Assembly (NCBI GenBank): GCA_030765605.1
Contig: JAVCCG010000119.1
Location: forward strand, 78,595-142,594
Length of the DNA stretch: 64,000 bases
Reading direction: 5' to 3'
From: Candidatus Alcyoniella australis
GTDB lineage: Bacteria; Lernaellota; Lernaellaia; JAVCCG01; Alcyoniellaceae
Each line of letters starts with the position of its first letter. Position 1 is the stretch's first letter. A program made the translations under genes and the position numbers. Below the pieces are notes generated by a model. That model was not told the DNA's origin and made no database searches. It saw only the letters and a list, made by a program, of their open reading frames with translations. This document shows, piece by piece, positions 1 through 64,000 of the stretch.

Positions 1-377
1 GCTATCAGACCGCGATCCTCGCGCTGCTGGCCGGCCAGGTATTCTCCATCGAGCGCGTGGGCGATTTGGCGCGGGACGCGGAGAAGACGCTGGAGCGCCT
101 CAAGCTCTACAACGTATCGATCTGGATCAAGGACGGCACCTACGGCTGGAAAGAGCAGGCGCCGTTCGACGGAATCATCGTCACCGCGGGCGCGCCGGAT
201 GTGCCGCAGACCCTGGTGGAGCAGTTGGCAGTGGGCGGTCGGCTGGTGATTCCCGTGGGCGATACGTTTACACAAGACTTGGTGGTCGTGCGCCGTACTG
301 CAGACGGAATCAAGCGCACCAGCCTCGGCGGCTGCCGATTCGTCAAGCTGGTGGGCAAGCATGGTTGGAAGGAGTGA
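1..377 (+). CDS. pcm: Protein-L-isoaspartate O-methyltransferase, C-terminal part
   Basis: This is the C-terminal ~125 residues of a SAM-dependent methyltransferase that repairs L-isoaspartyl residues in damaged proteins. The reading frame is open from base 3, so the start lies outside the window. Visible family blocks are YQTAILALL (end of SAM motif I), FSIERV, DGTYGW, PFDGIIVTAGAPDVP (motif II) and GGRLVIPVG (motif III), followed by the normal family C-terminus. It is the first visible gene of a plus-strand run. The next gene's ribosome binding site lies inside its last codons, so the two are likely co-transcribed. Confidence 0.93.
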   Translation, partial: YQTAILALLAGQVFSIERVGDLARDAEKTLERLKLYNVSIWIKDGTYGWKEQAPFDGIIVTAGAPDVPQTLVEQLAVGGRLVIPVGDTFTQDLVVVRRTADGIKRTSLGGCRFVKLVGKHGWKE

Positions 378-378
378 C

Positions 379-1032
379 GTGGCGAGCCAGGAACTGAAAC
401 AGACGATCGAGGGAAACCTCGCGCCCGGGCCGCCGCAAAAACGCGGCCTGATGCGGCGGCTCTACGACTGGGTTTTGCATTGGGCTGAGACGCCCTACGG
501 CTCGTGGGCCCTGGGGCTGCTCGCGGTGGCCGAGTCGAGCTTCTTCCCGATTCCACCCGATCCGCTGCTGATCGTGCTCGTGCTGGGCAAGCGCAGCAAG
601 GCGATGTTCTTCGCCGCGCTGACCACTCTGGGCTCGGTGATCGGCGGCGTGGGCGGCTGGCTGATCGGGATGTTCCTGATGCAGGCCGTGGGGCAGTCGA
701 TCATCGACTTCTACGGCGCGCAGGAACAGTTCAACTACGTCGAGAAGATGTACAACGAATGGGGCGTGATCTTCCTGTTCACCGCGGCGCTGACGCCGAT
801 CCCCTACAAGGTCTTCACCATCGCCAGCGGCGCCTTTGGCATGAGCCTACTGCCCTTCGTGCTGATCAGCCTGATCGGTCGCGGGCTGCGCTTCTTCGCG
901 GTCTCGGGTTTGATCTATCTGTTCGGGCCGCCGATTCAGCGCTTTATCGACAAATATTTCAACCTGCTGGCGATCCTGTTCGTGGTGCTGCTCGTGGCCG
1001 GCTTCGTGTTGATCAAGTATTTCTTCCATTGA
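379..1032 (+). CDS. VTT/DedA-like (YqaA-type) inner membrane protein
   Basis: Predicted 217-aa polytopic membrane protein. I chose the GTG at 379 because GGAAGGAG lies five bases upstream. An in-frame ATG at 361 would overlap pcm by 17 bases and has no visible ribosome binding site. Residues ~35-60 carry the VTT-type stretch with SSFFPIPPDPLLI, typical of YqaA/DedA proteins, followed by a Gly-rich segment (VIGGVGGWLIG), LTPIPYKVFTIASGAF with its re-entrant-loop proline, and a C-terminal membrane helix. DedA-family proteins act in membrane homeostasis and lipid scrambling or transport; the substrate here is not known. Confidence 0.85.
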   Translation: MASQELKQTIEGNLAPGPPQKRGLMRRLYDWVLHWAETPYGSWALGLLAVAESSFFPIPPDPLLIVLVLGKRSKAMFFAALTTLGSVIGGVGGWLIGMFLMQAVGQSIIDFYGAQEQFNYVEKMYNEWGVIFLFTAALTPIPYKVFTIASGAFGMSLLPFVLISLIGRGLRFFAVSGLIYLFGPPIQRFIDKYFNLLAILFVVLLVAGFVLIKYFFH

Positions 1033-1045
1033 GCGAGGCTGTTGC

Positions 1046-1498
1046 ATGCGCAAGGTGATCGGAGTGATCGGAGCGGGCTCGGCCGATGCTCAGACGCTCG
1101 ACCTTGCGCGCGCAGTGGGCGCGGCGATCGCCCGCGCGGGATGCGACCTGGTCTGCGGCGGATTGGGCGGCGTGATGCAGGCCGCCTGCCAAGGCGCGCG
1201 CGAGGCGGGTGGATTGACCATCGGCGTGCTGCCCGGGTCCTCGCGGCACGATGCCAACCCTTACGTGGACGTGGCGATCGTCACAGACATGGGGTATGCG
1301 CGCAATGTGATCATCGCCCAGACCGCGCAGGCCTTGATCGCGATCAGCGGCGGACCGGGCACGCTCTCCGAGATCGCCATCGGTCTGAAGCTGGGCAAAC
1401 CGGTGATCAGCCTGGGCTCGTGGGATGTCGATCCGCGGATACGCCGTGCGAGCGACCCGCAAAATGCGGTAGAATGCGCGCTGGAGTCGATTAAGTGA
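1046..1498 (+). CDS. TIGR00725-type LOG/lysine-decarboxylase-like Rossmann protein
   Basis: 150-aa protein with a single Rossmann-like domain. The N-terminus IGVIGAGS and the motif GGPGTLSEIA match the nucleotide-binding PGGxGTxxE block of the LOG (cytokinin riboside monophosphate phosphoribohydrolase) and TIGR00725 superfamily. It is shorter than true LOG enzymes (~180-200 aa). Enzymatic activity on a nucleoside monophosphate is possible but not shown. The end overlaps the next start by four bases (GTGA), so translation is probably coupled to the lipoprotein gene downstream. Confidence 0.8.
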   Translation: MRKVIGVIGAGSADAQTLDLARAVGAAIARAGCDLVCGGLGGVMQAACQGAREAGGLTIGVLPGSSRHDANPYVDVAIVTDMGYARNVIIAQTAQALIAISGGPGTLSEIAIGLKLGKPVISLGSWDVDPRIRRASDPQNAVECALESIK

Positions 1499-2277
1499 GA
1501 ACTATTCGAGCGCTGTGGATCTGTTCGGCGATGCTGTTGCTCGCCGCGTTGGCGCTCGCCTGCGGCTCGACCTTCGGCGTGTATCACACGGTGCAACGCG
1601 GCCAAACGTTGTACTCGATCGCCAAGAGCTACAACATCCCGATGGACGAGCTGGTGCGGCTCAACCGGATCAAGGACCCGGACAAAATCCAGGCCGGCCA
1701 AAAGCTGTTTATCCCCGGCACCCTGGAACACCGCAGCGTCAAGCCGACCTGCGGCCCCAATATTTCTAATCCTGCAACGACTCCGCGACCGAACGTCACG
1801 TCCGATCCGTCCGCCCAGGTCTCCCGGCCCGACGGCGCCAATCCGTTTGTCGAGGAGGGCAAGCCCGCGCCCGATCTGACGACCTTCGGCCCGGGCTGTG
1901 GTCTGAAGCTGATCTGGCCGGTCAACGGCACGATCTATTCGCGCTTCGGCATGCGCGGCTCGCGCTTCCACGAGGGGGTCGATATCGCGGCGCCCGAGGG
2001 TACGGCGATCGTCGCGGCCGAGGAAGGCACTGTTGTCTACGAGGGCAGCAAGTTCGCGGGCTACGGCAAGATCGTGGTCATCAAACATGCGTGCAACGCG
2101 GTCACGGTCTACGCCCACAATCAACGCAACTTGGTCAGCGAGGGCGACCGCGTGCGCAAGGGGCAGCTGATCGCGCGCGTGGGCCAGACCGGCCGCGCCT
2201 CGGGCCCGCACTGCCACTTCGAGGTGCGGATCAACCGCGTGCCGGCCAACCCCGAGAATTTTTTACCTAAGCGATAG
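1495..2277 (+). CDS. NlpD-like lipoprotein: LysM + M23 peptidase
   Basis: 260-aa cell-envelope protein starting at the GTG that overlaps the preceding stop. A hydrophobic signal ends in a lipobox (LALAC, Cys23), so it should be a lipoprotein. Residues ~30-75 are a LysM peptidoglycan-binding domain ([19 protein letters not shown]). A Pro/Thr linker leads to a C-terminal M23 domain. Unlike E. coli NlpD, which is a non-catalytic activator, the zinc ligands look intact: HEGVD (HxxxD) and the HxH of PHCHFE. It may therefore be an active endopeptidase in cell separation. The TAG stop is followed by CCTGGATAAGG, which resembles the end of the dispersed element described at 33217. Confidence 0.88.
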
Positions 2278-2300
2278 CCTGGATAAGGGAGATAAAACAG

Positions 2301-2816
2301 ATGAAACAACTCGCCGAATCGATCCGTGACATCCCGGACTTTCCCAAAGAAGGGATCATCTTCAAGGACATCACCACGCTGCTGGCCGACGCCGAGGCCT
2401 TTCACAAATCGATCGATACCTTTATCGAGCGCTACCGCGCGATAGACATCGACGTGGTGCTCGGGGTGGAGGCGCGCGGGTTCATCTTCGGCGCGGCCCT
2501 GGCCTACGGCCTGGAGACCGGGCTGGTGATCGTGCGCAAACCCGGCAAGCTGCCCTGGAAGACCCATCAAGTTTCCTACGAGCTCGAGTACGGCAGCGAC
2601 ACCCTGGAGATCCACCAGGACGCGATCAAACCCGGACAGCGCGTGCTGGTCATCGACGACCTGCTGGCCACCGGCGGCACCACCGCGGCGGTGGTCGAGC
2701 TGGTGCGCAAGATGGGCGGCGAGGTCGTGGAGTGCGCGTTCGTGATCGAGCTCGACTTTCTCAAGGGGCGCGACAAGATCGACGACGCACCGGTGTTCAG
2801 CCTGCTGCATTTCTAA
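2301..2816 (+). CDS. apt: Adenine phosphoribosyltransferase
   Basis: 171-aa cytosolic purine salvage enzyme making AMP from adenine and PRPP. The length equals the family norm. Diagnostic segments are the N-terminal [18 protein letters not shown], the adenine site loop [14 protein letters not shown], the lid segment with RKPGKLPW, and the PRPP-binding motif [13 protein letters not shown]. The ribosome binding site AAGGGAGA precedes the ATG. The TAA stop shares its last A with the ATG of queE. Confidence 0.97.
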
Positions 2817-3451
2817 TGATCGAGGTTTGCGAGCTGTTCGCCGGCCTGGCGGGAGAGGGCGTCTGGAGCGGCCGTGCCGCGGCCTTCGTGCGCCTGTCGG
2901 GCTGCAACCTGCGCTGTTGCTGGTGCGACACGAGCTACGCCTGGGAGGGCGGCGAACGCATGCGCCGCGCGAGCGTGGTCGTCGCTATACGACGCATGGC
3001 GCTTAAGCGCGTGGTGGTCACTGGCGGCGAGCCGCTGTTGCAGCGCGAGACTCCGCGACTGCTCGCGGACCTGCTCGATCGCGGATTGCACACGGCGCTG
3101 GAGACCAACGGCACGTTTGCGCTGGACCAGGTGCCCCAGGGCGTGCACATCGCGATGGACCTCAAGCCGCCCTCGTCGGGCCACGCTGATAGCGTGCGCT
3201 GGTCCAACCTCGAACGGCTGGGCCCCAACGACGAGCTAAAGGTAGTGATTGCCGACCGCGCGGATTTGGACTGGCTGGTGCGCGTGCTCCACGAGCGGGC
3301 CGATCAGCTCAACGCGCCGGTCTACGTGCAGCCGGCACACGGCAGGCTCGCGGCGCGCAGGCTGGCCGACTGGTTGGTCGAGCAGCGGCTGGACCTGCGT
3401 CTGGGAATTCAGCTCCACAAGCTGCTGTGGGGCACGGAGCGCGGTCGATGA
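2816..3451 (+). CDS. queE: 7-carboxy-7-deazaguanine synthase (radical SAM)
   Basis: 211-aa radical SAM enzyme converting 6-carboxytetrahydropterin to 7-carboxy-7-deazaguanine in the queuosine/preQ0 pathway. The start at 2816 overlaps the apt stop by one base (TAATG). The 4Fe-4S motif CNLRCCWC follows the QueE N-terminus (CELFAGLAGEGVWSGRAAAFVRLSGC). VVVTGGEPLLQ is the SAM-binding GGEP block and ALETNGTF the next conserved strand. It overlaps queC by four bases (ATGA), so the pair is translationally coupled. queD and queF are not in the window. Confidence 0.95.
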   Translation: MIEVCELFAGLAGEGVWSGRAAAFVRLSGCNLRCCWCDTSYAWEGGERMRRASVVVAIRRMALKRVVVTGGEPLLQRETPRLLADLLDRGLHTALETNGTFALDQVPQGVHIAMDLKPPSSGHADSVRWSNLERLGPNDELKVVIADRADLDWLVRVLHERADQLNAPVYVQPAHGRLAARRLADWLVEQRLDLRLGIQLHKLLWGTERGR

Positions 3452-4137
3452 GCGGCGCGGTGCTGCTGCTCTCCGGCGGGCTGGACTCGTCGACCTGCGC
3501 TGCCTGGGCCCGCGACCAAGGGCGCGAGCTGTACTGCCTGACGGTCTCCTACGGCCAGCGCCACTCGCGCGAGCTGCTCTCGGCAAAGCGCGTGGCCCAC
3601 GAGTTCGGTGCGGTCGAACACCTGCTGGTCGACGCGCCGCTGGACCGCTTCGGCCACAGTGCATTGACCGACCGCATCGACGTGCCCAAAGATCGCGACC
3701 TACAACAAATCGGCGCGGACATTCCGATCACCTACGTTCCGGCACGCAACACGGTGCTGCTCTCGCTGGCGTTGGCCTACGCCGAGTCGCGCGGGCTGTT
3801 CGAGTTGGTTATCGGCGCCAACCGCCTGGACCACTCGGGCTACCCCGACTGCCGTCCGGAGTTCGTGGCCGCGTTCGAGGCGCTGGCCGCCACGGCCACG
3901 GCCGACGCGGTCCAGGGCCGGGGCCGTTATCGCGTTCACGCGCCGCTGATGGATCTGGACAAGGCGCAGATCATCCGCCTGGGCAGCGGCCTGGGCCTGG
4001 ACTACGGCCTGACCTGGAGCTGCTACGATCCGCAGGGCGAGGGCGCGCGCGCACGCCCCTGCGGCCGTTGCGACTCGTGCATCCTGCGCGCCAAGGGGTT
4101 CAAACAAGCGGGCCTTGTTGATCCGCTTTTATCCTGA
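3448..4137 (+). CDS. queC: 7-cyano-7-deazaguanine synthase
   Basis: 229-aa ATP-dependent enzyme turning 7-carboxy-7-deazaguanine into preQ0. I use the ATG at 3448, which overlaps the queE stop. An in-frame ATG at 3427 lies deeper in queE and is less likely. The PP-loop is LLSGGLDSSTC. The ITYVPARNT segment and IGANRLDHSGYPDCRPEF are family signatures. The C-terminal zinc-binding cysteines are intact: one in SCYDP, then CGRCDSC. Together with queE it forms the middle of the preQ0 pathway. Confidence 0.96.
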   Translation: MSGAVLLLSGGLDSSTCAAWARDQGRELYCLTVSYGQRHSRELLSAKRVAHEFGAVEHLLVDAPLDRFGHSALTDRIDVPKDRDLQQIGADIPITYVPARNTVLLSLALAYAESRGLFELVIGANRLDHSGYPDCRPEFVAAFEALAATATADAVQGRGRYRVHAPLMDLDKAQIIRLGSGLGLDYGLTWSCYDPQGEGARARPCGRCDSCILRAKGFKQAGLVDPLLS

Positions 4138-4212
4138 CAAAGCTCATAATCAGGACTCGATCGGTGGTGTATCGTCTGAATTATTGCGATGGACCATCGG
4201 GAGGAGTGAAAC

Positions 4213-4767
4213 ATGGGCAACAAGGTTGTCGAACTTTTAAACTCACGATTCGCCGGACGCTCGATTACCAGCGAGCCGTTGGAAAAGGCGATTGTCGCCG
4301 AGCTGATCCAGGCCGCGCGCCTCACGCCCTCGTGCTTCAATAATCAGCCCTGGCGGTTTTTATTTCTGCAAAGCGCGGACGCGATCGCCAAGGGGACCGA
4401 GGCGCTCAGCGCGGGCAACAAGCCCTGGGCCGGACGCGCGCCGCTGCTGATCGTGGGCTACACCCGTGCGACGGATGATTGCCAACTGCCCGACGGCCGC
4501 GAGTACCACCAGTTCGATCTGGGGATGTCGGTGATGAACATCCTGCTCGCGGCCACGCACCACGGTCTGGCCGCGCGGCCCATGGCCGGGTTCGATCCGG
4601 CCAAAATTAAGCAGCTGTTCAAGCTCGAAGAGGACTGCCAGCCGCTGGTGATGATATCCGTAGGACACACGTCCACGGACGAGAGCCATCTGCCCAAGCA
4701 CTACCTGGGCAAGGCGCACTCGCCTCGCGAGCGCAAGGATGCCGACGAGATCGTAACCAAGCTATAG
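4213..4767 (+). CDS. Nitroreductase-family flavoprotein
   Basis: 184-aa FMN-dependent oxidoreductase. The N-terminal RFAGRSITSEPLEKAIVAELIQAARLTPSCFNNQPWRFLF is the nitroreductase FMN-binding entry (usual pattern RRSxR...aPSxxNxQPW). FDLGMSVMNILLAATHHGLAA is the dimer-interface helix. A GGGAGGAG ribosome binding site precedes the ATG. The physiological substrate cannot be deduced. Its 3' end overlaps the convergent GDSL-like gene by six bases. Its TAG stop is followed by a small hairpin, GCCCGTAGCGGGC. Confidence 0.9.
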   Translation: MGNKVVELLNSRFAGRSITSEPLEKAIVAELIQAARLTPSCFNNQPWRFLFLQSADAIAKGTEALSAGNKPWAGRAPLLIVGYTRATDDCQLPDGREYHQFDLGMSVMNILLAATHHGLAARPMAGFDPAKIKQLFKLEEDCQPLVMISVGHTSTDESHLPKHYLGKAHSPRERKDADEIVTKL

Positions 4768-6213
4768 CCCGTAGCGGGCGGGAATCAACGGCAGGGGGAT
4801 GCGCCGCGTTAGTTGGCCCAGGGCGGTGAATCCAGGGCGCTGAGCGCGTAGCTCGTCGAGTGTCGGCTTGGCCCAGTCGGCCGGGGGCGAGTGTTGCGCG
4901 GCCAGCTTGCAGATCTGTTCGACGATCTGAAACTGCTCGAAGACCCGCGGCAGTTCCAGGGCGCTCTGCAGACCGCCGAGCACATTTCCGCAGCTTTTTC
5001 CCGCGAATTCCTCAAGCTCGGTTGCGATGCCCATCTCCTCGATCTGCTGGGCCGCAATGCCTTGGACCAGCCCCAGATCGCTGATGCCGCGCAGCATTTC
5101 CCGCGCGATCCACATTGCGCCGGGCAGAGTGTAGTGCACCAGATCCAGGAAGATCTCGTCCTCGATCCGTCCGGCTGCCAACTGGTCGTAGTACTGTCCG
5201 GCCAAATCCAGCGACGGGACGTCCAGCTGGTGAGCCTTGGCCAATAGGCCGCGCCACAGGGAGGGCGTGCCGCGGAAACGGTTGACGTCGCGATCCAGCG
5301 CCTCGAGCAACAGCGACGTTGCGCGCGACAGCTCTCCTTGGTCCCAGGCCGCGATTCCCGCTGATTGCAACAGCAGCGGCTCATTGAATTTCTGCAACGC
5401 CTGCTCCGCGATGGAACCCGCCTGGGCCGCGTGTCCGTCGGCCAGCGCTGAGCAGGTCTGCAGCAGTTGGTCCGCCCATTGCGGGGCCGATTGCGGGTCG
5501 CTGACAAACGGCAGCCAGCTGAGCACGTTCACCGGCTGGGTCGCCACCAGCATCGGCGTGCCCAGTTCGTTGCAACGCTGGCTGATCAGGCCCACGGCGT
5601 CGGTGAGGCGCTTGATCAACCGCTGCGGATCGACCTCGCGTTGATATTGCAAAAAGCGCGGCAGCAGTCCGCTGATCCCTATTTCGGGCGCGTCGATGAA
5701 CCGCAGCACCTGGCGCACTTTGCGCGGCGCGTTGGGGAGCAACAGCAGGCTGCGTTGCACCTCTCCGTGATCGATGCGCAGCCCGGGGAAGAACGTCGCC
5801 TCGAGAAACTCGCGGTAGAAGGTGTTGTTCCCGGCGAAAACGATCAGCAGGTCGGCTTGGAAATTGCCGCCCTGATCGAGAATGCGCAGCATGTCGGAGG
5901 AATCGGCTCCGGCTACCCCGGCGTTGAGCACCTGCCACTCGCGCTGGGGAGCGAGGCGATGTAGCAAATGTTCGAGCATCGCGGGCCAGGCCAACTCGTT
6001 GCCCCAGGGCGTGCCGTAGGTGGTGGACTCGCCCAGGCAGACGATGCGTGTGACGTTGGGGCCCTTGGGCATCGGCGGCCATTGGGCGAGCTCGATCGTC
6101 GGGTGGCCGAGGACGTAACGCCAGGCGTGGCAGCCGCCCTCGAGAGCGCCCAACGTGCCCGCGCCGCAAAGCAGCGCAAGAAACGATCGGCGTTTGACGT
6201 ACGAGCTGAGCAT
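4762..6213 (-). CDS. SGNH/GDSL-like hydrolase with export signal
   Basis: 483-aa protein. The N-terminus VKRRSFLALLCGAGTLGALEGG resembles a twin-arginine signal or anchor. GDSL-family blocks are visible: IVCLGESTTYG (block I with the nucleophile Ser), a Gly in NAGVAGADSSDM (block II), VFAGNNTF (block III, GxN), and late FLDLVHYTLPG (Asp/His of block V). About 250 residues between blocks III and V hold a helical, perhaps TPR-like, insert. Esterase or acyl-transferase activity is inferred. It starts one base inside the pgeF stop (TGATG), so it is the third gene of the rluD-pgeF operon. Confidence 0.75.
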   Translation of the reverse strand: MLSSYVKRRSFLALLCGAGTLGALEGGCHAWRYVLGHPTIELAQWPPMPKGPNVTRIVCLGESTTYGTPWGNELAWPAMLEHLLHRLAPQREWQVLNAGVAGADSSDMLRILDQGGNFQADLLIVFAGNNTFYREFLEATFFPGLRIDHGEVQRSLLLLPNAPRKVRQVLRFIDAPEIGISGLLPRFLQYQREVDPQRLIKRLTDAVGLISQRCNELGTPMLVATQPVNVLSWLPFVSDPQSAPQWADQLLQTCSALADGHAAQAGSIAEQALQKFNEPLLLQSAGIAAWDQGELSRATSLLLEALDRDVNRFRGTPSLWRGLLAKAHQLDVPSLDLAGQYYDQLAAGRIEDEIFLDLVHYTLPGAMWIAREMLRGISDLGLVQGIAAQQIEEMGIATELEEFAGKSCGNVLGGLQSALELPRVFEQFQIVEQICKLAAQHSPPADWAKPTLDELRAQRPGFTALGQLTRRIPLPLIPARYGL

Positions 6214-6977
6214 CAGCGGCGAGGCAGAATGAAGCTGCCCTGTCGACCGGTATTAGGGTCGCGGCGATGGGAGAAAAAGCGCTCGGGCTGTGCAAAGCTG
6301 TCCTCTGCCAAGACTTTGATCCGCTGCGGGTCGAGGCCGGCGCGACACAGGTTGAGCACGTTGGCGCGCCACAGATCGAGGCGCGGAGCCGTGCCGTGGT
6401 CAACCACGTTGCTGCCGAAGCGCCCGATGAATTGTCGTGCCAGGTCGGGCGACACCGCGTAGGATGCCGGGCCGATGGAGGGGCCCAGGGCGGCCAGAAT
6501 TTGGCCGGGCTTTGCTCCGAATTCATCGCACAAGCTGCGAACCGCAGCGCCCGGCGCATCGTCGAACGTGCCGCGCCAGCCCGCGTGGATCGCGGCCACT
6601 GCCCCGGAACACGGGTCCGCGAGCAGGATCGGCACGCAATCGGCGGTCAGCACGCCGATTGCAACGCCGGGCACGGAGCAGACTAGGGCGTCGGCCTCGG
6701 GCGGCTGTTCGCTGATCGAGCGCGTCTGCTGTTGGTCGGCGATTACGATCACCCGCGTGCCGTGCACCTGCCCAACCAGCAGCAGCGTCTGCGCGTCAAG
6801 GGAAGTACGCACCAGCTCGCGATTGCGCTCGACGTTGCGCGCCTCGTCGCCCTGTGTGAACGAGAGGTTGAGCGACGCAAGTGCGCCCTGGCTCACGCCG
6901 CCGAGCCTGGTGAAAAATCCGTGGACGAACCCGGCGCGTTCCAGCAGGTCCGAGTGCATGAGGACGGGATCGCTCAT
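6213..6977 (-). CDS. pgeF: PgeF/YfiH purine nucleoside phosphorylase (laccase-domain)
   Basis: 254-aa multicopper-polyphenol-oxidase-fold protein (YlmD/YfiH/FAMIN family), reported to act as a purine nucleoside phosphorylase/deaminase and to edit peptidoglycan precursors. Metal-binding residues are visible in VGQVHGTRV, ADCVPILLAD and AAIHAGWRGT. The start at 6977 gives a four-base ATGA overlap with rluD. A much longer open frame upstream is only the antiphase of rluD. rluD-pgeF adjacency is widespread in bacteria. Confidence 0.93.
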   Translation of the reverse strand: MSDPVLMHSDLLERAGFVHGFFTRLGGVSQGALASLNLSFTQGDEARNVERNRELVRTSLDAQTLLLVGQVHGTRVIVIADQQQTRSISEQPPEADALVCSVPGVAIGVLTADCVPILLADPCSGAVAAIHAGWRGTFDDAPGAAVRSLCDEFGAKPGQILAALGPSIGPASYAVSPDLARQFIGRFGSNVVDHGTAPRLDLWRANVLNLCRAGLDPQRIKVLAEDSFAQPERFFSHRRDPNTGRQGSFILPRR

Positions 6978-7969
6978 CGCCCCTCGCGCAACAGCTCGAG
7001 CACGCGCTGCATCTGATCGGGCAGCGGCGCCTCGAAGCTCATCGACTCGCCCGTGCCCGGGTGCTTTAGGCTCAGGGCGGCCGCGTGCAGCAACGGCCGG
7101 TCCGCCTGGCGCACGGCCTGGGCCGCGGATTGGTTTTTCAAATGCGAGGTCTTGCGTGCGCCGCCGTAGAGCTCGTCGCCCAGAACCGGGCAGTCCAGCC
7201 AGGCCAGGTGTACGCGGATCTGGTGCGTGCGGCCGGTGTGGATCACCAGTTCGAGCAGCGAAGTCTGGGCGTGGCGCTCGAGCACGCGGAAGTCGGTGTG
7301 CGCGAACCGGCCCTTTCCCGGCTCGAGCACGGCCATCCGCTGGCGGTCGACCGGGTGCCTGCCGATTGGCTGAATGACGCTCCCGCGATCGTCGCGCGGT
7401 GCGCTCCAGCACAGCGCCAAATAGCGTTTGCCGACCTCGCGCTCCTTGAATTGCAATGAGAGCTTGTTGTGCGCAAAGTCGTTCTTGGCCACGACCATCA
7501 CGCCGGAAGTGCCCTTGTCCAGCCGGTGGACGATCCCCGGCCGCAGCTTGCCGCCGATGCCCGAGAGATCCTCGCAGTGATGCAGCAGAGCGTTGACCAA
7601 CGTGCCCGAGCTGTGGCCCGCCGCCGGGTGCACGACCATGCCCGCGGCCTTGTTGACCACGATCATTTGACAATCCTCGAACAGGACGTTGATCTCGATC
7701 TGCTCGGGCTGGGGCTCGATCGGCTCGGGCTGGGCGTATTGCACGGCCACGCGCTGGCCGGTGCGCAACGATTGGGCCGGTTTGACTGTCTGGCCATCGA
7801 CCGTGATCAGCCCCTCGTTGATCAGCCGTTTGAACTCGCTGCGGCTGTGCTCGGGCAGCCGCTGTTGTACGAAGCGGTCCAGCCGCAGGCCCTGTTCAGC
7901 GTCCGAGACCACGAACTGCTCTTCGACCGGCAGTTCGCTTGCGTGCTCCAGGATCGGCTCGTCGGGCAA
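6974..7969 (-). CDS. rluD: 23S rRNA pseudouridine synthase RluD family
   Basis: 331-aa RNA modification enzyme. An N-terminal S4 RNA-binding domain (residues ~25-85, RLDRFVQQRLPEHSRSEFKRLI) precedes the RluA-type catalytic domain. The catalytic motif is HRLDKGTSGVMVVAKND, with the essential Asp in RLDKGT. THQIRVHLAWLDCPVLGDELYG is the second signature. RluD isomerises uridines of helix 69 in 23S rRNA; a different RluA-family target cannot be excluded. It is the first gene of the three-gene minus operon and is divergent from larC. Confidence 0.93.
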   Translation of the reverse strand: MPDEPILEHASELPVEEQFVVSDAEQGLRLDRFVQQRLPEHSRSEFKRLINEGLITVDGQTVKPAQSLRTGQRVAVQYAQPEPIEPQPEQIEINVLFEDCQMIVVNKAAGMVVHPAAGHSSGTLVNALLHHCEDLSGIGGKLRPGIVHRLDKGTSGVMVVAKNDFAHNKLSLQFKEREVGKRYLALCWSAPRDDRGSVIQPIGRHPVDRQRMAVLEPGKGRFAHTDFRVLERHAQTSLLELVIHTGRTHQIRVHLAWLDCPVLGDELYGGARKTSHLKNQSAAQAVRQADRPLLHAAALSLKHPGTGESMSFEAPLPDQMQRVLELLREGR

Positions 7970-8106
7970 AATACTCGCTCCATCGAAGTTGAAGTGTAGC
8001 CTGGATTATACATGGTGGTTCGTCAATTCAGGTTTTCAGCGATCGCCCGCGCGTTGACCGCCTCGCGCACGGCGCGCTAATCTGCCCCACAGCCGATGGA
8101 GGAGCG

Positions 8107-9288
8107 ATGAGAATTGCCTATATCGATCCGCTGGCCGGCCTGGCCGGCGACATGCTGCTATCAGCGCTGGTACACGCCGGGCTCGATCCCAAGCTGGTGC
8201 GCGAATTGCCGCAACGGCTGGGGCTCGATGGAGTCAAGGTCAGCGTGGGCCGCACCCACCGCGGCGCGATCAGCGCCCGGACGATCAAGGTGCGGCTGGC
8301 CTCGCAACGAAAGCACCGCAACCTGGAGCAGTTAAACGCGATCATCCGTTCCGCGGACCTGCCGCGTCCTGTGGAGCGCAAGGCGCTGGCTGTTTTCAAC
8401 AATCTGGCGCGGGCCGAGGCCGCGGTGCACGGCGAAAAGCTCAGCCGTGTGCACTTCCACGAGGTCGGCATGGACGACGCGCTGATCGACGTGGTCGGAG
8501 TCTGCCTGGGTTTGCATGAGCTTGGCGTGCGACGCATCTGGTGCGGCAGCCTGCCGCTGGGATCGGGCAGCGTGAACTGCCAACACGGCGAGCTGCCGAT
8601 GCCTGCTCCGGCCGCGGCGAAGTTGCTGTGCGGCCTGCCGGTGATCATGCGCGAGGACCTGCCCGGCGAACGCGTGACTCCCACGGGCGCGGCCCTGGCG
8701 CAGACCCTGGTCGACTCGTTCGAACGCTTGCCGCGAATGCGTCTGGAGTCGGTGGGCTACGGCGCTGGCTCGCGCGACGAGGGCGGCCTGCCCAACGTGG
8801 TGCGGGTGATGATCGGCGAGGCGCTGGACGAGCAGTTTCCCCAGGCCGCGGTGGCGATCGAGACCAACCTGGACGACATGAATCCCCAGCTGTGCCAAAC
8901 GCTCACCCAGCGGCTGCTCGAAGCGGGCGCCTACGACGTGATCTACGCGCCGGTGACCATGAAGAAGGGACGGCCCGGGCTGTGGGTTCAGGTGATCTGT
9001 CCCGAGGCTGTGGCCGACCAAGCGCGCGAGCTGTTACTGCGCGAGACCACCGCCCTGGGAGTACGTTCGTACGCGGTGGAGCGCAATGTACTGGCCCGCA
9101 GCAGCGTCGAGGTGCACACGGCCTATGGCACGCTGCGGGTTAAGCTCGGGATCACCCGTTCGGGCGAGGTGCTCAACGCCCACCCGGAGTTCGACGACTG
9201 TTGCCGCGCTGCGGACGAACACTCGGTCCCGGTCAAAGAGGTGATCCAAGCCGCGCTGACCGCCTACAGATTGTCGAATAGCAGGTAG
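8107..9288 (+). CDS. larC: Pyridinium-3,5-bisthiocarboxylate mononucleotide nickel insertase LarC
   Basis: 393-aa protein of the LarC (UPF0272) family, which inserts nickel into the organic pincer cofactor of LarA-type racemases and epimerases. The N-terminus IDPLAGLAGDMLLSALVHAGL matches the family start (DPFSGISGDM). The HFHEVGMDDALIDVVG and VTPTGAALAQTL blocks follow. In some lactobacilli larC needs a programmed frameshift between LarC1 and LarC2; here it is one continuous frame. No larB, larE or larA is visible nearby. A ribosome binding site (GGAGGAG) lies immediately upstream. Confidence 0.93.
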   Translation: MRIAYIDPLAGLAGDMLLSALVHAGLDPKLVRELPQRLGLDGVKVSVGRTHRGAISARTIKVRLASQRKHRNLEQLNAIIRSADLPRPVERKALAVFNNLARAEAAVHGEKLSRVHFHEVGMDDALIDVVGVCLGLHELGVRRIWCGSLPLGSGSVNCQHGELPMPAPAAAKLLCGLPVIMREDLPGERVTPTGAALAQTLVDSFERLPRMRLESVGYGAGSRDEGGLPNVVRVMIGEALDEQFPQAAVAIETNLDDMNPQLCQTLTQRLLEAGAYDVIYAPVTMKKGRPGLWVQVICPEAVADQARELLLRETTALGVRSYAVERNVLARSSVEVHTAYGTLRVKLGITRSGEVLNAHPEFDDCCRAADEHSVPVKEVIQAALTAYRLSNSR

Positions 9289-9432
9289 GCCTTGTTACGT
9301 CCGAGCGTTTGGTAAGACCGTAATGTCGGCGTTTGACAGCCCAGTTCGCCGGAGAGACAATAAAGATAGGCGGCCTAGACGACTAAATGGCGGGGAGACG
9401 GGCCCAATCGCGGCCTGTCGAGGAGTGAAGAG

Positions 9433-11295
9433 ATGAGACGCATTTCATTTATCTTCTTGTGTCTGTTGCTGACGTTGGCGCTGGCCTCCTGCGGATCGGA
9501 CGATAAAGATGACGACCGCGGCGGCGATAGAGGCGACGACGACGACGATGACGACGACGATGATGATGACGATGACGACGATGACGATGATTATCTCGAG
9601 AACCTGCCGGTAGTCACGATTCTCACTCCGGCCGACGGCGCGTTTATCGACGAGCTGACCGTGCACGTCACGGGCGAGGTCGGAAATTTCGAGGGCGACC
9701 AGGTGACGCTCAACGGCGAGACCTACCCGCTGGTCGAGGGCAACTTCGCGGCCACGCTGGACACGCCGGCAAACCACGGGTTCATGCCGATCCTCGCCGA
9801 GGCGGGCGTAAAGCGGATTGGCCGCGACCGGATTACCGCGATCATCGGCGGCCAACACGCGATCGACGCGGTGGTCGACGAGGCGGCTCTGGCGCGGGTC
9901 AACGACACGGGCTTCGACGCGCTGGAGCAGATGATTGAGCAGTTCATCGAGGATATGGACCTCGAGGCCCTGGCGTTCGCGCAGAATCCGATCTGGAATT
10001 ACCACATCAACCTCTGGCTGCTGGAGTGCGACGCCGAGGCCAACATCACCGAGCCGACCACGATCCCCGTGCCCGAGATCGACATCGACTCCACGACCTC
10101 GGGGCTGGTGCTCAGCGCGGTGCTCTACAATCCGCAGATCTCGGTGGGCCTGGATATCTCCTGTTCGGACACCGACGATTTCATCACCGCCACGGTCACG
10201 GCCGACGCCATCACCGCCACGATCGAGCCGCAGATCACGATCTCGGAATCGGGCATCCAGGTGGTGATCGAAGATAGCGACGTTGATATCCAAATCGACA
10301 ACCTCTCGATCTCGGGGCTGGGCGCGTTCACCTGGATCATCGATCCGTTCAGCGACATGATCGCCGATTGGCTCATCGACTACGTCAAGCCGATCCTGAT
10401 CGACGCCATCGAGCCGATTCTCGACGATTTCCTCGGGGACCTGGAACTGAGCTTCTCGTTCGACGATTTCAACATCGAGCTGCCGGCCGGCGAATTGATC
10501 ACCGACAGCGCGGGCACCAGCTTGGTGCTGGCCGGATCGTTCACCACCAGCGTGGTCGATCCCGAGGCGCCGCTGCTGCCGCAGTTTCTGTTTACCGACG
10601 GAACGCTGCCCGACCTGACCGGTACGATGCCCGGCGGCGGAGCATTCGACGCCGCGGTCTGCCTGACCGACGATATTTTCAACCAGGCGCTGGCCCAGGT
10701 CGTGCGCAATGGTTTGTTCAACTACGAGTTCACCGATCGAATCGATTTCGGCAGCGGGCTGTACATCGACCTTACGGCCGGCGGGCTCGAGCCGTTGATC
10801 GAGGGCTTCGACTACTACGACCCGGATACGCCGATTACGCTGGTGCTCACGCCGACAGTGTCGCCGATCGCCCGGCCCGGCAGCGAGAAGCTCAAGGAAG
10901 ACCTGCTGTCCGTACAGCTGTTCGGCTATCACGTCGAGTTCATCGCGCAGCCTGAGGGAGAGGACCCCGAGGTGGCGATGATCGTTGTGTTGGACGCCTC
11001 AATCGCCGCGGGACTCGACGTTGTCAGCGGCGAGCTGTCGGTCGAATTCGGCGAGGTGGGCATCGAGCTGGTAACGATCCAGAATCGGGTCGAGGCCGAA
11101 CTCGACGAGATCGGCACGGTGGTGGGCTACCTGATCGAGGAATTGTTGCCGGTGATCAACGACGCCATCGGCAGTTTCCCGATTCCCGACTTCGGCGGGC
11201 TGGTGCTGGGCGAGGTCACGGCGCTGCCCTGCGGACAGGACGACGAGACGTTCTGCCTGTTTACCGACCTAAGCTACAGCGCGACGATCGACTGA
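9433..11295 (+). CDS. Asp-stalk lipoprotein, possible TULIP-like lipid-binding fold
   Basis: 620-aa protein of unrecognised family. A signal peptide ends in a lipobox (LALASC, Cys20). The next ~30 residues form an acidic stalk with 19 consecutive Asp. Residues ~57-115 look like a bacterial Ig-type domain (VTILTPADGAFIDELTVHVTG). The remaining ~480 residues are beta-rich with long amphipathic strands and few charges of one sign. The pieces LTDDIFNQALAQVV and INDAIGSFPIPDFGGL recall the C-terminal half of BPI/LBP proteins, so I suspect a tubular lipid-binding (TULIP) fold; this is an inference from pattern only. Ribosome binding site GAGGAG. The gene stands alone. Confidence 0.7.
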   Translation: MRRISFIFLCLLLTLALASCGSDDKDDDRGGDRGDDDDDDDDDDDDDDDDDDDYLENLPVVTILTPADGAFIDELTVHVTGEVGNFEGDQVTLNGETYPLVEGNFAATLDTPANHGFMPILAEAGVKRIGRDRITAIIGGQHAIDAVVDEAALARVNDTGFDALEQMIEQFIEDMDLEALAFAQNPIWNYHINLWLLECDAEANITEPTTIPVPEIDIDSTTSGLVLSAVLYNPQISVGLDISCSDTDDFITATVTADAITATIEPQITISESGIQVVIEDSDVDIQIDNLSISGLGAFTWIIDPFSDMIADWLIDYVKPILIDAIEPILDDFLGDLELSFSFDDFNIELPAGELITDSAGTSLVLAGSFTTSVVDPEAPLLPQFLFTDGTLPDLTGTMPGGGAFDAAVCLTDDIFNQALAQVVRNGLFNYEFTDRIDFGSGLYIDLTAGGLEPLIEGFDYYDPDTPITLVLTPTVSPIARPGSEKLKEDLLSVQLFGYHVEFIAQPEGEDPEVAMIVVLDASIAAGLDVVSGELSVEFGEVGIELVTIQNRVEAELDEIGTVVGYLIEELLPVINDAIGSFPIPDFGGLVLGEVTALPCGQDDETFCLFTDLSYSATID

Positions 11296-11320
11296 TATTG
11301 AACGCGGGAGTTCTCCCGAC

Positions 11321-11349
11321 TTGAGTTAAGGGCCGCGTTCTGCTATATA
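11321..11349 (+). promoter_or_regulatory. Sigma70-type promoter upstream of rpmE
   Basis: TTGAGT (-35) and TATATA (-10) are separated by 17 bases, ending 30 bases before the rpmE ATG. A short inverted repeat CGGGAG/CTCCCG at 11305-11318 just upstream may end the previous transcript, although it has no T-run. Confidence 0.55.
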
Positions 11350-11379
11350 GTTTGCCCTCTTGAAGACCGAGGGTAAGCG

Positions 11380-11592
11380 ATGAAAAAGGACATACATCCC
11401 GAGTACGAAAAGTGCCAGGTGACCTGCGTCTGCGGCAACAGCTTTACGACCCGTTCGACGATCAAAGAGATTAAGCTCGACATCTGCTCCGAGTGCCATC
11501 CGTTTTTCACCGGCAAGCAGAAATTGATCGACTCGGCCGGACGAGTGGAGCGCTTCCAGCGCAAGTACGGCAAAGACTACGTCAAGAGGTAG
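11380..11592 (+). CDS. rpmE: 50S ribosomal protein L31
   Basis: 70-aa ribosomal protein of the large subunit. The start [22 protein letters not shown] and the end [15 protein letters not shown] are typical. It is the zinc-binding (C+) form: Cys residues occur in CQVTCVCG and [11 protein letters not shown] strong promoter lies upstream. Downstream are DUF1385 and prfA, a conserved order in deltaproteobacterial-type genomes. Confidence 0.97.
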
Positions 11593-11655
11593 ATAGCCTC
11601 CTTCAGCCCCGCCCGATCCGCGATCGCGGCGGGGTTGGTTTATCTGGAGGGTTGG

Positions 11656-12747
11656 ATGCCACAGTCTCCCTGTGACGCAGTCGCGGGCAAGAAGATCAAG
11701 GTCGGCGGCCAGGCGATCATCGAGGGCGTGATGATGCGCTCTCCCGGATCGTTGGCCATGGCCGTGCGCCGTCCGGACGGCAAGATCGTCGTGCGCGAAC
11801 AACAGTGGATCGGGATTTCTCACAAGTACAAATTCCTGCGCTGGCCGTTTCTACGCGGAACGGTGGTGCTGATCGAATCGATGACCAACGGCGTATCCGC
11901 GTTGACCTTCTCGGCCAACCAGGCGGCGATCGCCGAGGCCGAGGCCGAGGCCCAGCGCAAGGGCGACGCGGCGGACCTTGGCGAAAAGCAGCCCGACGGC
12001 GCGCTGAGCACCTTGGCGCTGATTGGAACGGTGGCGTTCTCGTTGGGCCTGGCGATCTTGTTGTTCATGGTGCTGCCGCACGTGATAACCGCGCTGCTCG
12101 GTCGATTGGGCGGCGGGGCGTTCGACGTGGACAGCGGCTGGTTTCATCTGGTTGACGGTCTGATCAAGTTCGTCTTTTTCCTGGCCTACGTCTGGGGGAT
12201 CAGCTTCCTCAAGGACATTCGCCGCGTGTTCGAGTATCACGGCGCGGAGCACAAGTCGATCTTCACCTACGAGGCGGGACGGCCGCTGACGCCGCACAGT
12301 GCGCACGACTACGGCACCTTGCACCCGCGCTGCGGCACGAGTTTTCTGATGCTTGTGCTTTCGGTGTCGATCATTCTTTTTTCGGCCTCGTTCGTGCTGC
12401 TGCCCAAACTGCCCGAGATGCACCAGGTACTGCGCCACCTGATCTACATTCTGATCAAGCTGCCGCTGTTGATCCCGATCGCCGGGATCGCCTACGAGGT
12501 GACTCAGCTCGCGGGCAAGCATGAGGACAACCGGCTGCTGCGGTTGCTGGTGCTGCCCGGGATCTGGTTCCAGCACCTCACGACCCGCGAGCCGACCGAC
12601 GATCAGGTCGAGATCGCACTGATCGCCTTACGCAAGGTGCTGTGGCGCGAGCAGGTCGGCGAGTCCGGCGGCGAGAAATCCGAGCAGACTTTCGATGATT
12701 ATCAGCAGGCGCTCTCCGGCGTCGCCGGCGAGCCGGCCGGGGGCTGA
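11656..12747 (+). CDS. DUF1385 integral membrane protein
   Basis: 363-aa DUF1385 protein. I chose the ATG at 11656 because GGAGG lies five bases upstream; a TTG at 11635 is also in frame. The N-terminal [27 protein letters not shown] and the later [18 protein letters not shown] and [18 protein letters not shown] are family hallmarks. Several membrane helices lie at ~120-150, 170-190 and 235-290. The function is unknown. The His-rich YHGAEHK motif and the conserved link to rpmE/prfA are noted in this family. It ends one base before prfA. Confidence 0.92.
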
Positions 12748-12748
12748 G

Positions 12749-13816
12749 ATGCTATCCAAGCTGCACGAGGTCGAACAGCGCTACGAGGAGGTCAACCAGC
12801 AGTTGTCCGACCCGGCGGTGATCTCCGATCTCAAGGAGCTGCGGCGGCTGGGCAAGGAGCACTCCGACCTCGAGCCGATCGTTCAGGGCTTCCGCGTCTG
12901 GAAGCAGGTCGATGCCCGCCTGGCGGAGGCCGAGGTGCTGCGCGAGGATTCCGATCCGGAGATCCGCGAGCTGGCCCAGGAAGAGGTCGAGCAACTCAAA
13001 GAGCAGCGCACCAAGGTCGAGCACGATTTACGAATGCTGCTGCTGCCCACAGATCCGCTGGACGAGAAGGACGTGATCCTCGAGATCCGCGCGGGCACCG
13101 GAGGCGGGGAGGCGGCGTTGTTCGCGGCGGACCTGCTGCGGATGTACACGCGTTACTCCGAAGAGCGCCGCTGGAAGATCGAGGTGCTCTCGGCCAACGA
13201 AACGGGCATCGGCGGCCTCAAAGAGGTGATCTGTCAGATGCACGGCAAGCGGGTCTACTCGCGGATGAAGTACGAGTCGGGTGTGCATCGGGTACAGCGC
13301 GTCCCGGAGACCGAGTCGCAGGGTCGCATCCACACCTCGGCCTGTACCGTGGCGATTCTGCCCGAGGCCGACGAGGTCGACGTCAAGATTGCCGAGGGCG
13401 ACCTGCGCTTCGACGTCTACCGCTCGTCCGGGCCCGGAGGGCAGAGCGTCAACACCACCGACTCGGCGGTGCGCGTCACGCATTTGCCCAGCGGGTTGGT
13501 TGTTACCTGCCAGGACGAGAAAAGCCAACACAAGAACAAGGCGCGGGCGCTGAAGATCCTGCGTTCCAGATTGTTCGACCGCGCGGCGCAGGAGCAGCAT
13601 CAAGAGATCGCCGCAAACCGCCGCAGCCAGGTCGGCAGCGGCGACCGCTCGGAGCGGATCCGCACCTACAACTTCCCCCAAAATCGACTGACCGATCATC
13701 GCATCGGTCTGACCCTCTATCGCCTGGGCGAAGTAATGGAGGGGAGACTGGACCAGGTGATCGATCCGCTGATCACCTATTTCCAGGCCGAGGCGCTCAA
13801 GGCCAACCAGGGTTGA
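12749..13816 (+). CDS. prfA: Peptide chain release factor 1
   Basis: 355-aa class I release factor recognising UAA and UAG. The start [15 protein letters not shown] at 12749 follows the DUF1385 stop by one base. The GGQ motif that triggers peptidyl-tRNA hydrolysis is in [18 protein letters not shown]. The RF1 domain [20 protein letters not shown] is intact, and the C-terminal [16 protein letters not shown] is diagnostic. The methyltransferase gene prmC, often next, is absent; a PP-loop ATPase gene follows after 21 bases. Confidence 0.97.
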
Positions 13817-13837
13817 GCCCGGCGGGCTGAACGTATT

Positions 13838-14881
13838 ATGAAACCAGACGACACATCGGCTTCGGCCGCGCGCACCTGCCTGGCGTTGTTCTCCGGCGGG
13901 CTGGACAGCGTGGTCGCGGTCAAGCTGATGCTCGACCAGGGGATCAACGTAATCGCCCTGCACTTTGTTACGCCGTTCTTCAGCGGCCGCTATCGCGCTG
14001 ATCGGGCCGAGCCCACGATCGAGAAGCTCTGCGGCACGCTGGGCGTGGAGCTGCGGGTGGTCGCCTTCGGTCTGGAGTACCTCGAGATCCTGCGCAATCC
14101 GCGTCACGGGATGGGCAAGAACTTCAACCCCTGCCTGGATTGCCGGATCGCGTTTTTGCGCCGTGCGGCGGAGCTGATGGGGCCGCTGGGCGCGGACTGG
14201 TTGATCACCGGCGAGGTGCTCGGGCAGCGGCCGATGAGCCAACGCCGCGATGCAATGCACATTGTGGAGCGCGAGTCGGGGCTACGCGGATACCTGCTGC
14301 GCCCGCTGTGCGCCGCTCTGCTTGAGCCCACCGTGCCCGAGCAACGCGGCTGGGTCGACCGCTCGCGGCTGCTCTCGATCACGGGCAGGGGGCGCAAGCA
14401 GCAGTTCGAGCTCACCGGACAATGGGGCATCGAGGGGTTTGCCAACCCGGCGGGCGGCTGCCTGCTGACCGATCCCAACCACGCGCGCAAAACGCGCTAC
14501 CTACTGGAGCATCAGCAGCGGATCACCCTGGACGACCTGGAACTGCTCAAGCGCGGTCGGCACTTCATGTTGGGAGCGGGCGTGCACCTGGTCGTGGCGC
14601 GCAACGACCGCGAGAACCAGATGATCGAGGCGCTGGAGCAGGCCGCGGATTGGGAGCTGGACCCGCAGAACTTCCCCGGTCCGCTGGCCGTAATCAGGGG
14701 CGAGCCCTCGGCCGAACAGCTCGAGCTGGCCGCGCAGATCGTGTTGCGCTACGGCAACGCCGGCCGTTCCACGGGCCCGCCGCGCGTTCTGGCGTGCAAC
14801 GTCGGGGGCGAGCGCCGCGAGCTCGATCCCGGTGCGTTGCCCGAGGATCTGGACGATCTGCTCGAACCTCTCAGGCTTTAA
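13838..14881 (+). CDS. MnmA/ThiI-like PP-loop ATPase, probable tRNA thiolation enzyme
   Basis: 347-aa protein with an N-terminal PP-loop (LALFSGGLDSVVAVKLML, residues ~11-30) that adenylates substrates. NPCLDCRIAFLRRAAELM contains a CxxC pair, and TGEVLGQRPMSQRR fits the tRNA-thiolation group related to MnmA/ThiI. ANPAGGCLLTDPNHARKTR and the C-terminal ~100 residues match a conserved extension seen in proteins often annotated as tRNA 2-thiouridylase-like. The modified base is not known. It follows prfA closely and is likely co-transcribed. Confidence 0.75.
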   Translation: MKPDDTSASAARTCLALFSGGLDSVVAVKLMLDQGINVIALHFVTPFFSGRYRADRAEPTIEKLCGTLGVELRVVAFGLEYLEILRNPRHGMGKNFNPCLDCRIAFLRRAAELMGPLGADWLITGEVLGQRPMSQRRDAMHIVERESGLRGYLLRPLCAALLEPTVPEQRGWVDRSRLLSITGRGRKQQFELTGQWGIEGFANPAGGCLLTDPNHARKTRYLLEHQQRITLDDLELLKRGRHFMLGAGVHLVVARNDRENQMIEALEQAADWELDPQNFPGPLAVIRGEPSAEQLELAAQIVLRYGNAGRSTGPPRVLACNVGGERRELDPGALPEDLDDLLEPLRL

Positions 14882-14928
14882 TCCTTATAATTATCCAGAG
14901 TAAGCCGACACGCAGGTTCGCTTTCTCA

Positions 14929-14958
14929 TTGAATGCTTACGCAATACGAGGGTACAAT
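14929..14958 (+). promoter_or_regulatory. Sigma70-type promoter of the HD-GYP gene
   Basis: TTGAAT and TACAAT are separated by 18 bases, ending 22 bases before the ATG at 14981 in an AT-richer intergenic stretch. Confidence 0.45.
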
Positions 14959-14980
14959 CGTAGGTTGAGAGGCCAATACG

Positions 14981-16060
14981 ATGGTAATGCCCGGCGACGA
15001 ACAAAAGATCAAGCATCCTGATGAATTCCTGAGCGGATCGTCGGAGAGCATTCTGGTCATCGACGAGGAGAGCGAGGTTCGCGAGAGCCTGGTGGCGATC
15101 CTCGAGTCCGAGGGTTACGAGGTGATCGAGGCTGTCGGCGGCCCGGAGGCGGTCGATCTGTTCGCCAGCCAGCCGACCTCGGTGGTGATCAGCGCGGTGA
15201 AGATGAAGGGGATCGACGGATTTGAGATCCTCTCCAAAGTAAAGTCCCTCGACGAGAGCGTTGACGTGATTTTGGTCACCGCCTATCCCAGTGTCGAGGT
15301 GGCCAATCGGGCGCTGGAGCTCGGCGCATTCGATTACATCCAAAAGCCGTTCCACTATTGGGACATCCTGCTGTCGGTAAAGCGGGCGCTGGAGAAACGG
15401 CGCATCAACCAGCGCTACTTCGACCTGCGGCGCGATTTCAAGAAGAGCATCCGCAACCGCACCCTGGCCGTGCATTTGCGCACCCAGGAGAAGCAGCAGC
15501 TGCTGGTCAACGTGATCCAGAGCCTGGTATACAGCCTCGAGGCCAAGGACAAGTACACCGAGGGCCACAGCCGCCGCGTGGCCGAGGATTCGCTGGCCGT
15601 GGCGCAGATCATCGGGCTTTCCGAACGCGAGCAGGTCGAGATCCACCTCGCCGGACTGCTGCACGACATCGGTAAGATCGGCATCAAGGAATCGATCCTC
15701 AACAAGCCCAGCGGCCTGACCCGCGAGGAGTACGAGGTCATCAAGTCGCACCCGCTGATCAGCCAGAAGATCGTCGAGCCGATCTCGCAGTTCAAGCGCG
15801 TTTCGTTGATCATCCGCCACCACCACGAGCTGTTCGACGGCTCGGGTTATCCCGACGGGCTGTCCATGGAGGATATCCCGCTGGGCGCGCGGATACTCTC
15901 GATCTGCGACGCCTTCGACGCAATGACTTCCGATCGGCCCTATCGTGCGGCGCTGTCCACAGAGCAGTCGCTGACCATCCTGCGCCGCAACGCCGCGACC
16001 CAATTCGACCCTCAATTGGTAGAGCCCTTCATCAGGACCAAGGGCTTCGGCTCCGGCTGA
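14981..16060 (+). CDS. HD-GYP phosphodiesterase with degenerate receiver domain
   Basis: 359-aa protein. Residues ~20-140 are a CheY-like receiver and ~175-345 an HD-GYP domain that hydrolyses cyclic di-GMP. The HD pair (LLHDIGKIGI, H228-D229) and GYP motif (DGSGYPDG, ~288-292) are intact, so the output domain should be active. In the receiver, the phosphorylated Asp is replaced: VVISAVKMKGIDG has Ala72 where VLLDIxMPGxDG has Asp. The acidic pocket (IDEES), Thr (VTAYP) and Lys (QKPF) remain. Phosphorylation control is therefore unlikely. An in-frame second ATG at 14987 is an alternative start. Confidence 0.92.
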   Translation: MVMPGDEQKIKHPDEFLSGSSESILVIDEESEVRESLVAILESEGYEVIEAVGGPEAVDLFASQPTSVVISAVKMKGIDGFEILSKVKSLDESVDVILVTAYPSVEVANRALELGAFDYIQKPFHYWDILLSVKRALEKRRINQRYFDLRRDFKKSIRNRTLAVHLRTQEKQQLLVNVIQSLVYSLEAKDKYTEGHSRRVAEDSLAVAQIIGLSEREQVEIHLAGLLHDIGKIGIKESILNKPSGLTREEYEVIKSHPLISQKIVEPISQFKRVSLIIRHHHELFDGSGYPDGLSMEDIPLGARILSICDAFDAMTSDRPYRAALSTEQSLTILRRNAATQFDPQLVEPFIRTKGFGSG

Positions 16061-16070
16061 TTTTCATTCA

Positions 16071-17522
16071 ATGAACGGTATTATCTTCGTTAAGCCCGAC
16101 CAGGCTTTCGGTATCGACGTCTCTCCGCCCCTGGGCGTGTTCTATCTCGCGGCGGTGCTGCGCGAGCACGGCTGGGACGATATCGCGGTCGTGGACCTGC
16201 GGCTCAAAGGGCAGAGCGAGGCCGCGTTGATCCAGCGCGTGGGGCGCGAAAAGCCGCAGTTCGTCGGGTTCTCCGGCCTGAGCTACGAGTCCGAGGCGAT
16301 CCACCGTTTGGCCGCGGCCGTCAAAGACGGATCGCCGCAAACCAAGGTGTTGATCGGCGGTTCCTACGCCTCGATCCTGCCCCAGCAGGCCCTGGCCGAC
16401 GAGCGGGTCGACGCGCTGGTGCTCGGCGAGGGCGAGCTGGTGCTGCCCGAGCTGCTCGATCGGCTGCGCAACGACCGGCCGCTGGACGATCTGGCCGGGG
16501 TCGCCTTCCGTCGTGACGGCGAGCCGCAAATCAACCCCCACGGCCCTTTTGTGGAGCAGCTCGACGAGCTGCCGTACCCGGCCTGGGACCTGGCCCGGAT
16601 TCCGGACTACTGGCAAGAGAAGCGCCAGGGTTTCATCTGCAAGTACCCCGAGTACTTCGTGATGTTCAGCAGCCGCGGCTGCCCCTATCGCTGCATCTAC
16701 TGCCACAACATGTTCGGCAAGCGCTTCCGCGCGCGCAGCGCGCCCAACGTGCTGGGCGAGATCGAGCGGCTGATCACCGATCACGGCGTGCGCGAGTTGC
16801 AATTCATCGACGACATTTTCAACCTCGACCGCGAGCGCGCAGCCGCGATCTACCAGGGGATCATCGACCGCGGCTGGAAAATCGCGATGAACTACTCCAA
16901 CGGCCTGCGCGGCGATTTGCTGACCCCGGAGCTGATCAAGCTGATGGCGCGCGCCGGGGTCTACAAGGTCTCGGTGGCCATCGAGAGCGGCGATGCGCAG
17001 ATGCAACGCTTCATCGGCAAGAACCTGCAACTGGAGCGAGCCCGCGAGAACGTCGAGCTGCTGGTGCGCCACGGGATCATGACCCACCTGTTTTTCATGC
17101 TCGGGTTTCCCGACGAGACCCGTGAGCAGATGCAGCGTACTCTGGACTTCGCGCGAAAAAGCAGCGCGCACTCGGCGAGTTTTTTCATCGTGCACCCGTT
17201 CCACGGCACGCGGCTGGCCGAAATCCTGCGCGAGCGGGGACGCGGCGAACTGATCAGCCTCGAGGCCAGCAACTACTTCGACCCTAAGATGGCCGACTTT
17301 CAGCTCAGCGAGGTCGAGCCCGACGAGCTGCGCGGCCTGGTTAAGGGTGCGTTTCGCAGCTTCTACCTCAACCCTGCGCGTTGGTGGCGCATCGTGCGCC
17401 ACATCCCGCGCAAGCGCCAACTGTTTTTCCTAGGATTCCTGGTGCTCACCCGCACCTTTGCCCAGGGACTGGTGCGTTTCGAGCGTCTGCTGTTTCACCG
17501 CGAGGGCCGGTCCGAGGCTTAA
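16071..17522 (+). CDS. B12-binding-domain radical SAM protein
   Basis: 483-aa protein. The N-terminal ~140 residues are a cobalamin-binding-like Rossmann domain (PPLGVFYLAAVLREHG, FVGFSGLSYESEAIHRLA, VLIGGSYASILPQQAL). The radical SAM domain begins with SSRGCPYRCIYCHNMFG (CxxxCxxC) and continues with LQFIDDIFNLDRERA and VSVAIESGDAQMQRFIGK. The C-terminal ~100 residues are basic and partly hydrophobic. Relatives include enzymes for lipid, hopanoid or tetrapyrrole modification; the substrate is not identifiable. It starts only 11 bases after the HD-GYP gene and may share its transcript. Confidence 0.88.
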   Translation: MNGIIFVKPDQAFGIDVSPPLGVFYLAAVLREHGWDDIAVVDLRLKGQSEAALIQRVGREKPQFVGFSGLSYESEAIHRLAAAVKDGSPQTKVLIGGSYASILPQQALADERVDALVLGEGELVLPELLDRLRNDRPLDDLAGVAFRRDGEPQINPHGPFVEQLDELPYPAWDLARIPDYWQEKRQGFICKYPEYFVMFSSRGCPYRCIYCHNMFGKRFRARSAPNVLGEIERLITDHGVRELQFIDDIFNLDRERAAAIYQGIIDRGWKIAMNYSNGLRGDLLTPELIKLMARAGVYKVSVAIESGDAQMQRFIGKNLQLERARENVELLVRHGIMTHLFFMLGFPDETREQMQRTLDFARKSSAHSASFFIVHPFHGTRLAEILRERGRGELISLEASNYFDPKMADFQLSEVEPDELRGLVKGAFRSFYLNPARWWRIVRHIPRKRQLFFLGFLVLTRTFAQGLVRFERLLFHREGRSEA

Positions 17523-17590
17523 GTCGACCTTGACAGCCCGGCCGCGAATCGATGTATTGACTTAATCGGACTGACCGCAGTGAGGATCTG

Positions 17591-18139
17591 ATGTCGCTTA
17601 GGCTGGCGAAAAAACGGATGGCCGAGATCAAAGACGACATCCAGCGCGATCAGGACGCCCAGGAACAAGCGTTCCAAGCGGCGATCAAATGGTGGCTGCG
17701 CAAGGTCGGGTTCTACGCGACGATCGGCGCGGTCGCCGTCGTGGCGATCATGCTGCTGCTGCTGATCCCGCCCGCGTTACGCAGCGCTTTCCCGGTGGAC
17801 ATCGAGCGCTTCGACGAGGCGGACCGCGTCTACATCGACGGCTTCGCGATGGAGGACGACGGCAACATAGCGGTCTACGTCGGCGTCCATAACCATGTGG
17901 GGCAGTTGGGCGTCTTCTCCGGCGAGGATTGCACCGTGGTGGTCAAAGACAACATCAGCGGAGCGCTGATCGAGAAGCCGGCCGTGCTGATCGACCAACC
18001 CGACGGCCGGCGGCTGATCGAGGTCCGCGATCCGTTTCTCAAGGTGCTGCACGAGGGACCGGCCGACGTCAGCGTGCAGCTGGTCGGCCCGCAGATCAAA
18101 AGCAATCTTGCCCGCTGCTACGAGATCGTCTTTGGATAA
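17591..18139 (+). CDS. Hypothetical single-pass membrane protein
   Basis: 182-aa protein of unrecognised family. A charged, helical N-terminal segment (RLAKKRMAEIKDDIQRDQDAQEQAF) precedes one membrane helix at ~42-62 (IGAVAVVAIMLLLLIPPAL). The rest is a ~115-residue beta-rich domain of alternating hydrophobic and polar residues that should face the periplasm. The ribosome binding site GAGG lies five bases upstream. It is convergent with fdhE, and its TAA stop lies seven bases from the fdhE stop. Confidence 0.6.
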   Translation: MSLRLAKKRMAEIKDDIQRDQDAQEQAFQAAIKWWLRKVGFYATIGAVAVVAIMLLLLIPPALRSAFPVDIERFDEADRVYIDGFAMEDDGNIAVYVGVHNHVGQLGVFSGEDCTVVVKDNISGALIEKPAVLIDQPDGRRLIEVRDPFLKVLHEGPADVSVQLVGPQIKSNLARCYEIVFG

Positions 18140-18145
18140 TCCAGG

Positions 18146-19069
18146 CTAAAGCCGTTCGTATCCCTCCTGTCGGGCCAGCAGGTCCAGGTAGATCGTGGCC
18201 GCGTCCTCGACCTCGGGGAACCACAACACGTCCTGCCGCGCTTTACGATAATCGAGCACCTTAACGTAGCTGCGGCACTCGTCGCAGGCGTGGATGCGGT
18301 GCGGTGAGTCGTTCTCGGCCGTGAGGTATTTCAGTTTCTTGTGATCCTCGTTGTCGCAGGCCGGGCAGAGGATGCGCTGGAAGTTCCAGACGAAGCGACA
18401 GTGCGAGCAGCGCAGCACAAGCGCCCCCTCCTCGGGGTTGAGCGCGCCCAGTCCCGGGGCGTTGCCGCAGATCGGGCAGGTGCCGCGCAGCCAGACCTTG
18501 AGGTCGACCAGATCGGCCAGCCTGCGGGCGCAAGCCAGCAGCGCGGGTCGCGCGAGGTGATCGCCTAGGAACATGACCATCTCCTCGGGCAGGTACAGTT
18601 CGGCCGCGCGGCGCTCCAGCGCCGTGTGGTCCAGCGGCGTCTGTTCGTACAGCCAGGGCAGGACCGGCTCGGTGCCGTTTTCCAACCTCTCGGTCAAGGC
18701 GGTGAGCATGTGTGCGCGATCCGGGTCGCGCTTTGCAAAGAACTTCGCCAGACGCAACATGTGTTCGCCAAGCAGCTTCTCGTCCCACTCGACCTTACGC
18801 GGGTCGAGCAAATGGAATCCCTCGTCGAGCCTGAGGCGGGCCTGCTCGAGCGGCAACTCAAAGGCCTCGCCGCCCTTTACCGGATCGCCGAGCTGCTCGT
18901 AGAGCTGCTCGATGGCCACCAGGGTGTCCAGCAGGTCGTCCGAGGCGTAGGCCGTGCCGCGGTGCGCCTCGCAGGCCTGCTGCATGCCCGACGGATCAAA
19001 GCAATGCGCTCCGGGCTCGAGGATCTGCTTGTCAATGCTGTCGGCCGTGAGGCCGTTATCTTCTTTCAC
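18146..19069 (-). CDS. fdhE: Formate dehydrogenase accessory protein FdhE
   Basis: 307-aa cytoplasmic maturation factor for formate dehydrogenases. The GTG at 19069 overlaps the upstream stop by four bases (GTGA); a longer open frame upstream is not needed. The C-terminal half carries FdhE's rubredoxin-like CxxC pairs: CPICG, CSHCRF, CPACDNEDH and ACDECR. The N-terminal half is helical, as in the family. FdhE binds the catalytic subunit before Tat export, which matches the Tat signal of FdhA in this locus. Its stop is followed by TAGCCTGGATTAT-like sequence (see the dispersed element at 33217). Confidence 0.9.
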   Translation of the reverse strand: MKEDNGLTADSIDKQILEPGAHCFDPSGMQQACEAHRGTAYASDDLLDTLVAIEQLYEQLGDPVKGGEAFELPLEQARLRLDEGFHLLDPRKVEWDEKLLGEHMLRLAKFFAKRDPDRAHMLTALTERLENGTEPVLPWLYEQTPLDHTALERRAAELYLPEEMVMFLGDHLARPALLACARRLADLVDLKVWLRGTCPICGNAPGLGALNPEEGALVLRCSHCRFVWNFQRILCPACDNEDHKKLKYLTAENDSPHRIHACDECRSYVKVLDYRKARQDVLWFPEVEDAATIYLDLLARQEGYERL

Positions 19070-19713
19070 TTGTCGATCCCTTTCTGTTGACGATAGGCGA
19101 TCAGGTTGTTCAGCGTTTGGACTACGACGGCGGGTAGCTCGTCGCCCTGGCATTTACACGTTCCTGAGTTGATCTGCAACACCTGCTCGACCCAGATGCT
19201 CGGGGTGCGCTCGACCAGCAGTTTCTCGGATAGGTCCTTGGCCTCTTCCAGGCGCTGCTCAACGTACGGTGCGTTGCGCTGGCTTGCGTACTGTTGTTGC
19301 AAACCGCATTGCTCGGCGATCAGGTTAAGGATCTCGCGGTCGTCGATATCGACCTGGGAGACGAACCTGGCTTTAAACAGCCGCTCCAGGGCTTCCTGCT
19401 CCTTGCCGTGCTGCGCGGCGACCAGCACCAGCCGGATCGCCTCCAGACCTTCGCTGCCGTGGACGTAGGGCACCCACGAAAACTCGACGCGGCCGGCGAA
19501 CTGCTCGAACGCGCCGTGGGAATACTTGTGAAACAGGTGGCAGTTGCTGCACGTCGGGTTGTAGAAAATCTGCACGTGCAACACGCCGGGATTCAGCAGC
19601 TGGGCTTGCGAACCCACGAGCAGGTACTGCCCCTCGAACGGATGCTCGGCAGCCGAGGCGGCCGTGCACGCGATCAGCGACAGGACCACGATCAACGATA
19701 TTCTGTACAGCAT
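19066..19713 (-). CDS. Secreted DsbA/thioredoxin-fold protein with CSNC motif
   Basis: 215-aa exported protein. I chose the ATG at 19713 because AGGGAGG lies eight bases upstream and it begins a signal peptide (MLYRISLIVVLSLIACTAASAA). Either SPase I cleavage after ASAA or lipidation at the Cys of LIAC is possible. The motif HVQIFYNPTCSNCHLFHKY is a thioredoxin-type CxxC active site after the first strand; a helical insert and TPSIWV (near-cis-Pro motif) follow, and CKCQGDELP near the C-terminus is an extra Cys pair. It lies between fdhAB and fdhE, so a role in periplasmic thiol chemistry of FdhAB is plausible but inferred. Confidence 0.75.
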   Translation of the reverse strand: MLYRISLIVVLSLIACTAASAAEHPFEGQYLLVGSQAQLLNPGVLHVQIFYNPTCSNCHLFHKYSHGAFEQFAGRVEFSWVPYVHGSEGLEAIRLVLVAAQHGKEQEALERLFKARFVSQVDIDDREILNLIAEQCGLQQQYASQRNAPYVEQRLEEAKDLSEKLLVERTPSIWVEQVLQINSGTCKCQGDELPAVVVQTLNNLIAYRQQKGIDK

Positions 19714-19814
19714 TGCGCGCCTCCCTGAGAAACTTGTATCAGATCGCAATCGCTTAGTCAGGCCCCGACTCGACGGACCGATCTGCGAACGGCCTCGGGG
19801 TAGCTCCAAGTTGC

Positions 19815-19841
19815 AAAAAGGGCCCCGGTCGCCCGGGGCCC
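19815..19841 (-). terminator. Strong Rho-independent terminator after fdhAB
   Basis: On the minus strand a perfect nine-base-pair GGGCCCCGG/CCGGGGCCC stem with a four-base loop is followed by TTTTT. It lies 27 bases after the fdhB stop, so the DsbA-like and fdhE genes are expressed by read-through or from a separate promoter. Confidence 0.85.
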
Positions 19842-19867
19842 AATTTTAATCGTCGCTCGTCGCCGAC

Positions 19868-20509
19868 CTAGGAAAAATGGTCGGACTCGTCTGAGACTAA
19901 AATCCATTTAACGTGCGTGTCGTCGTCCGGATAGAGCTTGGCCTTGGGGTACTGGGCCTTGACTTTCGCCAGACGTGCCTTGGCCTTGGCCAGCATCGCG
20001 TCTTTGTCGCCGAAGGTCAGCGTACCCGTGGGGCAGGCCTGCACGCAGGCAGGCAACAAGCCGTCGCTGATCCGGTCGATGCACAGGTTGCACTTGACCA
20101 GCGTGCCGTCTTTGCGCGCCGTGGGGATGCCGTAGGGGCAGCTGCCGAACACGCTCTCGAGGCTCTCGCCCTTGCTCTTGTCGGTGAACAAGATCGCGCC
20201 GGTCGCCTCGTCTTTGATGATCGACTCGGAACTCGCGTCGCCGGCCTTGGTGCCGTAACGGCAGTAGGGATCGGCGCAGTGTCGACACTGTTGCTTGGTG
20301 AAGATCCAGTTGATGCCGTAGTCGGCGCCGTTGGGGACCTCCTTGAAGTTGACCATCGTCCAGGTGTCGCCGTCGACCTTGGGCGGATTTTGGTAGGTGC
20401 CGGTGAAGGTGGTCTTCACGGCTTTGTTTTGGTTCCACTGCTTGCATGCGACTTGGCAGCCGCGGCACGCCGTGCACTTACTGGTGTCGATGAGCATCAT
20501 TTTGGCCAT
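19868..20509 (-). CDS. fdhB: Formate dehydrogenase iron-sulfur (beta) subunit
   Basis: 213-aa electron-transfer subunit with four ferredoxin-type clusters: CTACRGCQVAC, CRHCADPYC, a CP...CNLC segment (SCPYGIPTA and KCNLCID) and CVQACPTG. There is no C-terminal membrane helix as in E. coli FdnH (~290 aa). The length is like the soluble periplasmic FdhAB beta subunits of Desulfovibrio (~215 aa). It starts 13 bases after fdhA. No cytochrome b subunit gene is present, so it is inferred to hand electrons to a soluble carrier. Confidence 0.93.
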   Translation of the reverse strand: MAKMMLIDTSKCTACRGCQVACKQWNQNKAVKTTFTGTYQNPPKVDGDTWTMVNFKEVPNGADYGINWIFTKQQCRHCADPYCRYGTKAGDASSESIIKDEATGAILFTDKSKGESLESVFGSCPYGIPTARKDGTLVKCNLCIDRISDGLLPACVQACPTGTLTFGDKDAMLAKAKARLAKVKAQYPKAKLYPDDDTHVKWILVSDESDHFS

Positions 20510-20522
20510 TGTAACTCCCCCC

Positions 20523-23500
20523 TCATACCTTTTTGAGGTCGACGAGGAACGTCTTGAACTCAGGTATGCGCGTGTTTACGTCGCCCACGTGCGGAGTCAA
20601 GACATTGGCCGAGTCGCCGCTACATACGCCGCAGAAGCCCCAATGCCAGGGAATCCCGACTTGCTCGACCATATTGCCGTCGATGTTTAACGGTTTGAAG
20701 CGGCTGGTCACGCAGGCTTTGGCGATCATCGATCCTCGCGGATTCCAGATTTTCACCAGCTCTCCGTTTTCGATTCCCTTGACCTTGGCCAGCTCCTGGC
20801 TCATCTCGACGAAGACCTCGGGCATCAGCTCGGCCAGCCACGGCAGGTGGCGGGTCATCGCGCCGGCTTGCCAGTGCTCGGAGACGCGGTAGGTTGTCGC
20901 CACGTACGGGAAATCTTTGGGGTCGGCGAACTTGCCGGAGCCTCCGGCATAGACGTAGACCGCCGGGCTGTTTTGCACGTTGGGGTGCAGCTTATTGATG
21001 GCCGGGCTTTCCATTGCCTCGTAGAACTCGGGGAACGGTCCATCGGCCAGGCCCATGCCGAACAGTCGGGCCACGCCCTCGTTCTTCATGATGAACGGAT
21101 AGCGCGTGTTGTCCTGATTCATCGGCGGCCAACCGCCGTCGGGCACGTCTCCGACCCACTTCTTGGTATCGGGGTTCCAGCTGATGACTGCTTTGTCCGG
21201 ATCCCACGGTTTGCCGTCCAGATCGACTGATGCGCGGTTGTAGATGATCCGGCGGTTGATCGGCCAGCACCAGGTCCAATCGGGGTAGAGCCCGATGCCG
21301 CTGGGATCTTTTTTACCGCGGCGGGCCATCATATTGCCCTTCTCGGTGTACGAGCCGCAATACAGCCAGTTGCCCGAGGCGGTGGAACCGTCGGCCTTGA
21401 GTTTGCCGAAGCTGGAGAACTGCTCGCCCGTGGCCACGTCGTAGCCGTTGATCTCTTTGGCTACGCGGTGGATGTCCACGTGGCCGTGGTCGTCGCCGTA
21501 GGGCCAGTAGAGGTTGATGATCGGATCGGCGAACGGACCCTTGTCCGCGGTGTAGAGCTTCTTGATCTCGCCGTAGAGCCGGTGCACGATCCAGGCGTCG
21601 TCCATGGCGTCGCCCAGGGCGTCGCCTGCTTTGTAACGCCACTGCACCCAGCGTCCGGAGTTGGAGATCGAACCCTCTTTCTCCATGCTCGCCACTGCCG
21701 GCAGCCTGAAGACCTCGGTCTTGATCTCGCGCGGGTTGACGCCCTCGCGCTTCCAGAACACGGACGTTTCGGTCTCCCAGAGGTCGACCGCCACCATCCA
21801 ATCGAGTTTGGAAAGCGCGTTGCGCTCCAGCTCGGCGTTGGGGCCGCCGACCGCGGGGTTCTGACCGAAGAAGAAAGCGCCCTTGATCTTGCCTTCGTCC
21901 ATCGCCTCGAACAGGCTGATGTGCGAGTAGTTGCCGCCGCGCTTGGGCAGCCAGGAATATCCGAATTGGTTGTCAGCGGTGGCATTGGGGCCGTAGAACG
22001 CCTTGAGCATGCTGACCGTGTATTTGCGGCCGTTGCTCCACCAGTCGGCGCTCTTGGGATCGAAGTTTTTCCCCTCGTAGTAGGTCTTGCAATAGCCGTC
22101 GAGGGTCTGGTCCGCTTCCTGCGGGCACTTGAGGTAGCCGGGCAGGATGTGGAACAGCAGGCACATGTCGGTCGAACCCTGGACGTTGCTCTCGCCTCGC
22201 AGAGCGTTGATACCGCCGCCGGCGCGTCCGATGTTGCCCAACAGCAGTTGCAGGATCACGTAGGAACGAATGTTCTGCGTGCCGTAGGTGTGCTGGGTAG
22301 CGCCCATGGCGTACATGATCGTGGCCACCTTGTCGGACTTGCCGGTGGAGGCGAAGGTCTTGCACACCTCGACGTAGGTGTCCTGGGGGCAGCCGGTGAT
22401 CGCGCTGACCGTGGCCGCGTCGTAGCGGCTGAAGTGCTCCTTGAGCAGGTTCCAGACGCAGTTGGGATCGCTGAGCGTCATGTCGCGCTTGGGTACGCCG
22501 TTGGCGTCGAGCTGGTACTGCCAGCTGGCCTTGTCGTTGTAGCTGCGCTTGGACTCGTCAAAGCCCGAGAAGATGCCCTCGTCGAACGAGTACTTGGGAT
22601 CGATCAGGTACGATGCGTTGGTGTAGTGCTTGACGTAGTCCCCGTGTTGCAGGTTGTTCTGCAGCACGTAGTTGATCATGCCGCCGACAAAGGCGACGTC
22701 GGTGCCCGAACGCAGCGGTGCGTAGATATCGGATCTAGCGCTGGTCCTGGTGAAACGGGGATCGACGTTGATCAGCTTAGCGCCCTTTTCCATGGCGCGG
22801 GTGATCCACTTAAAACTGATCGGATGGTTTTCCGCGGCATTGCTGCCGATGATCAATACGACGTCCGAATGCTGGAGGTCGATCCAGTGATTCGTCATCG
22901 CGCCTCTTCCGAATGACTCCGCCAAACTGGCGACAGTGGAAGAGTGTCATATTCGGGCCTGATGTTCTAAGTAGACGACTCCCAGCGCGCGCATGAACTT
23001 GGAGAGCAGGAAGCACTCCTCGTTGTCCAGCGACGCGCCGCCGAGGCTGGCGATCGCCTCGGTGCGGTTGATCACCTGGCCCTTGTCGTTGTGCGTCTTC
23101 CACGATTCGTCGCGCGTCTTTTTAACGCGCTGGGCGATCTGCGAAAGTGCCCAGTCCCAGCTGACCTTCTTGAACTTGGTCGCGCCCGGAGCGCGATACT
23201 CGACCTTTTCAAGTCGGGCCCGATTGGGGTTGTTGGCGATCTGGTAGATCGCGGAGCCTTTGCTGCACAGCGAGCCTTCGTTGATCGGATGGTCGGGGTC
23301 GCCCTCGACGTTGATCACCGTAAGCCTGCCGTTGACCGCGCGCGAATGCACGATCAGGCCGCAGCCGACTCCGCAATAGGGGCAGATCGACGTGCTCTCA
23401 GTGGTGCCGGCGAGCTTGCCCATTTTGGCGCTGTAGGCGTAGACGTTCGAGACGTTGACGCCAGGCATCCCGGCGAGGACCAAGACACTGGCCGCGCCCG

Positions 23501-23534
23501 ATACCGTGATGAATTTTCTGCGGGTAACTTTCAT
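20523..23534 (-). CDS. fdhA: Selenocysteine formate dehydrogenase, catalytic (alpha) subunit
   Basis: 1003-aa Mo/W-bis-MGD enzyme oxidising formate. A twin-arginine signal (VTRRKFITVSGAA) directs it to the periplasm. ICPYCGVGCGL (Cx2Cx3C) plus a downstream Cys (SLCSKGSA) binds a 4Fe-4S cluster. The frame meets TGA at 22947-22949, residue 196, in the context EHQARI-U-HSSTVASLAESFG. This matches the Sec position of E. coli FdnG, so the TGA is read as selenocysteine rather than a stop. The frame continues to a normal stop at 20523 with the MopB domains (ESFGRGAMTNHW, NPAVGG, molydopterin-binding C-terminus). A GGAGGAG ribosome binding site precedes the ATG. Confidence 0.95.
22904..22949 (-). promoter_or_regulatory. 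UGA codon with bacterial SECIS-like hairpin in fdhA
   Basis: Two bases after the UGA, the minus strand folds as CTCTTCC/GGAAGAG (seven pairs), then ACT/AGT, then CGCC-AGTTT-GGCG, with a small GU bulge on the 5' side. Position right after UGA, size (~40 nt) and an upper stem with a short apical loop fit SelB-dependent SECIS elements. Confidence 0.8.
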
Positions 23535-23771
23535 GTTAAGTCACTCCTCCTTCTTATTTGAGGCGTGCCTGAGACTCTATTTGTTAAATTTTTGCCGCTG
23601 GTCGCCGTGCTTGTTGACCCCCTTTTAAGGCGACGACGAATTGCTGCTTTATTCTTTTGGTAAATAGTCTTCGCAGGGTTTTCCCGACAAACGATTGAAT
23701 GTACTTATTAGCGGACCCAGCAGGGGGATGTCAATATGCTTTATTAGACATGTTGCTGTGAAATAACTGGA

Positions 23772-24869
23772 TTATTTTGATTTCAAGCCGCTCTTGCCGC
23801 GTCCGCTGGATCGGGCCTGCGAGCGTTCGCAGAGGAAGTCGGCGATGCGGTCCCAAACCAGCACCGGCGCCTCGCTTCCCGCGACCATCCCGATGTGCCC
23901 CAGGGGCACCTGTTCGAGGATAATCTGCGCGGCCTCGGGCAGCATCGTGCGTACCGCCTCGACGCTGGCCCGCGGCGCGATCTTGTCCTTGGTCCCCGAG
24001 AAGACCTGGACCGAACTGGGGATATGGCCCAGGTCGACGATCCGGCCGCCGATCTTCAGCCGCTTGCCGCGCAGCTTGTCCTCGATGATGAAGTCCTGGA
24101 CGAACTGCTTGAACGCCTCTGCCGGGTAGGGGATGAAGCTCCCGACCCAGTCGTTGATCGACTCGTAGCCCGCGACCCACTCGCGGTCCCAGTAGTTCAG
24201 CGCCAGCTCCACGTAGCGCCAAACGGTGGTCGCCGGCGAGATCAGCCGGAAGCCGTTGATCGTCAGAATCGGCGGGATGTTGCCCACGACGTCGACGAAG
24301 ATTTGCAGCGGCAGCTGTCCGAGGGTCGCCAGAATGTTGAACGGAAACATCTGCGAGAAGTCGACCGGACTGCCCAGGGTCACCAGGTTGCGCACGCGAT
24401 TCTCATCGGCGTACAGCGCGCAGGCCAGGTAGCTCATGATCCCGCCCATGCTCCAGCCGACCAGGCTCAGCTCGCTGCTGCCCGAGAGCTCGGCAATCCG
24501 CCGCATGGCGCTGGGGATGAAGTCGGTGACGTAGTCGTCGACCGTGATCGTGCGGTCCTCGGGCTTGGGAATGCCGAAGTCGATCAGGTAGACGTCGAGG
24601 CCGGCCTCCATCAGGTACTGGATCATCGAGTGTCCGGCGCGTAAATCGAAGATCGTCGGCTGGACCATCAAGGGCGGCACGATCAGCACCGGCAGCGGCA
24701 GCACCTCGCGGATCGGCTGGTAGTGGCGCAGCGAGGCCTTTTCCCACATCTGGACGATGCTGCTGGGCGTACGCAGTCTGGGCGTCAACGGCCCCAGGAG
24801 TACTCGTTCGCCCAGGTGCATTCCGCGCAACAGTGCGCGCGTGGTCTCGCGTGCCAGCAGGTTCATCAT
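23772..24869 (-). CDS. PhaC-like alpha/beta hydrolase with Ser nucleophile
   Basis: 365-aa protein resembling class III PHA synthase (PhaC): VLIVPPLMVQPTIFDLRAGHSMIQYLMEAGLDVYLIDFG, DDYVTDFIPSAMRRI and NILATLGQ-type segments. PHA synthases use a Cys in the box G-x-C-x-G; here the box is GWSMGG with Ser140. Asp295 (GTKDKIAP) and His325 (PLGHIGM) complete a triad. It may act as an esterase, depolymerase or acyltransferase rather than a polymerase. No phaE or phasin gene is adjacent, although a PhaR/phasin-like gene lies at 42519. It stands alone between fdhA and the kinase-like gene. Confidence 0.8.
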   Translation of the reverse strand: MMNLLARETTRALLRGMHLGERVLLGPLTPRLRTPSSIVQMWEKASLRHYQPIREVLPLPVLIVPPLMVQPTIFDLRAGHSMIQYLMEAGLDVYLIDFGIPKPEDRTITVDDYVTDFIPSAMRRIAELSGSSELSLVGWSMGGIMSYLACALYADENRVRNLVTLGSPVDFSQMFPFNILATLGQLPLQIFVDVVGNIPPILTINGFRLISPATTVWRYVELALNYWDREWVAGYESINDWVGSFIPYPAEAFKQFVQDFIIEDKLRGKRLKIGGRIVDLGHIPSSVQVFSGTKDKIAPRASVEAVRTMLPEAAQIILEQVPLGHIGMVAGSEAPVLVWDRIADFLCERSQARSSGRGKSGLKSK

Positions 24870-24938
24870 TTCGTCGTGCGCATTTGGACCCGAATTTTAC
24901 ACGCCGCAACGGCTTGGGCCAACAGCTACGGCGATTGG

Positions 24939-26531
24939 TCAGGCCTGCAGGGTCTCGCGCAGCTGCTCAAACAGCTTGTCGATCTGCCAGGGGTAGGGGA
25001 TCTCGCCCTTGATCGTGGAGGGGTCGAGGTCCAACGTTGCGTCGTCGCCGTTCGACCGTTCGTTTTGCAGCAGCAGACACGGTCGGCTGAAGATGGTCCG
25101 CTGCGCCTCGGAGCCCTGGGCCAGGTGCTCGTCGTTGATCAAGCCCTTTTCGATCAACGCCAGGTCGAAACCGCCGCGCAGGGCCGAAATGGCGGCCTTA
25201 TCAAGATCGTCGGCCGCGAGCACCCGGTATCCGGCCGATCGTAGGCAGTCGTACAGCGCTGCCGAGCGTTGGTTCGCCGCGGCCACCAGCAACAGCTTGG
25301 TTTGGGCGACCCGCGCCCCGGCGAGCACGCGCCGCAAGCGCTCGAGTTCGATCAACGGGGCGTCGTCGCGCAGCCGCAGGCCCGGCTGTTGCGGCAGGAT
25401 CGCGCTGAAGGTCGAGCCGCTGCCGGGCAGCGAGTCTACGAGGATCGCGCCGCCCGCGCGTTCCATGATCCGGGCGGCCACGGTCAGACCCAGCCCGCCC
25501 GCCGCGGCAGAGCGCTTGGTGCTGAACATCGGCTCGAAGATCCGTTCCAGATCCTGCTCCTCGATCCCCATGCCCGCGTCGCGCACGCTGATGATGGTCA
25601 GCGGCGGCGCGGAGGATTCGAGCGACTCCAGCCGTTCGAGCATCGCGGCCGCGGTGGGAGTAGGGCGATGGGACGCGACGATTCCCAGCGCCTCTTGGCG
25701 GCTCACGCTGCGCGCCTCAAGGTGGACCTGCTCGCCCTCCTGCGAGGCCTCCAGCGCGTTGCGCAGCAGGTGCAGTAGGACCGTTGTCAGCAGCTCGTCG
25801 GGCAGCAGGCTGCACGCCTCGGGCTCGACCAAAGTCCTGACGGCGATCCTGCTGCGCGAGATTTCTTTGTCCAAATCGCCCAAGGCAGAGGTTACGGCGT
25901 TGTTCACCGGCAGTGGTTCTGCGGACGGTTCGACCTCTGCGGACAGAACCTTGAGGCTGCCGAGGATCTGGCGCACGCGCAACAATTGGTGCCGCGCGAC
26001 CTGGGCGCAACGTTTGTAGGCGTCCGCGCTCTTGGTGACCAACGCCAGGCCGGCGTGGCTCAACACGTCGCCGATCATCTCCGAGAGCGTCGTCAGCTGG
26101 TTGCTGCAAATGCGGTCGAGCAGCGCCAGGCGGTCGGACTGTATCAGCCGCCGGATCAGTGCCAGATGCTCGGTGTTGTCACGGATGCTGATCAGCACGT
26201 GCCGGTCGGTCCAGTCATCGACAGGGCTCATCTCGCACTTTGCCGAGAACAGCCGCCCCTGTTTGGACAGAAAGACCTCTTTGGCGCAGTTTCCCGGACG
26301 CTCCGCGTATTCCGACAGTCCGTGCCCCTGCAACTCGTTCAAGTCGTCGAACAGCTCGGGCAGCAGGCTGCTCAGGTCGGCCCCCTGGAGCCTGGCTGAT
26401 CCGATCAGCTCGCGCAGCCCGCGATTGGCCAATACGATCGTGCAGTCGTTGTCGCAGATCGCCAACGCCTGCGGCAGACTATCGAGCAGCGCCTGGACTG
26501 CCGGATTGTTCAGCTCGATCAAGTTCTGCAT
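24939..26531 (-). CDS. PAS/histidine-kinase-like protein lacking phospho-His, with pseudo-receiver
   Basis: 530-aa protein. I chose the ATG at 26531 (AAGGTGA upstream); a GTG at 26549 is also in frame. Residues ~10-125 are a PAS domain. The dimerisation helix reads RLALLDRICSNQLTTLSEMIG: where NtrB-type kinases have AHEINNPL, Thr147 stands in place of the His. The ATPase domain is intact: LLRNALEAS (N box), DAGMGIE (G1), FEPMFSTK (F box), GGLGLT (G2). The last ~120 residues look like a receiver (KLLLVAAANQRSAALYDCL), but the Asp position holds Glu461 (FDLALIEKG). It is cytoplasmic, with no membrane segment. Autophosphorylation at the usual site seems impossible. Confidence 0.82.
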   Translation of the reverse strand: MQNLIELNNPAVQALLDSLPQALAICDNDCTIVLANRGLRELIGSARLQGADLSSLLPELFDDLNELQGHGLSEYAERPGNCAKEVFLSKQGRLFSAKCEMSPVDDWTDRHVLISIRDNTEHLALIRRLIQSDRLALLDRICSNQLTTLSEMIGDVLSHAGLALVTKSADAYKRCAQVARHQLLRVRQILGSLKVLSAEVEPSAEPLPVNNAVTSALGDLDKEISRSRIAVRTLVEPEACSLLPDELLTTVLLHLLRNALEASQEGEQVHLEARSVSRQEALGIVASHRPTPTAAAMLERLESLESSAPPLTIISVRDAGMGIEEQDLERIFEPMFSTKRSAAAGGLGLTVAARIMERAGGAILVDSLPGSGSTFSAILPQQPGLRLRDDAPLIELERLRRVLAGARVAQTKLLLVAAANQRSAALYDCLRSAGYRVLAADDLDKAAISALRGGFDLALIEKGLINDEHLAQGSEAQRTIFSRPCLLLQNERSNGDDATLDLDPSTIKGEIPYPWQIDKLFEQLRETLQA

Positions 26532-26868
26532 CGAGGTCACCTTCAACACCCCAGGCTTAAGTGACGCGACCCCTCGATATCCGGCCTATCTCGCCCGATT
26601 CGAGATCACTTCACAACTCACGTTAAACATTTGATGCATCTGTGATGCCAATCACTAGATGTAATTATCGTCATGAAAGTGAAGGGCAATAGCAACATTA
26701 TCAATTAAATAGGCTTTATTAGGACAGGAAATAAACCCAAGCCGGATTACGTTTCGTAACATCGGGAGTCACGGTCGGCATGCAAAAGCAAGTACTTTAA
26801 TATTTTTGCTCGCGTGACCTATACTGTGCCTTGGTGCTCAATCCGAGGTGCTCAATTCGAGGTGGCTG
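26532..26868 (+). other. AT-rich divergent intergenic region
   Basis: 337 bases between two divergent genes, clearly richer in A+T than the surroundings. It holds the perfect inverted repeat TTACG-TTT-CGTAA at 26747-26759 and presumably promoters for both sides, though no convincing -35/-10 pair was found. The segment GGCTTTATTAG near 26711 is shared with the AT-rich gap near 23736. No ORF here looks coding. Confidence 0.5.
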
Positions 26869-28875
26869 ATGAAGATTGTCCGGCCGATGTTTCTATGTTT
26901 GATCCTGGTGCTGATCTGCGTTGTCGCGCTGTCCGCCTGCGAATCCAAGGACGGCGATGACGACGACGATGCGGCTGACGACGATGCAGCCGATGGCGAC
27001 GACGACGCTGTCGACGACGATGACGACGACGACGATCTGGGGCCGCTGGAGCACGTGGGCTGGATCATGCTCGACGCTGATCCGCAGAACATCGAGGAGA
27101 CGTTGGACCGCGTGCTCGAGTTCGGCGTGACCGACGTTCAACTGAGCCACGAGCTGATCATGGACATCGACGAACTCACCGAAGACCCCTGGCGCCCCGA
27201 GCTGCTCAACGGGATCATCGACCAGGCCCACGAGCTGGGGCTGGGCGCGACCATCTGGTCGCACGAGCTGGCGCGGCCGCCGCTGCTGGTCTGCTTCGAC
27301 CCCGAGGACTCCTATTGGGACGAGCGGACCATGGCCTACCGCGACGGCCTGGACCTGGTCCCGGACGCTGACGGCGTGATGCTGATGTTCGGCAGCTCGG
27401 ATCTGGAGTTGTGGTACGCGCCGTGCTTCTGCCAATGGTGCCTCGACCTGGAGCCGCTGGGCAATCCGCTGCTGGACCTACTGCACTCGCGACCCGTGGA
27501 TCGCATCGGGTTCGTCACCGCGCTGGTGCGGCAGGTGGTAATCGCCGAGCGCGGCAAGAGTCTGCGCATCCGGACCTTCATGCACAATCCCGACGAGCTG
27601 CAATGGCTGGGCGATGCGTTGCGCGCCTATCCCGATCTCGACGTGGGAGTGATGACCAAGGACGTGCCCCAGGACTGGGAGCCGTACTACCCGCACAATC
27701 CGTTGATCGGCAACGTGGGCGAGCGCGACCAGATCGTCGAGTTCGATCTGGCGGGCGAATATTGGGGCCAGTCGAAAATCCCCTTTGCCCTGCCGGACTA
27801 TTTGCAATACCGCATTCGCCACGCCGCGCGCATGGGATGCTCGGGCGCTGCCGGACGCATCAGCCGCGGCTCGAACAGCGCCCTGGGCACGCCCAACGAG
27901 ATCAACGTCTATGCCTTTTCCAAACTGCTGGCCGACCCGGACTACTCCACGGACCAGATCTGGTCCGAGTGGATCGAGCAGACCTATGGATTAGACCAAG
28001 GCGGAACGCAGTCCGCGACGCTGATCAGCGCCCTGCGCCGCAGCTTTGATATCGGCCGCAAGATGTACTACGTCAAGGGCTTCTGGGCCCTGGAGAAGGG
28101 CTCGGACGTGCCGGATAGCTGCAAGTCGCCCGGCCTGCTGCTGGGCCGCGCGATCAGCCTCTACGACCCGGACTACCAGGGCTGGCTGGACGAGCTGTTC
28201 AGCCCCGGCGAGCAGACCCTATCCGATATTTGGCAGGAGGGGGCCGAGTCGATCGAGCTGTGCGCGCGCAGCCTGGCCGAACTCGAGTCGATCCAGACCG
28301 ACCTCGACCCGGTTGTGTACGCCGACCTGCACTCGCGGCTGGAGCATCAGTGCCTGTGCACCGGAGTTTGGCAGCTGGTGGACGACGCGGTGTTCCGCTA
28401 TCAGCGCTACGTGCGCACCTTTGACGCGCAGCAGGGGCGCTACCTCGAGGGGACGCTGCAACAGCTCGCGGGCCTAGCCGACCAGATCGAGGCTGAGCAC
28501 GGCTCGATCTCGCCGGGCAACCCGGGTCGCATCCGCGCCTGCGTGCAGGACATCCGCGGCCTGTTCCCCAATAGCTACGAGGCAGAGCAATTCGACCAGA
28601 CCGCGCTGAGCCTGATCGAGTTTGACAAGGGCGAGGACGGGCTGATCAGCGTCAGCTGGCTTTCGAGCAACCTGGGCGATTCCCAAGTCGAATTCGGGTT
28701 CGAGCTGCCCGATTACGGCTGGAGCACTGCGGTCGATCCGGCCTCGACCCTGGAGCACGAGGTCGAGTTGATAAATCCCGACCCCAACCAGCGCCTGGTC
28801 TTCCGCGTTAAAACCCGCGACGAGTCCGGCAGCCTGATCGTCAGCTCCGACTACTGGGTGCGGCCCGAGGATTGA
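26869..28875 (+). CDS. Asp-stalk lipoprotein with putative TIM-barrel glycosidase-like domain
   Basis: 668-aa lipoprotein; the ATG at 26869 follows GAGGTGG. The lipobox is VALSAC (Cys24). The next ~35 residues are acidic (blocks of Asp with Ala and Val), ending with eight Asp. The following ~400 residues start with HVGWIMLDADPQNIEETLDRVLEFGVTDVQLS and contain alternating strand/helix units, YWGQSKIPFALPDYLQYRIRHAARMGCSGAAGRI and Trp/Tyr-rich stretches that resemble large GH-type TIM barrels (GH67/GH84-like). Catalytic residues cannot be assigned. The C-terminal ~90 residues look like a beta-sandwich (SVSWLSSNLGDSQVEFGFELP). Function unknown. Confidence 0.65.
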   Translation: MKIVRPMFLCLILVLICVVALSACESKDGDDDDDAADDDAADGDDDAVDDDDDDDDLGPLEHVGWIMLDADPQNIEETLDRVLEFGVTDVQLSHELIMDIDELTEDPWRPELLNGIIDQAHELGLGATIWSHELARPPLLVCFDPEDSYWDERTMAYRDGLDLVPDADGVMLMFGSSDLELWYAPCFCQWCLDLEPLGNPLLDLLHSRPVDRIGFVTALVRQVVIAERGKSLRIRTFMHNPDELQWLGDALRAYPDLDVGVMTKDVPQDWEPYYPHNPLIGNVGERDQIVEFDLAGEYWGQSKIPFALPDYLQYRIRHAARMGCSGAAGRISRGSNSALGTPNEINVYAFSKLLADPDYSTDQIWSEWIEQTYGLDQGGTQSATLISALRRSFDIGRKMYYVKGFWALEKGSDVPDSCKSPGLLLGRAISLYDPDYQGWLDELFSPGEQTLSDIWQEGAESIELCARSLAELESIQTDLDPVVYADLHSRLEHQCLCTGVWQLVDDAVFRYQRYVRTFDAQQGRYLEGTLQQLAGLADQIEAEHGSISPGNPGRIRACVQDIRGLFPNSYEAEQFDQTALSLIEFDKGEDGLISVSWLSSNLGDSQVEFGFELPDYGWSTAVDPASTLEHEVELINPDPNQRLVFRVKTRDESGSLIVSSDYWVRPED

Positions 28876-28880
28876 ATCAG

Positions 28881-28947
28881 CGGAGTTATGGGGACGCGGA
28901 GTTATGGGTGTCCCCCGATTACCTAGTGGTGTCCCCCGATTACCTAG
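28881..28947 (+). repeat. REP-like short direct repeats
   Basis: CGGAGTTATGGG occurs at 28881 and 28897, followed by two copies of GTGTCCCCCGATTACCTAG at 28908 and 28929 (21-base period). GGGGAC near 28890 can pair with GTCCCC near 28910. Such ATGGGG/GTGTCCCC strings are typical of REP sequences mobilised by REP-associated transposases. None is encoded here. The second copy ends inside the DUF2971 stop region. Confidence 0.6.
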
Positions 28948-30389
28948 GTATCATTAGGAGGAGAGAGCTTTAGTGCATTCAAAGGATGGATTTCAATTTT
29001 CCCAGTTGCGTGGGAATAGGCCGCTTGATAAAAGCTGAAGTCATAGCATTTATTTTCGTCGCATTTCCTTTCGATGATTTTCATCAAGCGGAGTTTACTT
29101 TCGAGTGGCGTCTTGATGCCGAAAACAATTCCAGCTAAGTCCGAGAAATTATATCGCAACATACGGTCTTCAATATCTGTCAAATCGCTAAGCACACTAG
29201 TTAGTATGAGACGATGCTCTGTTTCATATTCCCACTCTTTTAGTTTTACGGGAATACTCTTATAGAAATTGTCCCAATAGTTTTTTCTCCATTCATCCTT
29301 ATTCGTCATCATGGCTGCGGAACAAGTGCTGACTCTACCACTTTCGTCGGAATACCATGTTTTTTGCAGATCTTTAAAAGATAAATGACCGATCGATCTG
29401 AAGAAGTCAATCTCAGGATACTTAGAGTCATAGGTTATTTTACAGAAAGGGAAAAAGCGTTGCCCTCTTTGCTTTTTCATCCCATCTTCACCTCGCTTTG
29501 AGCTGTATCCAGTGATGCAATCCAAGTGTAGACCGATACTTTGCTTATGCCCTGGAGACACACGGAATTTAAGACAAACAGCGGTATGGCCTCTTCCGTA
29601 ATGTCCCCATAAGGCTGAATTTTCAATATTTTCAACGAAACAGGCTGCATACCATGGGGGATAAATAAGTCGTTCTAGTTGCTCGATATACAGACGTGGG
29701 AAGTCGAATAATATGAATCGGCGATTATCGTCCTCTGAAAGAGGGATGTTGTTATATATTCGGATCAATCCCATCTGATTTTGCATGCTCTCGCCAATTT
29801 GGAAAACAATATCGGCTTCACTATCACTAATGGATGTAACCGCATTATAAAAATTATCCTTTAAAGACGTGGAAAGGGCCTGACGCAGTTTTTGTATCTT
29901 TAGCTTGCGTTCTGGAGAAGCTCCTTGCTCATCAAAAGAGAGAATAGCGGAGAGTGCTTCCTTGTGATATAGACTTAAATAGAAGCACAATTCGTCTCTT
30001 CTGACGACTCTCCCGAGGCTCCCCAAGGTGTTGATTAACTTGGCAATGGGTTCAGCGCTTAGGACAATGCTGAAGAGATTAGAGACTCGGTCCTTGTATT
30101 GTTGGGTTGGCAGATTGTCATAAGAAAGAAAGACCTGAATATCATCCGAATTGAGGTGTATCTTGTTGCCGCCAATCATCGCTAGAGTGTGGACATGGTC
30201 AAGACATAGTAAGTAGTTTTTAAATAGGTTTCTCCAAACAATTGAATCACCTTGCCAAAATATATCTAAGTATCCCTCAAGTGGATCGTTTAGCGTGGAT
30301 GGCGCTGCGAAAAAGATAGTCTGATGCTCCAATTCGTTATCGTCAAGAAGTCGTTCAAGTGGACGAAACCTATATAGGAACTCAGGCAT
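28944..30389 (-). CDS. DUF2971 protein in a low-GC insertion
   Basis: 481-aa cytoplasmic protein. The N-terminus FLYRFRPLERLLDDNELEHQTIFFAAPSTLNDPLEGY matches DUF2971 (pattern LYRFR...ssPxxFNDPfEg). The later ALWGHYGRGHTAVCLKFRV fits that family's conserved WaHYa...G block. DUF2971 proteins are common in accessory and defence-associated islands, but their biochemistry is unknown. Base composition is clearly lower in G+C than the neighbours and codons are A/T-ended, which suggests recent transfer. REP-like repeats flank its 3' end and 450 non-coding bases its 5' end. The ATG at 30389 is taken as start; no clear ribosome binding site is visible. Confidence 0.8.
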   Translation of the reverse strand: MPEFLYRFRPLERLLDDNELEHQTIFFAAPSTLNDPLEGYLDIFWQGDSIVWRNLFKNYLLCLDHVHTLAMIGGNKIHLNSDDIQVFLSYDNLPTQQYKDRVSNLFSIVLSAEPIAKLINTLGSLGRVVRRDELCFYLSLYHKEALSAILSFDEQGASPERKLKIQKLRQALSTSLKDNFYNAVTSISDSEADIVFQIGESMQNQMGLIRIYNNIPLSEDDNRRFILFDFPRLYIEQLERLIYPPWYAACFVENIENSALWGHYGRGHTAVCLKFRVSPGHKQSIGLHLDCITGYSSKRGEDGMKKQRGQRFFPFCKITYDSKYPEIDFFRSIGHLSFKDLQKTWYSDESGRVSTCSAAMMTNKDEWRKNYWDNFYKSIPVKLKEWEYETEHRLILTSVLSDLTDIEDRMLRYNFSDLAGIVFGIKTPLESKLRLMKIIERKCDENKCYDFSFYQAAYSHATGKIEIHPLNALKLSPPNDT

Positions 30390-30840
30390 TCGAGAGTTCC
30401 CGACTTGGGTTGCTAAAAAGTAGCAATTCTGGGGGCAAAAAACTTAATTGTACGACCGTGTATCGCATCGGCAGGCCTCAAGCATGTGTGGTACGCTTCG
30501 TTGGTTCCCGTGAATTGAGTATCACTGGCGCTATTGTATGTCAATAACAATCACTATGGATCGTATCTAGTCGATATGTTGGTTGTGTTGTTCTGCTTGT
30601 CGGGCGCTGGTTGTTCGCTTCGCATTGGTGAAATTAAATGTTACGGGAGTAGATCCTTCACTTTGTTCAGGATGACAGCCTGCGCTCTATTTAACTGATA
30701 TCGTATGAAATAATGTCCTCCTGAGTCCGCAGGAGGAAGGTTCTACGTCCGCGAAATTATGTTTTACGAGCATCGAAGCCTGGCAAAGCACTTCTTGTTT
30801 TTAGTATAATCCTGTACATGCGAAAGTGGGGAGAGGGCGG
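30390..30840 (+). other. Low-GC intergenic region with promoter and hairpin
   Basis: 451 bases without a convincing gene. It carries CTTTGTTCAGGATGACA near 30660, a string seen in dispersed repeats of many genomes, and a perfect hairpin TCCTCCTG/CAGGAGGA at 30716-30737. A perfect TATAAT (-10) at 30805-30810 lies 30 bases before the next ATG, with a weak TGGCAA -35 at 30781. Confidence 0.5.
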
Positions 30841-32235
30841 ATGAGACTAAACAGCCAATGGCTGATTCTGTTCGTGCTGGTCGCCTTGGTCGCGGGGATG
30901 GGCCTTGCGTGCGACAAAGATTCGGGGGATGGCGATGGTGATGGTGATGACGACCTTGATGACGATGTGGGCGATGATGACGATAACTTAGATGACGATG
31001 ATGACGACGTTGTAGATGACGACGATGATGATGACGATCTGCAATTTCCCGAGTTGGATCCCACGGTCTGTTTATCCGGCGATCCGGTCGACCTTCAGGG
31101 TTTCAACGTGGATTATGAACTCGTTGACAGCGGTTTATGGGTGCAAAACAAGAACTATTATTTGCTGACGCTTTTCTCTGAACTTGCAGGGGCTCAGGCG
31201 ATAATCGAGAACAATCCGGAGCTTGCCGGGATATCCGCGCAGCGGGATGCGGCAATCCGCCAAGCTGCGATCAATTGCGTGGGCGATGTCGCTTGCTATA
31301 CCAATGCGTTGATCTGGTCCGACAGTGAAGCTCGGGACGCGGCCGATGCCCTTGTAGATGCGTTTTTCCACGGCATAATTCCATTCAATCTGGCGGACGC
31401 ACACCTGCGGCCAAGCGGCATGTTTCAAATGCATGCTTCCTTGTCCGACGAGGAGCTGTTGTACAACGCCTGGATCGATGCAGTAAACGGCATGCACGAG
31501 GCGTTCTATTCATATGCCGCGCATCTTCCTGCCGACCAACTGGATGCGATAGTGGCCGATATCATTGATTCAAATCCGAACACCATGCTGCTGTTCCAGC
31601 CGCTGATGGATGTCGCGTTGGCGGCAATGGATTACTTTGGTCGAGATGAAGCAGGGCGTTACGAACCCTTGGCAGAGGGTGAAAATCGGGCGGCGTTGGC
31701 GCGCATCGATTCAATCGATTGGGACCAATACCGCTTTTCGATCATATTGGTTCCAGGTTGGGGACCGGATGATGTTCAGACCCCTCTTCATCCCAACGGC
31801 AAGCTCCATTGCGACCTGGCTGCCGCACGTTACTATGCGAATGTTGCACCGCTGATCGTGCTTTCCGGCGGCCATGTTCATCCCGACCAGACCCCGTACT
31901 GTGAAGCCATTGAGATGAAAAAATATCTGATGGAGCAGCACCTCGTACCCGAAGAGGCGATTTTCGTAGACCCCCATGCACGTCACACCACAACCAACCT
32001 GCGGAACGTTTCGCGGTTGGTTTTCAGATACGGCATTGAGTCGGATAAACCAGCCCTGATTACTACAGATAGCTTTCAGAATATTTACATTGCTTATCTG
32101 CTGAATGAACGATGCCGTGACGAGCTTGGGTATCTTCCCTGGCGCAAGGTCAGACGTTTGGATAAGAACGATTCTTGTTTATTGCCGACCCCGATCGTGT
32201 TGTATGCTGATCCGCGCGATCCTTTGGACCCGTGA
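30841..32235 (+). CDS. Asp-stalk lipoprotein with DUF218/YdcF-like domain
   Basis: 464-aa lipoprotein; the ATG at 30841 follows GGGGAGAGGG. The lipobox is MGLAC (Cys23) and the next ~45 residues are a Gly/Asp stalk ending in eight Asp. Residues ~295-450 form a DUF218 (SanA/YdcF-like) domain: SIILVPGWGPD, LAAARYYANVAPLIVLSGG, EAIEMKKYLMEQHLVPEEAIFVDPHARHTTTNLRN and ALITTDSFQ. That domain is linked to envelope integrity or SAM/phosphoester binding, but the activity is unsettled. The middle ~220 residues are helical and unrecognised. Codon use is slightly less GC-biased than in other genes. Confidence 0.78.
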   Translation: MRLNSQWLILFVLVALVAGMGLACDKDSGDGDGDGDDDLDDDVGDDDDNLDDDDDDVVDDDDDDDDLQFPELDPTVCLSGDPVDLQGFNVDYELVDSGLWVQNKNYYLLTLFSELAGAQAIIENNPELAGISAQRDAAIRQAAINCVGDVACYTNALIWSDSEARDAADALVDAFFHGIIPFNLADAHLRPSGMFQMHASLSDEELLYNAWIDAVNGMHEAFYSYAAHLPADQLDAIVADIIDSNPNTMLLFQPLMDVALAAMDYFGRDEAGRYEPLAEGENRAALARIDSIDWDQYRFSIILVPGWGPDDVQTPLHPNGKLHCDLAAARYYANVAPLIVLSGGHVHPDQTPYCEAIEMKKYLMEQHLVPEEAIFVDPHARHTTTNLRNVSRLVFRYGIESDKPALITTDSFQNIYIAYLLNERCRDELGYLPWRKVRRLDKNDSCLLPTPIVLYADPRDPLDP

Positions 32236-32363
32236 TCCCTCTGAATCCTCCGGTCTCAGGCATGCTAATTGCTTAATATTTCAGGTGAGGGAGCAGGTTC
32301 TTTGCACTGATGGGGAACGCAGCTGAGGTAGCTGTTGTTCAAACGGTTGAAAGGATTGGGAAG

Positions 32364-33218
32364 ATGTCCTTCGATAACATAACTTCGTACAAGATTTTAG
32401 ATGTTGTGCAGGGTGCATCGGAGCGCGAGATTCGCGTTACGTTTCTTCGTCACGTGAAGAATCTACACCCCGATGCTCCCGACGTTCCCCATCGTTCTGA
32501 TGTCAACGGACTTAAATTGCGCAATATCCAGGTGGCCTACGACTACCTGATGGCAAAACATTACTGTGAGCTCTACGACGGCGACAGTTCCGAGGAACGC
32601 AAGCAGATGCGCTCGCAGATCAAGTATTCCCGCGCCGAGGGCAACGGGCTTGAGCCCTTTAAGCAGTTGGTCAGGCGGCTGGTGCTGGAGCTGAACTACC
32701 ACGAACTGCAACTGATGCTCAGGCAGGGCCGATATGCCGATGCGATCGTCCGTCTGAACAAGATGTTGGTCCACCGCAGCCGCAACTGGGTGTTGCAGCT
32801 ACGGCTGGCCGAGGCCTGCTTGGGCAGCGGGTCGCTCAATCCGGCGATCACCGCGGCTCAGCGCGCCCAGAGCCTTGGAGGCGATCAGGCCTGGTGTCAC
32901 CTGCTGTTCGGCCGGGCGCGCGAGCGGATGGGCAATTTGCGCGAGGCCGAGATGCACTACCGGCTGGCCTATGGGCTCAATCCCGACGATTCGCAAATTC
33001 AAATCGAGTTCCAACGCGGCTCGCTGGTCGCCGAGGCTGCGAACAAGCACCTGAAGCGGGTGGCGCGCAATTTCCTACCCACGTCCGAGGCCGAGAGCTT
33101 CCGCTACTACCCGGGACTGCTTAAGCTCGAGGACATGCTGCGCGTCTCGGCCTGCATGCTCAGCAGGGTGAAGCCCGATTCCAACGCGCGCAGTTTCCGG
33201 CTCAGCGCCATCTACTAG
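32364..33218 (+). CDS. J-domain + TPR protein
   Basis: 284-aa cytoplasmic protein if the ATG at 32364 is used; an ATG at 32310 would add 18 residues. The N-terminal SYKILDVVQGASEREIRVTFLRHVKNLHPDAPDV is a DnaJ-type J-domain with the HPD tripeptide intact (H35-P36-D37). The later half carries TPR-like helices (YADAIVRLNKMLVHRSRNWVLQLRLAEACLGSG and FGRARERMGNLREAEMHYRLAYGLNPDDSQ). It may recruit DnaK to a TPR-bound client; the partner is unknown. It ends at the TAG that opens the repeat element below. Confidence 0.75.
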   Translation: MSFDNITSYKILDVVQGASEREIRVTFLRHVKNLHPDAPDVPHRSDVNGLKLRNIQVAYDYLMAKHYCELYDGDSSEERKQMRSQIKYSRAEGNGLEPFKQLVRRLVLELNYHELQLMLRQGRYADAIVRLNKMLVHRSRNWVLQLRLAEACLGSGSLNPAITAAQRAQSLGGDQAWCHLLFGRARERMGNLREAEMHYRLAYGLNPDDSQIQIEFQRGSLVAEAANKHLKRVARNFLPTSEAESFRYYPGLLKLEDMLRVSACMLSRVKPDSNARSFRLSAIY

Positions 33219-33398
33219 CCCGGACTATTCATGGGGCTTCTACTGCGATGCACAATCTGCTCGCAATAACTGCGTCATCCTCGACGATCCGTCCTCGACG
33301 TACTGCAGAGAGTACGCCTCCGGGGTATCGCCTCGGCTTCCTTGTTCTTGCGGCAGCTTGCACATCTCGTATACGAACCCTCATGACTAGTCAGGGCT
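33217..33398 (+). repeat. Dispersed ~181-bp element, copy A
   Basis: Left end AGCCCGGACTATTCATGGGG is nearly the reverse complement of the right end CCCTCATGACTAGTCAGGGC, giving imperfect ~19-bp terminal inverted repeats. The interior GGCTTCTACTGCG...CTCGCAATAACTGCGTCATCCTCG...GATCCGTCCTCGACGTAC is shared with copies at 57293-57473 (minus) and 58852-59032. The left end overlaps the TAG stop of the J-domain gene. Confidence 0.85.
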
Positions 33399-33424
33399 TA
33401 AGCGCAACGAGTTACAGTTAAGTT

Positions 33425-34603
<1,179 letters not shown>

Positions 34604-34609
34604 TTACCA

Positions 34610-36577
34610 ATGGTAATGAGCGTTTTAAGAAGAAAGAAAAACCACCCGATCCTGATCGCGTTGCTCGGCGCCGTGGCGCTGTCGTTCGTGATTTTCTTCG
34701 GTACTGGCATATCCGGCGGCGGCAGCGGAGGCAGCGGCAGCGGCAAAGTCAGCTCGAACTCCGTGGCCAGCGTTAACGGGATACAGATCTCTATCGATCA
34801 GTACCGTAACGAAATGCGCCAGATGCGCGACCAGGTGGACCAGCAGCTGGAACAGCTACGGCTGTACATCCAGGACGAGGACGTGCTCGAGCAACAGCGC
34901 GAGCAGCTGCTCGAGGCGGCCAAGCGCCAGGCGCTGGAGCGGCTGGTGACCACCACCTTGATCCAAAGCTACGCGCAAAAGCACGAACTGCTCGGCTCCG
35001 ACGCCGAGGTGCGCGCCGCGATCACCAGCATCCCGTATTTCCAGAGCGGCGGCCGCTTCGATCCCCAGAGCTATCGCGCCTGGCTGCAGGCCAAACGCAT
35101 GTCGGCCGAAAGCTTCGAGGACAACTACCGCGCCTACAGCGCTTTCAGTCGGCTGCACGCGGTGATCGCCGGCTCGGCCTACGTCAGCGACAGCGAGGTG
35201 CGCGACGAATATTTGCGCCGCAACGAGCGTCTGCGCGTCGAATACATCTCCCTGGATACGACCAAGCTGGCCCAGGACGCCCAGGTCAGCGATGAAGAGG
35301 CGCGCAGCTACTACGAGGCGCACCCCGAGCAGTTCATCTGGCCCGAGCGACGCGAGGCCGACTTCCTGACCTTCGAGGCCTTTAGCTACAAGGACCAGGT
35401 CGAGGTTCTCGACCAGGAGGTCGAGGAGTACTACAACGCCAACTTGGTGACGATGTTCACCGATCCCGAGAAGGTGCGCGCATCCCACGTACTGGTCCAG
35501 GTGCCCCAGCAAAGCTCCGATGAGGTGCGCCAGGCCGCGTTGGAAAAGGCCGAGCTGGTGCTCAAGCGTGCTCAGGCCGCTGACGCCGATTTCGCCGAGC
35601 TGGCGCGTAAATACTCGGACGACCCGGGCACGCGCGAGAACGGCGGAGATCTGGGATTGGTCGGCCGCGGCCAGTTCGTGCCGCAGTTCGAGGACGCGGC
35701 CTTTTCCGTGGAACCCGGTGAGCTGGTCGGCCCGGTGCAGACGCCGTTTGGCTACCACGTAATCCGCGTCACTCAGAAGGTTCCCGAGCGGATCGTACCG
35801 CTGGAAGAGGCCCAGATCGAGATTAGGTTCAGCCTGATCCAGCAGCGCGCCAACGAGCTGGCCCAACAGAGGGCCCAGGAACTGTCAACCCAGATCGCCC
35901 CCGGCGACAGTCTGCGCGAGTTCGCGCGCGTCCACGATCTGTCGGTGCGCTCGACCGGACAGTTCGCGGCCACCGACCCGATCCCCGAGGTGCAGCAGTC
36001 GCAGACGATCACGCCGCAGCTCTTCGAGCTGGCCGTCGATGAGATCAGCGCGCCGCTCAGTGGCGGCAACGTCCACTACCTGTTCCAGTTGACCCGGACC
36101 CACGAGGCGCGGACCAAAGAATTCAGCGAGTGCCGCAACCAGGCCAAGACCCTGGCGCTGGAGGATAAGCGCCGCAACGCGGCCACGGAAATGGCGCGCG
36201 GACTGCTCGATCAGTTAAAGGACGGCCGCGAGCTGGGGCTGCTGGCGCGTGAGCAGGGGCTCGAGATCGGCGACAGCGGTTGGATCACCCGCGGATCGCG
36301 CTCGATTCCCGGTTTGGGCGTTGCGGGCGAGCTGATCAGCGGAGCGTTCGAGCTCAACGCGGAAAACCCACTGCCCGACGAGCCGGTCGAGGTCGGCCAG
36401 CGAGTGGCGATCTATCGGCTGATCGAGCGTGAGGAGTTCGACCAAGCGCAGTTCGCGACCCAGGCTACGCCGATCCACGAGCAATTGCTGGATCAGAAAC
36501 GGAACGTGCTGCTCAACGCTTGGCAGGACTACCTGCGCGGCAGCGCCGAGGTTTTCTACGACCTAGAGAAGCTCTAA
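34610..36577 (+). CDS. PpiD/SurA-like periplasmic peptidyl-prolyl isomerase
   Basis: 655-aa membrane-anchored foldase; the ATG at 34610 follows CGGAGG. One N-terminal membrane helix (ILIALLGAVALSFVIFFGTG, residues ~13-32) and a Gly/Ser linker lead to a SurA-N-like helical domain starting VASVNGIQISIDQYRNEMRQ. The parvulin domain spans ~290-390 (ASHVLVQVP..., FAELARKYSDDPGTRENGGDLGLVGRGQFVPQFEDAAF, TPFGYHVIRV). The remaining ~260 residues resemble the PpiD C-terminal part. It should act on outer-membrane and secreted proteins at the periplasmic face. Its 3' end overlaps the convergent subtilase gene by 65 bases. Confidence 0.9.
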   Translation: MVMSVLRRKKNHPILIALLGAVALSFVIFFGTGISGGGSGGSGSGKVSSNSVASVNGIQISIDQYRNEMRQMRDQVDQQLEQLRLYIQDEDVLEQQREQLLEAAKRQALERLVTTTLIQSYAQKHELLGSDAEVRAAITSIPYFQSGGRFDPQSYRAWLQAKRMSAESFEDNYRAYSAFSRLHAVIAGSAYVSDSEVRDEYLRRNERLRVEYISLDTTKLAQDAQVSDEEARSYYEAHPEQFIWPERREADFLTFEAFSYKDQVEVLDQEVEEYYNANLVTMFTDPEKVRASHVLVQVPQQSSDEVRQAALEKAELVLKRAQAADADFAELARKYSDDPGTRENGGDLGLVGRGQFVPQFEDAAFSVEPGELVGPVQTPFGYHVIRVTQKVPERIVPLEEAQIEIRFSLIQQRANELAQQRAQELSTQIAPGDSLREFARVHDLSVRSTGQFAATDPIPEVQQSQTITPQLFELAVDEISAPLSGGNVHYLFQLTRTHEARTKEFSECRNQAKTLALEDKRRNAATEMARGLLDQLKDGRELGLLAREQGLEIGDSGWITRGSRSIPGLGVAGELISGAFELNAENPLPDEPVEVGQRVAIYRLIEREEFDQAQFATQATPIHEQLLDQKRNVLLNAWQDYLRGSAEVFYDLEKL

Positions 36578-38249
36578 GCAGCGCCAGCAGGGCCGCTGCC
36601 GCAACCAGCGGCGCGAGCCCGCCGCTGCCCTGGATTCCGCAGAACAACGGCGGCTTCTCTCCGTTGCCGCCGATCACCCGACCCTCCGTGTCGTGGTCGG
36701 TGTCGATGGTGGCGACCACGGTTCCGACGCGCCCCCGGTCGTCGTGAACGACCAGCGCCAGGCTGACCACCCCCTCGACCTTGACCTCGACCTGAGCCTG
36801 CTCCGAGGTCGATCCGTCGGACAGCACCCACAGCACCGACTCGACGCTGCTTTCGTGGCCATAGCTCGCCGTGCTGTCTAGAAACAGCGTCAGCGGCCGC
36901 GCTGTTCCGCGGATCTCGTAGTCGAACACCGCGATCGGCTTGATCGGTCCGCTGCCCGGTCGGTAGGAATCCAGGGCCGCGTCCGCGTCGAGCTCGCCAT
37001 GCCCGGTTTCTAAATCGTAGCCCCCATCGCCCAGGTCCTGGGCCGTAGCGTTGAGTGCCTGGCGGACTTGTTCGGCGTTGACCCTGCCGCGCAACGAGAT
37101 CATCAGCGCGGCTGTGGCCGAGACGTGGGGAGTGGCCGAGGACGTGCCGCTGGCCAGGTAGTAGGCCGAGCCGTGCTCCGCGCTCCACGATTCCTGCAAG
37201 ATCCGCTCGCCCGGGGCCAGCAGGTCCAGGCCCGCGCCGTAGTTGGAGAACTCGGAGCGGCTGCCGCCCAGTCCCGGCTCGTGGGGCGTGACGCTGCCCA
37301 CGGCGATCACCTCATCGTAGGCCGCGGGATAGAGCAGTTCCTGGGCACCGTCGTTGCCCGCCGCGGCGACCAGCACCACGTCGGCCTGGTAGGCGCGCTG
37401 GAGGGCCAGGCGTGTGGGCTGGTCCTCGCCATCGCCGCCCAGACTCATGTTGATCACGTCGGCCCCGGCGTCGATCGCATAGTCAATGGCGTCGGCAATG
37501 TCGTCGGACGAGGCGACCTCGTCGTTGTCGGGAAAGACTTTGAGCGGAAGCAGCAGGGCGTCGAAGGCAATGCCCGCCGCGCCCACGCCGTTGTCCGTCG
37601 ACTCGAGAATCGTGTTCGAAATGTGGGTGCCGTGCCCCATCGGGTCGAGCACGTCCTGGTCGTTATCGGCGAAATCGTAGCCGGGCATAATCACCGCCGG
37701 CTCGTCGGACATCCCGCTGGTGCGGTAGCCGGTGTCGATCACGGCCACGAGCACGCCGCTGCCCGTGGATTGCTCCCAGGCGCGGTCCACGTAGGACTGG
37801 CGCAGGTTGACCTGGTACTCGTCGAAGTACGGGTCGTCGGGCACGAACTGCGGTCGGCGCAAATAGATCGGATAGGCCGCGGCTACTGCGTCCTGTTGTT
37901 CGAGCAAGTCCAGGGCCGCATCGATCGGCGTGCCGTCAAGCTTGATCCGCGCGCGCAAAGCGGCTTGGCTCAGCTCGGGCCGTTGCGCGACCATCGAGCG
38001 CCAGAGAGCAAAGGGATGGGCGCGTCCTGTTTGGTCGGACACGCGCACCACGCTGCCAAACGCGGCCGCGGCCGCGACCTGCATCTGCGCAACGTCGGTC
38101 CCGGGCTGGAACAGCACGCAGACCGCGTCGGCGCGCACCTCAATGCCGTCCAGATAGCTGATCGGGACCTTGGCCGCCGCAATCGTGGAAGTTAACAACA
38201 GCGCTGCGCAGAGCAGCACGACGATTGTCAGACAGTGCTCAATCTTCAT
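36513..38249 (-). CDS. Secreted subtilisin-family (S8) serine protease with C-terminal sorting-like tail
   Basis: 578-aa protease; I use the ATG at 38249, which begins a signal peptide (CLTIVVLLCAALLLTSTIAAA). A prodomain (~25-150) precedes the S8 domain. The triad is visible: Asp near 171 (AVIDTGY), His near 206 (GHGTHIS), Ser near 368 (GTSSATPH), with the oxyanion Asn in AAAGNDG. After ~residue 430 there is a PKD-like beta domain (IAVFDYEIRGTARPLTLFLDSTASYG). The extreme C-terminus has Cys (LFCGIQGSGG), a hydrophobic helix (LAPLVAAAALLALL) and an Arg/Lys cluster, like MYXO-CTERM or related anchor-and-cleave sorting signals. Confidence 0.92.
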   Translation of the reverse strand: MKIEHCLTIVVLLCAALLLTSTIAAAKVPISYLDGIEVRADAVCVLFQPGTDVAQMQVAAAAAFGSVVRVSDQTGRAHPFALWRSMVAQRPELSQAALRARIKLDGTPIDAALDLLEQQDAVAAAYPIYLRRPQFVPDDPYFDEYQVNLRQSYVDRAWEQSTGSGVLVAVIDTGYRTSGMSDEPAVIMPGYDFADNDQDVLDPMGHGTHISNTILESTDNGVGAAGIAFDALLLPLKVFPDNDEVASSDDIADAIDYAIDAGADVINMSLGGDGEDQPTRLALQRAYQADVVLVAAAGNDGAQELLYPAAYDEVIAVGSVTPHEPGLGGSRSEFSNYGAGLDLLAPGERILQESWSAEHGSAYYLASGTSSATPHVSATAALMISLRGRVNAEQVRQALNATAQDLGDGGYDLETGHGELDADAALDSYRPGSGPIKPIAVFDYEIRGTARPLTLFLDSTASYGHESSVESVLWVLSDGSTSEQAQVEVKVEGVVSLALVVHDDRGRVGTVVATIDTDHDTEGRVIGGNGEKPPLFCGIQGSGGLAPLVAAAALLALLRASLGRRKPRRCRAGSPAKR

Positions 38250-38460
38250 AAACGATAATTGTACACTGCTTCTGCGACTTGGGTTTGTATGTAAATAGTG
38301 TGTAGACAATATTTGAGCGAGCACTCGCACTCGGCTTTGAGCCGGAGCATGCCTCGCGTATTACACTAGTCGTTGACCAACGATGCTCGCCGCGACGCGG
38401 GGCTTGGCGTTGCACAATGATGGTCGTGCTGCGCGAGTTTTGCGGGCACCTCAAATGTGC

Positions 38461-39630
38461 CTAGAGGTTTTCCTGCCAGATCCCTTTGGGGTTGTACTTG
38501 CGATCCAGCCAGCCAGCGTCGCGGAACCACTCGATAGTGTCGCGCATTCCCTCGTTGACGTCGGGGTAGAGGTACTTGTAGTCCGTGGTGGTTCTGATCT
38601 TGCGGTTGGTGATCCAGTAGCTCGATGACATGTAGGTCGCGCTCTGCACCTCGAACACCCGCAGGCGCGGCACTTTGTACTTCTGCTCGAGCCACAGCCA
38701 GAGCTTGGCAGCGCCGATCATGAACGGCCGCAGCAGCGGCATGTACAGCAGCGGCACGCGCCACATTCGGCGGCCCAGCAGCAGCGCCAGATATTGCAGG
38801 AAATCGGCGTAGGAGATCACGCTGTCGTCGACCACGTTGTAATCTTCGCCCAGGCCGTAGTCCTTGTCCGAGATGTGGTAGGCGAAGCCAGCCATGTCGT
38901 CGACGTGGATCGAGGTGGTGATGTAGTTGCGCGAGTCCGCGGGGATGATCGGCACCATGCCGCGGTTGATCGTGAGCACGATTCCGCCGTGTCCGTAGTC
39001 GCTGCCCGGGCCGTAGAGCGGGGCAGGGCGCACGACTGTCAGCGGCAGTCCCTTTTCGCGGTGATACTTCCAGGCGATCTGCTCCTGCTTCCACTTGGTC
39101 ACCGAGTAGTCGTTAACCAGGTGCGAGCCCGTGGGCTGATCCTGCTCGAACGGCGTATTGCGCGGCGAGGAGCATTCCTCGGAGAACGGCACGTTGCACT
39201 TCTTGCCATCGCGGGCCGTGTAGGGCTTGCCGAAGATGCCGCAGGTCGACCAGTGGATGAATCGCTCGAGCTTTTTATGCTTGACCGCCAGATCGAACAG
39301 GTTGACCGAGCCCTCGATGTTGATCTTGCGCAGGATCTCCATTGACGCCGAATAGTCGTAGAGCGAGGCGGTGTGGAAGATGTGGGTCAGGTTTTTCTTG
39401 AACAGCGGCTTAAGGGTCTTGGGCTCGAGCAGGTTGGCCGGGATCACCTTGCAGTTCGGATGGTTGAAGTCCAGGCCGATGCGTTCAAAGATGAATTTGT
39501 TTTTCGGGTGCTCAAAGGCCTTTGCCAGGTCCGTGGCGATGACTTTCTCGCCGTTGTCCAGCAGCAGCTTGACCAGGTGACTTCCGCAGAATCCGCAGGC
39601 TCCGGTGACCAGATTCAGTCTCTCGCCCAT
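38461..39630 (-). CDS. Extended SDR: NAD(P)-dependent epimerase/3-beta-HSD-like dehydrogenase
   Basis: 389-aa Rossmann enzyme. VTGACGFCGSHLVKLLL is the TGxxGxxG NAD(P) site, and YSVTKWKQE carries the catalytic YxxxK. STCGIFGK supplies the Ser/Thr of the triad, and VVRPAPLYGPGSDYG is the substrate-side signature. Weak similarity to 3-beta-hydroxysteroid dehydrogenase/isomerase-type and sugar-nucleotide epimerase SDRs is apparent; the long C-terminal part (LLGRRMWRVPLLYMPLLRPF) may associate with membranes, as in sterol/hopanoid-linked members. The start MGERLNLVTGACGFCG fits a Rossmann N-terminus. The gene stands alone. Confidence 0.88.
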   Translation of the reverse strand: MGERLNLVTGACGFCGSHLVKLLLDNGEKVIATDLAKAFEHPKNKFIFERIGLDFNHPNCKVIPANLLEPKTLKPLFKKNLTHIFHTASLYDYSASMEILRKINIEGSVNLFDLAVKHKKLERFIHWSTCGIFGKPYTARDGKKCNVPFSEECSSPRNTPFEQDQPTGSHLVNDYSVTKWKQEQIAWKYHREKGLPLTVVRPAPLYGPGSDYGHGGIVLTINRGMVPIIPADSRNYITTSIHVDDMAGFAYHISDKDYGLGEDYNVVDDSVISYADFLQYLALLLGRRMWRVPLLYMPLLRPFMIGAAKLWLWLEQKYKVPRLRVFEVQSATYMSSSYWITNRKIRTTTDYKYLYPDVNEGMRDTIEWFRDAGWLDRKYNPKGIWQENL

Positions 39631-39770
39631 GACTCGTCCTCCACGCTGAGAAAGATTGATCTCCCAAAAGGTAATGTAGCGTCAGCCTAGCACTAAGCAA
39701 TAAATGACGCAATGCGCCATATCCGGTATGTCAGCCCTCGGGCGGCGAGCCTGTTTGATAGAAGATGCGG

Positions 39771-40745
39771 CTATTGACAGAGCGATTCGTTGAATTCGAT
39801 CAGCTGCGCGGCATGGTCGGTCTGCACCTGATCCAGCCCCCATTGCAGGGGTTGCAGCCAGGCGTCCTCCAGCCCGAGCACGAACAGTACGTCGCGCACT
39901 CCGAGCAGATCCATGTGCGCCAACGAGCCGTAGGAGTGGATCAGCTCGATGTTCTCGATGCTCGCCGAGCGCTCGGTGAGCTCGAACAGCTCGGGGTCGG
40001 GCTCGAAGAGTTCGATCAGTTCCAGGGTGCGCGCGACCCCGTCGCTCAGCGGCTGGATGCGCAGCCCCGAGTCCACGGCGCGGATGCGCGCCAGCTTATC
40101 GGCGCTGCTGGCGTAGAAGAAGACCATGTCCTGCATGTTGCGATCGACCACGATTTGGGCCGCGTCCTGGACCTGGTCGGTCTTGGTGTCGATGTAGATC
40201 TCTTTGTCGTACTGCTGGGCGAGGTCCAGCGCTTCTTCAAAGGTAGGTACGCGCAGTCCGGGGAAGCGTCCGCCGTAGAACAGGTCGTCGACCTCGAGCT
40301 GTCTGATCTGCTCCAGGGTCATCTGGTCGACGCGGCCCGAGCCGTTGGTGGTGCGGTCGACATCGTCGTCGTGCATCAGCACGTAGTAGCCGTCGGCAGT
40401 GTGACGCAGGTCGATCTCGGCCGCGATTACGCCGATCTGATAGGCGTGCTCCAACGCCGGCAGCGTGTTCTCCGGCGCGTACTCGGTGTCGCCGCGGTGG
40501 GCCACGATGCGCAGGTCGGGGTAGAGCGGGATGCACTGATAGGGCGCGTTGGGAATCGCGTCGGGGCCCACGGCGTCGTCGTCGTCGACAAGGTCGTCAT
40601 CGTCGGCAAGGTCGTCGTCGCCCTGGTCGTCATCGGACGATTGCGGCGGCTGATAGCCATGGCCGTCCGATCGTTCCTCAACGCAGCCCAGGCAGAGCAG
40701 GGTGACGATCAGCAGCAGGGTCAACAGTCGGAGAGAGCGCATCAT
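39771..40745 (-). CDS. Glycerophosphodiester phosphodiesterase lipoprotein with Asp stalk
   Basis: 324-aa lipoprotein; the ATG at 40745 overlaps the upstream stop by four bases (ATGA), and a second ATG follows directly. The lipobox is LLCLGC (Cys21), then ~40 acidic residues. The GDPD domain begins IVAHRGDTEYAPENTLPAL (catalytic HRG and PENT) and continues EIDLRHTADGYYVLMHDDDVDRTTNGSG (metal-binding Glu/Asp and second catalytic His). It should hydrolyse glycerophosphodiesters to glycerol-3-phosphate and an alcohol on the outer or periplasmic face of a membrane. It is the last gene of the four-gene operon starting at 42464. Confidence 0.9.
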   Translation of the reverse strand: MMRSLRLLTLLLIVTLLCLGCVEERSDGHGYQPPQSSDDDQGDDDLADDDDLVDDDDAVGPDAIPNAPYQCIPLYPDLRIVAHRGDTEYAPENTLPALEHAYQIGVIAAEIDLRHTADGYYVLMHDDDVDRTTNGSGRVDQMTLEQIRQLEVDDLFYGGRFPGLRVPTFEEALDLAQQYDKEIYIDTKTDQVQDAAQIVVDRNMQDMVFFYASSADKLARIRAVDSGLRIQPLSDGVARTLELIELFEPDPELFELTERSASIENIELIHSYGSLAHMDLLGVRDVLFVLGLEDAWLQPLQWGLDQVQTDHAAQLIEFNESLCQ

Positions 40746-41446
40746 GATTGCTCTCCTTGTTTCTCCAGGGCGCGCTTGCGCTCGAGCTTTGCGATGTGCC
40801 GCTTGGAGTAGAGCATGCGCTCCAACGCCTCGGGGGGCAGGCGCATGAACGGGTTGCCCTTGCGCTCGGCCTCGATCGTGGTCTTGGGCCCGTGGCCGGG
40901 GTAGAGCTTGATGTCGTCGCTGAGCACGAAGATCCGCTCGTGGATCGAATTGAACAGTACGCGCATATCCTCGGCGCGGCCGAAGGCCCCGGCGAAAATC
41001 AGGTCGCCGCAGAACAGCGCCTTGGCGTGCTTGAGACACATGCTGCCCGCGCTGTGGCCGGGGGTGTGGATCACGCGGAAGCTCAACCCGCCGACTTTGA
41101 GCATGTCGCCGTCGTCCAGCAGCAGGTCGGGCGGCGGACTGAGCCGTGTGCGGCCGGCCAGCGGCAGCATGTACCAGCGCGACTTGTTCAGCAGCGGCGC
41201 GTCGAGTCTGTGGACCGCGATCTTGGCGCCGGTGGCCTCTTGCAGCTCGAGGTTGCGCCGGATGTGATCCACGTGGCCGTGGGTGTTGACGATCCACTCG
41301 ACGTTCAGGTCGTGCTCGCGCGCCTTGGAGAGGATCAGCTCGACCTTGCCCGCCGGATCGATCACAACCGCGCGTTTGGAGACCAGGTCGCCCACGAGGT
41401 AGGTGTTGGTCTCCAGAAACCCCGCGACAATGGTCTCGACGATCAT
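40742..41446 (-). CDS. MBL-fold (GloB-like) metallo-hydrolase
   Basis: 234-aa cytoplasmic enzyme; the ATG at 41446 overlaps the PAP2 stop by four bases. Zinc ligands are complete: NTHGHVDHI (HxHxDH), IHTPGHSAGSM, LFCGDLIF and LYPGHGP. LETNTYLVGD and AVVIDPAG are typical of glyoxalase II-like hydrolases, which split thioesters. The C-terminal ~35 residues are Arg/Lys/Glu-rich (LYSKRHIAKLERKRAL). Substrate unknown; the setting among a phosphatidate-phosphatase-like and a GDPD gene suggests a lipid-linked role. Confidence 0.88.
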   Translation of the reverse strand: MIVETIVAGFLETNTYLVGDLVSKRAVVIDPAGKVELILSKAREHDLNVEWIVNTHGHVDHIRRNLELQEATGAKIAVHRLDAPLLNKSRWYMLPLAGRTRLSPPPDLLLDDGDMLKVGGLSFRVIHTPGHSAGSMCLKHAKALFCGDLIFAGAFGRAEDMRVLFNSIHERIFVLSDDIKLYPGHGPKTTIEAERKGNPFMRLPPEALERMLYSKRHIAKLERKRALEKQGEQS

Positions 41447-42237
41447 CGCTCGTCCTGCGAATCCTTGCCCGATCGCGATTTCAGCTTGCGCTCCACGATA
41501 CGTTCGATCCGCTCGTCCAGCGTGCGTTCCACTGCCCGGGTGATTCGCTCGTCGATGGCGGTACCGATCGCGCCCTCGAGTTGGCGATAGCGATGGGGCA
41601 GGGCGTCGATGATCCGCTGTTTGAAGTAGACGTAGTAGACCAGCATCGCCAGGGCGTAGCCCACGAAAATATCGGCGATGAAATGTTGCTTGGTCATCAG
41701 GGTTGAGGCGCCGATGGCGAAGCAGGCAAACAGCCCCAATACGCCGTAGCGCCAATGGATCTCCCACAGCGTCAGGGCCGAGATCAGGCTCAGCGAGGCG
41801 TGCATGCTCGGGAAGCAGTTGTAGGGCGTGTCGTTGTGGTAGACCAGGCGCAACACGTAGTGCGAGAAGTCGTCCACCGAATACAGCACCTGTTCGCTGA
41901 CCCGGAAGCCCTCGCTGGTCACCGGCAGAAACAGGTAGACCAAATAGCACGAGAGCATCACGGTCAGATAGGCCGAGCCAAACGCCGTGAAGAACTTGCG
42001 GTCGACGATGATCATGAACGGCACCAGGAACAGCGGGAAGACCGTGAGGTAGATGAAGACGAACTGCGGCACAAAGGGAATCAGCCCATCGATCGGCGTC
42101 ATCATCGAGGTCGGTTCTTTGCCCACGGCCAGCGCGCCGGTGGCGTAATAGCCGCCTGCCCACAACCCGAAAAGGAACAGGCCGTAGAGCACGATGCGGT
42201 ACTTGGTCCACGCCGTGTTGAGCAGAGTTTTAATCAT
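41443..42237 (-). CDS. PAP2-family membrane phosphatase / inositolphosphotransferase-like
   Basis: 264-aa polytopic membrane protein; the ATG at 42237 overlaps the 76-aa gene by four bases. About five to six membrane helices carry the PAP2 motifs CFPSMHASLS (PSxxH) and STLMTKQHFIADIFVGY (Hx3D). The first PAP2 block (KxxxxxxRP) is not obvious, as in the AUR1/inositol-phosphorylceramide-synthase-like branch, which this resembles. The last ~45 residues form a charged, amphipathic helix (IDERITRAVERTLDERIERIVERKLK). It likely dephosphorylates or transfers a lipid phosphate at the periplasmic face. Confidence 0.85.
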   Translation of the reverse strand: MIKTLLNTAWTKYRIVLYGLFLFGLWAGGYYATGALAVGKEPTSMMTPIDGLIPFVPQFVFIYLTVFPLFLVPFMIIVDRKFFTAFGSAYLTVMLSCYLVYLFLPVTSEGFRVSEQVLYSVDDFSHYVLRLVYHNDTPYNCFPSMHASLSLISALTLWEIHWRYGVLGLFACFAIGASTLMTKQHFIADIFVGYALAMLVYYVYFKQRIIDALPHRYRQLEGAIGTAIDERITRAVERTLDERIERIVERKLKSRSGKDSQDER

Positions 42238-42464
42238 CGGTTTTTCAGCTTGAGGCGCGCTGCTGCGATCAGCGACGAGATTACGATGGTCATCAGCGGG
42301 ATAAGCACGGTGACCGAGAGCACCTTGAAGCGCGCCATGGTCGGCGTATCGAACGTCAGCTCGTAGAAGAACATCGAGTAGCAGCCGATGATCGTGCCCA
42401 ACACGTAGAACAACAAGACCCAACGGATCTTGTTTTCCCGCCAACTGAGGATCGTATTTTTCAT
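42234..42464 (-). CDS. Small two-helix membrane protein
   Basis: 76-aa protein with two predicted membrane helices (VLLFYVLGTIIGCYSMFFY and VLSVTVLIPLMTIVISSLIAAA) and a basic tail. No family is recognised. It overlaps the PAP2 gene by four bases (ATGA), so its translation is coupled to it. It follows the PhaR-like gene by 54 bases, with a weak hairpin between. It may be a partner subunit of the PAP2 enzyme (inference). Confidence 0.65.
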   Translation of the reverse strand: MKNTILSWRENKIRWVLLFYVLGTIIGCYSMFFYELTFDTPTMARFKVLSVTVLIPLMTIVISSLIAAARLKLKNR

Positions 42465-42499
42465 CGGATTGAGATTTTGGGGCCGTTGAGCGGCATGGT

Positions 42500-42517
42500 T
42501 AAAACGGCCCGGGCCGT
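42500..42517 (-). terminator. Weak terminator after the PhaR-like gene
   Basis: The perfect palindrome ACGGCCCGGGCCGT at 42504-42517 directly follows the stop and is followed on the minus strand by TTTT. The stem is short, so termination may be partial. Confidence 0.4.
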
Positions 42518-42518
42518 G

Positions 42519-43346
42519 CTAACGCTTTCTCGCGCGCGGGGTCTTCTTGGCCGGCTTCTTAGCCACAACTTTCTTGGTCGCCTTGGGCTTGGCTGCTTTG
42601 GCCGCCGCCTTGGGTTTGGCCTTGGCCGCGACTGGTTTCTTTTTGGCGACCACTTTCTTTTTAACGGCGGCCGGTTTTTTCTTTGCGACCGTTTGCTTCT
42701 TGGCCGCGGGCTTGGCCTTGACCGACCGCTTTTTGGCGGACACCTTTTTTACGACTTTTCTTGCGCTCTTGGCCGCACTCTTGACTCCGCCGGTGAGCTG
42801 CGTCTCGAGCTGGTCGACCTTGGACTCCAGGTCTTCGACCTCCTGCTGCAGCGAGACCAGCGCGTTGAGCCGCTTGAGCGCGGCCTTGCTGCGCTGCTCG
42901 ATCCGGTGTTGGACCTCGTCGATCCCCTTCTGTCCGGAGTTGACGAAGTCCTTGACGATCCGCAGCCCGTCGTCGCGCGACACGTGACCTTTGGCCACCA
43001 GCTTTTCGATATATTTTTCGAATTCGGCGCGGGCCGTGGACAGGCTGCTCAGGCCCGGGGCGATCCGCTTGTCAAAGAAGTCCTGCATCGATTCCCCGCC
43101 CGATTGGATGAAGCGCGTCAGCAGTCCCTGGGGTAGGAAGTTCTGCGTCTTCTTTTCCTGGTCGAAAATGATTTGTGTCAGCGTCAGGGTCGTCAGATCC
43201 TGCTTGCTGCTGTTGTCGATGACCTTGATGTCCTCGCCCGCACGGATCATCTGGGCGATATCTTCCAGAGTGACGTAACGGCTGCTTCGCGTATCGTATA
43301 GTTTGCGGTTTTGATAGCGCTTGATCACCTTGACGTCTTCAGGCAT
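42519..43346 (-). CDS. PhaR-type PHA regulator fused to phasin-like coil and histone-H1-like tail
   Basis: 275-aa protein; the ATG at 43346 follows GGAG, and a TTG at 43358 is also in frame. Residues ~5-62 match the PHB/PHA accumulation regulator DNA-binding domain (VIKRYQNRKLYDTRSSRYVTLEDIAQMIR). Residues ~65-190 form a helical, phasin-like region with a coiled coil (LVSLQQEVEDLESKVDQLETQL). The last ~80 residues are almost only Lys, Ala, Pro and Val, as in histone H1-like or AlgP-like tails that bind DNA. PhaR proteins sense PHA granules and repress phasin genes. A palindromic site upstream (43549) may be its operator. Confidence 0.88.
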   Translation of the reverse strand: MPEDVKVIKRYQNRKLYDTRSSRYVTLEDIAQMIRAGEDIKVIDNSSKQDLTTLTLTQIIFDQEKKTQNFLPQGLLTRFIQSGGESMQDFFDKRIAPGLSSLSTARAEFEKYIEKLVAKGHVSRDDGLRIVKDFVNSGQKGIDEVQHRIEQRSKAALKRLNALVSLQQEVEDLESKVDQLETQLTGGVKSAAKSARKVVKKVSAKKRSVKAKPAAKKQTVAKKKPAAVKKKVVAKKKPVAAKAKPKAAAKAAKPKATKKVVAKKPAKKTPRARKR

Positions 43347-43699
43347 CGGGAGCTCCAATCAGATTCCGATGAGGGGGTTGGATTCGCCCTGGAGTAACAC
43401 GCTGCGTCATGAAAATCAAGGATCGGCGCATCTACGGCATAACGCGAACCAACGTTGATTTGACCAGTCGGTGCAGCGATCTTTACACCGCTTGGCTGGT
43501 CGCGCATCCCGGGCCAGGGGAGGTTTTCGAGAATCGACTTCAACTTTGCAATACAACATGTCGTATTGATTAATTAAAGCTATATCCCTTGTTGTATTTT
43601 GTCCTTGACAGCGCGAACGAACGGCCGCTAGACTCTTATCAAATAGCGACTCTATCGGGCGGATTTTGCCCCCAGGCGGCCGCCCTTTGAGGAGGAATA
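43347..43699 (+). promoter_or_regulatory. Intergenic regulatory region with palindrome and sigma70 promoter
   Basis: 353 bases between divergent genes with no coding ORF. CAATACAACATGTCGTATTG at 43549-43568 is a palindrome with one mispair. Its half-site AATACAAC recurs inverted as GTTGTATT at 43591-43598, just before a good promoter, TTGACA (43605-43610) - 18 bases - TAGACT (43629-43634), which should drive the lipoprotein gene at 43700. The site may bind the PhaR-like protein encoded on the other side. Confidence 0.6.
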
Positions 43700-44245
43700 A
43701 TGAGACGCTGGATTATGTTTGCCCTGCTGATCGCCGCCCTGGCGGCCACGCCGGCGCTGATCGGCGCAGGTTGCGGCGGCGATGACGACGATGGGCAGGA
43801 TGAGGACGACGATGACGACGATTGCCAAGCAGAGGCGATCGGGGGCACCTACCAGGTGACCCAGGTTACGGTGGGCGATACCTGCGATCCGGAAAACGTC
43901 GGCGCAACACTCGAGGGATTGATCATCATCGAGCAGGAGGGGACCGTTCCCTCGGCAGCGGTCTATTGGCAGGACATCGGTCCCGGCGGCCAGGAACGGC
44001 TGATCTTTTTCGGTACGATCTGCGGCACGAACATCATCGGCACGTCCTACGAGGAGATCCCGCAGGCCGCCTACGACTGTTCGTTGACCAAGACCTATAC
44101 CTATTCGCTGAGCGTCAATCTGACCTCGGGCGAACTGAGCGGCAACTACACGGCGGACATCCGCTGGTCGGGCGAGCAGTGCGACGAGGCCGTGGTCAAT
44201 CCCGAGGACTGCCACTGGAATATCGAGGTGCAACCCAGAGACTGA
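43700..44245 (+). CDS. Small Asp-stalk lipoprotein
   Basis: 181-aa lipoprotein; GAGGAG precedes the ATG. The signal ends in IGAGC (Cys25), followed by GGDDDDGQDEDDDDDDC. The remaining ~140 residues are a beta-rich domain with five further Cys (TCDPE, TICGT, YDCS, QCDE, DCHW), suggesting disulfides and an extracytoplasmic location. No family recognised. It has its own promoter (43605-43634) and terminator (44289-44324), so it is monocistronic. Confidence 0.72.
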   Translation: MRRWIMFALLIAALAATPALIGAGCGGDDDDGQDEDDDDDDCQAEAIGGTYQVTQVTVGDTCDPENVGATLEGLIIIEQEGTVPSAAVYWQDIGPGGQERLIFFGTICGTNIIGTSYEEIPQAAYDCSLTKTYTYSLSVNLTSGELSGNYTADIRWSGEQCDEAVVNPEDCHWNIEVQPRD

Positions 44246-44288
44246 TGACAACAACGGCGTAAAGCAATCACATATCCTGAGCATGATC

Positions 44289-44324
44289 GGCGGGAAGGTA
44301 AATGGGGCTTCCCGCCATTTTTTT
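44289..44324 (+). terminator. Rho-independent terminator
   Basis: GGCGGGAAG pairs perfectly with CTTCCCGCC across a ten-base loop and is followed by seven T. It lies 43 bases after the lipoprotein stop and isolates it from the glycosyltransferase operon. Confidence 0.88.
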
Positions 44325-44425
44325 AACGGTGCATTGGGCTCTGAGGCTTGGGACGCAACCGCTGATGCGTGGTATGTTTTTGCGCGATGAACGCAGGGGC
44401 GCACACGTCGGGAGTTCGGTGAACA

Positions 44426-46267
44426 ATGCGGGCTAGGCTGATCGACCTGCCGTTCGTGCTGCTGGCGTTGGTGTTGGGGCTGATCGCCTATTGGCCGGCG
44501 CTGCACGGCGAACTGGTCTACGACGACATTCTGGTTTACGGCGAGAACAGCATGATCGCCGATGGCGACAACCTGTCGCAATTGTTCAGCCCGCAATACT
44601 TCAGCGCGGCCGGGGAGAGCACCTACCGACCGCTGCTCACGCTGAGCTATTTTTGCGACTACGCGATCTGGGGCAACGCGGCGTTCGGGCCGCGTCTGAC
44701 CAACCTGTTGCTGCACCTGCTGGCCGCCACGCTGGTGGTCGCCACCCTGCGCCGGGTCGGGTATCTGGGCCGCGCCGCGGCCTGGTGCGGCGGACTGTTG
44801 TTTCTGCTGCATCCGCTGGCCGTGGAGAGCGTGGCCAGCGTGGGCAACCGCGACGAGGCGCTGATCTGCTGCATCTATCTGCTGGCGGTGCTGCTCTTCC
44901 AGTCCCAGGCGCACAGCCCGGCGGCCCGGGCTGCCAAATATTTCGGCGTGGTAGCGCTGTTTCTGGCCGGTCTGTTCGTAATGGAGATCATCGTCACACT
45001 GCCCGCGGCCCTGGTTTTGATCAGCCTGCTTGATCGGCGGCAGGAGCGCCGCGCGGCGGACGCCTGGCAGCGGGCGCTGATCGACAGCATGGCGCTGTGG
45101 ATCGTGGCTTTGATCTACCTGCTGGGCATTCGCTCGATGCTTACCCAGGACATCGGCGGCGACCCGCTGCTGGACCGTGGCGGGAGCCTGGGGCTGCTGG
45201 CGACAATGCCCGGTGTGTTTCTAAGCTACGTGCGGATGGTGTTTTGGCCCACGGGGCTGGCGGCCGATTATTTTCGTCCGATCCTCAGTCTGGGCGACGT
45301 GCGCGCCTGGGGACCGCTGCTTTGCTGGCTGGCGCTGGCGGCCTGGACCGTGCGCGCGGTGCTGCGTCGCGATCGACGGGCGCTGGTCCCGGCGTTGTTC
45401 GCGGTGACCATTGCTCCGGTCTCGCAGATCGTGCCGTTCTGGGTGCTGATGGCCGACCGCTATCTTTATCTGCCGATGATCCCGCTGATCGGCCTGGCGG
45501 TTTGGCTGGCGCAGCAGCTCACTGCGCTGGTGAGTCTGCCGCGGGCGCGCTTTCGTCTGCGCCTGGCCCTGGTCGTCGTGGCGCTGATCGCATTGGGCTC
45601 GCTGACCTTTGTGCGCGCCGGGCTGTGGGGCGACAACCAGAAGCTGTGGGCCGACACCGTGAGCAAGCAGCCGCAGAGCGCCAAGGCACGCTTTAATTAC
45701 GCCTACGGCCTGCGCGTCCAGGGAAAGCTCGATCGCGCGTCCGAGCAGTACCTGGTGGCATTGGGGCTCGGCGGCCCGGACTCCAACGAGCTGGCGCATT
45801 TGGCCGATACCTTGTCCCAATTGGGCGAGCAGCAGCGCGCCGCACAGCTGATCCGCGACGGGCTGGCGCTGTGGCCCGCGAACGAAAAGCTGCGGGTGAT
45901 GCTGGCGTTGAACCTGCTCAACTCCGGTCAAATTCAGCAGGCCCGGCTGCTGCTCAATCCCGAGGCCCGGCGGCCGACGCGCTCGGTCAAGCTGCTCGAG
46001 GTGCTGCTGCTGTGGGCGATGCTCGAACGCGAGCCGGAGTACCTGGCGGACTACTCCCGGCGTCTGCTCGAGCTCGATCCGGGCAACAGCATGTATCACC
46101 AGGTGTTCGGCCATCTGCATCAACGTGCCGGACAAAATGCGCAGGCGGCGCTGGACTACTTTCTGGCCTACCGTAACGCCGAGACCGACACCGTGCGCCA
46201 GCAGGCCTGCAACCGGCTGATGAACCTGCGCTCCGACCGCGGGACAATCCATGGCTGCGACCCCTAA
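44426..46267 (+). CDS. TMTC-like GT-C glycosyltransferase with TPR tail (1)
   Basis: 613-aa polytopic membrane protein. The first lumenal/periplasmic loop has the acidic pair LVYDDILVYGENSMI, followed by YRPLLTLSYFCDYAIWG and GPRLTNLLLHLLAATLV, typical of TMTC/DUF1736 proteins. LFLLHPLAVESVASVGNRDE and MADRYLYLPMIPLIGLAVWL are further hallmarks. About ten membrane helices end near residue 395; the rest is TPR-like (FNYAYGLRVQGKLDRASEQYLVALGLGG). Eukaryotic TMTC1-4 transfer mannose from dolichol-phosphate-mannose to proteins; the bacterial acceptor is unknown. It is the first gene of a coupled six-gene set and overlaps the next gene by 17 bases. Confidence 0.85.
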   Translation: MRARLIDLPFVLLALVLGLIAYWPALHGELVYDDILVYGENSMIADGDNLSQLFSPQYFSAAGESTYRPLLTLSYFCDYAIWGNAAFGPRLTNLLLHLLAATLVVATLRRVGYLGRAAAWCGGLLFLLHPLAVESVASVGNRDEALICCIYLLAVLLFQSQAHSPAARAAKYFGVVALFLAGLFVMEIIVTLPAALVLISLLDRRQERRAADAWQRALIDSMALWIVALIYLLGIRSMLTQDIGGDPLLDRGGSLGLLATMPGVFLSYVRMVFWPTGLAADYFRPILSLGDVRAWGPLLCWLALAAWTVRAVLRRDRRALVPALFAVTIAPVSQIVPFWVLMADRYLYLPMIPLIGLAVWLAQQLTALVSLPRARFRLRLALVVVALIALGSLTFVRAGLWGDNQKLWADTVSKQPQSAKARFNYAYGLRVQGKLDRASEQYLVALGLGGPDSNELAHLADTLSQLGEQQRAAQLIRDGLALWPANEKLRVMLALNLLNSGQIQQARLLLNPEARRPTRSVKLLEVLLLWAMLEREPEYLADYSRRLLELDPGNSMYHQVFGHLHQRAGQNAQAALDYFLAYRNAETDTVRQQACNRLMNLRSDRGTIHGCDP

Positions 46268-47957
46268 CCGCGGCCGGACCCTCGTTGCGACGCTGTTCTG
46301 CGTCCTGGTCTGCGCGGCGACGCTGCTGGCCTACTCCGAGAAGCCGCTGCACCCGTTTCAGTTCGACGACGAGGTGTTCATTCTCGGCGAACCCTCGATC
46401 CGCAGCCTTTCCAACGTGCCGCGAATGTTCGCGGTCGACGCGCACCTGCTCTATCGGCCGTTGCGCCAGACGCTCTATGCGCTGACCGTGCATTGGGCCG
46501 GGTTCGAGCCGGCCGCGTTTCACTGGGTCGGATTGGCCCTGCATTTGCTGGCCTGCCTGGCGCTGGCGCCGATCGGCAACAGCCTGCTGGGATCGAGGCG
46601 CGCCGGGCTTTACGCCGCGGCCCTGGCCGCGTTGCACCCGGTGCGTAGCGACCGCGTGGCCAACATCACCGGCAGCTTCGATTTGCTGGCCCCGGTTCTG
46701 GCGCTGTGGGGGCTGGCCTTTTGGCTGGCCGCGTTGCGCGATCCCGAACGCTCGAACCGGCTGCGCGCCGTGGCGTTGCCGCTGCTGGGCTGCGGGCTGC
46801 TCGCCGGCGAGGAGGCGCTGGCCGTGGTGCTGGTCGCCGCGCTCGCCTGGTGGTGGCTTGCGCCGCGAAGCGATCAGGGCCGCGACACCCTGCGTCGCCT
46901 CGAAGATGTGCTGCCCTTGGCGCTGCTGCTCGCCGCGTACCTCGCCCTGCGCACCGTTGTGTTGGGCCAGGTCGGCCGGGCGCCGCTACCGGCCCAGGGC
47001 CCCGCGCCGATCTGGTCGTTCGGCGTCTACTTCTGGCGCTACGTGCGGCTGATCCTCGTTCCCAGCGGCCTGAGCGTGGCCTATCCCGAGCGGGCGCTGG
47101 CCTTGAACGAGCCGTGGGTGATGATCGGTTGGTCCGCGATGCTGGCGGCGGCGCTGGCCTGGATTTTATGGCTGCGCCAACGGGCTGTGGCCGTGGTGCT
47201 GATGCTCTGGGGCCTGCTGGCCATAGCGCCGTTTTGCCAACTGCTGCCCTCGGGCACGCCGTTCGCCGAACGCTACGTCTACAACGCGCTGGCGCCCGCG
47301 GCGCTGGCCGCGGGCTGGGTCCTGGCGCGGTTGACCCGGCATGGCGGGGCGCGTCGCGTCCTGGGCCTATTGCTGTTTTTTACGCTGTTGCTGGTCTACG
47401 GCCTGGGCACGTTCGAGCGCGTCAAGGTCTGGCGCGGCCCGCAAACCCTGTGGTCCGACGCGGTGTCCAAGCAGCCCGGCGCGTATTTGGCGCGGCTTAA
47501 TCACGGCAACCAGCTGCGCGACTCGGGCGACCTGGACGCGGCCCGCGCGCAGTTCGCCGTGGCCGTGGCCCTGGATCCCAACGATTCGCGCGGTCGGATC
47601 AACCTGGGGAACGTGCAATACAGGCTTGGCGAGCTTCAGGCGGCGCAGGCGCAGTTCCTGGTTGCGCTGGACGCTGACTACGATTCAGTGGGCGCGCGAG
47701 TGGGCCTGGCCAGCACCTTTGTCAGCGCCAGACGCTACAACGAGGCTCTGGAGATGATCGCGCCGGTGTTACGCGATGACCCCGATAATCTTGCCGCCCT
47801 GTTGGTGCTCGGCTATATTAGCAGCATTAAAGGGGAATACGGCCAGGCGATCGAGGTCTATCAACGGGCGCTGGAGTTGTGCAAAGATCCGGTCCAAGTC
47901 CGGGTCATCGGCCGGAACATTTCCACTTTGCGCAGTAAACAAGGGGTTGCGCCGTGA
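46251..47957 (+). CDS. TMTC-like GT-C glycosyltransferase with TPR tail (2)
   Basis: 568-aa paralogue of the preceding protein. The acidic pair is FQFDDEVFILGEPSIRSL; YRPLRQTLYALTVHWAG, FHWVGLALHLLACLAL, ALHPVRSDRVANITGSFDLL and PFAERYVYNALAPAALAAGW follow. After ~ten helices, residues ~395-560 contain about four TPR repeats (LNHGNQLRDSGDLDAARAQFAVAVALDPNDSRGRINLGNVQ). The two paralogues have clearly diverged, which suggests different donors or acceptors. The 3' end overlaps the GT2 gene by four bases (GTGA). Confidence 0.84.
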   Translation: MAATPNRGRTLVATLFCVLVCAATLLAYSEKPLHPFQFDDEVFILGEPSIRSLSNVPRMFAVDAHLLYRPLRQTLYALTVHWAGFEPAAFHWVGLALHLLACLALAPIGNSLLGSRRAGLYAAALAALHPVRSDRVANITGSFDLLAPVLALWGLAFWLAALRDPERSNRLRAVALPLLGCGLLAGEEALAVVLVAALAWWWLAPRSDQGRDTLRRLEDVLPLALLLAAYLALRTVVLGQVGRAPLPAQGPAPIWSFGVYFWRYVRLILVPSGLSVAYPERALALNEPWVMIGWSAMLAAALAWILWLRQRAVAVVLMLWGLLAIAPFCQLLPSGTPFAERYVYNALAPAALAAGWVLARLTRHGGARRVLGLLLFFTLLLVYGLGTFERVKVWRGPQTLWSDAVSKQPGAYLARLNHGNQLRDSGDLDAARAQFAVAVALDPNDSRGRINLGNVQYRLGELQAAQAQFLVALDADYDSVGARVGLASTFVSARRYNEALEMIAPVLRDDPDNLAALLVLGYISSIKGEYGQAIEVYQRALELCKDPVQVRVIGRNISTLRSKQGVAP

Positions 47958-48634
47958 AGCTGTCGATATTGATGCCGGTGTTCAACGAGCGCAATACGAT
48001 CAGCGAGATAGTCAAGCGTGTGCTCGATACTCCGTGGGAAAAGGAACTGATCATTGTCGACGACGGCTCGGACGACGGCACTCGCGAGATCCTGCAGCAG
48101 ATCGACGGCGACGAGCGCGTGCGGCTGATCCTGCACGACCGCAACCGCGGCAAGGGAGCGGCCGTGCGTACGGCGATCGCCGAGTCCACGGGCGATATCT
48201 GTCTGATTCAGGACGCCGACCTGGAGTACGATCCGCGCGACTACGAACAGCTGATCGCGCCGATCATCGAGAAGCGCGCCGACGTGGTCTACGGCTCGCG
48301 GTTTCTCGGCCCGCACCGCGCGTTCCTGTTTTGGCACAAGTTGGGCAACTGGATGCTGACCCAGATTACGAACATCCTGTTCAACACGATCCTCACCGAC
48401 ATGGAGACCTGCTATAAGGCGTTCCGCGCCGACCTGCTGCGCAGCCTGCCGCTGACCGAGGACGGATTCGAGATCGAGCCCGAGCTGACCGCCAAGGTCT
48501 TCAAACGCGGGGCGCGGGTGTTCGAGGTGCCGATCAGCTATTCGGGACGCGACTTTGACGAGGGCAAGAAGATCACCTGGCGTCACGGGTTCACCGCGCT
48601 GTGGGCGTTGTTTAAATATCGCTTTAGGGACTGA
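47954..48634 (+). CDS. GT2 polyprenyl-phosphate glycosyltransferase (DPM1-like), soluble form
   Basis: 226-aa GT-A fold enzyme starting at GTG 47954. LSILMPVFNERNTISEIVKRVL, IIVDDGSDDGTREIL, NRGKGAAVRTAIAESTGDICLIQDADLEYDP (DxD metal site) and the DMETCYKAFRAD segment match dolichol/polyprenyl-phosphate mannosyl- or glucosyl-transferases. It has no membrane helix, as in the short DPM1 forms. It should load a sugar from a nucleotide donor onto undecaprenyl phosphate for the GT-C enzymes encoded next to it. Confidence 0.92.
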   Translation: MKLSILMPVFNERNTISEIVKRVLDTPWEKELIIVDDGSDDGTREILQQIDGDERVRLILHDRNRGKGAAVRTAIAESTGDICLIQDADLEYDPRDYEQLIAPIIEKRADVVYGSRFLGPHRAFLFWHKLGNWMLTQITNILFNTILTDMETCYKAFRADLLRSLPLTEDGFEIEPELTAKVFKRGARVFEVPISYSGRDFDEGKKITWRHGFTALWALFKYRFRD

Positions 48635-48637
48635 GTG

Positions 48638-49573
48638 ATGAAACTGGTAATCCAGATCCCCTGTTTCAACGAGGAGCCCACATTGCCGGTGACCCTCGAT
48701 GCCCTGCCCACGCAGGTCGAGGGGTTCGACGAGCTGGCCGTGCTGGTGCTCGACGACGGCTCGACCGACGGCACCCGGCGCGTGGCCGAACAATCCGCGC
48801 GCGTCGATTTCGTGCTCTGCGCGCCGCGCAACCGCGGGCTGGCCCGCACCTTCGCCGCCGGGCTCGAACAGGCACGGGCCATGGGCGCGGACGTGATCGT
48901 CAACATCGACGCGGACAACCAGTACGAGGCCGCAGCCATCGACCGGCTGTGCGCGCCGATCCTGCGTGGTGAGGCCGACATCGTGGTCGGCTGCCGCCGG
49001 ATGGAGGCGATCCCGCACTTCTCGGGTCTCAAGCGCCGCCTGCAACGCTGGGGCTCCGCGGTGGTGCAGACCCTCTCGGGCACCGACGTGCCCGACGTCA
49101 CCAGCGGGTTCCGCGCGTTTTCCCGCAACGCCGCGAGCCGCCTGTTCGTGCACTCGGACTTCACCTACACTATCGAAACCCTGATTCAGGCCGGACGCCA
49201 AGGGCTGGTCGTGGCGCACGTGAGCGTGGGAACCAATCCGCCGCTACGGCCCAGCCGATTGTTCCGCGGTAACGCAAGCTACGTGCTGCGTTCGATTGCG
49301 ACCATGGCGCGGATCTACACCCTCTACCAGCCGTTGCGCGTGTTCAGCGCCATCGGCGGCGTGCTGTTCGTCTGGGGCGGCGCGATCGGCGTGCGCTTTT
49401 TGTACTACTACCTACAGGGCCAGGGCGACGGCAAGATCCAGTCCTTGATTTTGGCCGCCGTGCTGATCATCCTCGGATTCAACACCGCGGTGCTCGGCGT
49501 GCTCTCCGATCTGCTGGCCGCCAACCGCAGGCTGCTCGAGGAGAATCTGCACCGGCTGGACCGCGATCAGTGA
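48638..49573 (+). CDS. GT2 polyprenyl-phosphate glycosyltransferase with two C-terminal membrane helices
   Basis: 311-aa GtrB/ArnC-like enzyme; ATG at 48638, with a GTG one codon upstream. LVIQIPCFNEEPTLPVTLDALP, VLVLDDGSTDGTRRVAEQ, NRGLARTFAAGLEQARAMGADVIVNIDADNQYEAA (DxD) and VTSGFRAFSRNAA are family blocks. Two membrane helices near residues 230-255 and 265-290 anchor it. It offers a second lipid-linked sugar donor next to the soluble DPM1-like enzyme. It overlaps the next start by four bases. Confidence 0.92.
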   Translation: MKLVIQIPCFNEEPTLPVTLDALPTQVEGFDELAVLVLDDGSTDGTRRVAEQSARVDFVLCAPRNRGLARTFAAGLEQARAMGADVIVNIDADNQYEAAAIDRLCAPILRGEADIVVGCRRMEAIPHFSGLKRRLQRWGSAVVQTLSGTDVPDVTSGFRAFSRNAASRLFVHSDFTYTIETLIQAGRQGLVVAHVSVGTNPPLRPSRLFRGNASYVLRSIATMARIYTLYQPLRVFSAIGGVLFVWGGAIGVRFLYYYLQGQGDGKIQSLILAAVLIILGFNTAVLGVLSDLLAANRRLLEENLHRLDRDQ

Positions 49574-50238
49574 GCAACCAGCTCCGCGCTCGTTCCATCT
49601 ATCGCCGGGCGCTGATCGTCGCGGCCGTCGTCGTCTCAATGCTGCTGATGGTCCTGGTGCGCGTCTGGCTGGGCGCGAGCAGCGAACTCGATCTCGCGCA
49701 GCGAGCCCGCGAGGCCGAAAACTACGACAGCGCGGTGCTGCACTACGCCCGCGCGCTGGAATGGTACGTCCCGGGCCATAGCGCAATGCAGGCCGCGCGT
49801 CAGGGCCTGATCGACGTTGCCCGCGAGGCTGAGCAGCTACAGGATCTGGCGTTGGCCCTCGACGCCTGGCGCTCGCTGCGCTCGGCGCTCTACGCCACGC
49901 GCAGCCTCTACACTCCAGGCGCCGAGTTGATCGTGCGTTGCGACCAGCGCATCGCCTATCTCGCCGCCCAGACCGACGAGTCGCGCGCATACCACCCCGA
50001 ACTCGACCTGGCCGGGCGCGAAGAACGCCTGCTGGGCTTATCCGAGCGCTTTGCCGAACCATCGCCGGGCCTGTCGCTGGTCGCTGTGCTCGGGTTCGCG
50101 CTGTGGGTGCTGGCCGCCGCGCTGTTCGTGCGTCGCGCATCGCAGCCGCAAGCGCGCGTCGGACCGCTTATCGTGCGTTGGGCGCCGCTGTTCGTTGCGG
50201 GCTACGGGCTTTGGTTGCTCGCGCTGTATTTCGCCTGA
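49570..50238 (+). CDS. Small membrane protein with TPR-like periplasmic domain
   Basis: 222-aa protein starting at a GTG that overlaps the preceding stop. An N-terminal membrane helix (ALIVAAVVVSMLLMVLVRVWL) is followed by ~110 helical residues with TPR-like spacing (AQRAREAENYDSAVLHYARALEWYVPGHSAMQAARQ) and two C-terminal helices (LVAVLGFALWVLAAALFV and RWAPLFVAGYGLWLLALYF). No family recognised. Its place inside the operon suggests a scaffold or accessory subunit of the glycosyltransferase set. Confidence 0.7.
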   Translation: MSNQLRARSIYRRALIVAAVVVSMLLMVLVRVWLGASSELDLAQRAREAENYDSAVLHYARALEWYVPGHSAMQAARQGLIDVAREAEQLQDLALALDAWRSLRSALYATRSLYTPGAELIVRCDQRIAYLAAQTDESRAYHPELDLAGREERLLGLSERFAEPSPGLSLVAVLGFALWVLAAALFVRRASQPQARVGPLIVRWAPLFVAGYGLWLLALYFA

Positions 50239-51992
50239 TGCAACCGGCGGGCCGCCTGCAGGCGCTGCTCGCCTGGGCGCTGACAACGCTGGTCGCACTG
50301 TGGGCGGCGCGCGGCTTTTTCACGGTCTACAGCGTCTACGGCCACTCCGCGGATCTGGACGTGGTGCGCGTGCTCGAGTACGGCCTGGCCCTGGCTCAGG
50401 GCGATCTCTACCCGCGCTGGGTCGAGCACACCTACCACTGCTTCGGCTCGCCGCTGTTTCATTTCTACGCGCCGCTGGCCTATTTCCCGGCGGGACTGGC
50501 AATGGCCGCGGGACTGCCGCTGTGGGCCGCAATTAAGCTACCGTTCGTACTGGCCTTCCTGCTCGCGGGCTGGGGCGCTTTCGCCCTGGGCTCGCGCCTG
50601 GGGTCGTGCTGGGCCGGATTGGCCTGCGCGGCCACGCTGTGCTTTGCCCCGTATTTTTTAATCGACGCCTACGTGCGCGCATCGCTGGCCGAGATGTGGG
50701 GCATCGCATTGGCGCCCTGGGCGCTGTGGGCCGTACTGCGCGTGCGGGAGGCCGGGGGCGTGCTGCCGCCAATCGTCCTGGCCCTGGTGATCGCGGCGAT
50801 CGCGCTGACGCACAACATCACGATCATGCTGCTGCTGCCGATCGTAATCATTGCCTGTCTGCTGTGGTGCGGGCCGCGACGCCTTAACGCGCTGGCCGGG
50901 GTCGGGCTGGGGTTGCTGCTCTCGGCGTTTTTCTGGCTGCCGGCGCTTTTAGAGCGCGGCCTGGTCTACGCCCGCGAGAACCTGACCCAGGGGCATTTCC
51001 ATTTCAGCAATCACTTTCTGCAACTCAAGCTATTGATCGCGCCGGAGTGGAGCCAGTGGCCGCCGCGTACGGTGGAGGCCGACGCGTTCGAGCTGGGCCT
51101 GGCCCAGGCCGGGTTGCTGGTGCTCGCACCGTTGTGCGCGCTGGCCCTGGGACGCGGACTGCGACAGGCCGGGCTGCTGCTGGCGGTCTGCCTGGGTTCG
51201 CTGTTGATGGTCGACGGTCTGAGCGAGCCGCTGTGGAGCAGCCTGCCGCTGTTGCCCTACGTGCAGTTTCCCTGGCGCTTCCTCGGCCTGTTCTGCTGGG
51301 CGATTGCCGCCCTGGCAGCCTGGCCCGCGCTGTGGATCGAGGACCGGCTGGGCGCACTGGGAGCCGCGGCCTGGGCCGTGGGCTGGAGCGTGATGCTGAT
51401 TGCGGTGCAGGGCGATGGCGTGGCCCCGCAATATCTGGCGCTGGACCAACAGACCGCACAGGAGATCGTGGCCGAGGATCGCGAGCAGCACGAGGCCAAC
51501 CTCGAGGCGGGCGGCGTGGACGTGGCCCGCTTCTGGTCGGCCGAACAGATGGTCTGGTTCAAGGCGCGCGGCACATCGTGGGACGATTTCCTGCCGCGCG
51601 GCGTGGCCCAAAATGTCTGCCTGTTCTGCGAGGACTACATCGACCCGGCGATGATCGACGCGGGCAGCGGCACGATTTTGCACTCGGCGCGCGGCAACTC
51701 CTGGGTCGAGGCGCTGGTGCGCGTCGAAACCGAGGCGACGTTGCGGCTGCACGTTTTCGACTTTCGCGGCTGGCAGGTGACGCTCGACGGCCGACCAAGC
51801 GAACATCGGCCGTACCCCGAGGTCGGCGACATCTCGCTACGCCTGGAACCCGGGGAACACCTGGTGCGCGCGAGCTTTAAGGGCAGCGGCCTGACGCGGC
51901 TTTGCAACGTAATCTCGATCGCCGCGCTACTGGCTATAATCGGAATGTTCCTATACGGGATGTTCAGGGGAAAACGGACCGACCCGCGATAG
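50238..51992 (+). CDS. PTPS-related/YfhO-like polytopic membrane protein, putative GT-C
   Basis: 584-aa membrane protein starting one base inside the preceding stop (TGATG). HSADLDVVRVLEYGLALAQGDLYPRWVEHTYHCFGSPLFHFYAPLAY is the first-loop signature of the 6-pyruvoyl-tetrahydropterin-synthase-related/YfhO membrane proteins (acidic pair, PRW, FY.P). About 11 helices follow (to ~residue 420), then a periplasmic beta-rich domain (VRVETEATLRLHVFDFRGWQVTLDGRP) and a last helix. By analogy with YfhO, a lipid-linked-sugar glycosyltransferase role at the periplasmic face is plausible. It is the last gene of the operon. Confidence 0.78.
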   Translation: MQPAGRLQALLAWALTTLVALWAARGFFTVYSVYGHSADLDVVRVLEYGLALAQGDLYPRWVEHTYHCFGSPLFHFYAPLAYFPAGLAMAAGLPLWAAIKLPFVLAFLLAGWGAFALGSRLGSCWAGLACAATLCFAPYFLIDAYVRASLAEMWGIALAPWALWAVLRVREAGGVLPPIVLALVIAAIALTHNITIMLLLPIVIIACLLWCGPRRLNALAGVGLGLLLSAFFWLPALLERGLVYARENLTQGHFHFSNHFLQLKLLIAPEWSQWPPRTVEADAFELGLAQAGLLVLAPLCALALGRGLRQAGLLLAVCLGSLLMVDGLSEPLWSSLPLLPYVQFPWRFLGLFCWAIAALAAWPALWIEDRLGALGAAAWAVGWSVMLIAVQGDGVAPQYLALDQQTAQEIVAEDREQHEANLEAGGVDVARFWSAEQMVWFKARGTSWDDFLPRGVAQNVCLFCEDYIDPAMIDAGSGTILHSARGNSWVEALVRVETEATLRLHVFDFRGWQVTLDGRPSEHRPYPEVGDISLRLEPGEHLVRASFKGSGLTRLCNVISIAALLAIIGMFLYGMFRGKRTDPR

Positions 51993-51998
51993 CCTTGG

Positions 51999-52598
51999 TT
52001 AGTTTTGCTGCTGTTGCAGCCAGGCCGCGGCGTCGGTTGCCAGGTCTTTTAGTTCGGGATGATCGGCCCAGAGCAGCAGGATCTGCTTATAGTCGTTGGC
52101 GATCAGCTCTTTGTGGCCGCGCAGGGAGAGCAGGCTCTTGGTGACCTCGATCCGCACCAGCCGAATGTTGACGTTTTGCGGGCAGGCGTTTACGCACTGG
52201 TCGATCACAGCGGCCGAGCGCGCGATCTGGCTAAGCTCGGCCGAGAGGTTGGTCTCGCTGCTCGAGCGCATGATCAGGCACGAGTTGTAATAGGCGCGGG
52301 CCTCCACATCGTCCCCATTGGTGTTCAGGTGCAATCTGAGCTGCTCGATGCATTCGCCTACGTAGCGTCCGCCCTGAAACTTGGCCAGGTTGTGCTGCAG
52401 GATGCCCGCCATGCGCACCGCCTGCTGATCGACGATCCAGTTCGGCTCGGAGACCAGCATCGCCAGCTCGACCCGCGCGTCCTGCCCATCGGGGTAAGGC
52501 GTGTAGCTGTAGCCGCATTCGGCGGCCAGAACGAGCGTCGATCCCGCGCAGAGCACAGCGAGGGTCAGGGTAATGCGTAGCAGATTCTTGATTTGCAT
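51999..52598 (-). CDS. Secreted helical-repeat hypothetical protein
   Basis: 199-aa protein with a cleavable signal (ITLTLAVLCAGSTLVLAAEC). The mature part is helical, with TPR-like or Sel1-like spacing and four Cys (ECGYS, GECIE, SCLIM, QCVNACPQNV). No family recognised. It starts 9 bases downstream of the GH5-like gene, so it belongs to the operon beginning at 57252. The 3' end lies only 6 bases from the convergent PTPS-related gene. Confidence 0.65.
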   Translation of the reverse strand: MQIKNLLRITLTLAVLCAGSTLVLAAECGYSYTPYPDGQDARVELAMLVSEPNWIVDQQAVRMAGILQHNLAKFQGGRYVGECIEQLRLHLNTNGDDVEARAYYNSCLIMRSSSETNLSAELSQIARSAAVIDQCVNACPQNVNIRLVRIEVTKSLLSLRGHKELIANDYKQILLLWADHPELKDLATDAAAWLQQQQN

Positions 52599-52607
52599 GG
52601 GCCGAGT

Positions 52608-54041
52608 CTAACGCAGTGGGCGTAAGGTGAGCCAGTGCAAGCTGAACTCCGGGTCGCTGCACACCAGCAGCCGTCCGCGCTGCTGGTCAAAGCGGGATTG
52701 GCCGTCGCCCAGCTGTACCTTGAAACCATCGGGGTACAGGCCCGCGGGCAGTACGATCTCGGTCAGTGCGTCCACGCCGGTCTCGCGCCATGTGACGTAA
52801 AATTTGGACTGGCCGATGTCGAACTGGAATTGGCACAGCTCGCCGGCCACTCGCGCGGGGTAGGGACGCGACAAGACGTCCGCCGCGGGCCGCTTTGCGC
52901 CATTGGTTCCGATCAGGCTGAAGTCCTCGTTGTTGTACAGCCGCTGTGAGGGGTTGAGGTCCCAGTAGAACCAATGCAGCAAGTAGCGGTCGGCCAGTGC
53001 GGCCGCGCTGTGACACAGCGCCTCCCCGTTGGTCGTGGTCGGCCGCACGCCCCAGGCGCAGAGCGATGCGGGCACTCCGCGCTCGTGGGCCGCTGACCAC
53101 AGGCAGGACAGGGCGCTGCGCAACGCGCCTCCGGACCAATCGTGCTCGTCGTTTAGCAGTACGTCCGAGTCGAAGTACGGCGCGCTGAGCACCAGGCCGG
53201 GCAGCTCCAGTTCGCTAAGCGCGGCGCGATCGCAGGCGCGGCGCAAATGCGGCGGCGCGAAAAACAGCAGCGCGTCGGGGTCGGCCCGGCGCAGGGCCAG
53301 GGCCTTGTCCACGTAGTAGTTCAAGAGCACGCCGTGGACAAACGCGTGATCGAGCGGCGCGGCGTAGGGCTGGGATTGCAGCTCGTAGCCCACCACGTTC
53401 TCGCGGTCCGCCAGCCGTTGAGCCAGCATCAGGTGGGCCGCCAGCTCTGATTGACGCAGCGCGGCATCGGCGTAGAACAGGCCGTAGGCCTCGATCACCT
53501 CGTCGCGCAAATAGTATAAGTACCAATCGTGCGGCGCTTCGCCCGCGAACGGCTCGACGCCCGCGGGCAGGGCCCACTGCGGCGCGCCCGCGCCCCACAG
53601 CGCGCGGCCGTAGAGCTGACTCTGCCAGTCGATCACCACCCACAGGCCGCGTTGGGCCGCGGCGTCGACCAGCGATTCGACCCTGGCCAGATAATCCTGG
53701 TCGTAGACTCCGGGCTGCGGCTCGACCGCCTCCCAGACCACGTTGATGCGGATCGCGTTGAGCCCCCAATCAAACAGCGGGTCCAGCCAGGCAACGTCGT
53801 CGAGCATGGCAAACGGCGGGACCAGTCCGGCGCTGCCCACGTTGACGCCGCGCAGCAGCACCTCGCGCCCCAGGGAGTCGCACAGCCGTTCGCCGCAGAC
53901 GTAAAGCGGTCCGGCCATCGAGCCCGCGGTCGGCTGCACAGCGACGTCGATCGGCTCGTCCTGGTCAAGCGGCGCATAGCCCTGAAAGCAGGCCGCGATC
54001 AGCACGGGCAACAGCAACGCCAGCAGCGCCCGCCGCCGCAT
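52608..54041 (-). CDS. GH5 endoglycoceramidase-like lipoprotein, catalytic residues lost
   Basis: 477-aa lipoprotein; ATG at 54041, one base inside the preceding stop. The lipobox is LIAAC (Cys18). Residues ~45-410 follow the endoglycoceramidase branch of GH5: GREVLLRGVNVGS, LNAIRINVVWEAVEPQPGVYD, RGLWVVIDWQSQLYG, GAPQWA, HWFYWDLNP and RPYPARVAGE. The acid/base NEP is SQP (Gln224), the nucleophile-bearing [GT]EFG is CAWG (Ala329), and the usual DMHQD is DWQSQ (138-142). The fold is kept but hydrolysis should be lost. A carbohydrate- or glycolipid-binding role is inferred. The C-terminal ~65 residues are a beta domain. Confidence 0.82.
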   Translation of the reverse strand: MRRRALLALLLPVLIAACFQGYAPLDQDEPIDVAVQPTAGSMAGPLYVCGERLCDSLGREVLLRGVNVGSAGLVPPFAMLDDVAWLDPLFDWGLNAIRINVVWEAVEPQPGVYDQDYLARVESLVDAAAQRGLWVVIDWQSQLYGRALWGAGAPQWALPAGVEPFAGEAPHDWYLYYLRDEVIEAYGLFYADAALRQSELAAHLMLAQRLADRENVVGYELQSQPYAAPLDHAFVHGVLLNYYVDKALALRRADPDALLFFAPPHLRRACDRAALSELELPGLVLSAPYFDSDVLLNDEHDWSGGALRSALSCLWSAAHERGVPASLCAWGVRPTTTNGEALCHSAAALADRYLLHWFYWDLNPSQRLYNNEDFSLIGTNGAKRPAADVLSRPYPARVAGELCQFQFDIGQSKFYVTWRETGVDALTEIVLPAGLYPDGFKVQLGDGQSRFDQQRGRLLVCSDPEFSLHWLTLRPLR

Positions 54042-55615
54042 CAGAACGGCACCTCGATCGAGAGCGAGGTGGCGAAGATCCGGCCCTCGCCCCGCAGCTC
54101 GTCGAACCCGTGGTACGCGGCGTACTGCGCAGTCTTGGTCCAACGGATCGGCGCGAAATAGCTGTATTGCACACCTAGCTGCACCTGGCAGTAGTCGGGC
54201 TGTTGCGGGTCGGGCCTGCCAAATCCCCAGCGCGTGCCCGCGGACAGCGCGTGGCGGTCGGAGTCGATGTAGTTGGTCAGGCCGCGATCCGGGTTGAAGA
54301 TCCCCGGCTCGTACACGTAGCCGGATTGGATCGAGGGATCCAGCCGTCCGATCTTGTAGAAGCCGGGCAGGGGGTCGAAGCGATACTCGAATCCCAGGCG
54401 CGGCACCAACGTGTTGCGAAACGACGGCCCGGGCCAGTTGACGAAACTCACCGGCAGTTCCAGGTCGAGTTCCACCGGCGGCAGCTCGATTTGTACTCCG
54501 GCCGGGCCGATGGCGCCGATGGTCGGGACCGCGATCGAGGAGACGCGCGCGCGGATCGTCGAGGGCAATATCTTGGCGTGCAGCACCAGCGGGTCGACGT
54601 CGATCTCGTAGGTCACGCGCTCCATCCGCTCCCAGTGCTTCCAGGTCAGGTCCAGGGAGACCATCAGCCGTTGGCCGTAGTTGTAGGCCGCGCCCACGCT
54701 GACCTGTTCGGGCCAGGCCAGCTCGCGCAAAATCGCGTGAGCCGCGAAAGGCAGCCGCAGCTTGGCGACCACGGTTCCGCTCAGCTCGAGGTCGCGCAGC
54801 TCGATGCTGGTGCTGCCCAGGCCGGGGATTTCGATTTCGAGCTGCACGTCTCCGCCCACGATATCGCCCAGGGTCGCCAGGTCGATGTAGAGCGGAATTT
54901 CGATCTGGCCCTGGGCGTCGAAGGGCAGGTGGCTGTCCAGCTCCGAGCGGTAGGTCGCGCCCACGCGCCAACTGTCGTTGATCCGCCAGTGTGCGCCGGC
55001 GTTTAACGAGCCCATGCCCACGGTGCCCGAGTCGCCCTTGAAGGTCGTGGGGTCGGCCGCGGGCGTCTGCGCGCCCACGCCCACCGGGATGTAGAGCGGA
55101 ATGCCCAGGTCGTAATAGGTCCAGGCGCTGAACGCAAAGCTGACCCCGATCGACAGCTCGCGCCACAGCCGCAGCGCGGCGCCGGGCATCAGGATCAGCA
55201 TGCTCGACATGTTGTTGTACTGCGGCCAGGTCGGCTGGGAGGGATCGACGAACAGCGTCAGCGAGTAGACGCGGTCCGGGATTTGGATTCCGACGCCGAA
55301 GAACAGCCGGTCGTAGATCGGAATGTTCAACCCCACCAGCGAGAGCTTGGTCACGGGGTAGTTCTGGTCGCGGCCGTTGGCCTTCATGCGCACGTCGGCC
55401 CATAAATACCCTGCGGAGAACGACTCGGTCTTGAGCTGCGCCAGGCCGCCGGGATTGTAGAACACCGCCGAGTAATCGTCGGCCACCGCGGTCATCGCGC
55501 CGCCGAGCACCATTGCCCGCGTGCTCAGGCCGAAGGTGTCGAAGCTCTTGGCCGCTGCCGAGCAGGGAAGCGCCAGCGCGAGCAGCAGCAAGGCGATCGC
55601 GCAACGCCTGCGCAT
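54041..55615 (-). CDS. FadL/OmpP1-type outer membrane protein (2)
   Basis: 524-aa beta-barrel protein with signal peptide (CAIALLLLALALPCSAAA). The N-terminal plug region STRAMVLGGAMTAVADDYSAVFYNPGGLAQL is the OmpP1/FadL/TodX signature of hydrophobic-substrate channels. Between the barrel strands is a ~100-residue beta-rich insert containing EIEIPGLGSTSIELRDLELSG, which its neighbour also has. The C-terminus ends SLSIEVPF with a terminal aromatic, as needed for BAM recognition. It overlaps the GH5-like gene by one base. Confidence 0.87.
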   Translation of the reverse strand: MRRRCAIALLLLALALPCSAAAKSFDTFGLSTRAMVLGGAMTAVADDYSAVFYNPGGLAQLKTESFSAGYLWADVRMKANGRDQNYPVTKLSLVGLNIPIYDRLFFGVGIQIPDRVYSLTLFVDPSQPTWPQYNNMSSMLILMPGAALRLWRELSIGVSFAFSAWTYYDLGIPLYIPVGVGAQTPAADPTTFKGDSGTVGMGSLNAGAHWRINDSWRVGATYRSELDSHLPFDAQGQIEIPLYIDLATLGDIVGGDVQLEIEIPGLGSTSIELRDLELSGTVVAKLRLPFAAHAILRELAWPEQVSVGAAYNYGQRLMVSLDLTWKHWERMERVTYEIDVDPLVLHAKILPSTIRARVSSIAVPTIGAIGPAGVQIELPPVELDLELPVSFVNWPGPSFRNTLVPRLGFEYRFDPLPGFYKIGRLDPSIQSGYVYEPGIFNPDRGLTNYIDSDRHALSAGTRWGFGRPDPQQPDYCQVQLGVQYSYFAPIRWTKTAQYAAYHGFDELRGEGRIFATSLSIEVPF

Positions 55616-57252
55616 CAGAACCTCACCGTCAGCGTGACGTTGATCGCGGTCACGTCGCCCGCGGCCTTGACCTTGGTAAAGCCGTGGTAGGGATCGACCA
55701 GCACTTTATTGTGCTCGCGCTCGACCAACTTGTGCCACTGCACCGACGCATCGAGGCTCACGCTTTGCAGTGCCTTGATGCCGAAACCGCCGCAGATCAA
55801 GTGCCGGTCGTTGTCGTAGAGGTTGGTCACGCCGCGCTGGGCGTCCAGGGGCGATTGCAAATAGGCGTATCCGCCGCGCAGCGCCACGTCCAGATCCTTG
55901 CCCCAGGGACGCATTCGCGGCAGCCGGTATTCGGCGCCGATCCGCGGCACCCAGACGTCGCGCATCACCGGCTTGACCAACGTCGACGCGGCGATCGGCA
56001 CGCTGATCTCCAGCGGCGTCTCAGGCACGCTGATTTCCAGCGGCAGGCTGACCGCGCCGACCACCGGCACGCTGACGTCGGCCAGCACCTGGATCACCGA
56101 GGGGAGCAGCCGCCCGTTGATGCGGATCTCGTCGATCACGAACGCTGTGCCCGGCGGCACCATAGCGGACCAGTCGTACCAGGTCAGGTCGAAGCTCAGG
56201 GTCAGCGCGTCGATCGGGTCGGACGCCACGCCCCAGGTCAGCTCTTGAGGGGTCCACAGCTCGCTGAAGATCATCTCGACGTTGACCGGGATGTGCGCGT
56301 CCACTATCAGCTCGCCGCTGAGGTCCATCAGCCGCACCGGCACCTCGGTGGCGCCCAGGCCGGGGATGTCGATCACCACGTTGAGCGTGTAGGGGAACAG
56401 GTCGCGCAGCAGCGCCATATCGATCGCTAAATTTTTGAGCTGGATGTCGGCCTCGATCGTCAGCCGCGCCTCCAGCGCGTAGACCCCGCGGTAGCTCAGG
56501 CCGGTGCGGAAAAAGCGGCTGGGCGCCCAGTGGATGCCGCCGGTGGCCTGCAAATCGATCGGCTGGCTGAGGTTGACGTCGATGTGCGGAGCCAGGCCGC
56601 CCTCGAGGTTGCTCGGATCGTCGGTGAAGTTCGAGTTGTCGAACACCAGCGGCAGCTTGACGTTGCCCGCCACGTCCTCGTACAGCGCGAACCCTGCGCC
56701 CACGGCCAGGCCGTCGATGATCTTGATCGAGAAGCCGAAGAACGGCTTGAGCACCTGGGCGCGGTTTTGCCAGAGGAAGAAGCGCGGCACCGTCGCCTCG
56801 TAGCTGCGGTTGCGGTTGAGCCATTTAGTCGGTACGTGGATCGCGCAACCGAAAAACGAGCGGTCAAAGAAGTTCATGGTCAGACCGCCGACCCAGGCCT
56901 CGGCCGGCTCGGGATTGCTCAACTCGTGCTCTAGATCGCGCAGGTCTTTACGGACGAACGAGGACGATCCCGGCGCCGGCGTAAAGCGCAGCCCGAGGTT
57001 GGAGAAACTGCGCATGTAGCCCAACGTCGCCGCGTGCTTGCCCCGGATCTGGTACAGGCCCGCCGGATTGTAGAACGCGGCCGAGTAGTCGTCGGCCAGC
57101 GCAGCGTAGGCCCCGGCCATGGCCGTGGAGCGCGCGCCGATGCCGTAAAGATCGATCGGGTTGGCCGCGGCCTGCAATGCGCAGAAAGATAATACGATCA
57201 CCCCGCACAATAATGGACAGAGCGAACGTAGTGCCCTCGAATTGATCATCAT
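55615..57252 (-). CDS. FadL/OmpP1-type outer membrane protein (1)
   Basis: 545-aa paralogue of the next protein. A signal peptide (PLLCGVIVLSFCALQAAA) precedes GIGARSTAMAGAYAALADDYSAAFYNPAGLYQI, the FadL plug signature. The insert VVIDIPGLGATEVPVRLMDLSGEL corresponds to that of its paralogue. The C-terminus VTLTVRF ends with Phe, typical of outer membrane barrels. It is the first gene of the four-gene minus operon; upstream lie a dispersed element and the divergent BamA-like gene. Confidence 0.88.
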   Translation of the reverse strand: MMINSRALRSLCPLLCGVIVLSFCALQAAANPIDLYGIGARSTAMAGAYAALADDYSAAFYNPAGLYQIRGKHAATLGYMRSFSNLGLRFTPAPGSSSFVRKDLRDLEHELSNPEPAEAWVGGLTMNFFDRSFFGCAIHVPTKWLNRNRSYEATVPRFFLWQNRAQVLKPFFGFSIKIIDGLAVGAGFALYEDVAGNVKLPLVFDNSNFTDDPSNLEGGLAPHIDVNLSQPIDLQATGGIHWAPSRFFRTGLSYRGVYALEARLTIEADIQLKNLAIDMALLRDLFPYTLNVVIDIPGLGATEVPVRLMDLSGELIVDAHIPVNVEMIFSELWTPQELTWGVASDPIDALTLSFDLTWYDWSAMVPPGTAFVIDEIRINGRLLPSVIQVLADVSVPVVGAVSLPLEISVPETPLEISVPIAASTLVKPVMRDVWVPRIGAEYRLPRMRPWGKDLDVALRGGYAYLQSPLDAQRGVTNLYDNDRHLICGGFGIKALQSVSLDASVQWHKLVEREHNKVLVDPYHGFTKVKAAGDVTAINVTLTVRF

Positions 57253-57292
57253 TACCGAAGTACAGAATGATAAGGAGAAATGTGACTTCTCT

Positions 57293-57473
57293 AGCCTGAA
57301 TTATTTTTGAGGTTTCGTCAACGAAACGCACAAGGCGCCGCAAATATAAGGAAGCCGGGGCGATCATCCGCAGGCGTACCCGCTGTGGTACGTCGAGGAC
57401 GGATCGTTCCGGATGACGAAGTAGTTGCGAGCGAATTGTGCGTTGCAGTAGAAGCCTTATGAATAATGCAGGC
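57293..57473 (-). repeat. Dispersed ~181-bp element, copy C
   Basis: On the minus strand it reads GCCTGCATTATTCATAAGG, GCTTCTACTGCAACGCACAA, TCGTCATCCGGAACGATCCG, TCCTCGACGTACCACAGCGG and ends CCTCAAAAATAATTCAGGCT. The two ends are imperfect inverted repeats. It lies between the FadL-like operon and the BamA-like gene and may carry their divergent promoters. Confidence 0.82.
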
Positions 57474-57545
57474 GAGGTAGCATGCGAAGTGAAATCCTGT
57501 CAAACTGCGGCCCCTTGTTGATTGAGCGTTGATGGGGTTTGCAGC

Positions 57546-58853
57546 TTGAAAACACTTACAGCATTGCTGATAGCGCTCTTAATTCTCCTGCTCAATATAC
57601 CGGTATGGGCAGCGGACGATCCGACGCACGAGGCGTTGAGGGTCCGCTCGATCAGCTTCACCGGCAATAAGAAAACCAAGCCCGATACCTTCCTGCGCTA
57701 CTTCGATACCCAGGTGGGCGTCCCCTACGATCCGGCCGTGCTGCAGGCCGACTGCGATCGTGTGATGAGCTGGATGTTCTACGAGTACGTCAAGCCCGCG
57801 GTGCAGATCGATGGCGATCAGGTCGACGTAACGGTCGACGTTAAGGAGAAATGGACGGTTCAGCCGGTGATCGAACCGGCCTTCGGCGGCGGAGTATTCA
57901 GCATTCGTCTCGGACTTCAGGACTCCAACCTGCTGGGCAGGCGCAAGAAGCTCAAGGTCGACGGCGGCTATCGCCAGCAGGACTGGCTGGCGCGGGTGCA
58001 GTACATCGACCAGAAGATCGGCCGCACGCCGTTCGGGATCTACCTCAAGTGCGGACGCGAGTTCTACGAGGACCCGCTGTACGATGCCCGGCACGAGACC
58101 GAACTGCTCTACGTCTACACCGTGGATCAGCTCAACGGGTTGGCGCGGCTGGAGTACGAGGCGTTCGAGCCGTTCCGCGTGGGCGTGTACTACCGCTGGC
58201 AGCGTCACGAGTTCGACACCTCGACGAGCTCGCCCGAGGATCAGCCGCCCGACAATTTCCAGTGGGACGTCAGCCAAGGCTACACCTCGGCGGGCATGGG
58301 TCTGTGGGTCAAGGCCGGCCGGGTATTGATCGACAACTATATCTACCGCGGCTGGAGCTTCGAGGGCACGGCCGAGGCCTACGATCCGTTCTTCGGCTCC
58401 TGGGAGCGCTTCTTTAAGGTGGTGGGCGACCTGCGCGGATACATCCCGCTGGGCTCGCGCTTCAACCTTTGCGGCAAGCTCTACGCCGGAACGGAGAACT
58501 CGACCACGCTGGTCGAGCAGTTCCCCCTGGGCGGCTACGACAACCTGCGCGCGCTGCTCGATCGCCAATATCGCGGCCGCAACTTGCTGGTGAGCAATAC
58601 CGAGTTCCGCGCGATTTTATTTAGCTGGTGGTGGATCACGGTCGAGGCCGACCTGTTCGTGGACAGCGGCACGGGCTGGGATTACTACGTCAACGAACGC
58701 GAGATCATCAACGCCACGCGCGGCAGCGCCGGCGCCGGCGTCCGCTTTATCGTCAACAAATTCGACAACGCGATCTCACGCATCGACGTGGGCTACCCGC
58801 TATCGGGCGAGGGGAACGTCGGCCTGACCTTTGGCGTGGACATGTACTTTTAG
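57546..58853 (+). CDS. BamA/Omp85-superfamily outer membrane protein with one POTRA-like domain
   Basis: 435-aa protein. The start is uncertain: TTG at 57546 directly begins the signal peptide (KTLTALLIALLILLLNIPVWA) and has GGGG eight bases upstream; TTG at 57522 is an alternative. After the signal, VRSISFTGNKKTKPDTFLRYFDTQVGVPYD is a POTRA domain (beta-alpha-alpha-beta-beta). The rest is a ~340-residue barrel with TFGVDMYF at the end (terminal Phe). One POTRA makes it much smaller than BamA (five). Insertion or export of surface proteins or lipids is inferred. It is divergent from the FadL operon. Confidence 0.82.
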   Translation: MKTLTALLIALLILLLNIPVWAADDPTHEALRVRSISFTGNKKTKPDTFLRYFDTQVGVPYDPAVLQADCDRVMSWMFYEYVKPAVQIDGDQVDVTVDVKEKWTVQPVIEPAFGGGVFSIRLGLQDSNLLGRRKKLKVDGGYRQQDWLARVQYIDQKIGRTPFGIYLKCGREFYEDPLYDARHETELLYVYTVDQLNGLARLEYEAFEPFRVGVYYRWQRHEFDTSTSSPEDQPPDNFQWDVSQGYTSAGMGLWVKAGRVLIDNYIYRGWSFEGTAEAYDPFFGSWERFFKVVGDLRGYIPLGSRFNLCGKLYAGTENSTTLVEQFPLGGYDNLRALLDRQYRGRNLLVSNTEFRAILFSWWWITVEADLFVDSGTGWDYYVNEREIINATRGSAGAGVRFIVNKFDNAISRIDVGYPLSGEGNVGLTFGVDMYF

Positions 58854-59032
58854 CCCGCATTGCTCACGAGGCTTCTACTGCGGCGCACGATCTGCTCGCA
58901 ATAACAGCGTCATCCTCGCCGATCCGTCCTCGACGTACCGCAGTGGGTACGTCTGCGGAGTATCGACTCGTCTTTCTCGTTCTTGCGGCATCTTGCACGC
59001 CTCGCTACGAACCCTCGTGAGAAATGCGGGCC
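58852..59032 (+). repeat. Dispersed ~181-bp element, copy B
   Basis: The left end AGCCCGCATTGCTCACGAGG and the right end CCTCGTGAGAAATGCGGGC form a 19-bp terminal inverted repeat with one mismatch. The left end overlaps the TAG stop of the BamA-like gene. The interior matches copy A closely. Confidence 0.88.
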
Positions 59033-59046
59033 AGCCCTTAATATTT

Positions 59047-59103
59047 GCTTCTACTGCGGCGCACGATCTGCTCGCAATAACAGCGTCATTCTCGCTAATC
59101 CGT
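59047..59103 (+). repeat. Truncated copy of the dispersed element
   Basis: GCTTCTACTGCGGCGCACGA through ATAACAGCGTCATTCTCGCT repeats the left interior of copy B almost exactly, only ~15 bases after copy B ends. The right part and both inverted ends are missing. Confidence 0.8.
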
Positions 59104-59117
59104 AAAATCGATGGAAC

Positions 59118-59468
59118 TCAGCCGGCGCGGGCGACGAGCGGGTCGTGGGCGAGGATCAGCCCGTTGACGTACTCGATGTATTCCTCGGGCGGGCACTTCA
59201 GCGAGATGCCGTAGATGTAGGGGTTTTGCGCGCCGGCGGGCAGCTCGTGCTTCCAGGTGGCCAGGCCGTAGAGCCGCAACGTGCGGCCGGGGCCGACCTT
59301 GAGGTTGATCTCCAAGCCCTCGTCGATTTTAAGCAGCTGATCGCAGGTGATGCAGAACCCGGCGCGGGAGAGCTTGTCCGCGTAGCCGTAAAACAGGTCT
59401 TGTTCGGTGATACACCGGGCATAGAGCATGCGGATGATCCGCTTGTGACTGCGTCGTTCCGTTCGCAT
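59118..59468 (-). CDS. PilZ-like domain protein
   Basis: 116-aa protein. ERRSHKRIIRM holds the RxxxR part of the PilZ cyclic-di-GMP motif. The second part (usually [DN]xSxxG) reads DKLSRAGFCI, which is slightly degenerate. The rest is a small beta-barrel pattern (INLKVGPGRTLRLYGLATWKHEL). It could be an effector for the c-di-GMP pool controlled by HD-GYP proteins such as the one at 14981. AAGGAG lies upstream at a longer than usual distance. Confidence 0.65.
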   Translation of the reverse strand: MRTERRSHKRIIRMLYARCITEQDLFYGYADKLSRAGFCITCDQLLKIDEGLEINLKVGPGRTLRLYGLATWKHELPAGAQNPYIYGISLKCPPEEYIEYVNGLILAHDPLVARAG

Positions 59469-59566
59469 CGGCGGGCGGCGCTCCTTGGTGGTTGACAGCT
59501 TGTTGTGTCTGCGCGGCCCATAAGATGGCGCTCTGCGGCGGGGAATGCAAGACGGGGAAAACTTGC

Positions 59567-60916
59567 TCAGTCCTCGCGCGGCTCCGATTGCGAGGTAAGC
59601 TCGATCAGCTCGGCGAAACTCAGATCAAGCTCGTCGGACGACAGCGGCGCGACCAGCTGATCCAGGCGCGATTCAAGGCTGTGCAGCGCTTGCGGCGGCT
59701 GGATCTCCGAGCAGTCGGGCGGATCGTTGTAGACCGCGGCCACCACGTCGGAGACTTTAATGCGCGAGATCGAGCGCACGGGAAGCAGCCCCGACGAGCC
59801 CTCGCTGACCAGCGCCACGAGCCCGGCGCGTTCCAGCAGCGAGACCGAGCGATTGATGGTCTCCAGCGGGAAGTCGATCAGTTCGACCAGTTCCTCGATT
59901 GTCGGCTGCGGATCGCCGTTGAAAAACCGTCGCGAGATCTCATAGAACAGCGTGATCGCCAGCTTTGCCCGCTGCCGCGGACTCAGCCCGTGTTCGTTGA
60001 TGCGGTGCATCATCAGCGCGCGGAAGTTCTGATGCACGTAAGCGGTCTCCGCTCCGAGCAGCACGATCAGCCAAGTCAGATAGAGCCAGATCAGGAAGAT
60101 CGGCAACACCGAGAGTGAGCCGTAAATCTTGTTGATCGAAACCAGGTTGCCCACGTAGTACGTGAAGCCCATCTTGGCCAATTCCCACAGCACTCCGGCC
60201 ACGGTCCCGCCCAGAATTGCCGAGCGCAGCTTAACCCGCGTATGAGGCACCACCAGGAATGTGACGGTCAGCATTCCGATTGCCACCATGTATTGGAAGA
60301 TCAGCAGGAAGAAGCTCTTGAGCACCGGCAGGCTGTCCACGGTGCCGGTGTCCAGCAGGTCCTTGACCTTGGCCGTGAGCAGCATCGATAGGCCGATCAG
60401 CAGCGGCCCCCAGACGATCACCGCGGTGAAGCTGAAGAACTTGCCCATTATCGAGCGCCGCTTGTCGACTTTCCAAACGTTGTTCAGCGCGCTCTCGATG
60501 GTGTTGAAGAACAGGATTGCGGTGATGAAAAACGCGATCATGCCCACGTAGCGCACGGTGTGGGCGTTGGCCGCGAAACTGTCGAGGTTCTCGCGAATCA
60601 GGTCGGTCTCGATCACGCCGCCGGGAATCAGCGCCTCGGTAACGAAGGTCTTGATCTGATTCTCCAGCGAGGCAAATGCCGAAAAGCTGGTGAAGATCGA
60701 GAACGCCACCACCATCAGCGGCACCAGCGCCAGCAGACTGGTGTAGGAAAGACCGGCCGAACGCACCACGCAGGCGTCGCGGTTGTATTGGGCGAACAAC
60801 TCGACTAAAAAGCGCATCAGGTTGAGCAACCAGGCGCGCCACCAGGAGAATGAGGCGAGATCGTGCAGGAAAAGATCGCGCAACAAGCTGCCCGAATTGA
60901 CCCGTTTCTTGATCAT
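59567..60916 (-). CDS. YihY/BrkB-family membrane protein with C-terminal winged helix
   Basis: 449-aa protein; the ATG at 60916 follows GAGAGGGG. About six membrane helices carry the family blocks RSAGLSYTSLLALVPLMVVAFSIF, FFNTIESALNNVWKV, VPHTRVKLRSAILGG and YGSLSVLPIFLIWLYLTWLIVLLGAE. The cytoplasmic tail from ~residue 300 looks like a winged-helix/regulatory domain (GLSPRQRAKLAITLFYEISRRFF, SVSLLERAGLVALVSEG). The YihY family was once mis-assigned as RNase BN; its function is unsettled (possible lipid or small-molecule transport). Confidence 0.88.
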   Translation of the reverse strand: MIKKRVNSGSLLRDLFLHDLASFSWWRAWLLNLMRFLVELFAQYNRDACVVRSAGLSYTSLLALVPLMVVAFSIFTSFSAFASLENQIKTFVTEALIPGGVIETDLIRENLDSFAANAHTVRYVGMIAFFITAILFFNTIESALNNVWKVDKRRSIMGKFFSFTAVIVWGPLLIGLSMLLTAKVKDLLDTGTVDSLPVLKSFFLLIFQYMVAIGMLTVTFLVVPHTRVKLRSAILGGTVAGVLWELAKMGFTYYVGNLVSINKIYGSLSVLPIFLIWLYLTWLIVLLGAETAYVHQNFRALMMHRINEHGLSPRQRAKLAITLFYEISRRFFNGDPQPTIEELVELIDFPLETINRSVSLLERAGLVALVSEGSSGLLPVRSISRIKVSDVVAAVYNDPPDCSEIQPPQALHSLESRLDQLVAPLSSDELDLSFAELIELTSQSEPRED

Positions 60917-61065
60917 GCCCCTCTCGTAATGCTGATCCGATAAAGAATGAACCGCAGCCGACGGGACTGTCAAGGACGGCGGAGATCGACCCTGTAGCGC
61001 AAATCCAGCCAAAGGGACTTTTCAACGATTTACCAGAGGTTATAATCGGCGGGCGAAAACTGATT

Positions 61066-61148
61066 GCGAGAGTGGCGGAACTGGCAGACGCGCTGGATTT
61101 AGGTTCCAGTGACCAATGGTCTTGGGGGTTCGAGTCCCCCCTCTCGCA
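61066..61148 (+). tRNA. tRNA-Leu (anticodon TAG)
   Basis: GCGAGAG pairs with CTCTCGC as acceptor stem, the discriminator is A, and there is no encoded CCA. The anticodon stem CTGGA/TCCAG encloses TTTAGGT with anticodon TAG. The long variable arm TGACC-AAT-GGTCT and GGTTCGAGTCC T-arm confirm a class II leucine tRNA. The 64-bp repeat array starts right after it. Confidence 0.96.
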
Positions 61149-61149
61149 C

Positions 61150-61665
61150 GCGGCTTGGAGCCGCTGCAAAACTCGCGTAGGACGCTGGTCCTAATGCCAC
61201 GACCCACTCCGCGGCACCTTAGAGGTGCAGCGAAACTCGCGCAGTCCGCTGGTCGTAATCCAACGACCCACTCCGCGGCACCTTAGAGGTGCCACAAAAC
61301 TCGCGTAGTTCGCTGGTCCTAATGCCACGACCTACCCCGCGTCGGCACCTTAGAGGTGCAGCGAAACTCGCGTAGGACGATAGTCCTAATGCCACGACCC
61401 ACTCCGCGGCACCTTAGAGGTGCCACAAAACTCGCGTAGTTCGCTGGTCGTAGCGCCACGACCTTCTCCGCGGCACCTTGGAGGTGCAGCGAAACTCGCG
61501 CAGGACGATAGTCCTAATGCCAAGACCTACCCCGCGTCGGCACCTTGGAGGTGCAGCAAAACTCGCGCAGTCCGCTGGTCGTAGCGCCCTTTCTCCGCGG
61601 CACCTTAGAGGTGCCACGAAACTCGCGTAGTTCGCTGGTCCTAATGCCACGACCCACTCCGCACC
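61150..61665 (+). repeat. Array of about eight ~64-bp structured repeats
   Basis: Units recur every 60-67 bases; the hairpin CACCTTAGAGGTG starts at 61215, 61279, 61346, 61410 and 61601, and its TTG variant at 61474 and 61541. The first unit has GCGGCTTGGAGCCGC instead. Each hairpin is followed by C-AAAACTCGCG-TAG, a second small palindrome (AGGAC-NNNN-GTCCT or GGTCGT-NNNNNN-ACGACC) and a Pu/Py-rich ACTCCGCGG. Stem bases change in pairs between units, which points to RNA or DNA structure. Another unit starts at 63946 near the window end. Confidence 0.9.
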
Positions 61666-61928
61666 TCTTCTCTCAGAATAATAAAAATCAACTGTTTATC
61701 GGAATCGATTCGCTTCGTTGAACGAAAAACACGGCGCTGTTCAGCCCCCTCCGGATGAAAACCACTCGACAACATCCTGCTCGCGCGGGGGAGGAGAGAG
61801 GGCGGCGCGATGGCTGCGCAATCGCGCCGCCTGCCCACACCCACCTGCTCGCCGGGGCAGCTCGAAGCTGCCGCGAGTCATGCCCACGGCTCAAAGCCGG
61901 GCTTCCCTAGATCGATTGGGTTGGAGAA
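61666..61928 (+). other. Non-coding stretch with perfect hairpins
   Basis: No gene is visible. GGCGGCGCGAT/ATCGCGCCGCC (61801-61831) and GGCAGCT-CGA-AGCTGCC (61856-61872) are perfect inverted repeats, and GGCTCAAAGCCGGG near 61889 is the reverse complement of the hairpin motif of the repeat family at 61150 and 63946. Confidence 0.6.
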
Positions 61929-62003
61929 TGGAGGCGGCGACCGGAATCGAACCGGTGAATAAGGGTTTTGCAGACCCCTGCCTTACCTCTTGGCTACGCC
62001 GCC
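61929..62003 (-). tRNA. tRNA-Cys (anticodon GCA)
   Basis: Acceptor GGCGGCG/CGCCGCC, discriminator T, CCA encoded. The anticodon arm GGGTCTGCAAAACCC shows GCA. GGTTCGATTCC is the T-loop. It lies 11 bases downstream of tRNA-Gly on the same strand, so both are processed from one transcript. Confidence 0.96.
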
Positions 62004-62014
62004 GGGAAAGAAAA

Positions 62015-62089
62015 TGGAGCGGGAAACGGGATTTGAACCCGCGACCCTCGCCTTGGCAAGGCGATGCTCTACCACTGAGCTATTCCCGC
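62015..62089 (-). tRNA. tRNA-Gly (anticodon GCC)
   Basis: Acceptor GCGGGAA/TTCCCGC, discriminator T, CCA encoded. The anticodon stem-loop CGCCTTGCCAAGGCG gives GCC. D-arm AGCTCAGTGGTAGAGC and T-arm GGTTCAAATCC are canonical. Confidence 0.97.
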
Positions 62090-62152
62090 TCGGGAATGCG
62101 CATTATACGGACTGCCGTTGGGCTGTCAAGATTATTAGAAACGCAACCTCAG

Positions 62153-62178
62153 TAGAAGCTTCGCGAATAACCCAGGCT
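62153..62178 (-). repeat. Remnant of the dispersed-element end
   Basis: On the minus strand GCCTGGGTTATTCGCGAAGC then TTCTACTG follows the TAA stop of the patatin gene. It matches the left end and first interior bases of the ~181-bp element (GCCTG-ATTATTCATAAGGC-TTCTACTG). The rest is absent. Confidence 0.6.
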
Positions 62179-63533
62179 TAGATCGCCAGGCGGATGTCGC
62201 GCTTGATCTTCTCTTTGCCCAGGATGCCGATGATCGACTCGTCGAACGGCGCCTTCTTCATCTTCTTGGTGTCTTCGTCCAGGAAGATCATCGTGGTTTC
62301 CAGGCCGTAGCTGTTGAAGATCGCCTTGATCTCCGGGTAGCGCTTCTCCAGCGACTCCTTGAACGAGATGTAGCCGTGCTCCGCCGATTTGGCGCTCTCC
62401 CAGAAGTTGAGCGGGTTCATCTCGAAGAAGTGGTAGTCGTGGATGCTCGGCTCGACCAGGATGATGTCGCCCATGAAGTTCGGATCGTTCTTGTAGTAGT
62501 TCAGCGACGAGTGCAACCGCTCGCTGAGCAGCACGCGGAACGCCTGGTTGAGCACGGCCAGCAAACCGCGGTCGGCCAGGTGCTTCTTGTCCGAGACGTA
62601 GGTGTCGAATTCTTTGTAGTAGCGGATCAGCAACTGGTTGACCACCGGCCGGAACGGGTTGTAGCAGATGATCAGGTTGGCGCCGTGGTTGACGGCCACG
62701 TCGATGTCGGCCGTGGCGCCGATACCGCCGTCCACATAATCGATGCCCTTGATCCGCGCGGGCTTGAACCAGCCGGGCAGGGCGGTGCTGGCCTGAACCG
62801 CCTCGCTGATGGTCAGGCTCGAGTCCTCGTCGTGGCCAAAGACCACGCGCTCGGAGGTGTCGAGGTTCATCGCGGTGATGTACAGCTCCTTGCGGCGGCG
62901 GTTGTGCATCTCCATGAAGTCGTTTTTCATGTTGCTGCGCATCATGTTGCGCCGCAAATAGGCCTCGATTCGCGAGTTGTCGAAGATGCCGCTGGGCACG
63001 AACTCGAGCAGGCTGGGCATCTCCTGGCTGGTTGCCACCAGCCGGATGAACAGCTTGGCCAGGCTGTCGAAGTTCTTGGACGTCGGCCGACGCATGAACC
63101 TCGTCACCGTGGAGAACAGCTTGTAATCAGGCGAGAATATTGAGGCGTTGAAGTTGATCATGAAGCGCGGGAGCACGCTGAGCGAATAGTAGAGCAGGTC
63201 CAGCGGCTTGCGCACGAACTCGGCCAAGTTGACGTTGTAGAAGTCCAAAGGCCGAAGTTGACCGATTCGCTCGGATTTGCCCTCGATCGACTTGATCATC
63301 TCCTCGGGGGAGATCCCGGAGGCCAGGGAACTGGCGAGGATCGATCCGGCGGAGAGGCCGACGAAGGTGTCGAAGTCGGTTACGTCGCGGTTGACCATCA
63401 GGTCCGATAGGGCCTTGATCCCGCCGAGTTTGTAAAATCCACCGCTCACTGCGCCGCCGGCGAGCACCAAGGAGATCTTGGGGTTGCGCTTGCGCACGGT
63501 GAGATCGGATTTTTGAACTATCGAGATTCCCAT
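62178..63533 (-). CDS. Patatin-like phospholipase
   Basis: 451-aa lipid acyl hydrolase. The oxyanion loop is SLVLAGGAVSGGFYKLG, the nucleophile elbow TFVGLSAGS (GxSxG) and the second catalytic residue lies in GIDYVDGGIG (DG[GA]). The N-terminus MGISIVQKSDLTVRKRNPKIS has no export signal, so it is probably cytoplasmic or membrane-associated. The C-terminal ~150 residues are an extension beyond the patatin core. It is a single gene followed by the tRNA-Gly/Cys pair. Confidence 0.93.
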   Translation of the reverse strand: MGISIVQKSDLTVRKRNPKISLVLAGGAVSGGFYKLGGIKALSDLMVNRDVTDFDTFVGLSAGSILASSLASGISPEEMIKSIEGKSERIGQLRPLDFYNVNLAEFVRKPLDLLYYSLSVLPRFMINFNASIFSPDYKLFSTVTRFMRRPTSKNFDSLAKLFIRLVATSQEMPSLLEFVPSGIFDNSRIEAYLRRNMMRSNMKNDFMEMHNRRRKELYITAMNLDTSERVVFGHDEDSSLTISEAVQASTALPGWFKPARIKGIDYVDGGIGATADIDVAVNHGANLIICYNPFRPVVNQLLIRYYKEFDTYVSDKKHLADRGLLAVLNQAFRVLLSERLHSSLNYYKNDPNFMGDIILVEPSIHDYHFFEMNPLNFWESAKSAEHGYISFKESLEKRYPEIKAIFNSYGLETTMIFLDEDTKKMKKAPFDESIIGILGKEKIKRDIRLAI

Positions 63534-64000
63534 GTGGAAGCTCCTATGTTGCTACATCAGATGATGGCAGATCCCCTGGGTTGCTTATTTCGGGAACGTT
63601 TCCGTTGGCAGGCCGTAAACGGCAAGGGGCTTGCGCCCGATCGAATGGGTAAAAGTATAGGAACGCACGACGCACCGTGTCAAGTCAATTACAGAAAGCT
63701 TGAGGCCAATTTTCATCACGCGATTATGCTCCGTCGGCCCGTAGTTGGCAGTGACCCGCACAACATTTATAACCCGCCGCCCCTGGGGTCGAAAACAGAG
63801 GGGGGGGAATAATAATGTTGAATAACATTATTGGGTGGGCGCTCGGCAGAAATCAGGTTGAGATTTTTTCGGATTGCCGGTCCAAAATACGCTGAGATAG
63901 TTGTCTGGTTCGCGCGGGGGGTTAGCGCGTTCTCAAAGGCGCTGCCCGGCTTTGAGCCGGGGGCAAAACTCGCGTAGTCCTCTGGTCGTAGCGCCACGAC
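63534..64000 (+). other. Intergenic end region with hairpin and repeat
   Basis: 467 bases without a supported gene. Notable are a G-run (63799-63807), a perfect hairpin AATAATGTT-GAAT-AACATTATT at 63811-63832, and from 63946 a repeat unit of the 61150 family (CCCGGCTTTGAGCCGGGGGC then AAAACTCGCGTAGTCC, then GGTCGTAGCGCCACGAC) that runs off the window. Confidence 0.55.

Follow-up and report, generated by a model that had tools for sequence, protein, structure and literature searches.

TMTC1-4 (CAZy family GT105) are the O-mannosyltransferases of animal cadherins, and TMEM260 (CAZy family GT117) is the plexin O-mannosyltransferase. Bacterial homologues of TMTC proteins have already been reported; we know of no function, donor or partner for them, and to our knowledge no enzyme of the TMTC-like subfamily described here has a tested function. 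In animals, TMTC proteins and TMEM260 initiate protein O-mannosylation, and TPRs have been proposed to recruit the acceptors (PMC11292533). Here we analyzed an operon lying in a 64,000-nucleotide stretch of DNA (the window, meaning the whole stretch analyzed) and compared it with six relatives of the same class (G001-G006), which together with the window genome make seven genomes. The overall interpretation given by a sequence-only reading of this DNA, a TMTC-type glycosylation system encoded by six coupled genes, is partly supported.

Operon organization

The operon consists of six genes (G1-G6, 44426-51992, + strand) that overlap or abut their neighbors (Table 1). All six had been proposed from the sequence, and their frames are identical to those picked by an independent dicodon gene caller. 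The joints overlap by 17 (G1/G2), 4 (G2/G3), 4 (G4/G5) and 1 (G5/G6) bases. The G3/G4 joint has no overlap, with a gap of 0 or 3 bp depending on whether G4, which ends at 49573, starts at GTG 48635 or ATG 48638. The start of G6 is most probably ATG 50238 rather than that of the longer mechanical ORF. Along with these tight joints, the proposed boundaries on both sides were confirmed. The upstream hairpin (44289-44324), read directly in the sequence, has a perfect GC-rich 9-bp stem (GGCGGGAAG/CTTCCCGCC) and a 10-nt loop followed by the T run ATTTTTTT; a pattern scan gave no match there because the loop is 10 nt long. The convergent downstream gene is at 51999-52598, 6 bp past the operon end. 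ORF reading and domain search of the six genes found no polymerase or ligase, as had been claimed, and no sugar-nucleotide genes. The operon is best read as a multi-component transmembrane glycosylation system.

Table 1. Features of the operon and its upstream boundary
Feature	Position	Strand	Basis
Intrinsic terminator-like hairpin, upstream of operon	44289..44324	+	Read directly in sequence
G1, GT-C membrane protein with C-terminal TPRs, TMTC-like	44426..46267	+	TPR_17, topology, motifs, tree
G2, GT-C membrane protein with C-terminal TPRs, TMTC-like	46251..47957	+	Model, structural alignment, motifs
G3, soluble GT2, polyprenyl-phosphate sugar synthase-like	47954..48634	+	PF00535, DPM synthase match
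G4, GT2 with two C-terminal TM helices, polyprenyl-phosphate sugar synthase-like	48635..49573	+	PF00535, DPM synthase/ArnC
G5, small membrane protein	49570..50238	+	Topology; orthologues in six relatives
G6, PTPS-related/YfhO-like GT-C membrane protein with outer C-terminal beta domain	50238..51992	+	PF10131, model

TMTC-like proteins G1 and G2

The Pfam search found TPR domains in both G1 and G2, with TPR_17 matching G1 at 27.0 bits. The predicted structure of G2 (pLDDT 92.6) has a GT-C fold followed by TPR repeats, which is the TMTC/GT105 layout. In VIA-align comparisons of the model, residues 2-400 aligned to STT3 (Z 22.8), Pmt1-Pmt2 (20.6) and ArnT (20.0), and residues 409-568 aligned to TPR proteins. 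The Foldseek list for this model was dominated by TPR proteins, and the GT-C part was recovered by VIA-align. G1, with 10 hydrophobic segments in the topology analysis, probably has the same layout, as its homology and TPR matches suggest. The two proteins belong to different clades of the tree, G1 forming its own.

We compared both proteins with the published TMTC motifs (PMC7801869). The DD pair of M1 in the first outer loop is D39 D40 in G2 and part of YDD in G1, and its first Asp is invariant among 29 aligned sequences. G1 also has YRP and, at M7 (ERxxY), DRxxY as DRYLY, in which Asp replaces Glu; G2 has ERYVY. At M3 (RxD, or RxE in TMTC3), RDE of G1 fits and SFD of G2 retains only the Asp. 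M4, KE(T/Q)xxT, is not matched: G2 has GEEALAV and G1 has MEIIVTL, with the Glu retained and the Lys absent. Other TMTC-like paralogues of the class retain KE at M4, and the variant (S/G)EE is conserved in most members of the G2 clade. The motif positions and the fold thus bear out the proposed homology, and we name G1 and G2 TMTC-like rather than TMTC because of the M4 mismatch. The TMTC model PF08409 matched neither G1 and G2 nor anything in 31 genomes, a negative that is uninformative because none of 14 control genomes matched either. O-mannosyl transfer to protein by G1 and G2 is putative.

GT2 enzymes G3 and G4

G3 and G4 match PF00535 with E-values of 1.9e-35 and 7.6e-22. Their closest solved relatives, P. 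furiosus DPM synthase (5e-21 for G3, 4e-17 for G4) and ArnC (7e-16 for G4), agree with the proposal of a polyprenyl-phosphate-type GT2 pair. Compared with P. furiosus DPMS (5MLZ), both retain the DxD motif and the Arg117 equivalent. The phosphate ligands of DPMS are Arg117, Arg131 and Ser135 (PMC5526996); G3 keeps the first as R116 and has H128 and N132, invariant across six orthologues, in place of the other two. By this alignment, G3 differs from a bona fide Dol-P-Man synthase in its phosphate ligands. Given these His and Asn residues and a Glu at the Gln93 position, the sugar cannot be read off from G3. Orthologues of G3 in five relatives share 62-68% identity and those of G4 in six relatives 56-58%. 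A scan of named genomes found relatives of G3 in Chloroflexota, Acidobacteriota, Gemmatimonadota and others.

Membrane proteins G5 and G6

In G5, a TM helix at the N terminus and two at the C terminus flank an outer, weakly TPR-like domain. Its description as a TPR-like membrane protein holds for the membrane part; the TPR matches are weak and sub-threshold, and the Pfam search gave no family above the cut-off.

For G6, the proposed PTPS-related/YfhO-like identity is upheld by PF10131 (33.1 bits, cut-off 26.4), by a predicted GT-C fold and by a large outer domain between the final two TMs. The G6 profile matched no PDB sequence; the fold was settled by the model (pLDDT 86.8), whose good matches include Pmt4 (Z 20.0), STT3 (19.5) and ArnT. 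GHS and D41 are invariant. The acidic first outer loop expected of a GT-C enzyme is seen in the models and sequences of both G2 and G6, and its acidic residues are invariant or nearly so.

Gene order and TMEM260-like coupling in relatives

We reject the six genes as one conserved set, as none of the six relatives retains the order. Judged by the refuting condition that the sequence-only reading set for itself, orthologues that never cluster in relatives, most of the orthologues indeed lie unclustered. Orthologues of G1, G5 and G6 are located away from G2 in every relative, and only G2-G3, and partly G4, remain together. G2 and G3 are adjacent in G001, G003 and G005 (the second family), where G2 identity is about 33%. 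In all six relatives, but not here, the G4 orthologue has a GT4 enzyme as its partner.

In G001 and G003, a TMEM260-like GT-C gene (PF11028) shares a 4-bp overlap with G2 of the G2-G3 pair. The third family has such a gene after the G6 orthologue instead, with a 4-bp overlap in G004 and adjacency in G002 and G006. The window genome carries one at C92, with overlaps to both a GT2 gene and a paralogue of G5; the window operon itself has none. The parts of the operon recur in different coupled combinations. This coupling strengthens the tie to O-mannosyltransferases of the animal type beyond what the sequence-only reading had. A literature search for DUF2723 found nothing.

A Cys-rich lipoprotein gene adjoins the G2 orthologue in G002, G004 and G006, and is single-copy and distant from G2 in G001, G003 and G005. 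We rejected the protein as a dedicated acceptor, as its link to G2 does not extend to the other relatives and a search of the window genome did not find it. None of the neighbor families c12, c13, c36 and c6 matched Pfam above the cut-off.

A GtrA-family flippase (PF04138) was found in none of the seven genomes, with 7 of 14 controls positive. Of a GtrA-type three-component system, the GT2 and GT-C components are present and GtrA was not found; a flippase of another type is possible. With 66 PMT_2 matches, the window genome has many GT-C genes, so some neighbors may be there by chance.

Possible mechanism and alternatives

We propose that G3 and G4 load sugar from a nucleotide sugar onto polyprenyl phosphate at the cytoplasmic face, and that a flippase not recognizably of the GtrA family turns the lipid-linked sugar outward. 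In the periplasm, G1, G2 and G6 would then transfer it by means of the acidic first-outer-loop residues. The TPR tails of G1 and G2, perhaps together with G5, would be located outside the membrane and most likely serve to hold the acceptor, more probably an exported protein (Ser/Thr O-glycosylation) than a lipid or polysaccharide. We consider this reading, with an exported protein as the likeliest acceptor, moderately probable; the suggestion of the sequence-only reading that Asp-stalk lipoproteins are such acceptors is a guess. In its favor are the operon layout, the GT-C folds of G2 and G6 with their acidic first outer loops, the closeness of G3 and G4 to Dol-P-Man synthase and ArnC, the G2-G3 adjacency retained at about 33% G2 identity, the recurrent coupling to TMEM260-like genes and the animal precedent. 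Several observations count against this reading: both G1 and G2 lack the donor-phosphate Lys of M4, and G2 also the M3 Arg; two phosphate ligands of G3 are altered; GtrA was not found in seven genomes; the six-gene order is not conserved; G4 is paired with GT4 in relatives; and the many GT-C genes leave room for chance neighbors. In addition, YfhO, the best-studied kin of G6, works in teichoic acid glycosylation (PMC5836110). The losses at M3 and M4 could also mean that G1, G2 or both have become non-catalytic and provide a TPR scaffold to G6 or a further GT-C, the more so as the paralogues keep KE. However, the DD pair is intact in both, as are Glu at M4 and Arg and Tyr at M7, and the (S/G)EE of the G2 clade looks like altered specificity, not decay; we find a scaffold role very improbable.

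The same enzymes and lipid-linked sugar may instead serve a glycolipid, lipid A/LPS core or a surface polysaccharide, as in ArnT, GtrABC or CsbB-YfhO systems, with the TPR tails recruiting partner proteins or an assembly complex rather than protein acceptors. Good structural matches include ArnT for G2 and G6 and ArnC for G3 and G4, YfhO-type enzymes serve teichoic acid (PMC5836110; PMC8035078), and the GT4 gene beside G4 in all relatives fits glycan assembly. Since the operon is without polysaccharide polymerase, ligase or sugar-nucleotide genes, and the TPR-tailed TMTC and TMEM260 relatives of known function modify proteins (PMC11292533), we find this possible but somewhat unlikely. It is rather unlikely that the transcript merely joins two or three independent modules: a donor-transferase pair (G2-G3), a G4 that stems from a pathway tied to GT4, and G1, G5 and G6 as local additions. 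The scattered G1, G5 and G6 orthologues, the different clades of G1 and G2 and the GT4 tie of G4 in relatives but not here fit such modules, whereas the TMEM260-like gene recurs with G2-G3, with G6, and with a GT2 and the G5 paralogue, and all six parts suit one chemical pathway. Modules of this kind would be compatible with the protein glycosylation that we favor.

More speculatively, the class may run an animal-style protein O-glycosylation, in which TMTC-like and TMEM260-like enzymes share one dedicated lipid-sugar synthase from a single operon, with a putative flippase, G5 as a new small membrane subunit, and Ig-like or Asp-stalked surface proteins as targets. We consider this quite unlikely; if true, it would have implications for how the TMTC and TMEM260 pathways of eukaryotes arose. 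The operons name candidate donor-making partners for bacterial TMTC homologues, and a minimal cassette (TMEM260-like, TMTC-like and GT2) could be expressed and assayed. If protein glycosylation is borne out, bacteria would have a further O-glycosylation route, apart from Pmt and oligosaccharyltransferases, and two human enzyme families linked to disease could be studied in a simple model. In this GT-C-rich class (seven genomes), the apparent absence of GtrA points to an unrecognized lipid-sugar flippase.

Comparison with known systems

The GT2 lipid-sugar synthase and GT-C transferase recall the GtrA-GtrB-GT-C and CsbB-GtcA-YfhO systems, and the outer domain of G6 between its last two TMs has the YfhO layout (PMC5836110). 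Unlike GtrA-GtrB-GT-C systems, the operon has three GT-C enzymes, two with TPRs, and GtrA was not found in the seven genomes. In actinobacterial Ppm1-Pmt protein O-mannosylation, a polyprenol phosphate sugar synthase likewise works with a GT-C acting outside the membrane (PMC6593405), but the GT-Cs here belong to the TMTC-like and YfhO-like types, carry TPR or beta domains and are not Pmt. Among solved structures, P. furiosus DPMS is closest to G3 and G4, sharing DxD and Arg117, and differs from G3 at Arg131, Ser135 and Gln93. G1 and G2 resemble TMTC1-4 in their N-terminal GT-C followed by TPRs, with DD, YRP and (E/D)RxxY in register; they differ in lacking the M4 Lys and, in G2, the M3 Arg, in having no PF08409 match, in their shorter TPR tail and in being encoded in a bacterial operon with GT2s. 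The likeness to TMEM260 lies in the PF11028 gene, which is absent from the window operon but partners G2-G3 or G6 in relatives and the G5 paralogue in the window genome. This coupling of TMTC-like genes to lipid-sugar synthases and TMEM260-like enzymes appears to be new.

The operon and its products

The window is part of contig 119 of a 4.29 Mb genome that is 98% complete. Six genes on one strand (G1 and G2, TMTC-like GT-C proteins; G3 and G4, GT2 enzymes; G5, a small membrane protein; G6, PTPS-related/YfhO-like) fill the operon, with overlaps or contacts of 17, 4, 0/3, 4, and 1 bases at the joints from G1 to G6. Overlap or contact at every joint makes translational coupling likely. Upstream, a perfect 9-bp stem is followed by a T tail, and a convergent gene lies directly downstream, as the sequence-only reading had described. 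This convergent downstream operon encodes a protein of the GH5 cellulase family that begins like a lipoprotein and carries a GH5 C-terminal domain.

Pfam detected TPRs in G1 and G2. The predicted structure of G2, built from a 29-row alignment (pLDDT 92.6, pTM 0.90), has a membrane domain of the GT-C type followed by a TPR tail. In the model, residues 2-400 aligned with STT3 over 326 residues (Z 22.8, 4.1 Å) and matched Pmt1-Pmt2 (Z 20.6), ArnT (20.0), and PglB (20.0), and residues 409-568 matched TPR proteins. G6 contains PF10131, and its model (pLDDT 86.8, pTM 0.90) matched Pmt4 (Z 20.0) and STT3 (Z 19.5). Its C-terminal beta domain is placed by model and topology between the last two TM helices, like the outer domain of YfhO (PMC5836110), and its first outer loop keeps GHS and D41 in all 12 orthologues. 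Both G2 and G6 therefore show the GT-C fold and acidic outer loop whose absence would have counted against the initial proposal. G5 had no Pfam family above the cut-off.

With the human TMTC motifs as reference (PMC7801869), DD, YRP, and (E/D)RxxY are retained in a 29-sequence alignment. Both G1 and G2 lack the Lys of KE(T/Q)xxT, and G2 also lacks the RxD Arg; KE is present in other TMTC-like paralogues of the same class and in two Gemmatimonadota. These losses beside retained motifs mark G1 and G2 as TMTC homologues with a predicted alteration of the donor-phosphate site, and not as TMTC by every criterion.

G3 and G4 contain PF00535, and their profiles best matched P. furiosus Dol-P-Man synthase (5e-21 and 4e-17, respectively), followed by ArnC. 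The DAD motif is present in both, as is an equivalent of Arg117. In G3, His128 and Asn132 stand in place of the other phosphate ligands of the P. furiosus enzyme, and Glu in place of its Gln93. Close G3 relatives are spread over many phyla. Among 80 named loci, a G3-like gene adjoins a TMTC-like gene in two Gemmatimonadota, so GT2-TMTC coupling is not confined to the window's class, and some large membrane protein in 16 loci (of ten scanned, five PMT_2 and one DUF2079). As these neighbours fall in several families, G3-type enzymes appear to serve several GT-C families.

Gene order in relatives

Orthologues were searched in six relatives of the same class from two other families (G001, G003, G005; G002, G004, G006). 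A single clear orthologue of G4 is present in every relative (56-58% identity), and one of G3 in five of the six (62-68%); each relative has two or three genes related to G6 and one to G5. In the maximum-likelihood tree, G2 groups with one protein each of G001, G002, G003, G004, and G006 (93/91, slightly below the strong-support mark), the second G004 copy lies outside this group (100/97), and G1 forms its own clade apart from G2 (100/99). The G2-G3 adjacency is kept in G001, G003, and G005 (G2 fragmented in G005). In G001 the pair is followed by G4, as it is in G005 with one small gene in between. G2, G3, and G4 orthologues are scattered in the other family. No G1, G5, or G6 orthologue was found beside G2 in any of the six relatives, and the six genes are thus not a conserved set. 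A GT4 glycosyltransferase adjoins G4 in all six; it has no clear orthologue in the window genome (best match 34%, partial length).

A TMEM260-like GT-C gene (PF11028, 3.8e-20 in G003) precedes G2 in G001 and G003, with 4-bp overlaps linking it, G2, and G3, and a match lies immediately upstream of the fragmented G2 in G005. In G002, G004, and G006 it is directly 3' of the G6 orthologue (4-bp overlaps at the G004 locus), and on contig C92 of the window genome it overlaps both a GT2 gene and a paralogue of G5. The G2, G3, G5-family, G6, and TMEM260-like genes therefore recur in varied coupled combinations, which speaks for a single putative functional system whose genes have been shuffled, not for six unrelated ones. 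Weighing against this, the GT-C complement of the window genome is unusually large (66 PMT_2 (PF13231) matches, 57 above the family cut-off, in 4.3 Mb), making chance neighbours more frequent.

The second coupled set on C92 adjoins the gene for a secreted protein of 1337 aa that combines Big_5, subtilase, and FG-GAP domains. Class relatives also encode secreted proteins with an Asp-rich stalk (DDDT/DDDA repeats) and then a C-terminal Cys box (e.g. GGCGC, GCCGC), a pattern that resembles a tag for attachment or sorting at the C-terminus, so far unrecognised. A simple rule found it in 21 of 772 complete called genes and in none in the window. In G002, G004, and G006 (3/3), the G2 orthologue has as a neighbour a lipoprotein-like gene that is rich in Cys and has an Asp-rich tail, mostly of DDDT type; this gene is single copy and away from G2 in the other family, and a search of the window genome did not find it.

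Locations of the operon, its flanks, and related loci
Feature	Location	Strand
Stem with T tail	44289-44324	
Six-gene operon	44426-51992	+
GH5 cellulase-family gene	52608-54041	-
Second coupled set (GT2, TMEM260-like GT-C, G5 paralogue; C92)	L070:9911-17117	
TMTC-like gene directly 3' of G3-like gene (Gemmatimonadota)	L157:1783-4109	
Same	L180:8001-10336	
Asp-stalk and Cys-box protein	L042:5334-9130	
Same	L040:8812-9411	
Same	L066:1142-2857	
Same	L072:11976-14054	
Same	L090:4270-5838	
Cys-rich lipoprotein-like gene	L040:6388-6861	
Same	L041:10621-11049	
Same	L042:10932-11513	

Proposed mechanism and acceptor

In the likeliest mechanism, polyprenyl phosphate is charged with sugar by G3 and G4, a flippase not recognisably of the GtrA family inverts the charged lipid, and G1, G2, and G6 act outside the membrane to transfer the sugar. 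A GtrA flippase was found in 0/7 genomes searched, and 7/14 control genomes gave a match. We consider lipid-linked periplasmic glycosylation highly probable for the operon; the chemistry and GT-C fold of the sequence-only reading stand, and its conserved six-gene set does not.

Proteins are favoured as acceptors because animal TMTC and TMEM260 initiate protein O-mannosylation, and TPRs are proposed to bring in the acceptor (PMC11292533), and because the operon contains no polysaccharide genes. Three points weigh against a protein acceptor: YfhO acts on teichoic acid, G4 is partnered by a GT4 enzyme in relatives, and some motifs are altered. On balance, an exported protein is judged slightly more likely than not to be the acceptor. 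That bacteria have TMTC-like proteins was already known, since full-length prokaryotic homologues are already described (PMC7801869); the novelty is the operon context, a variant of a transmembrane glycosylation system.
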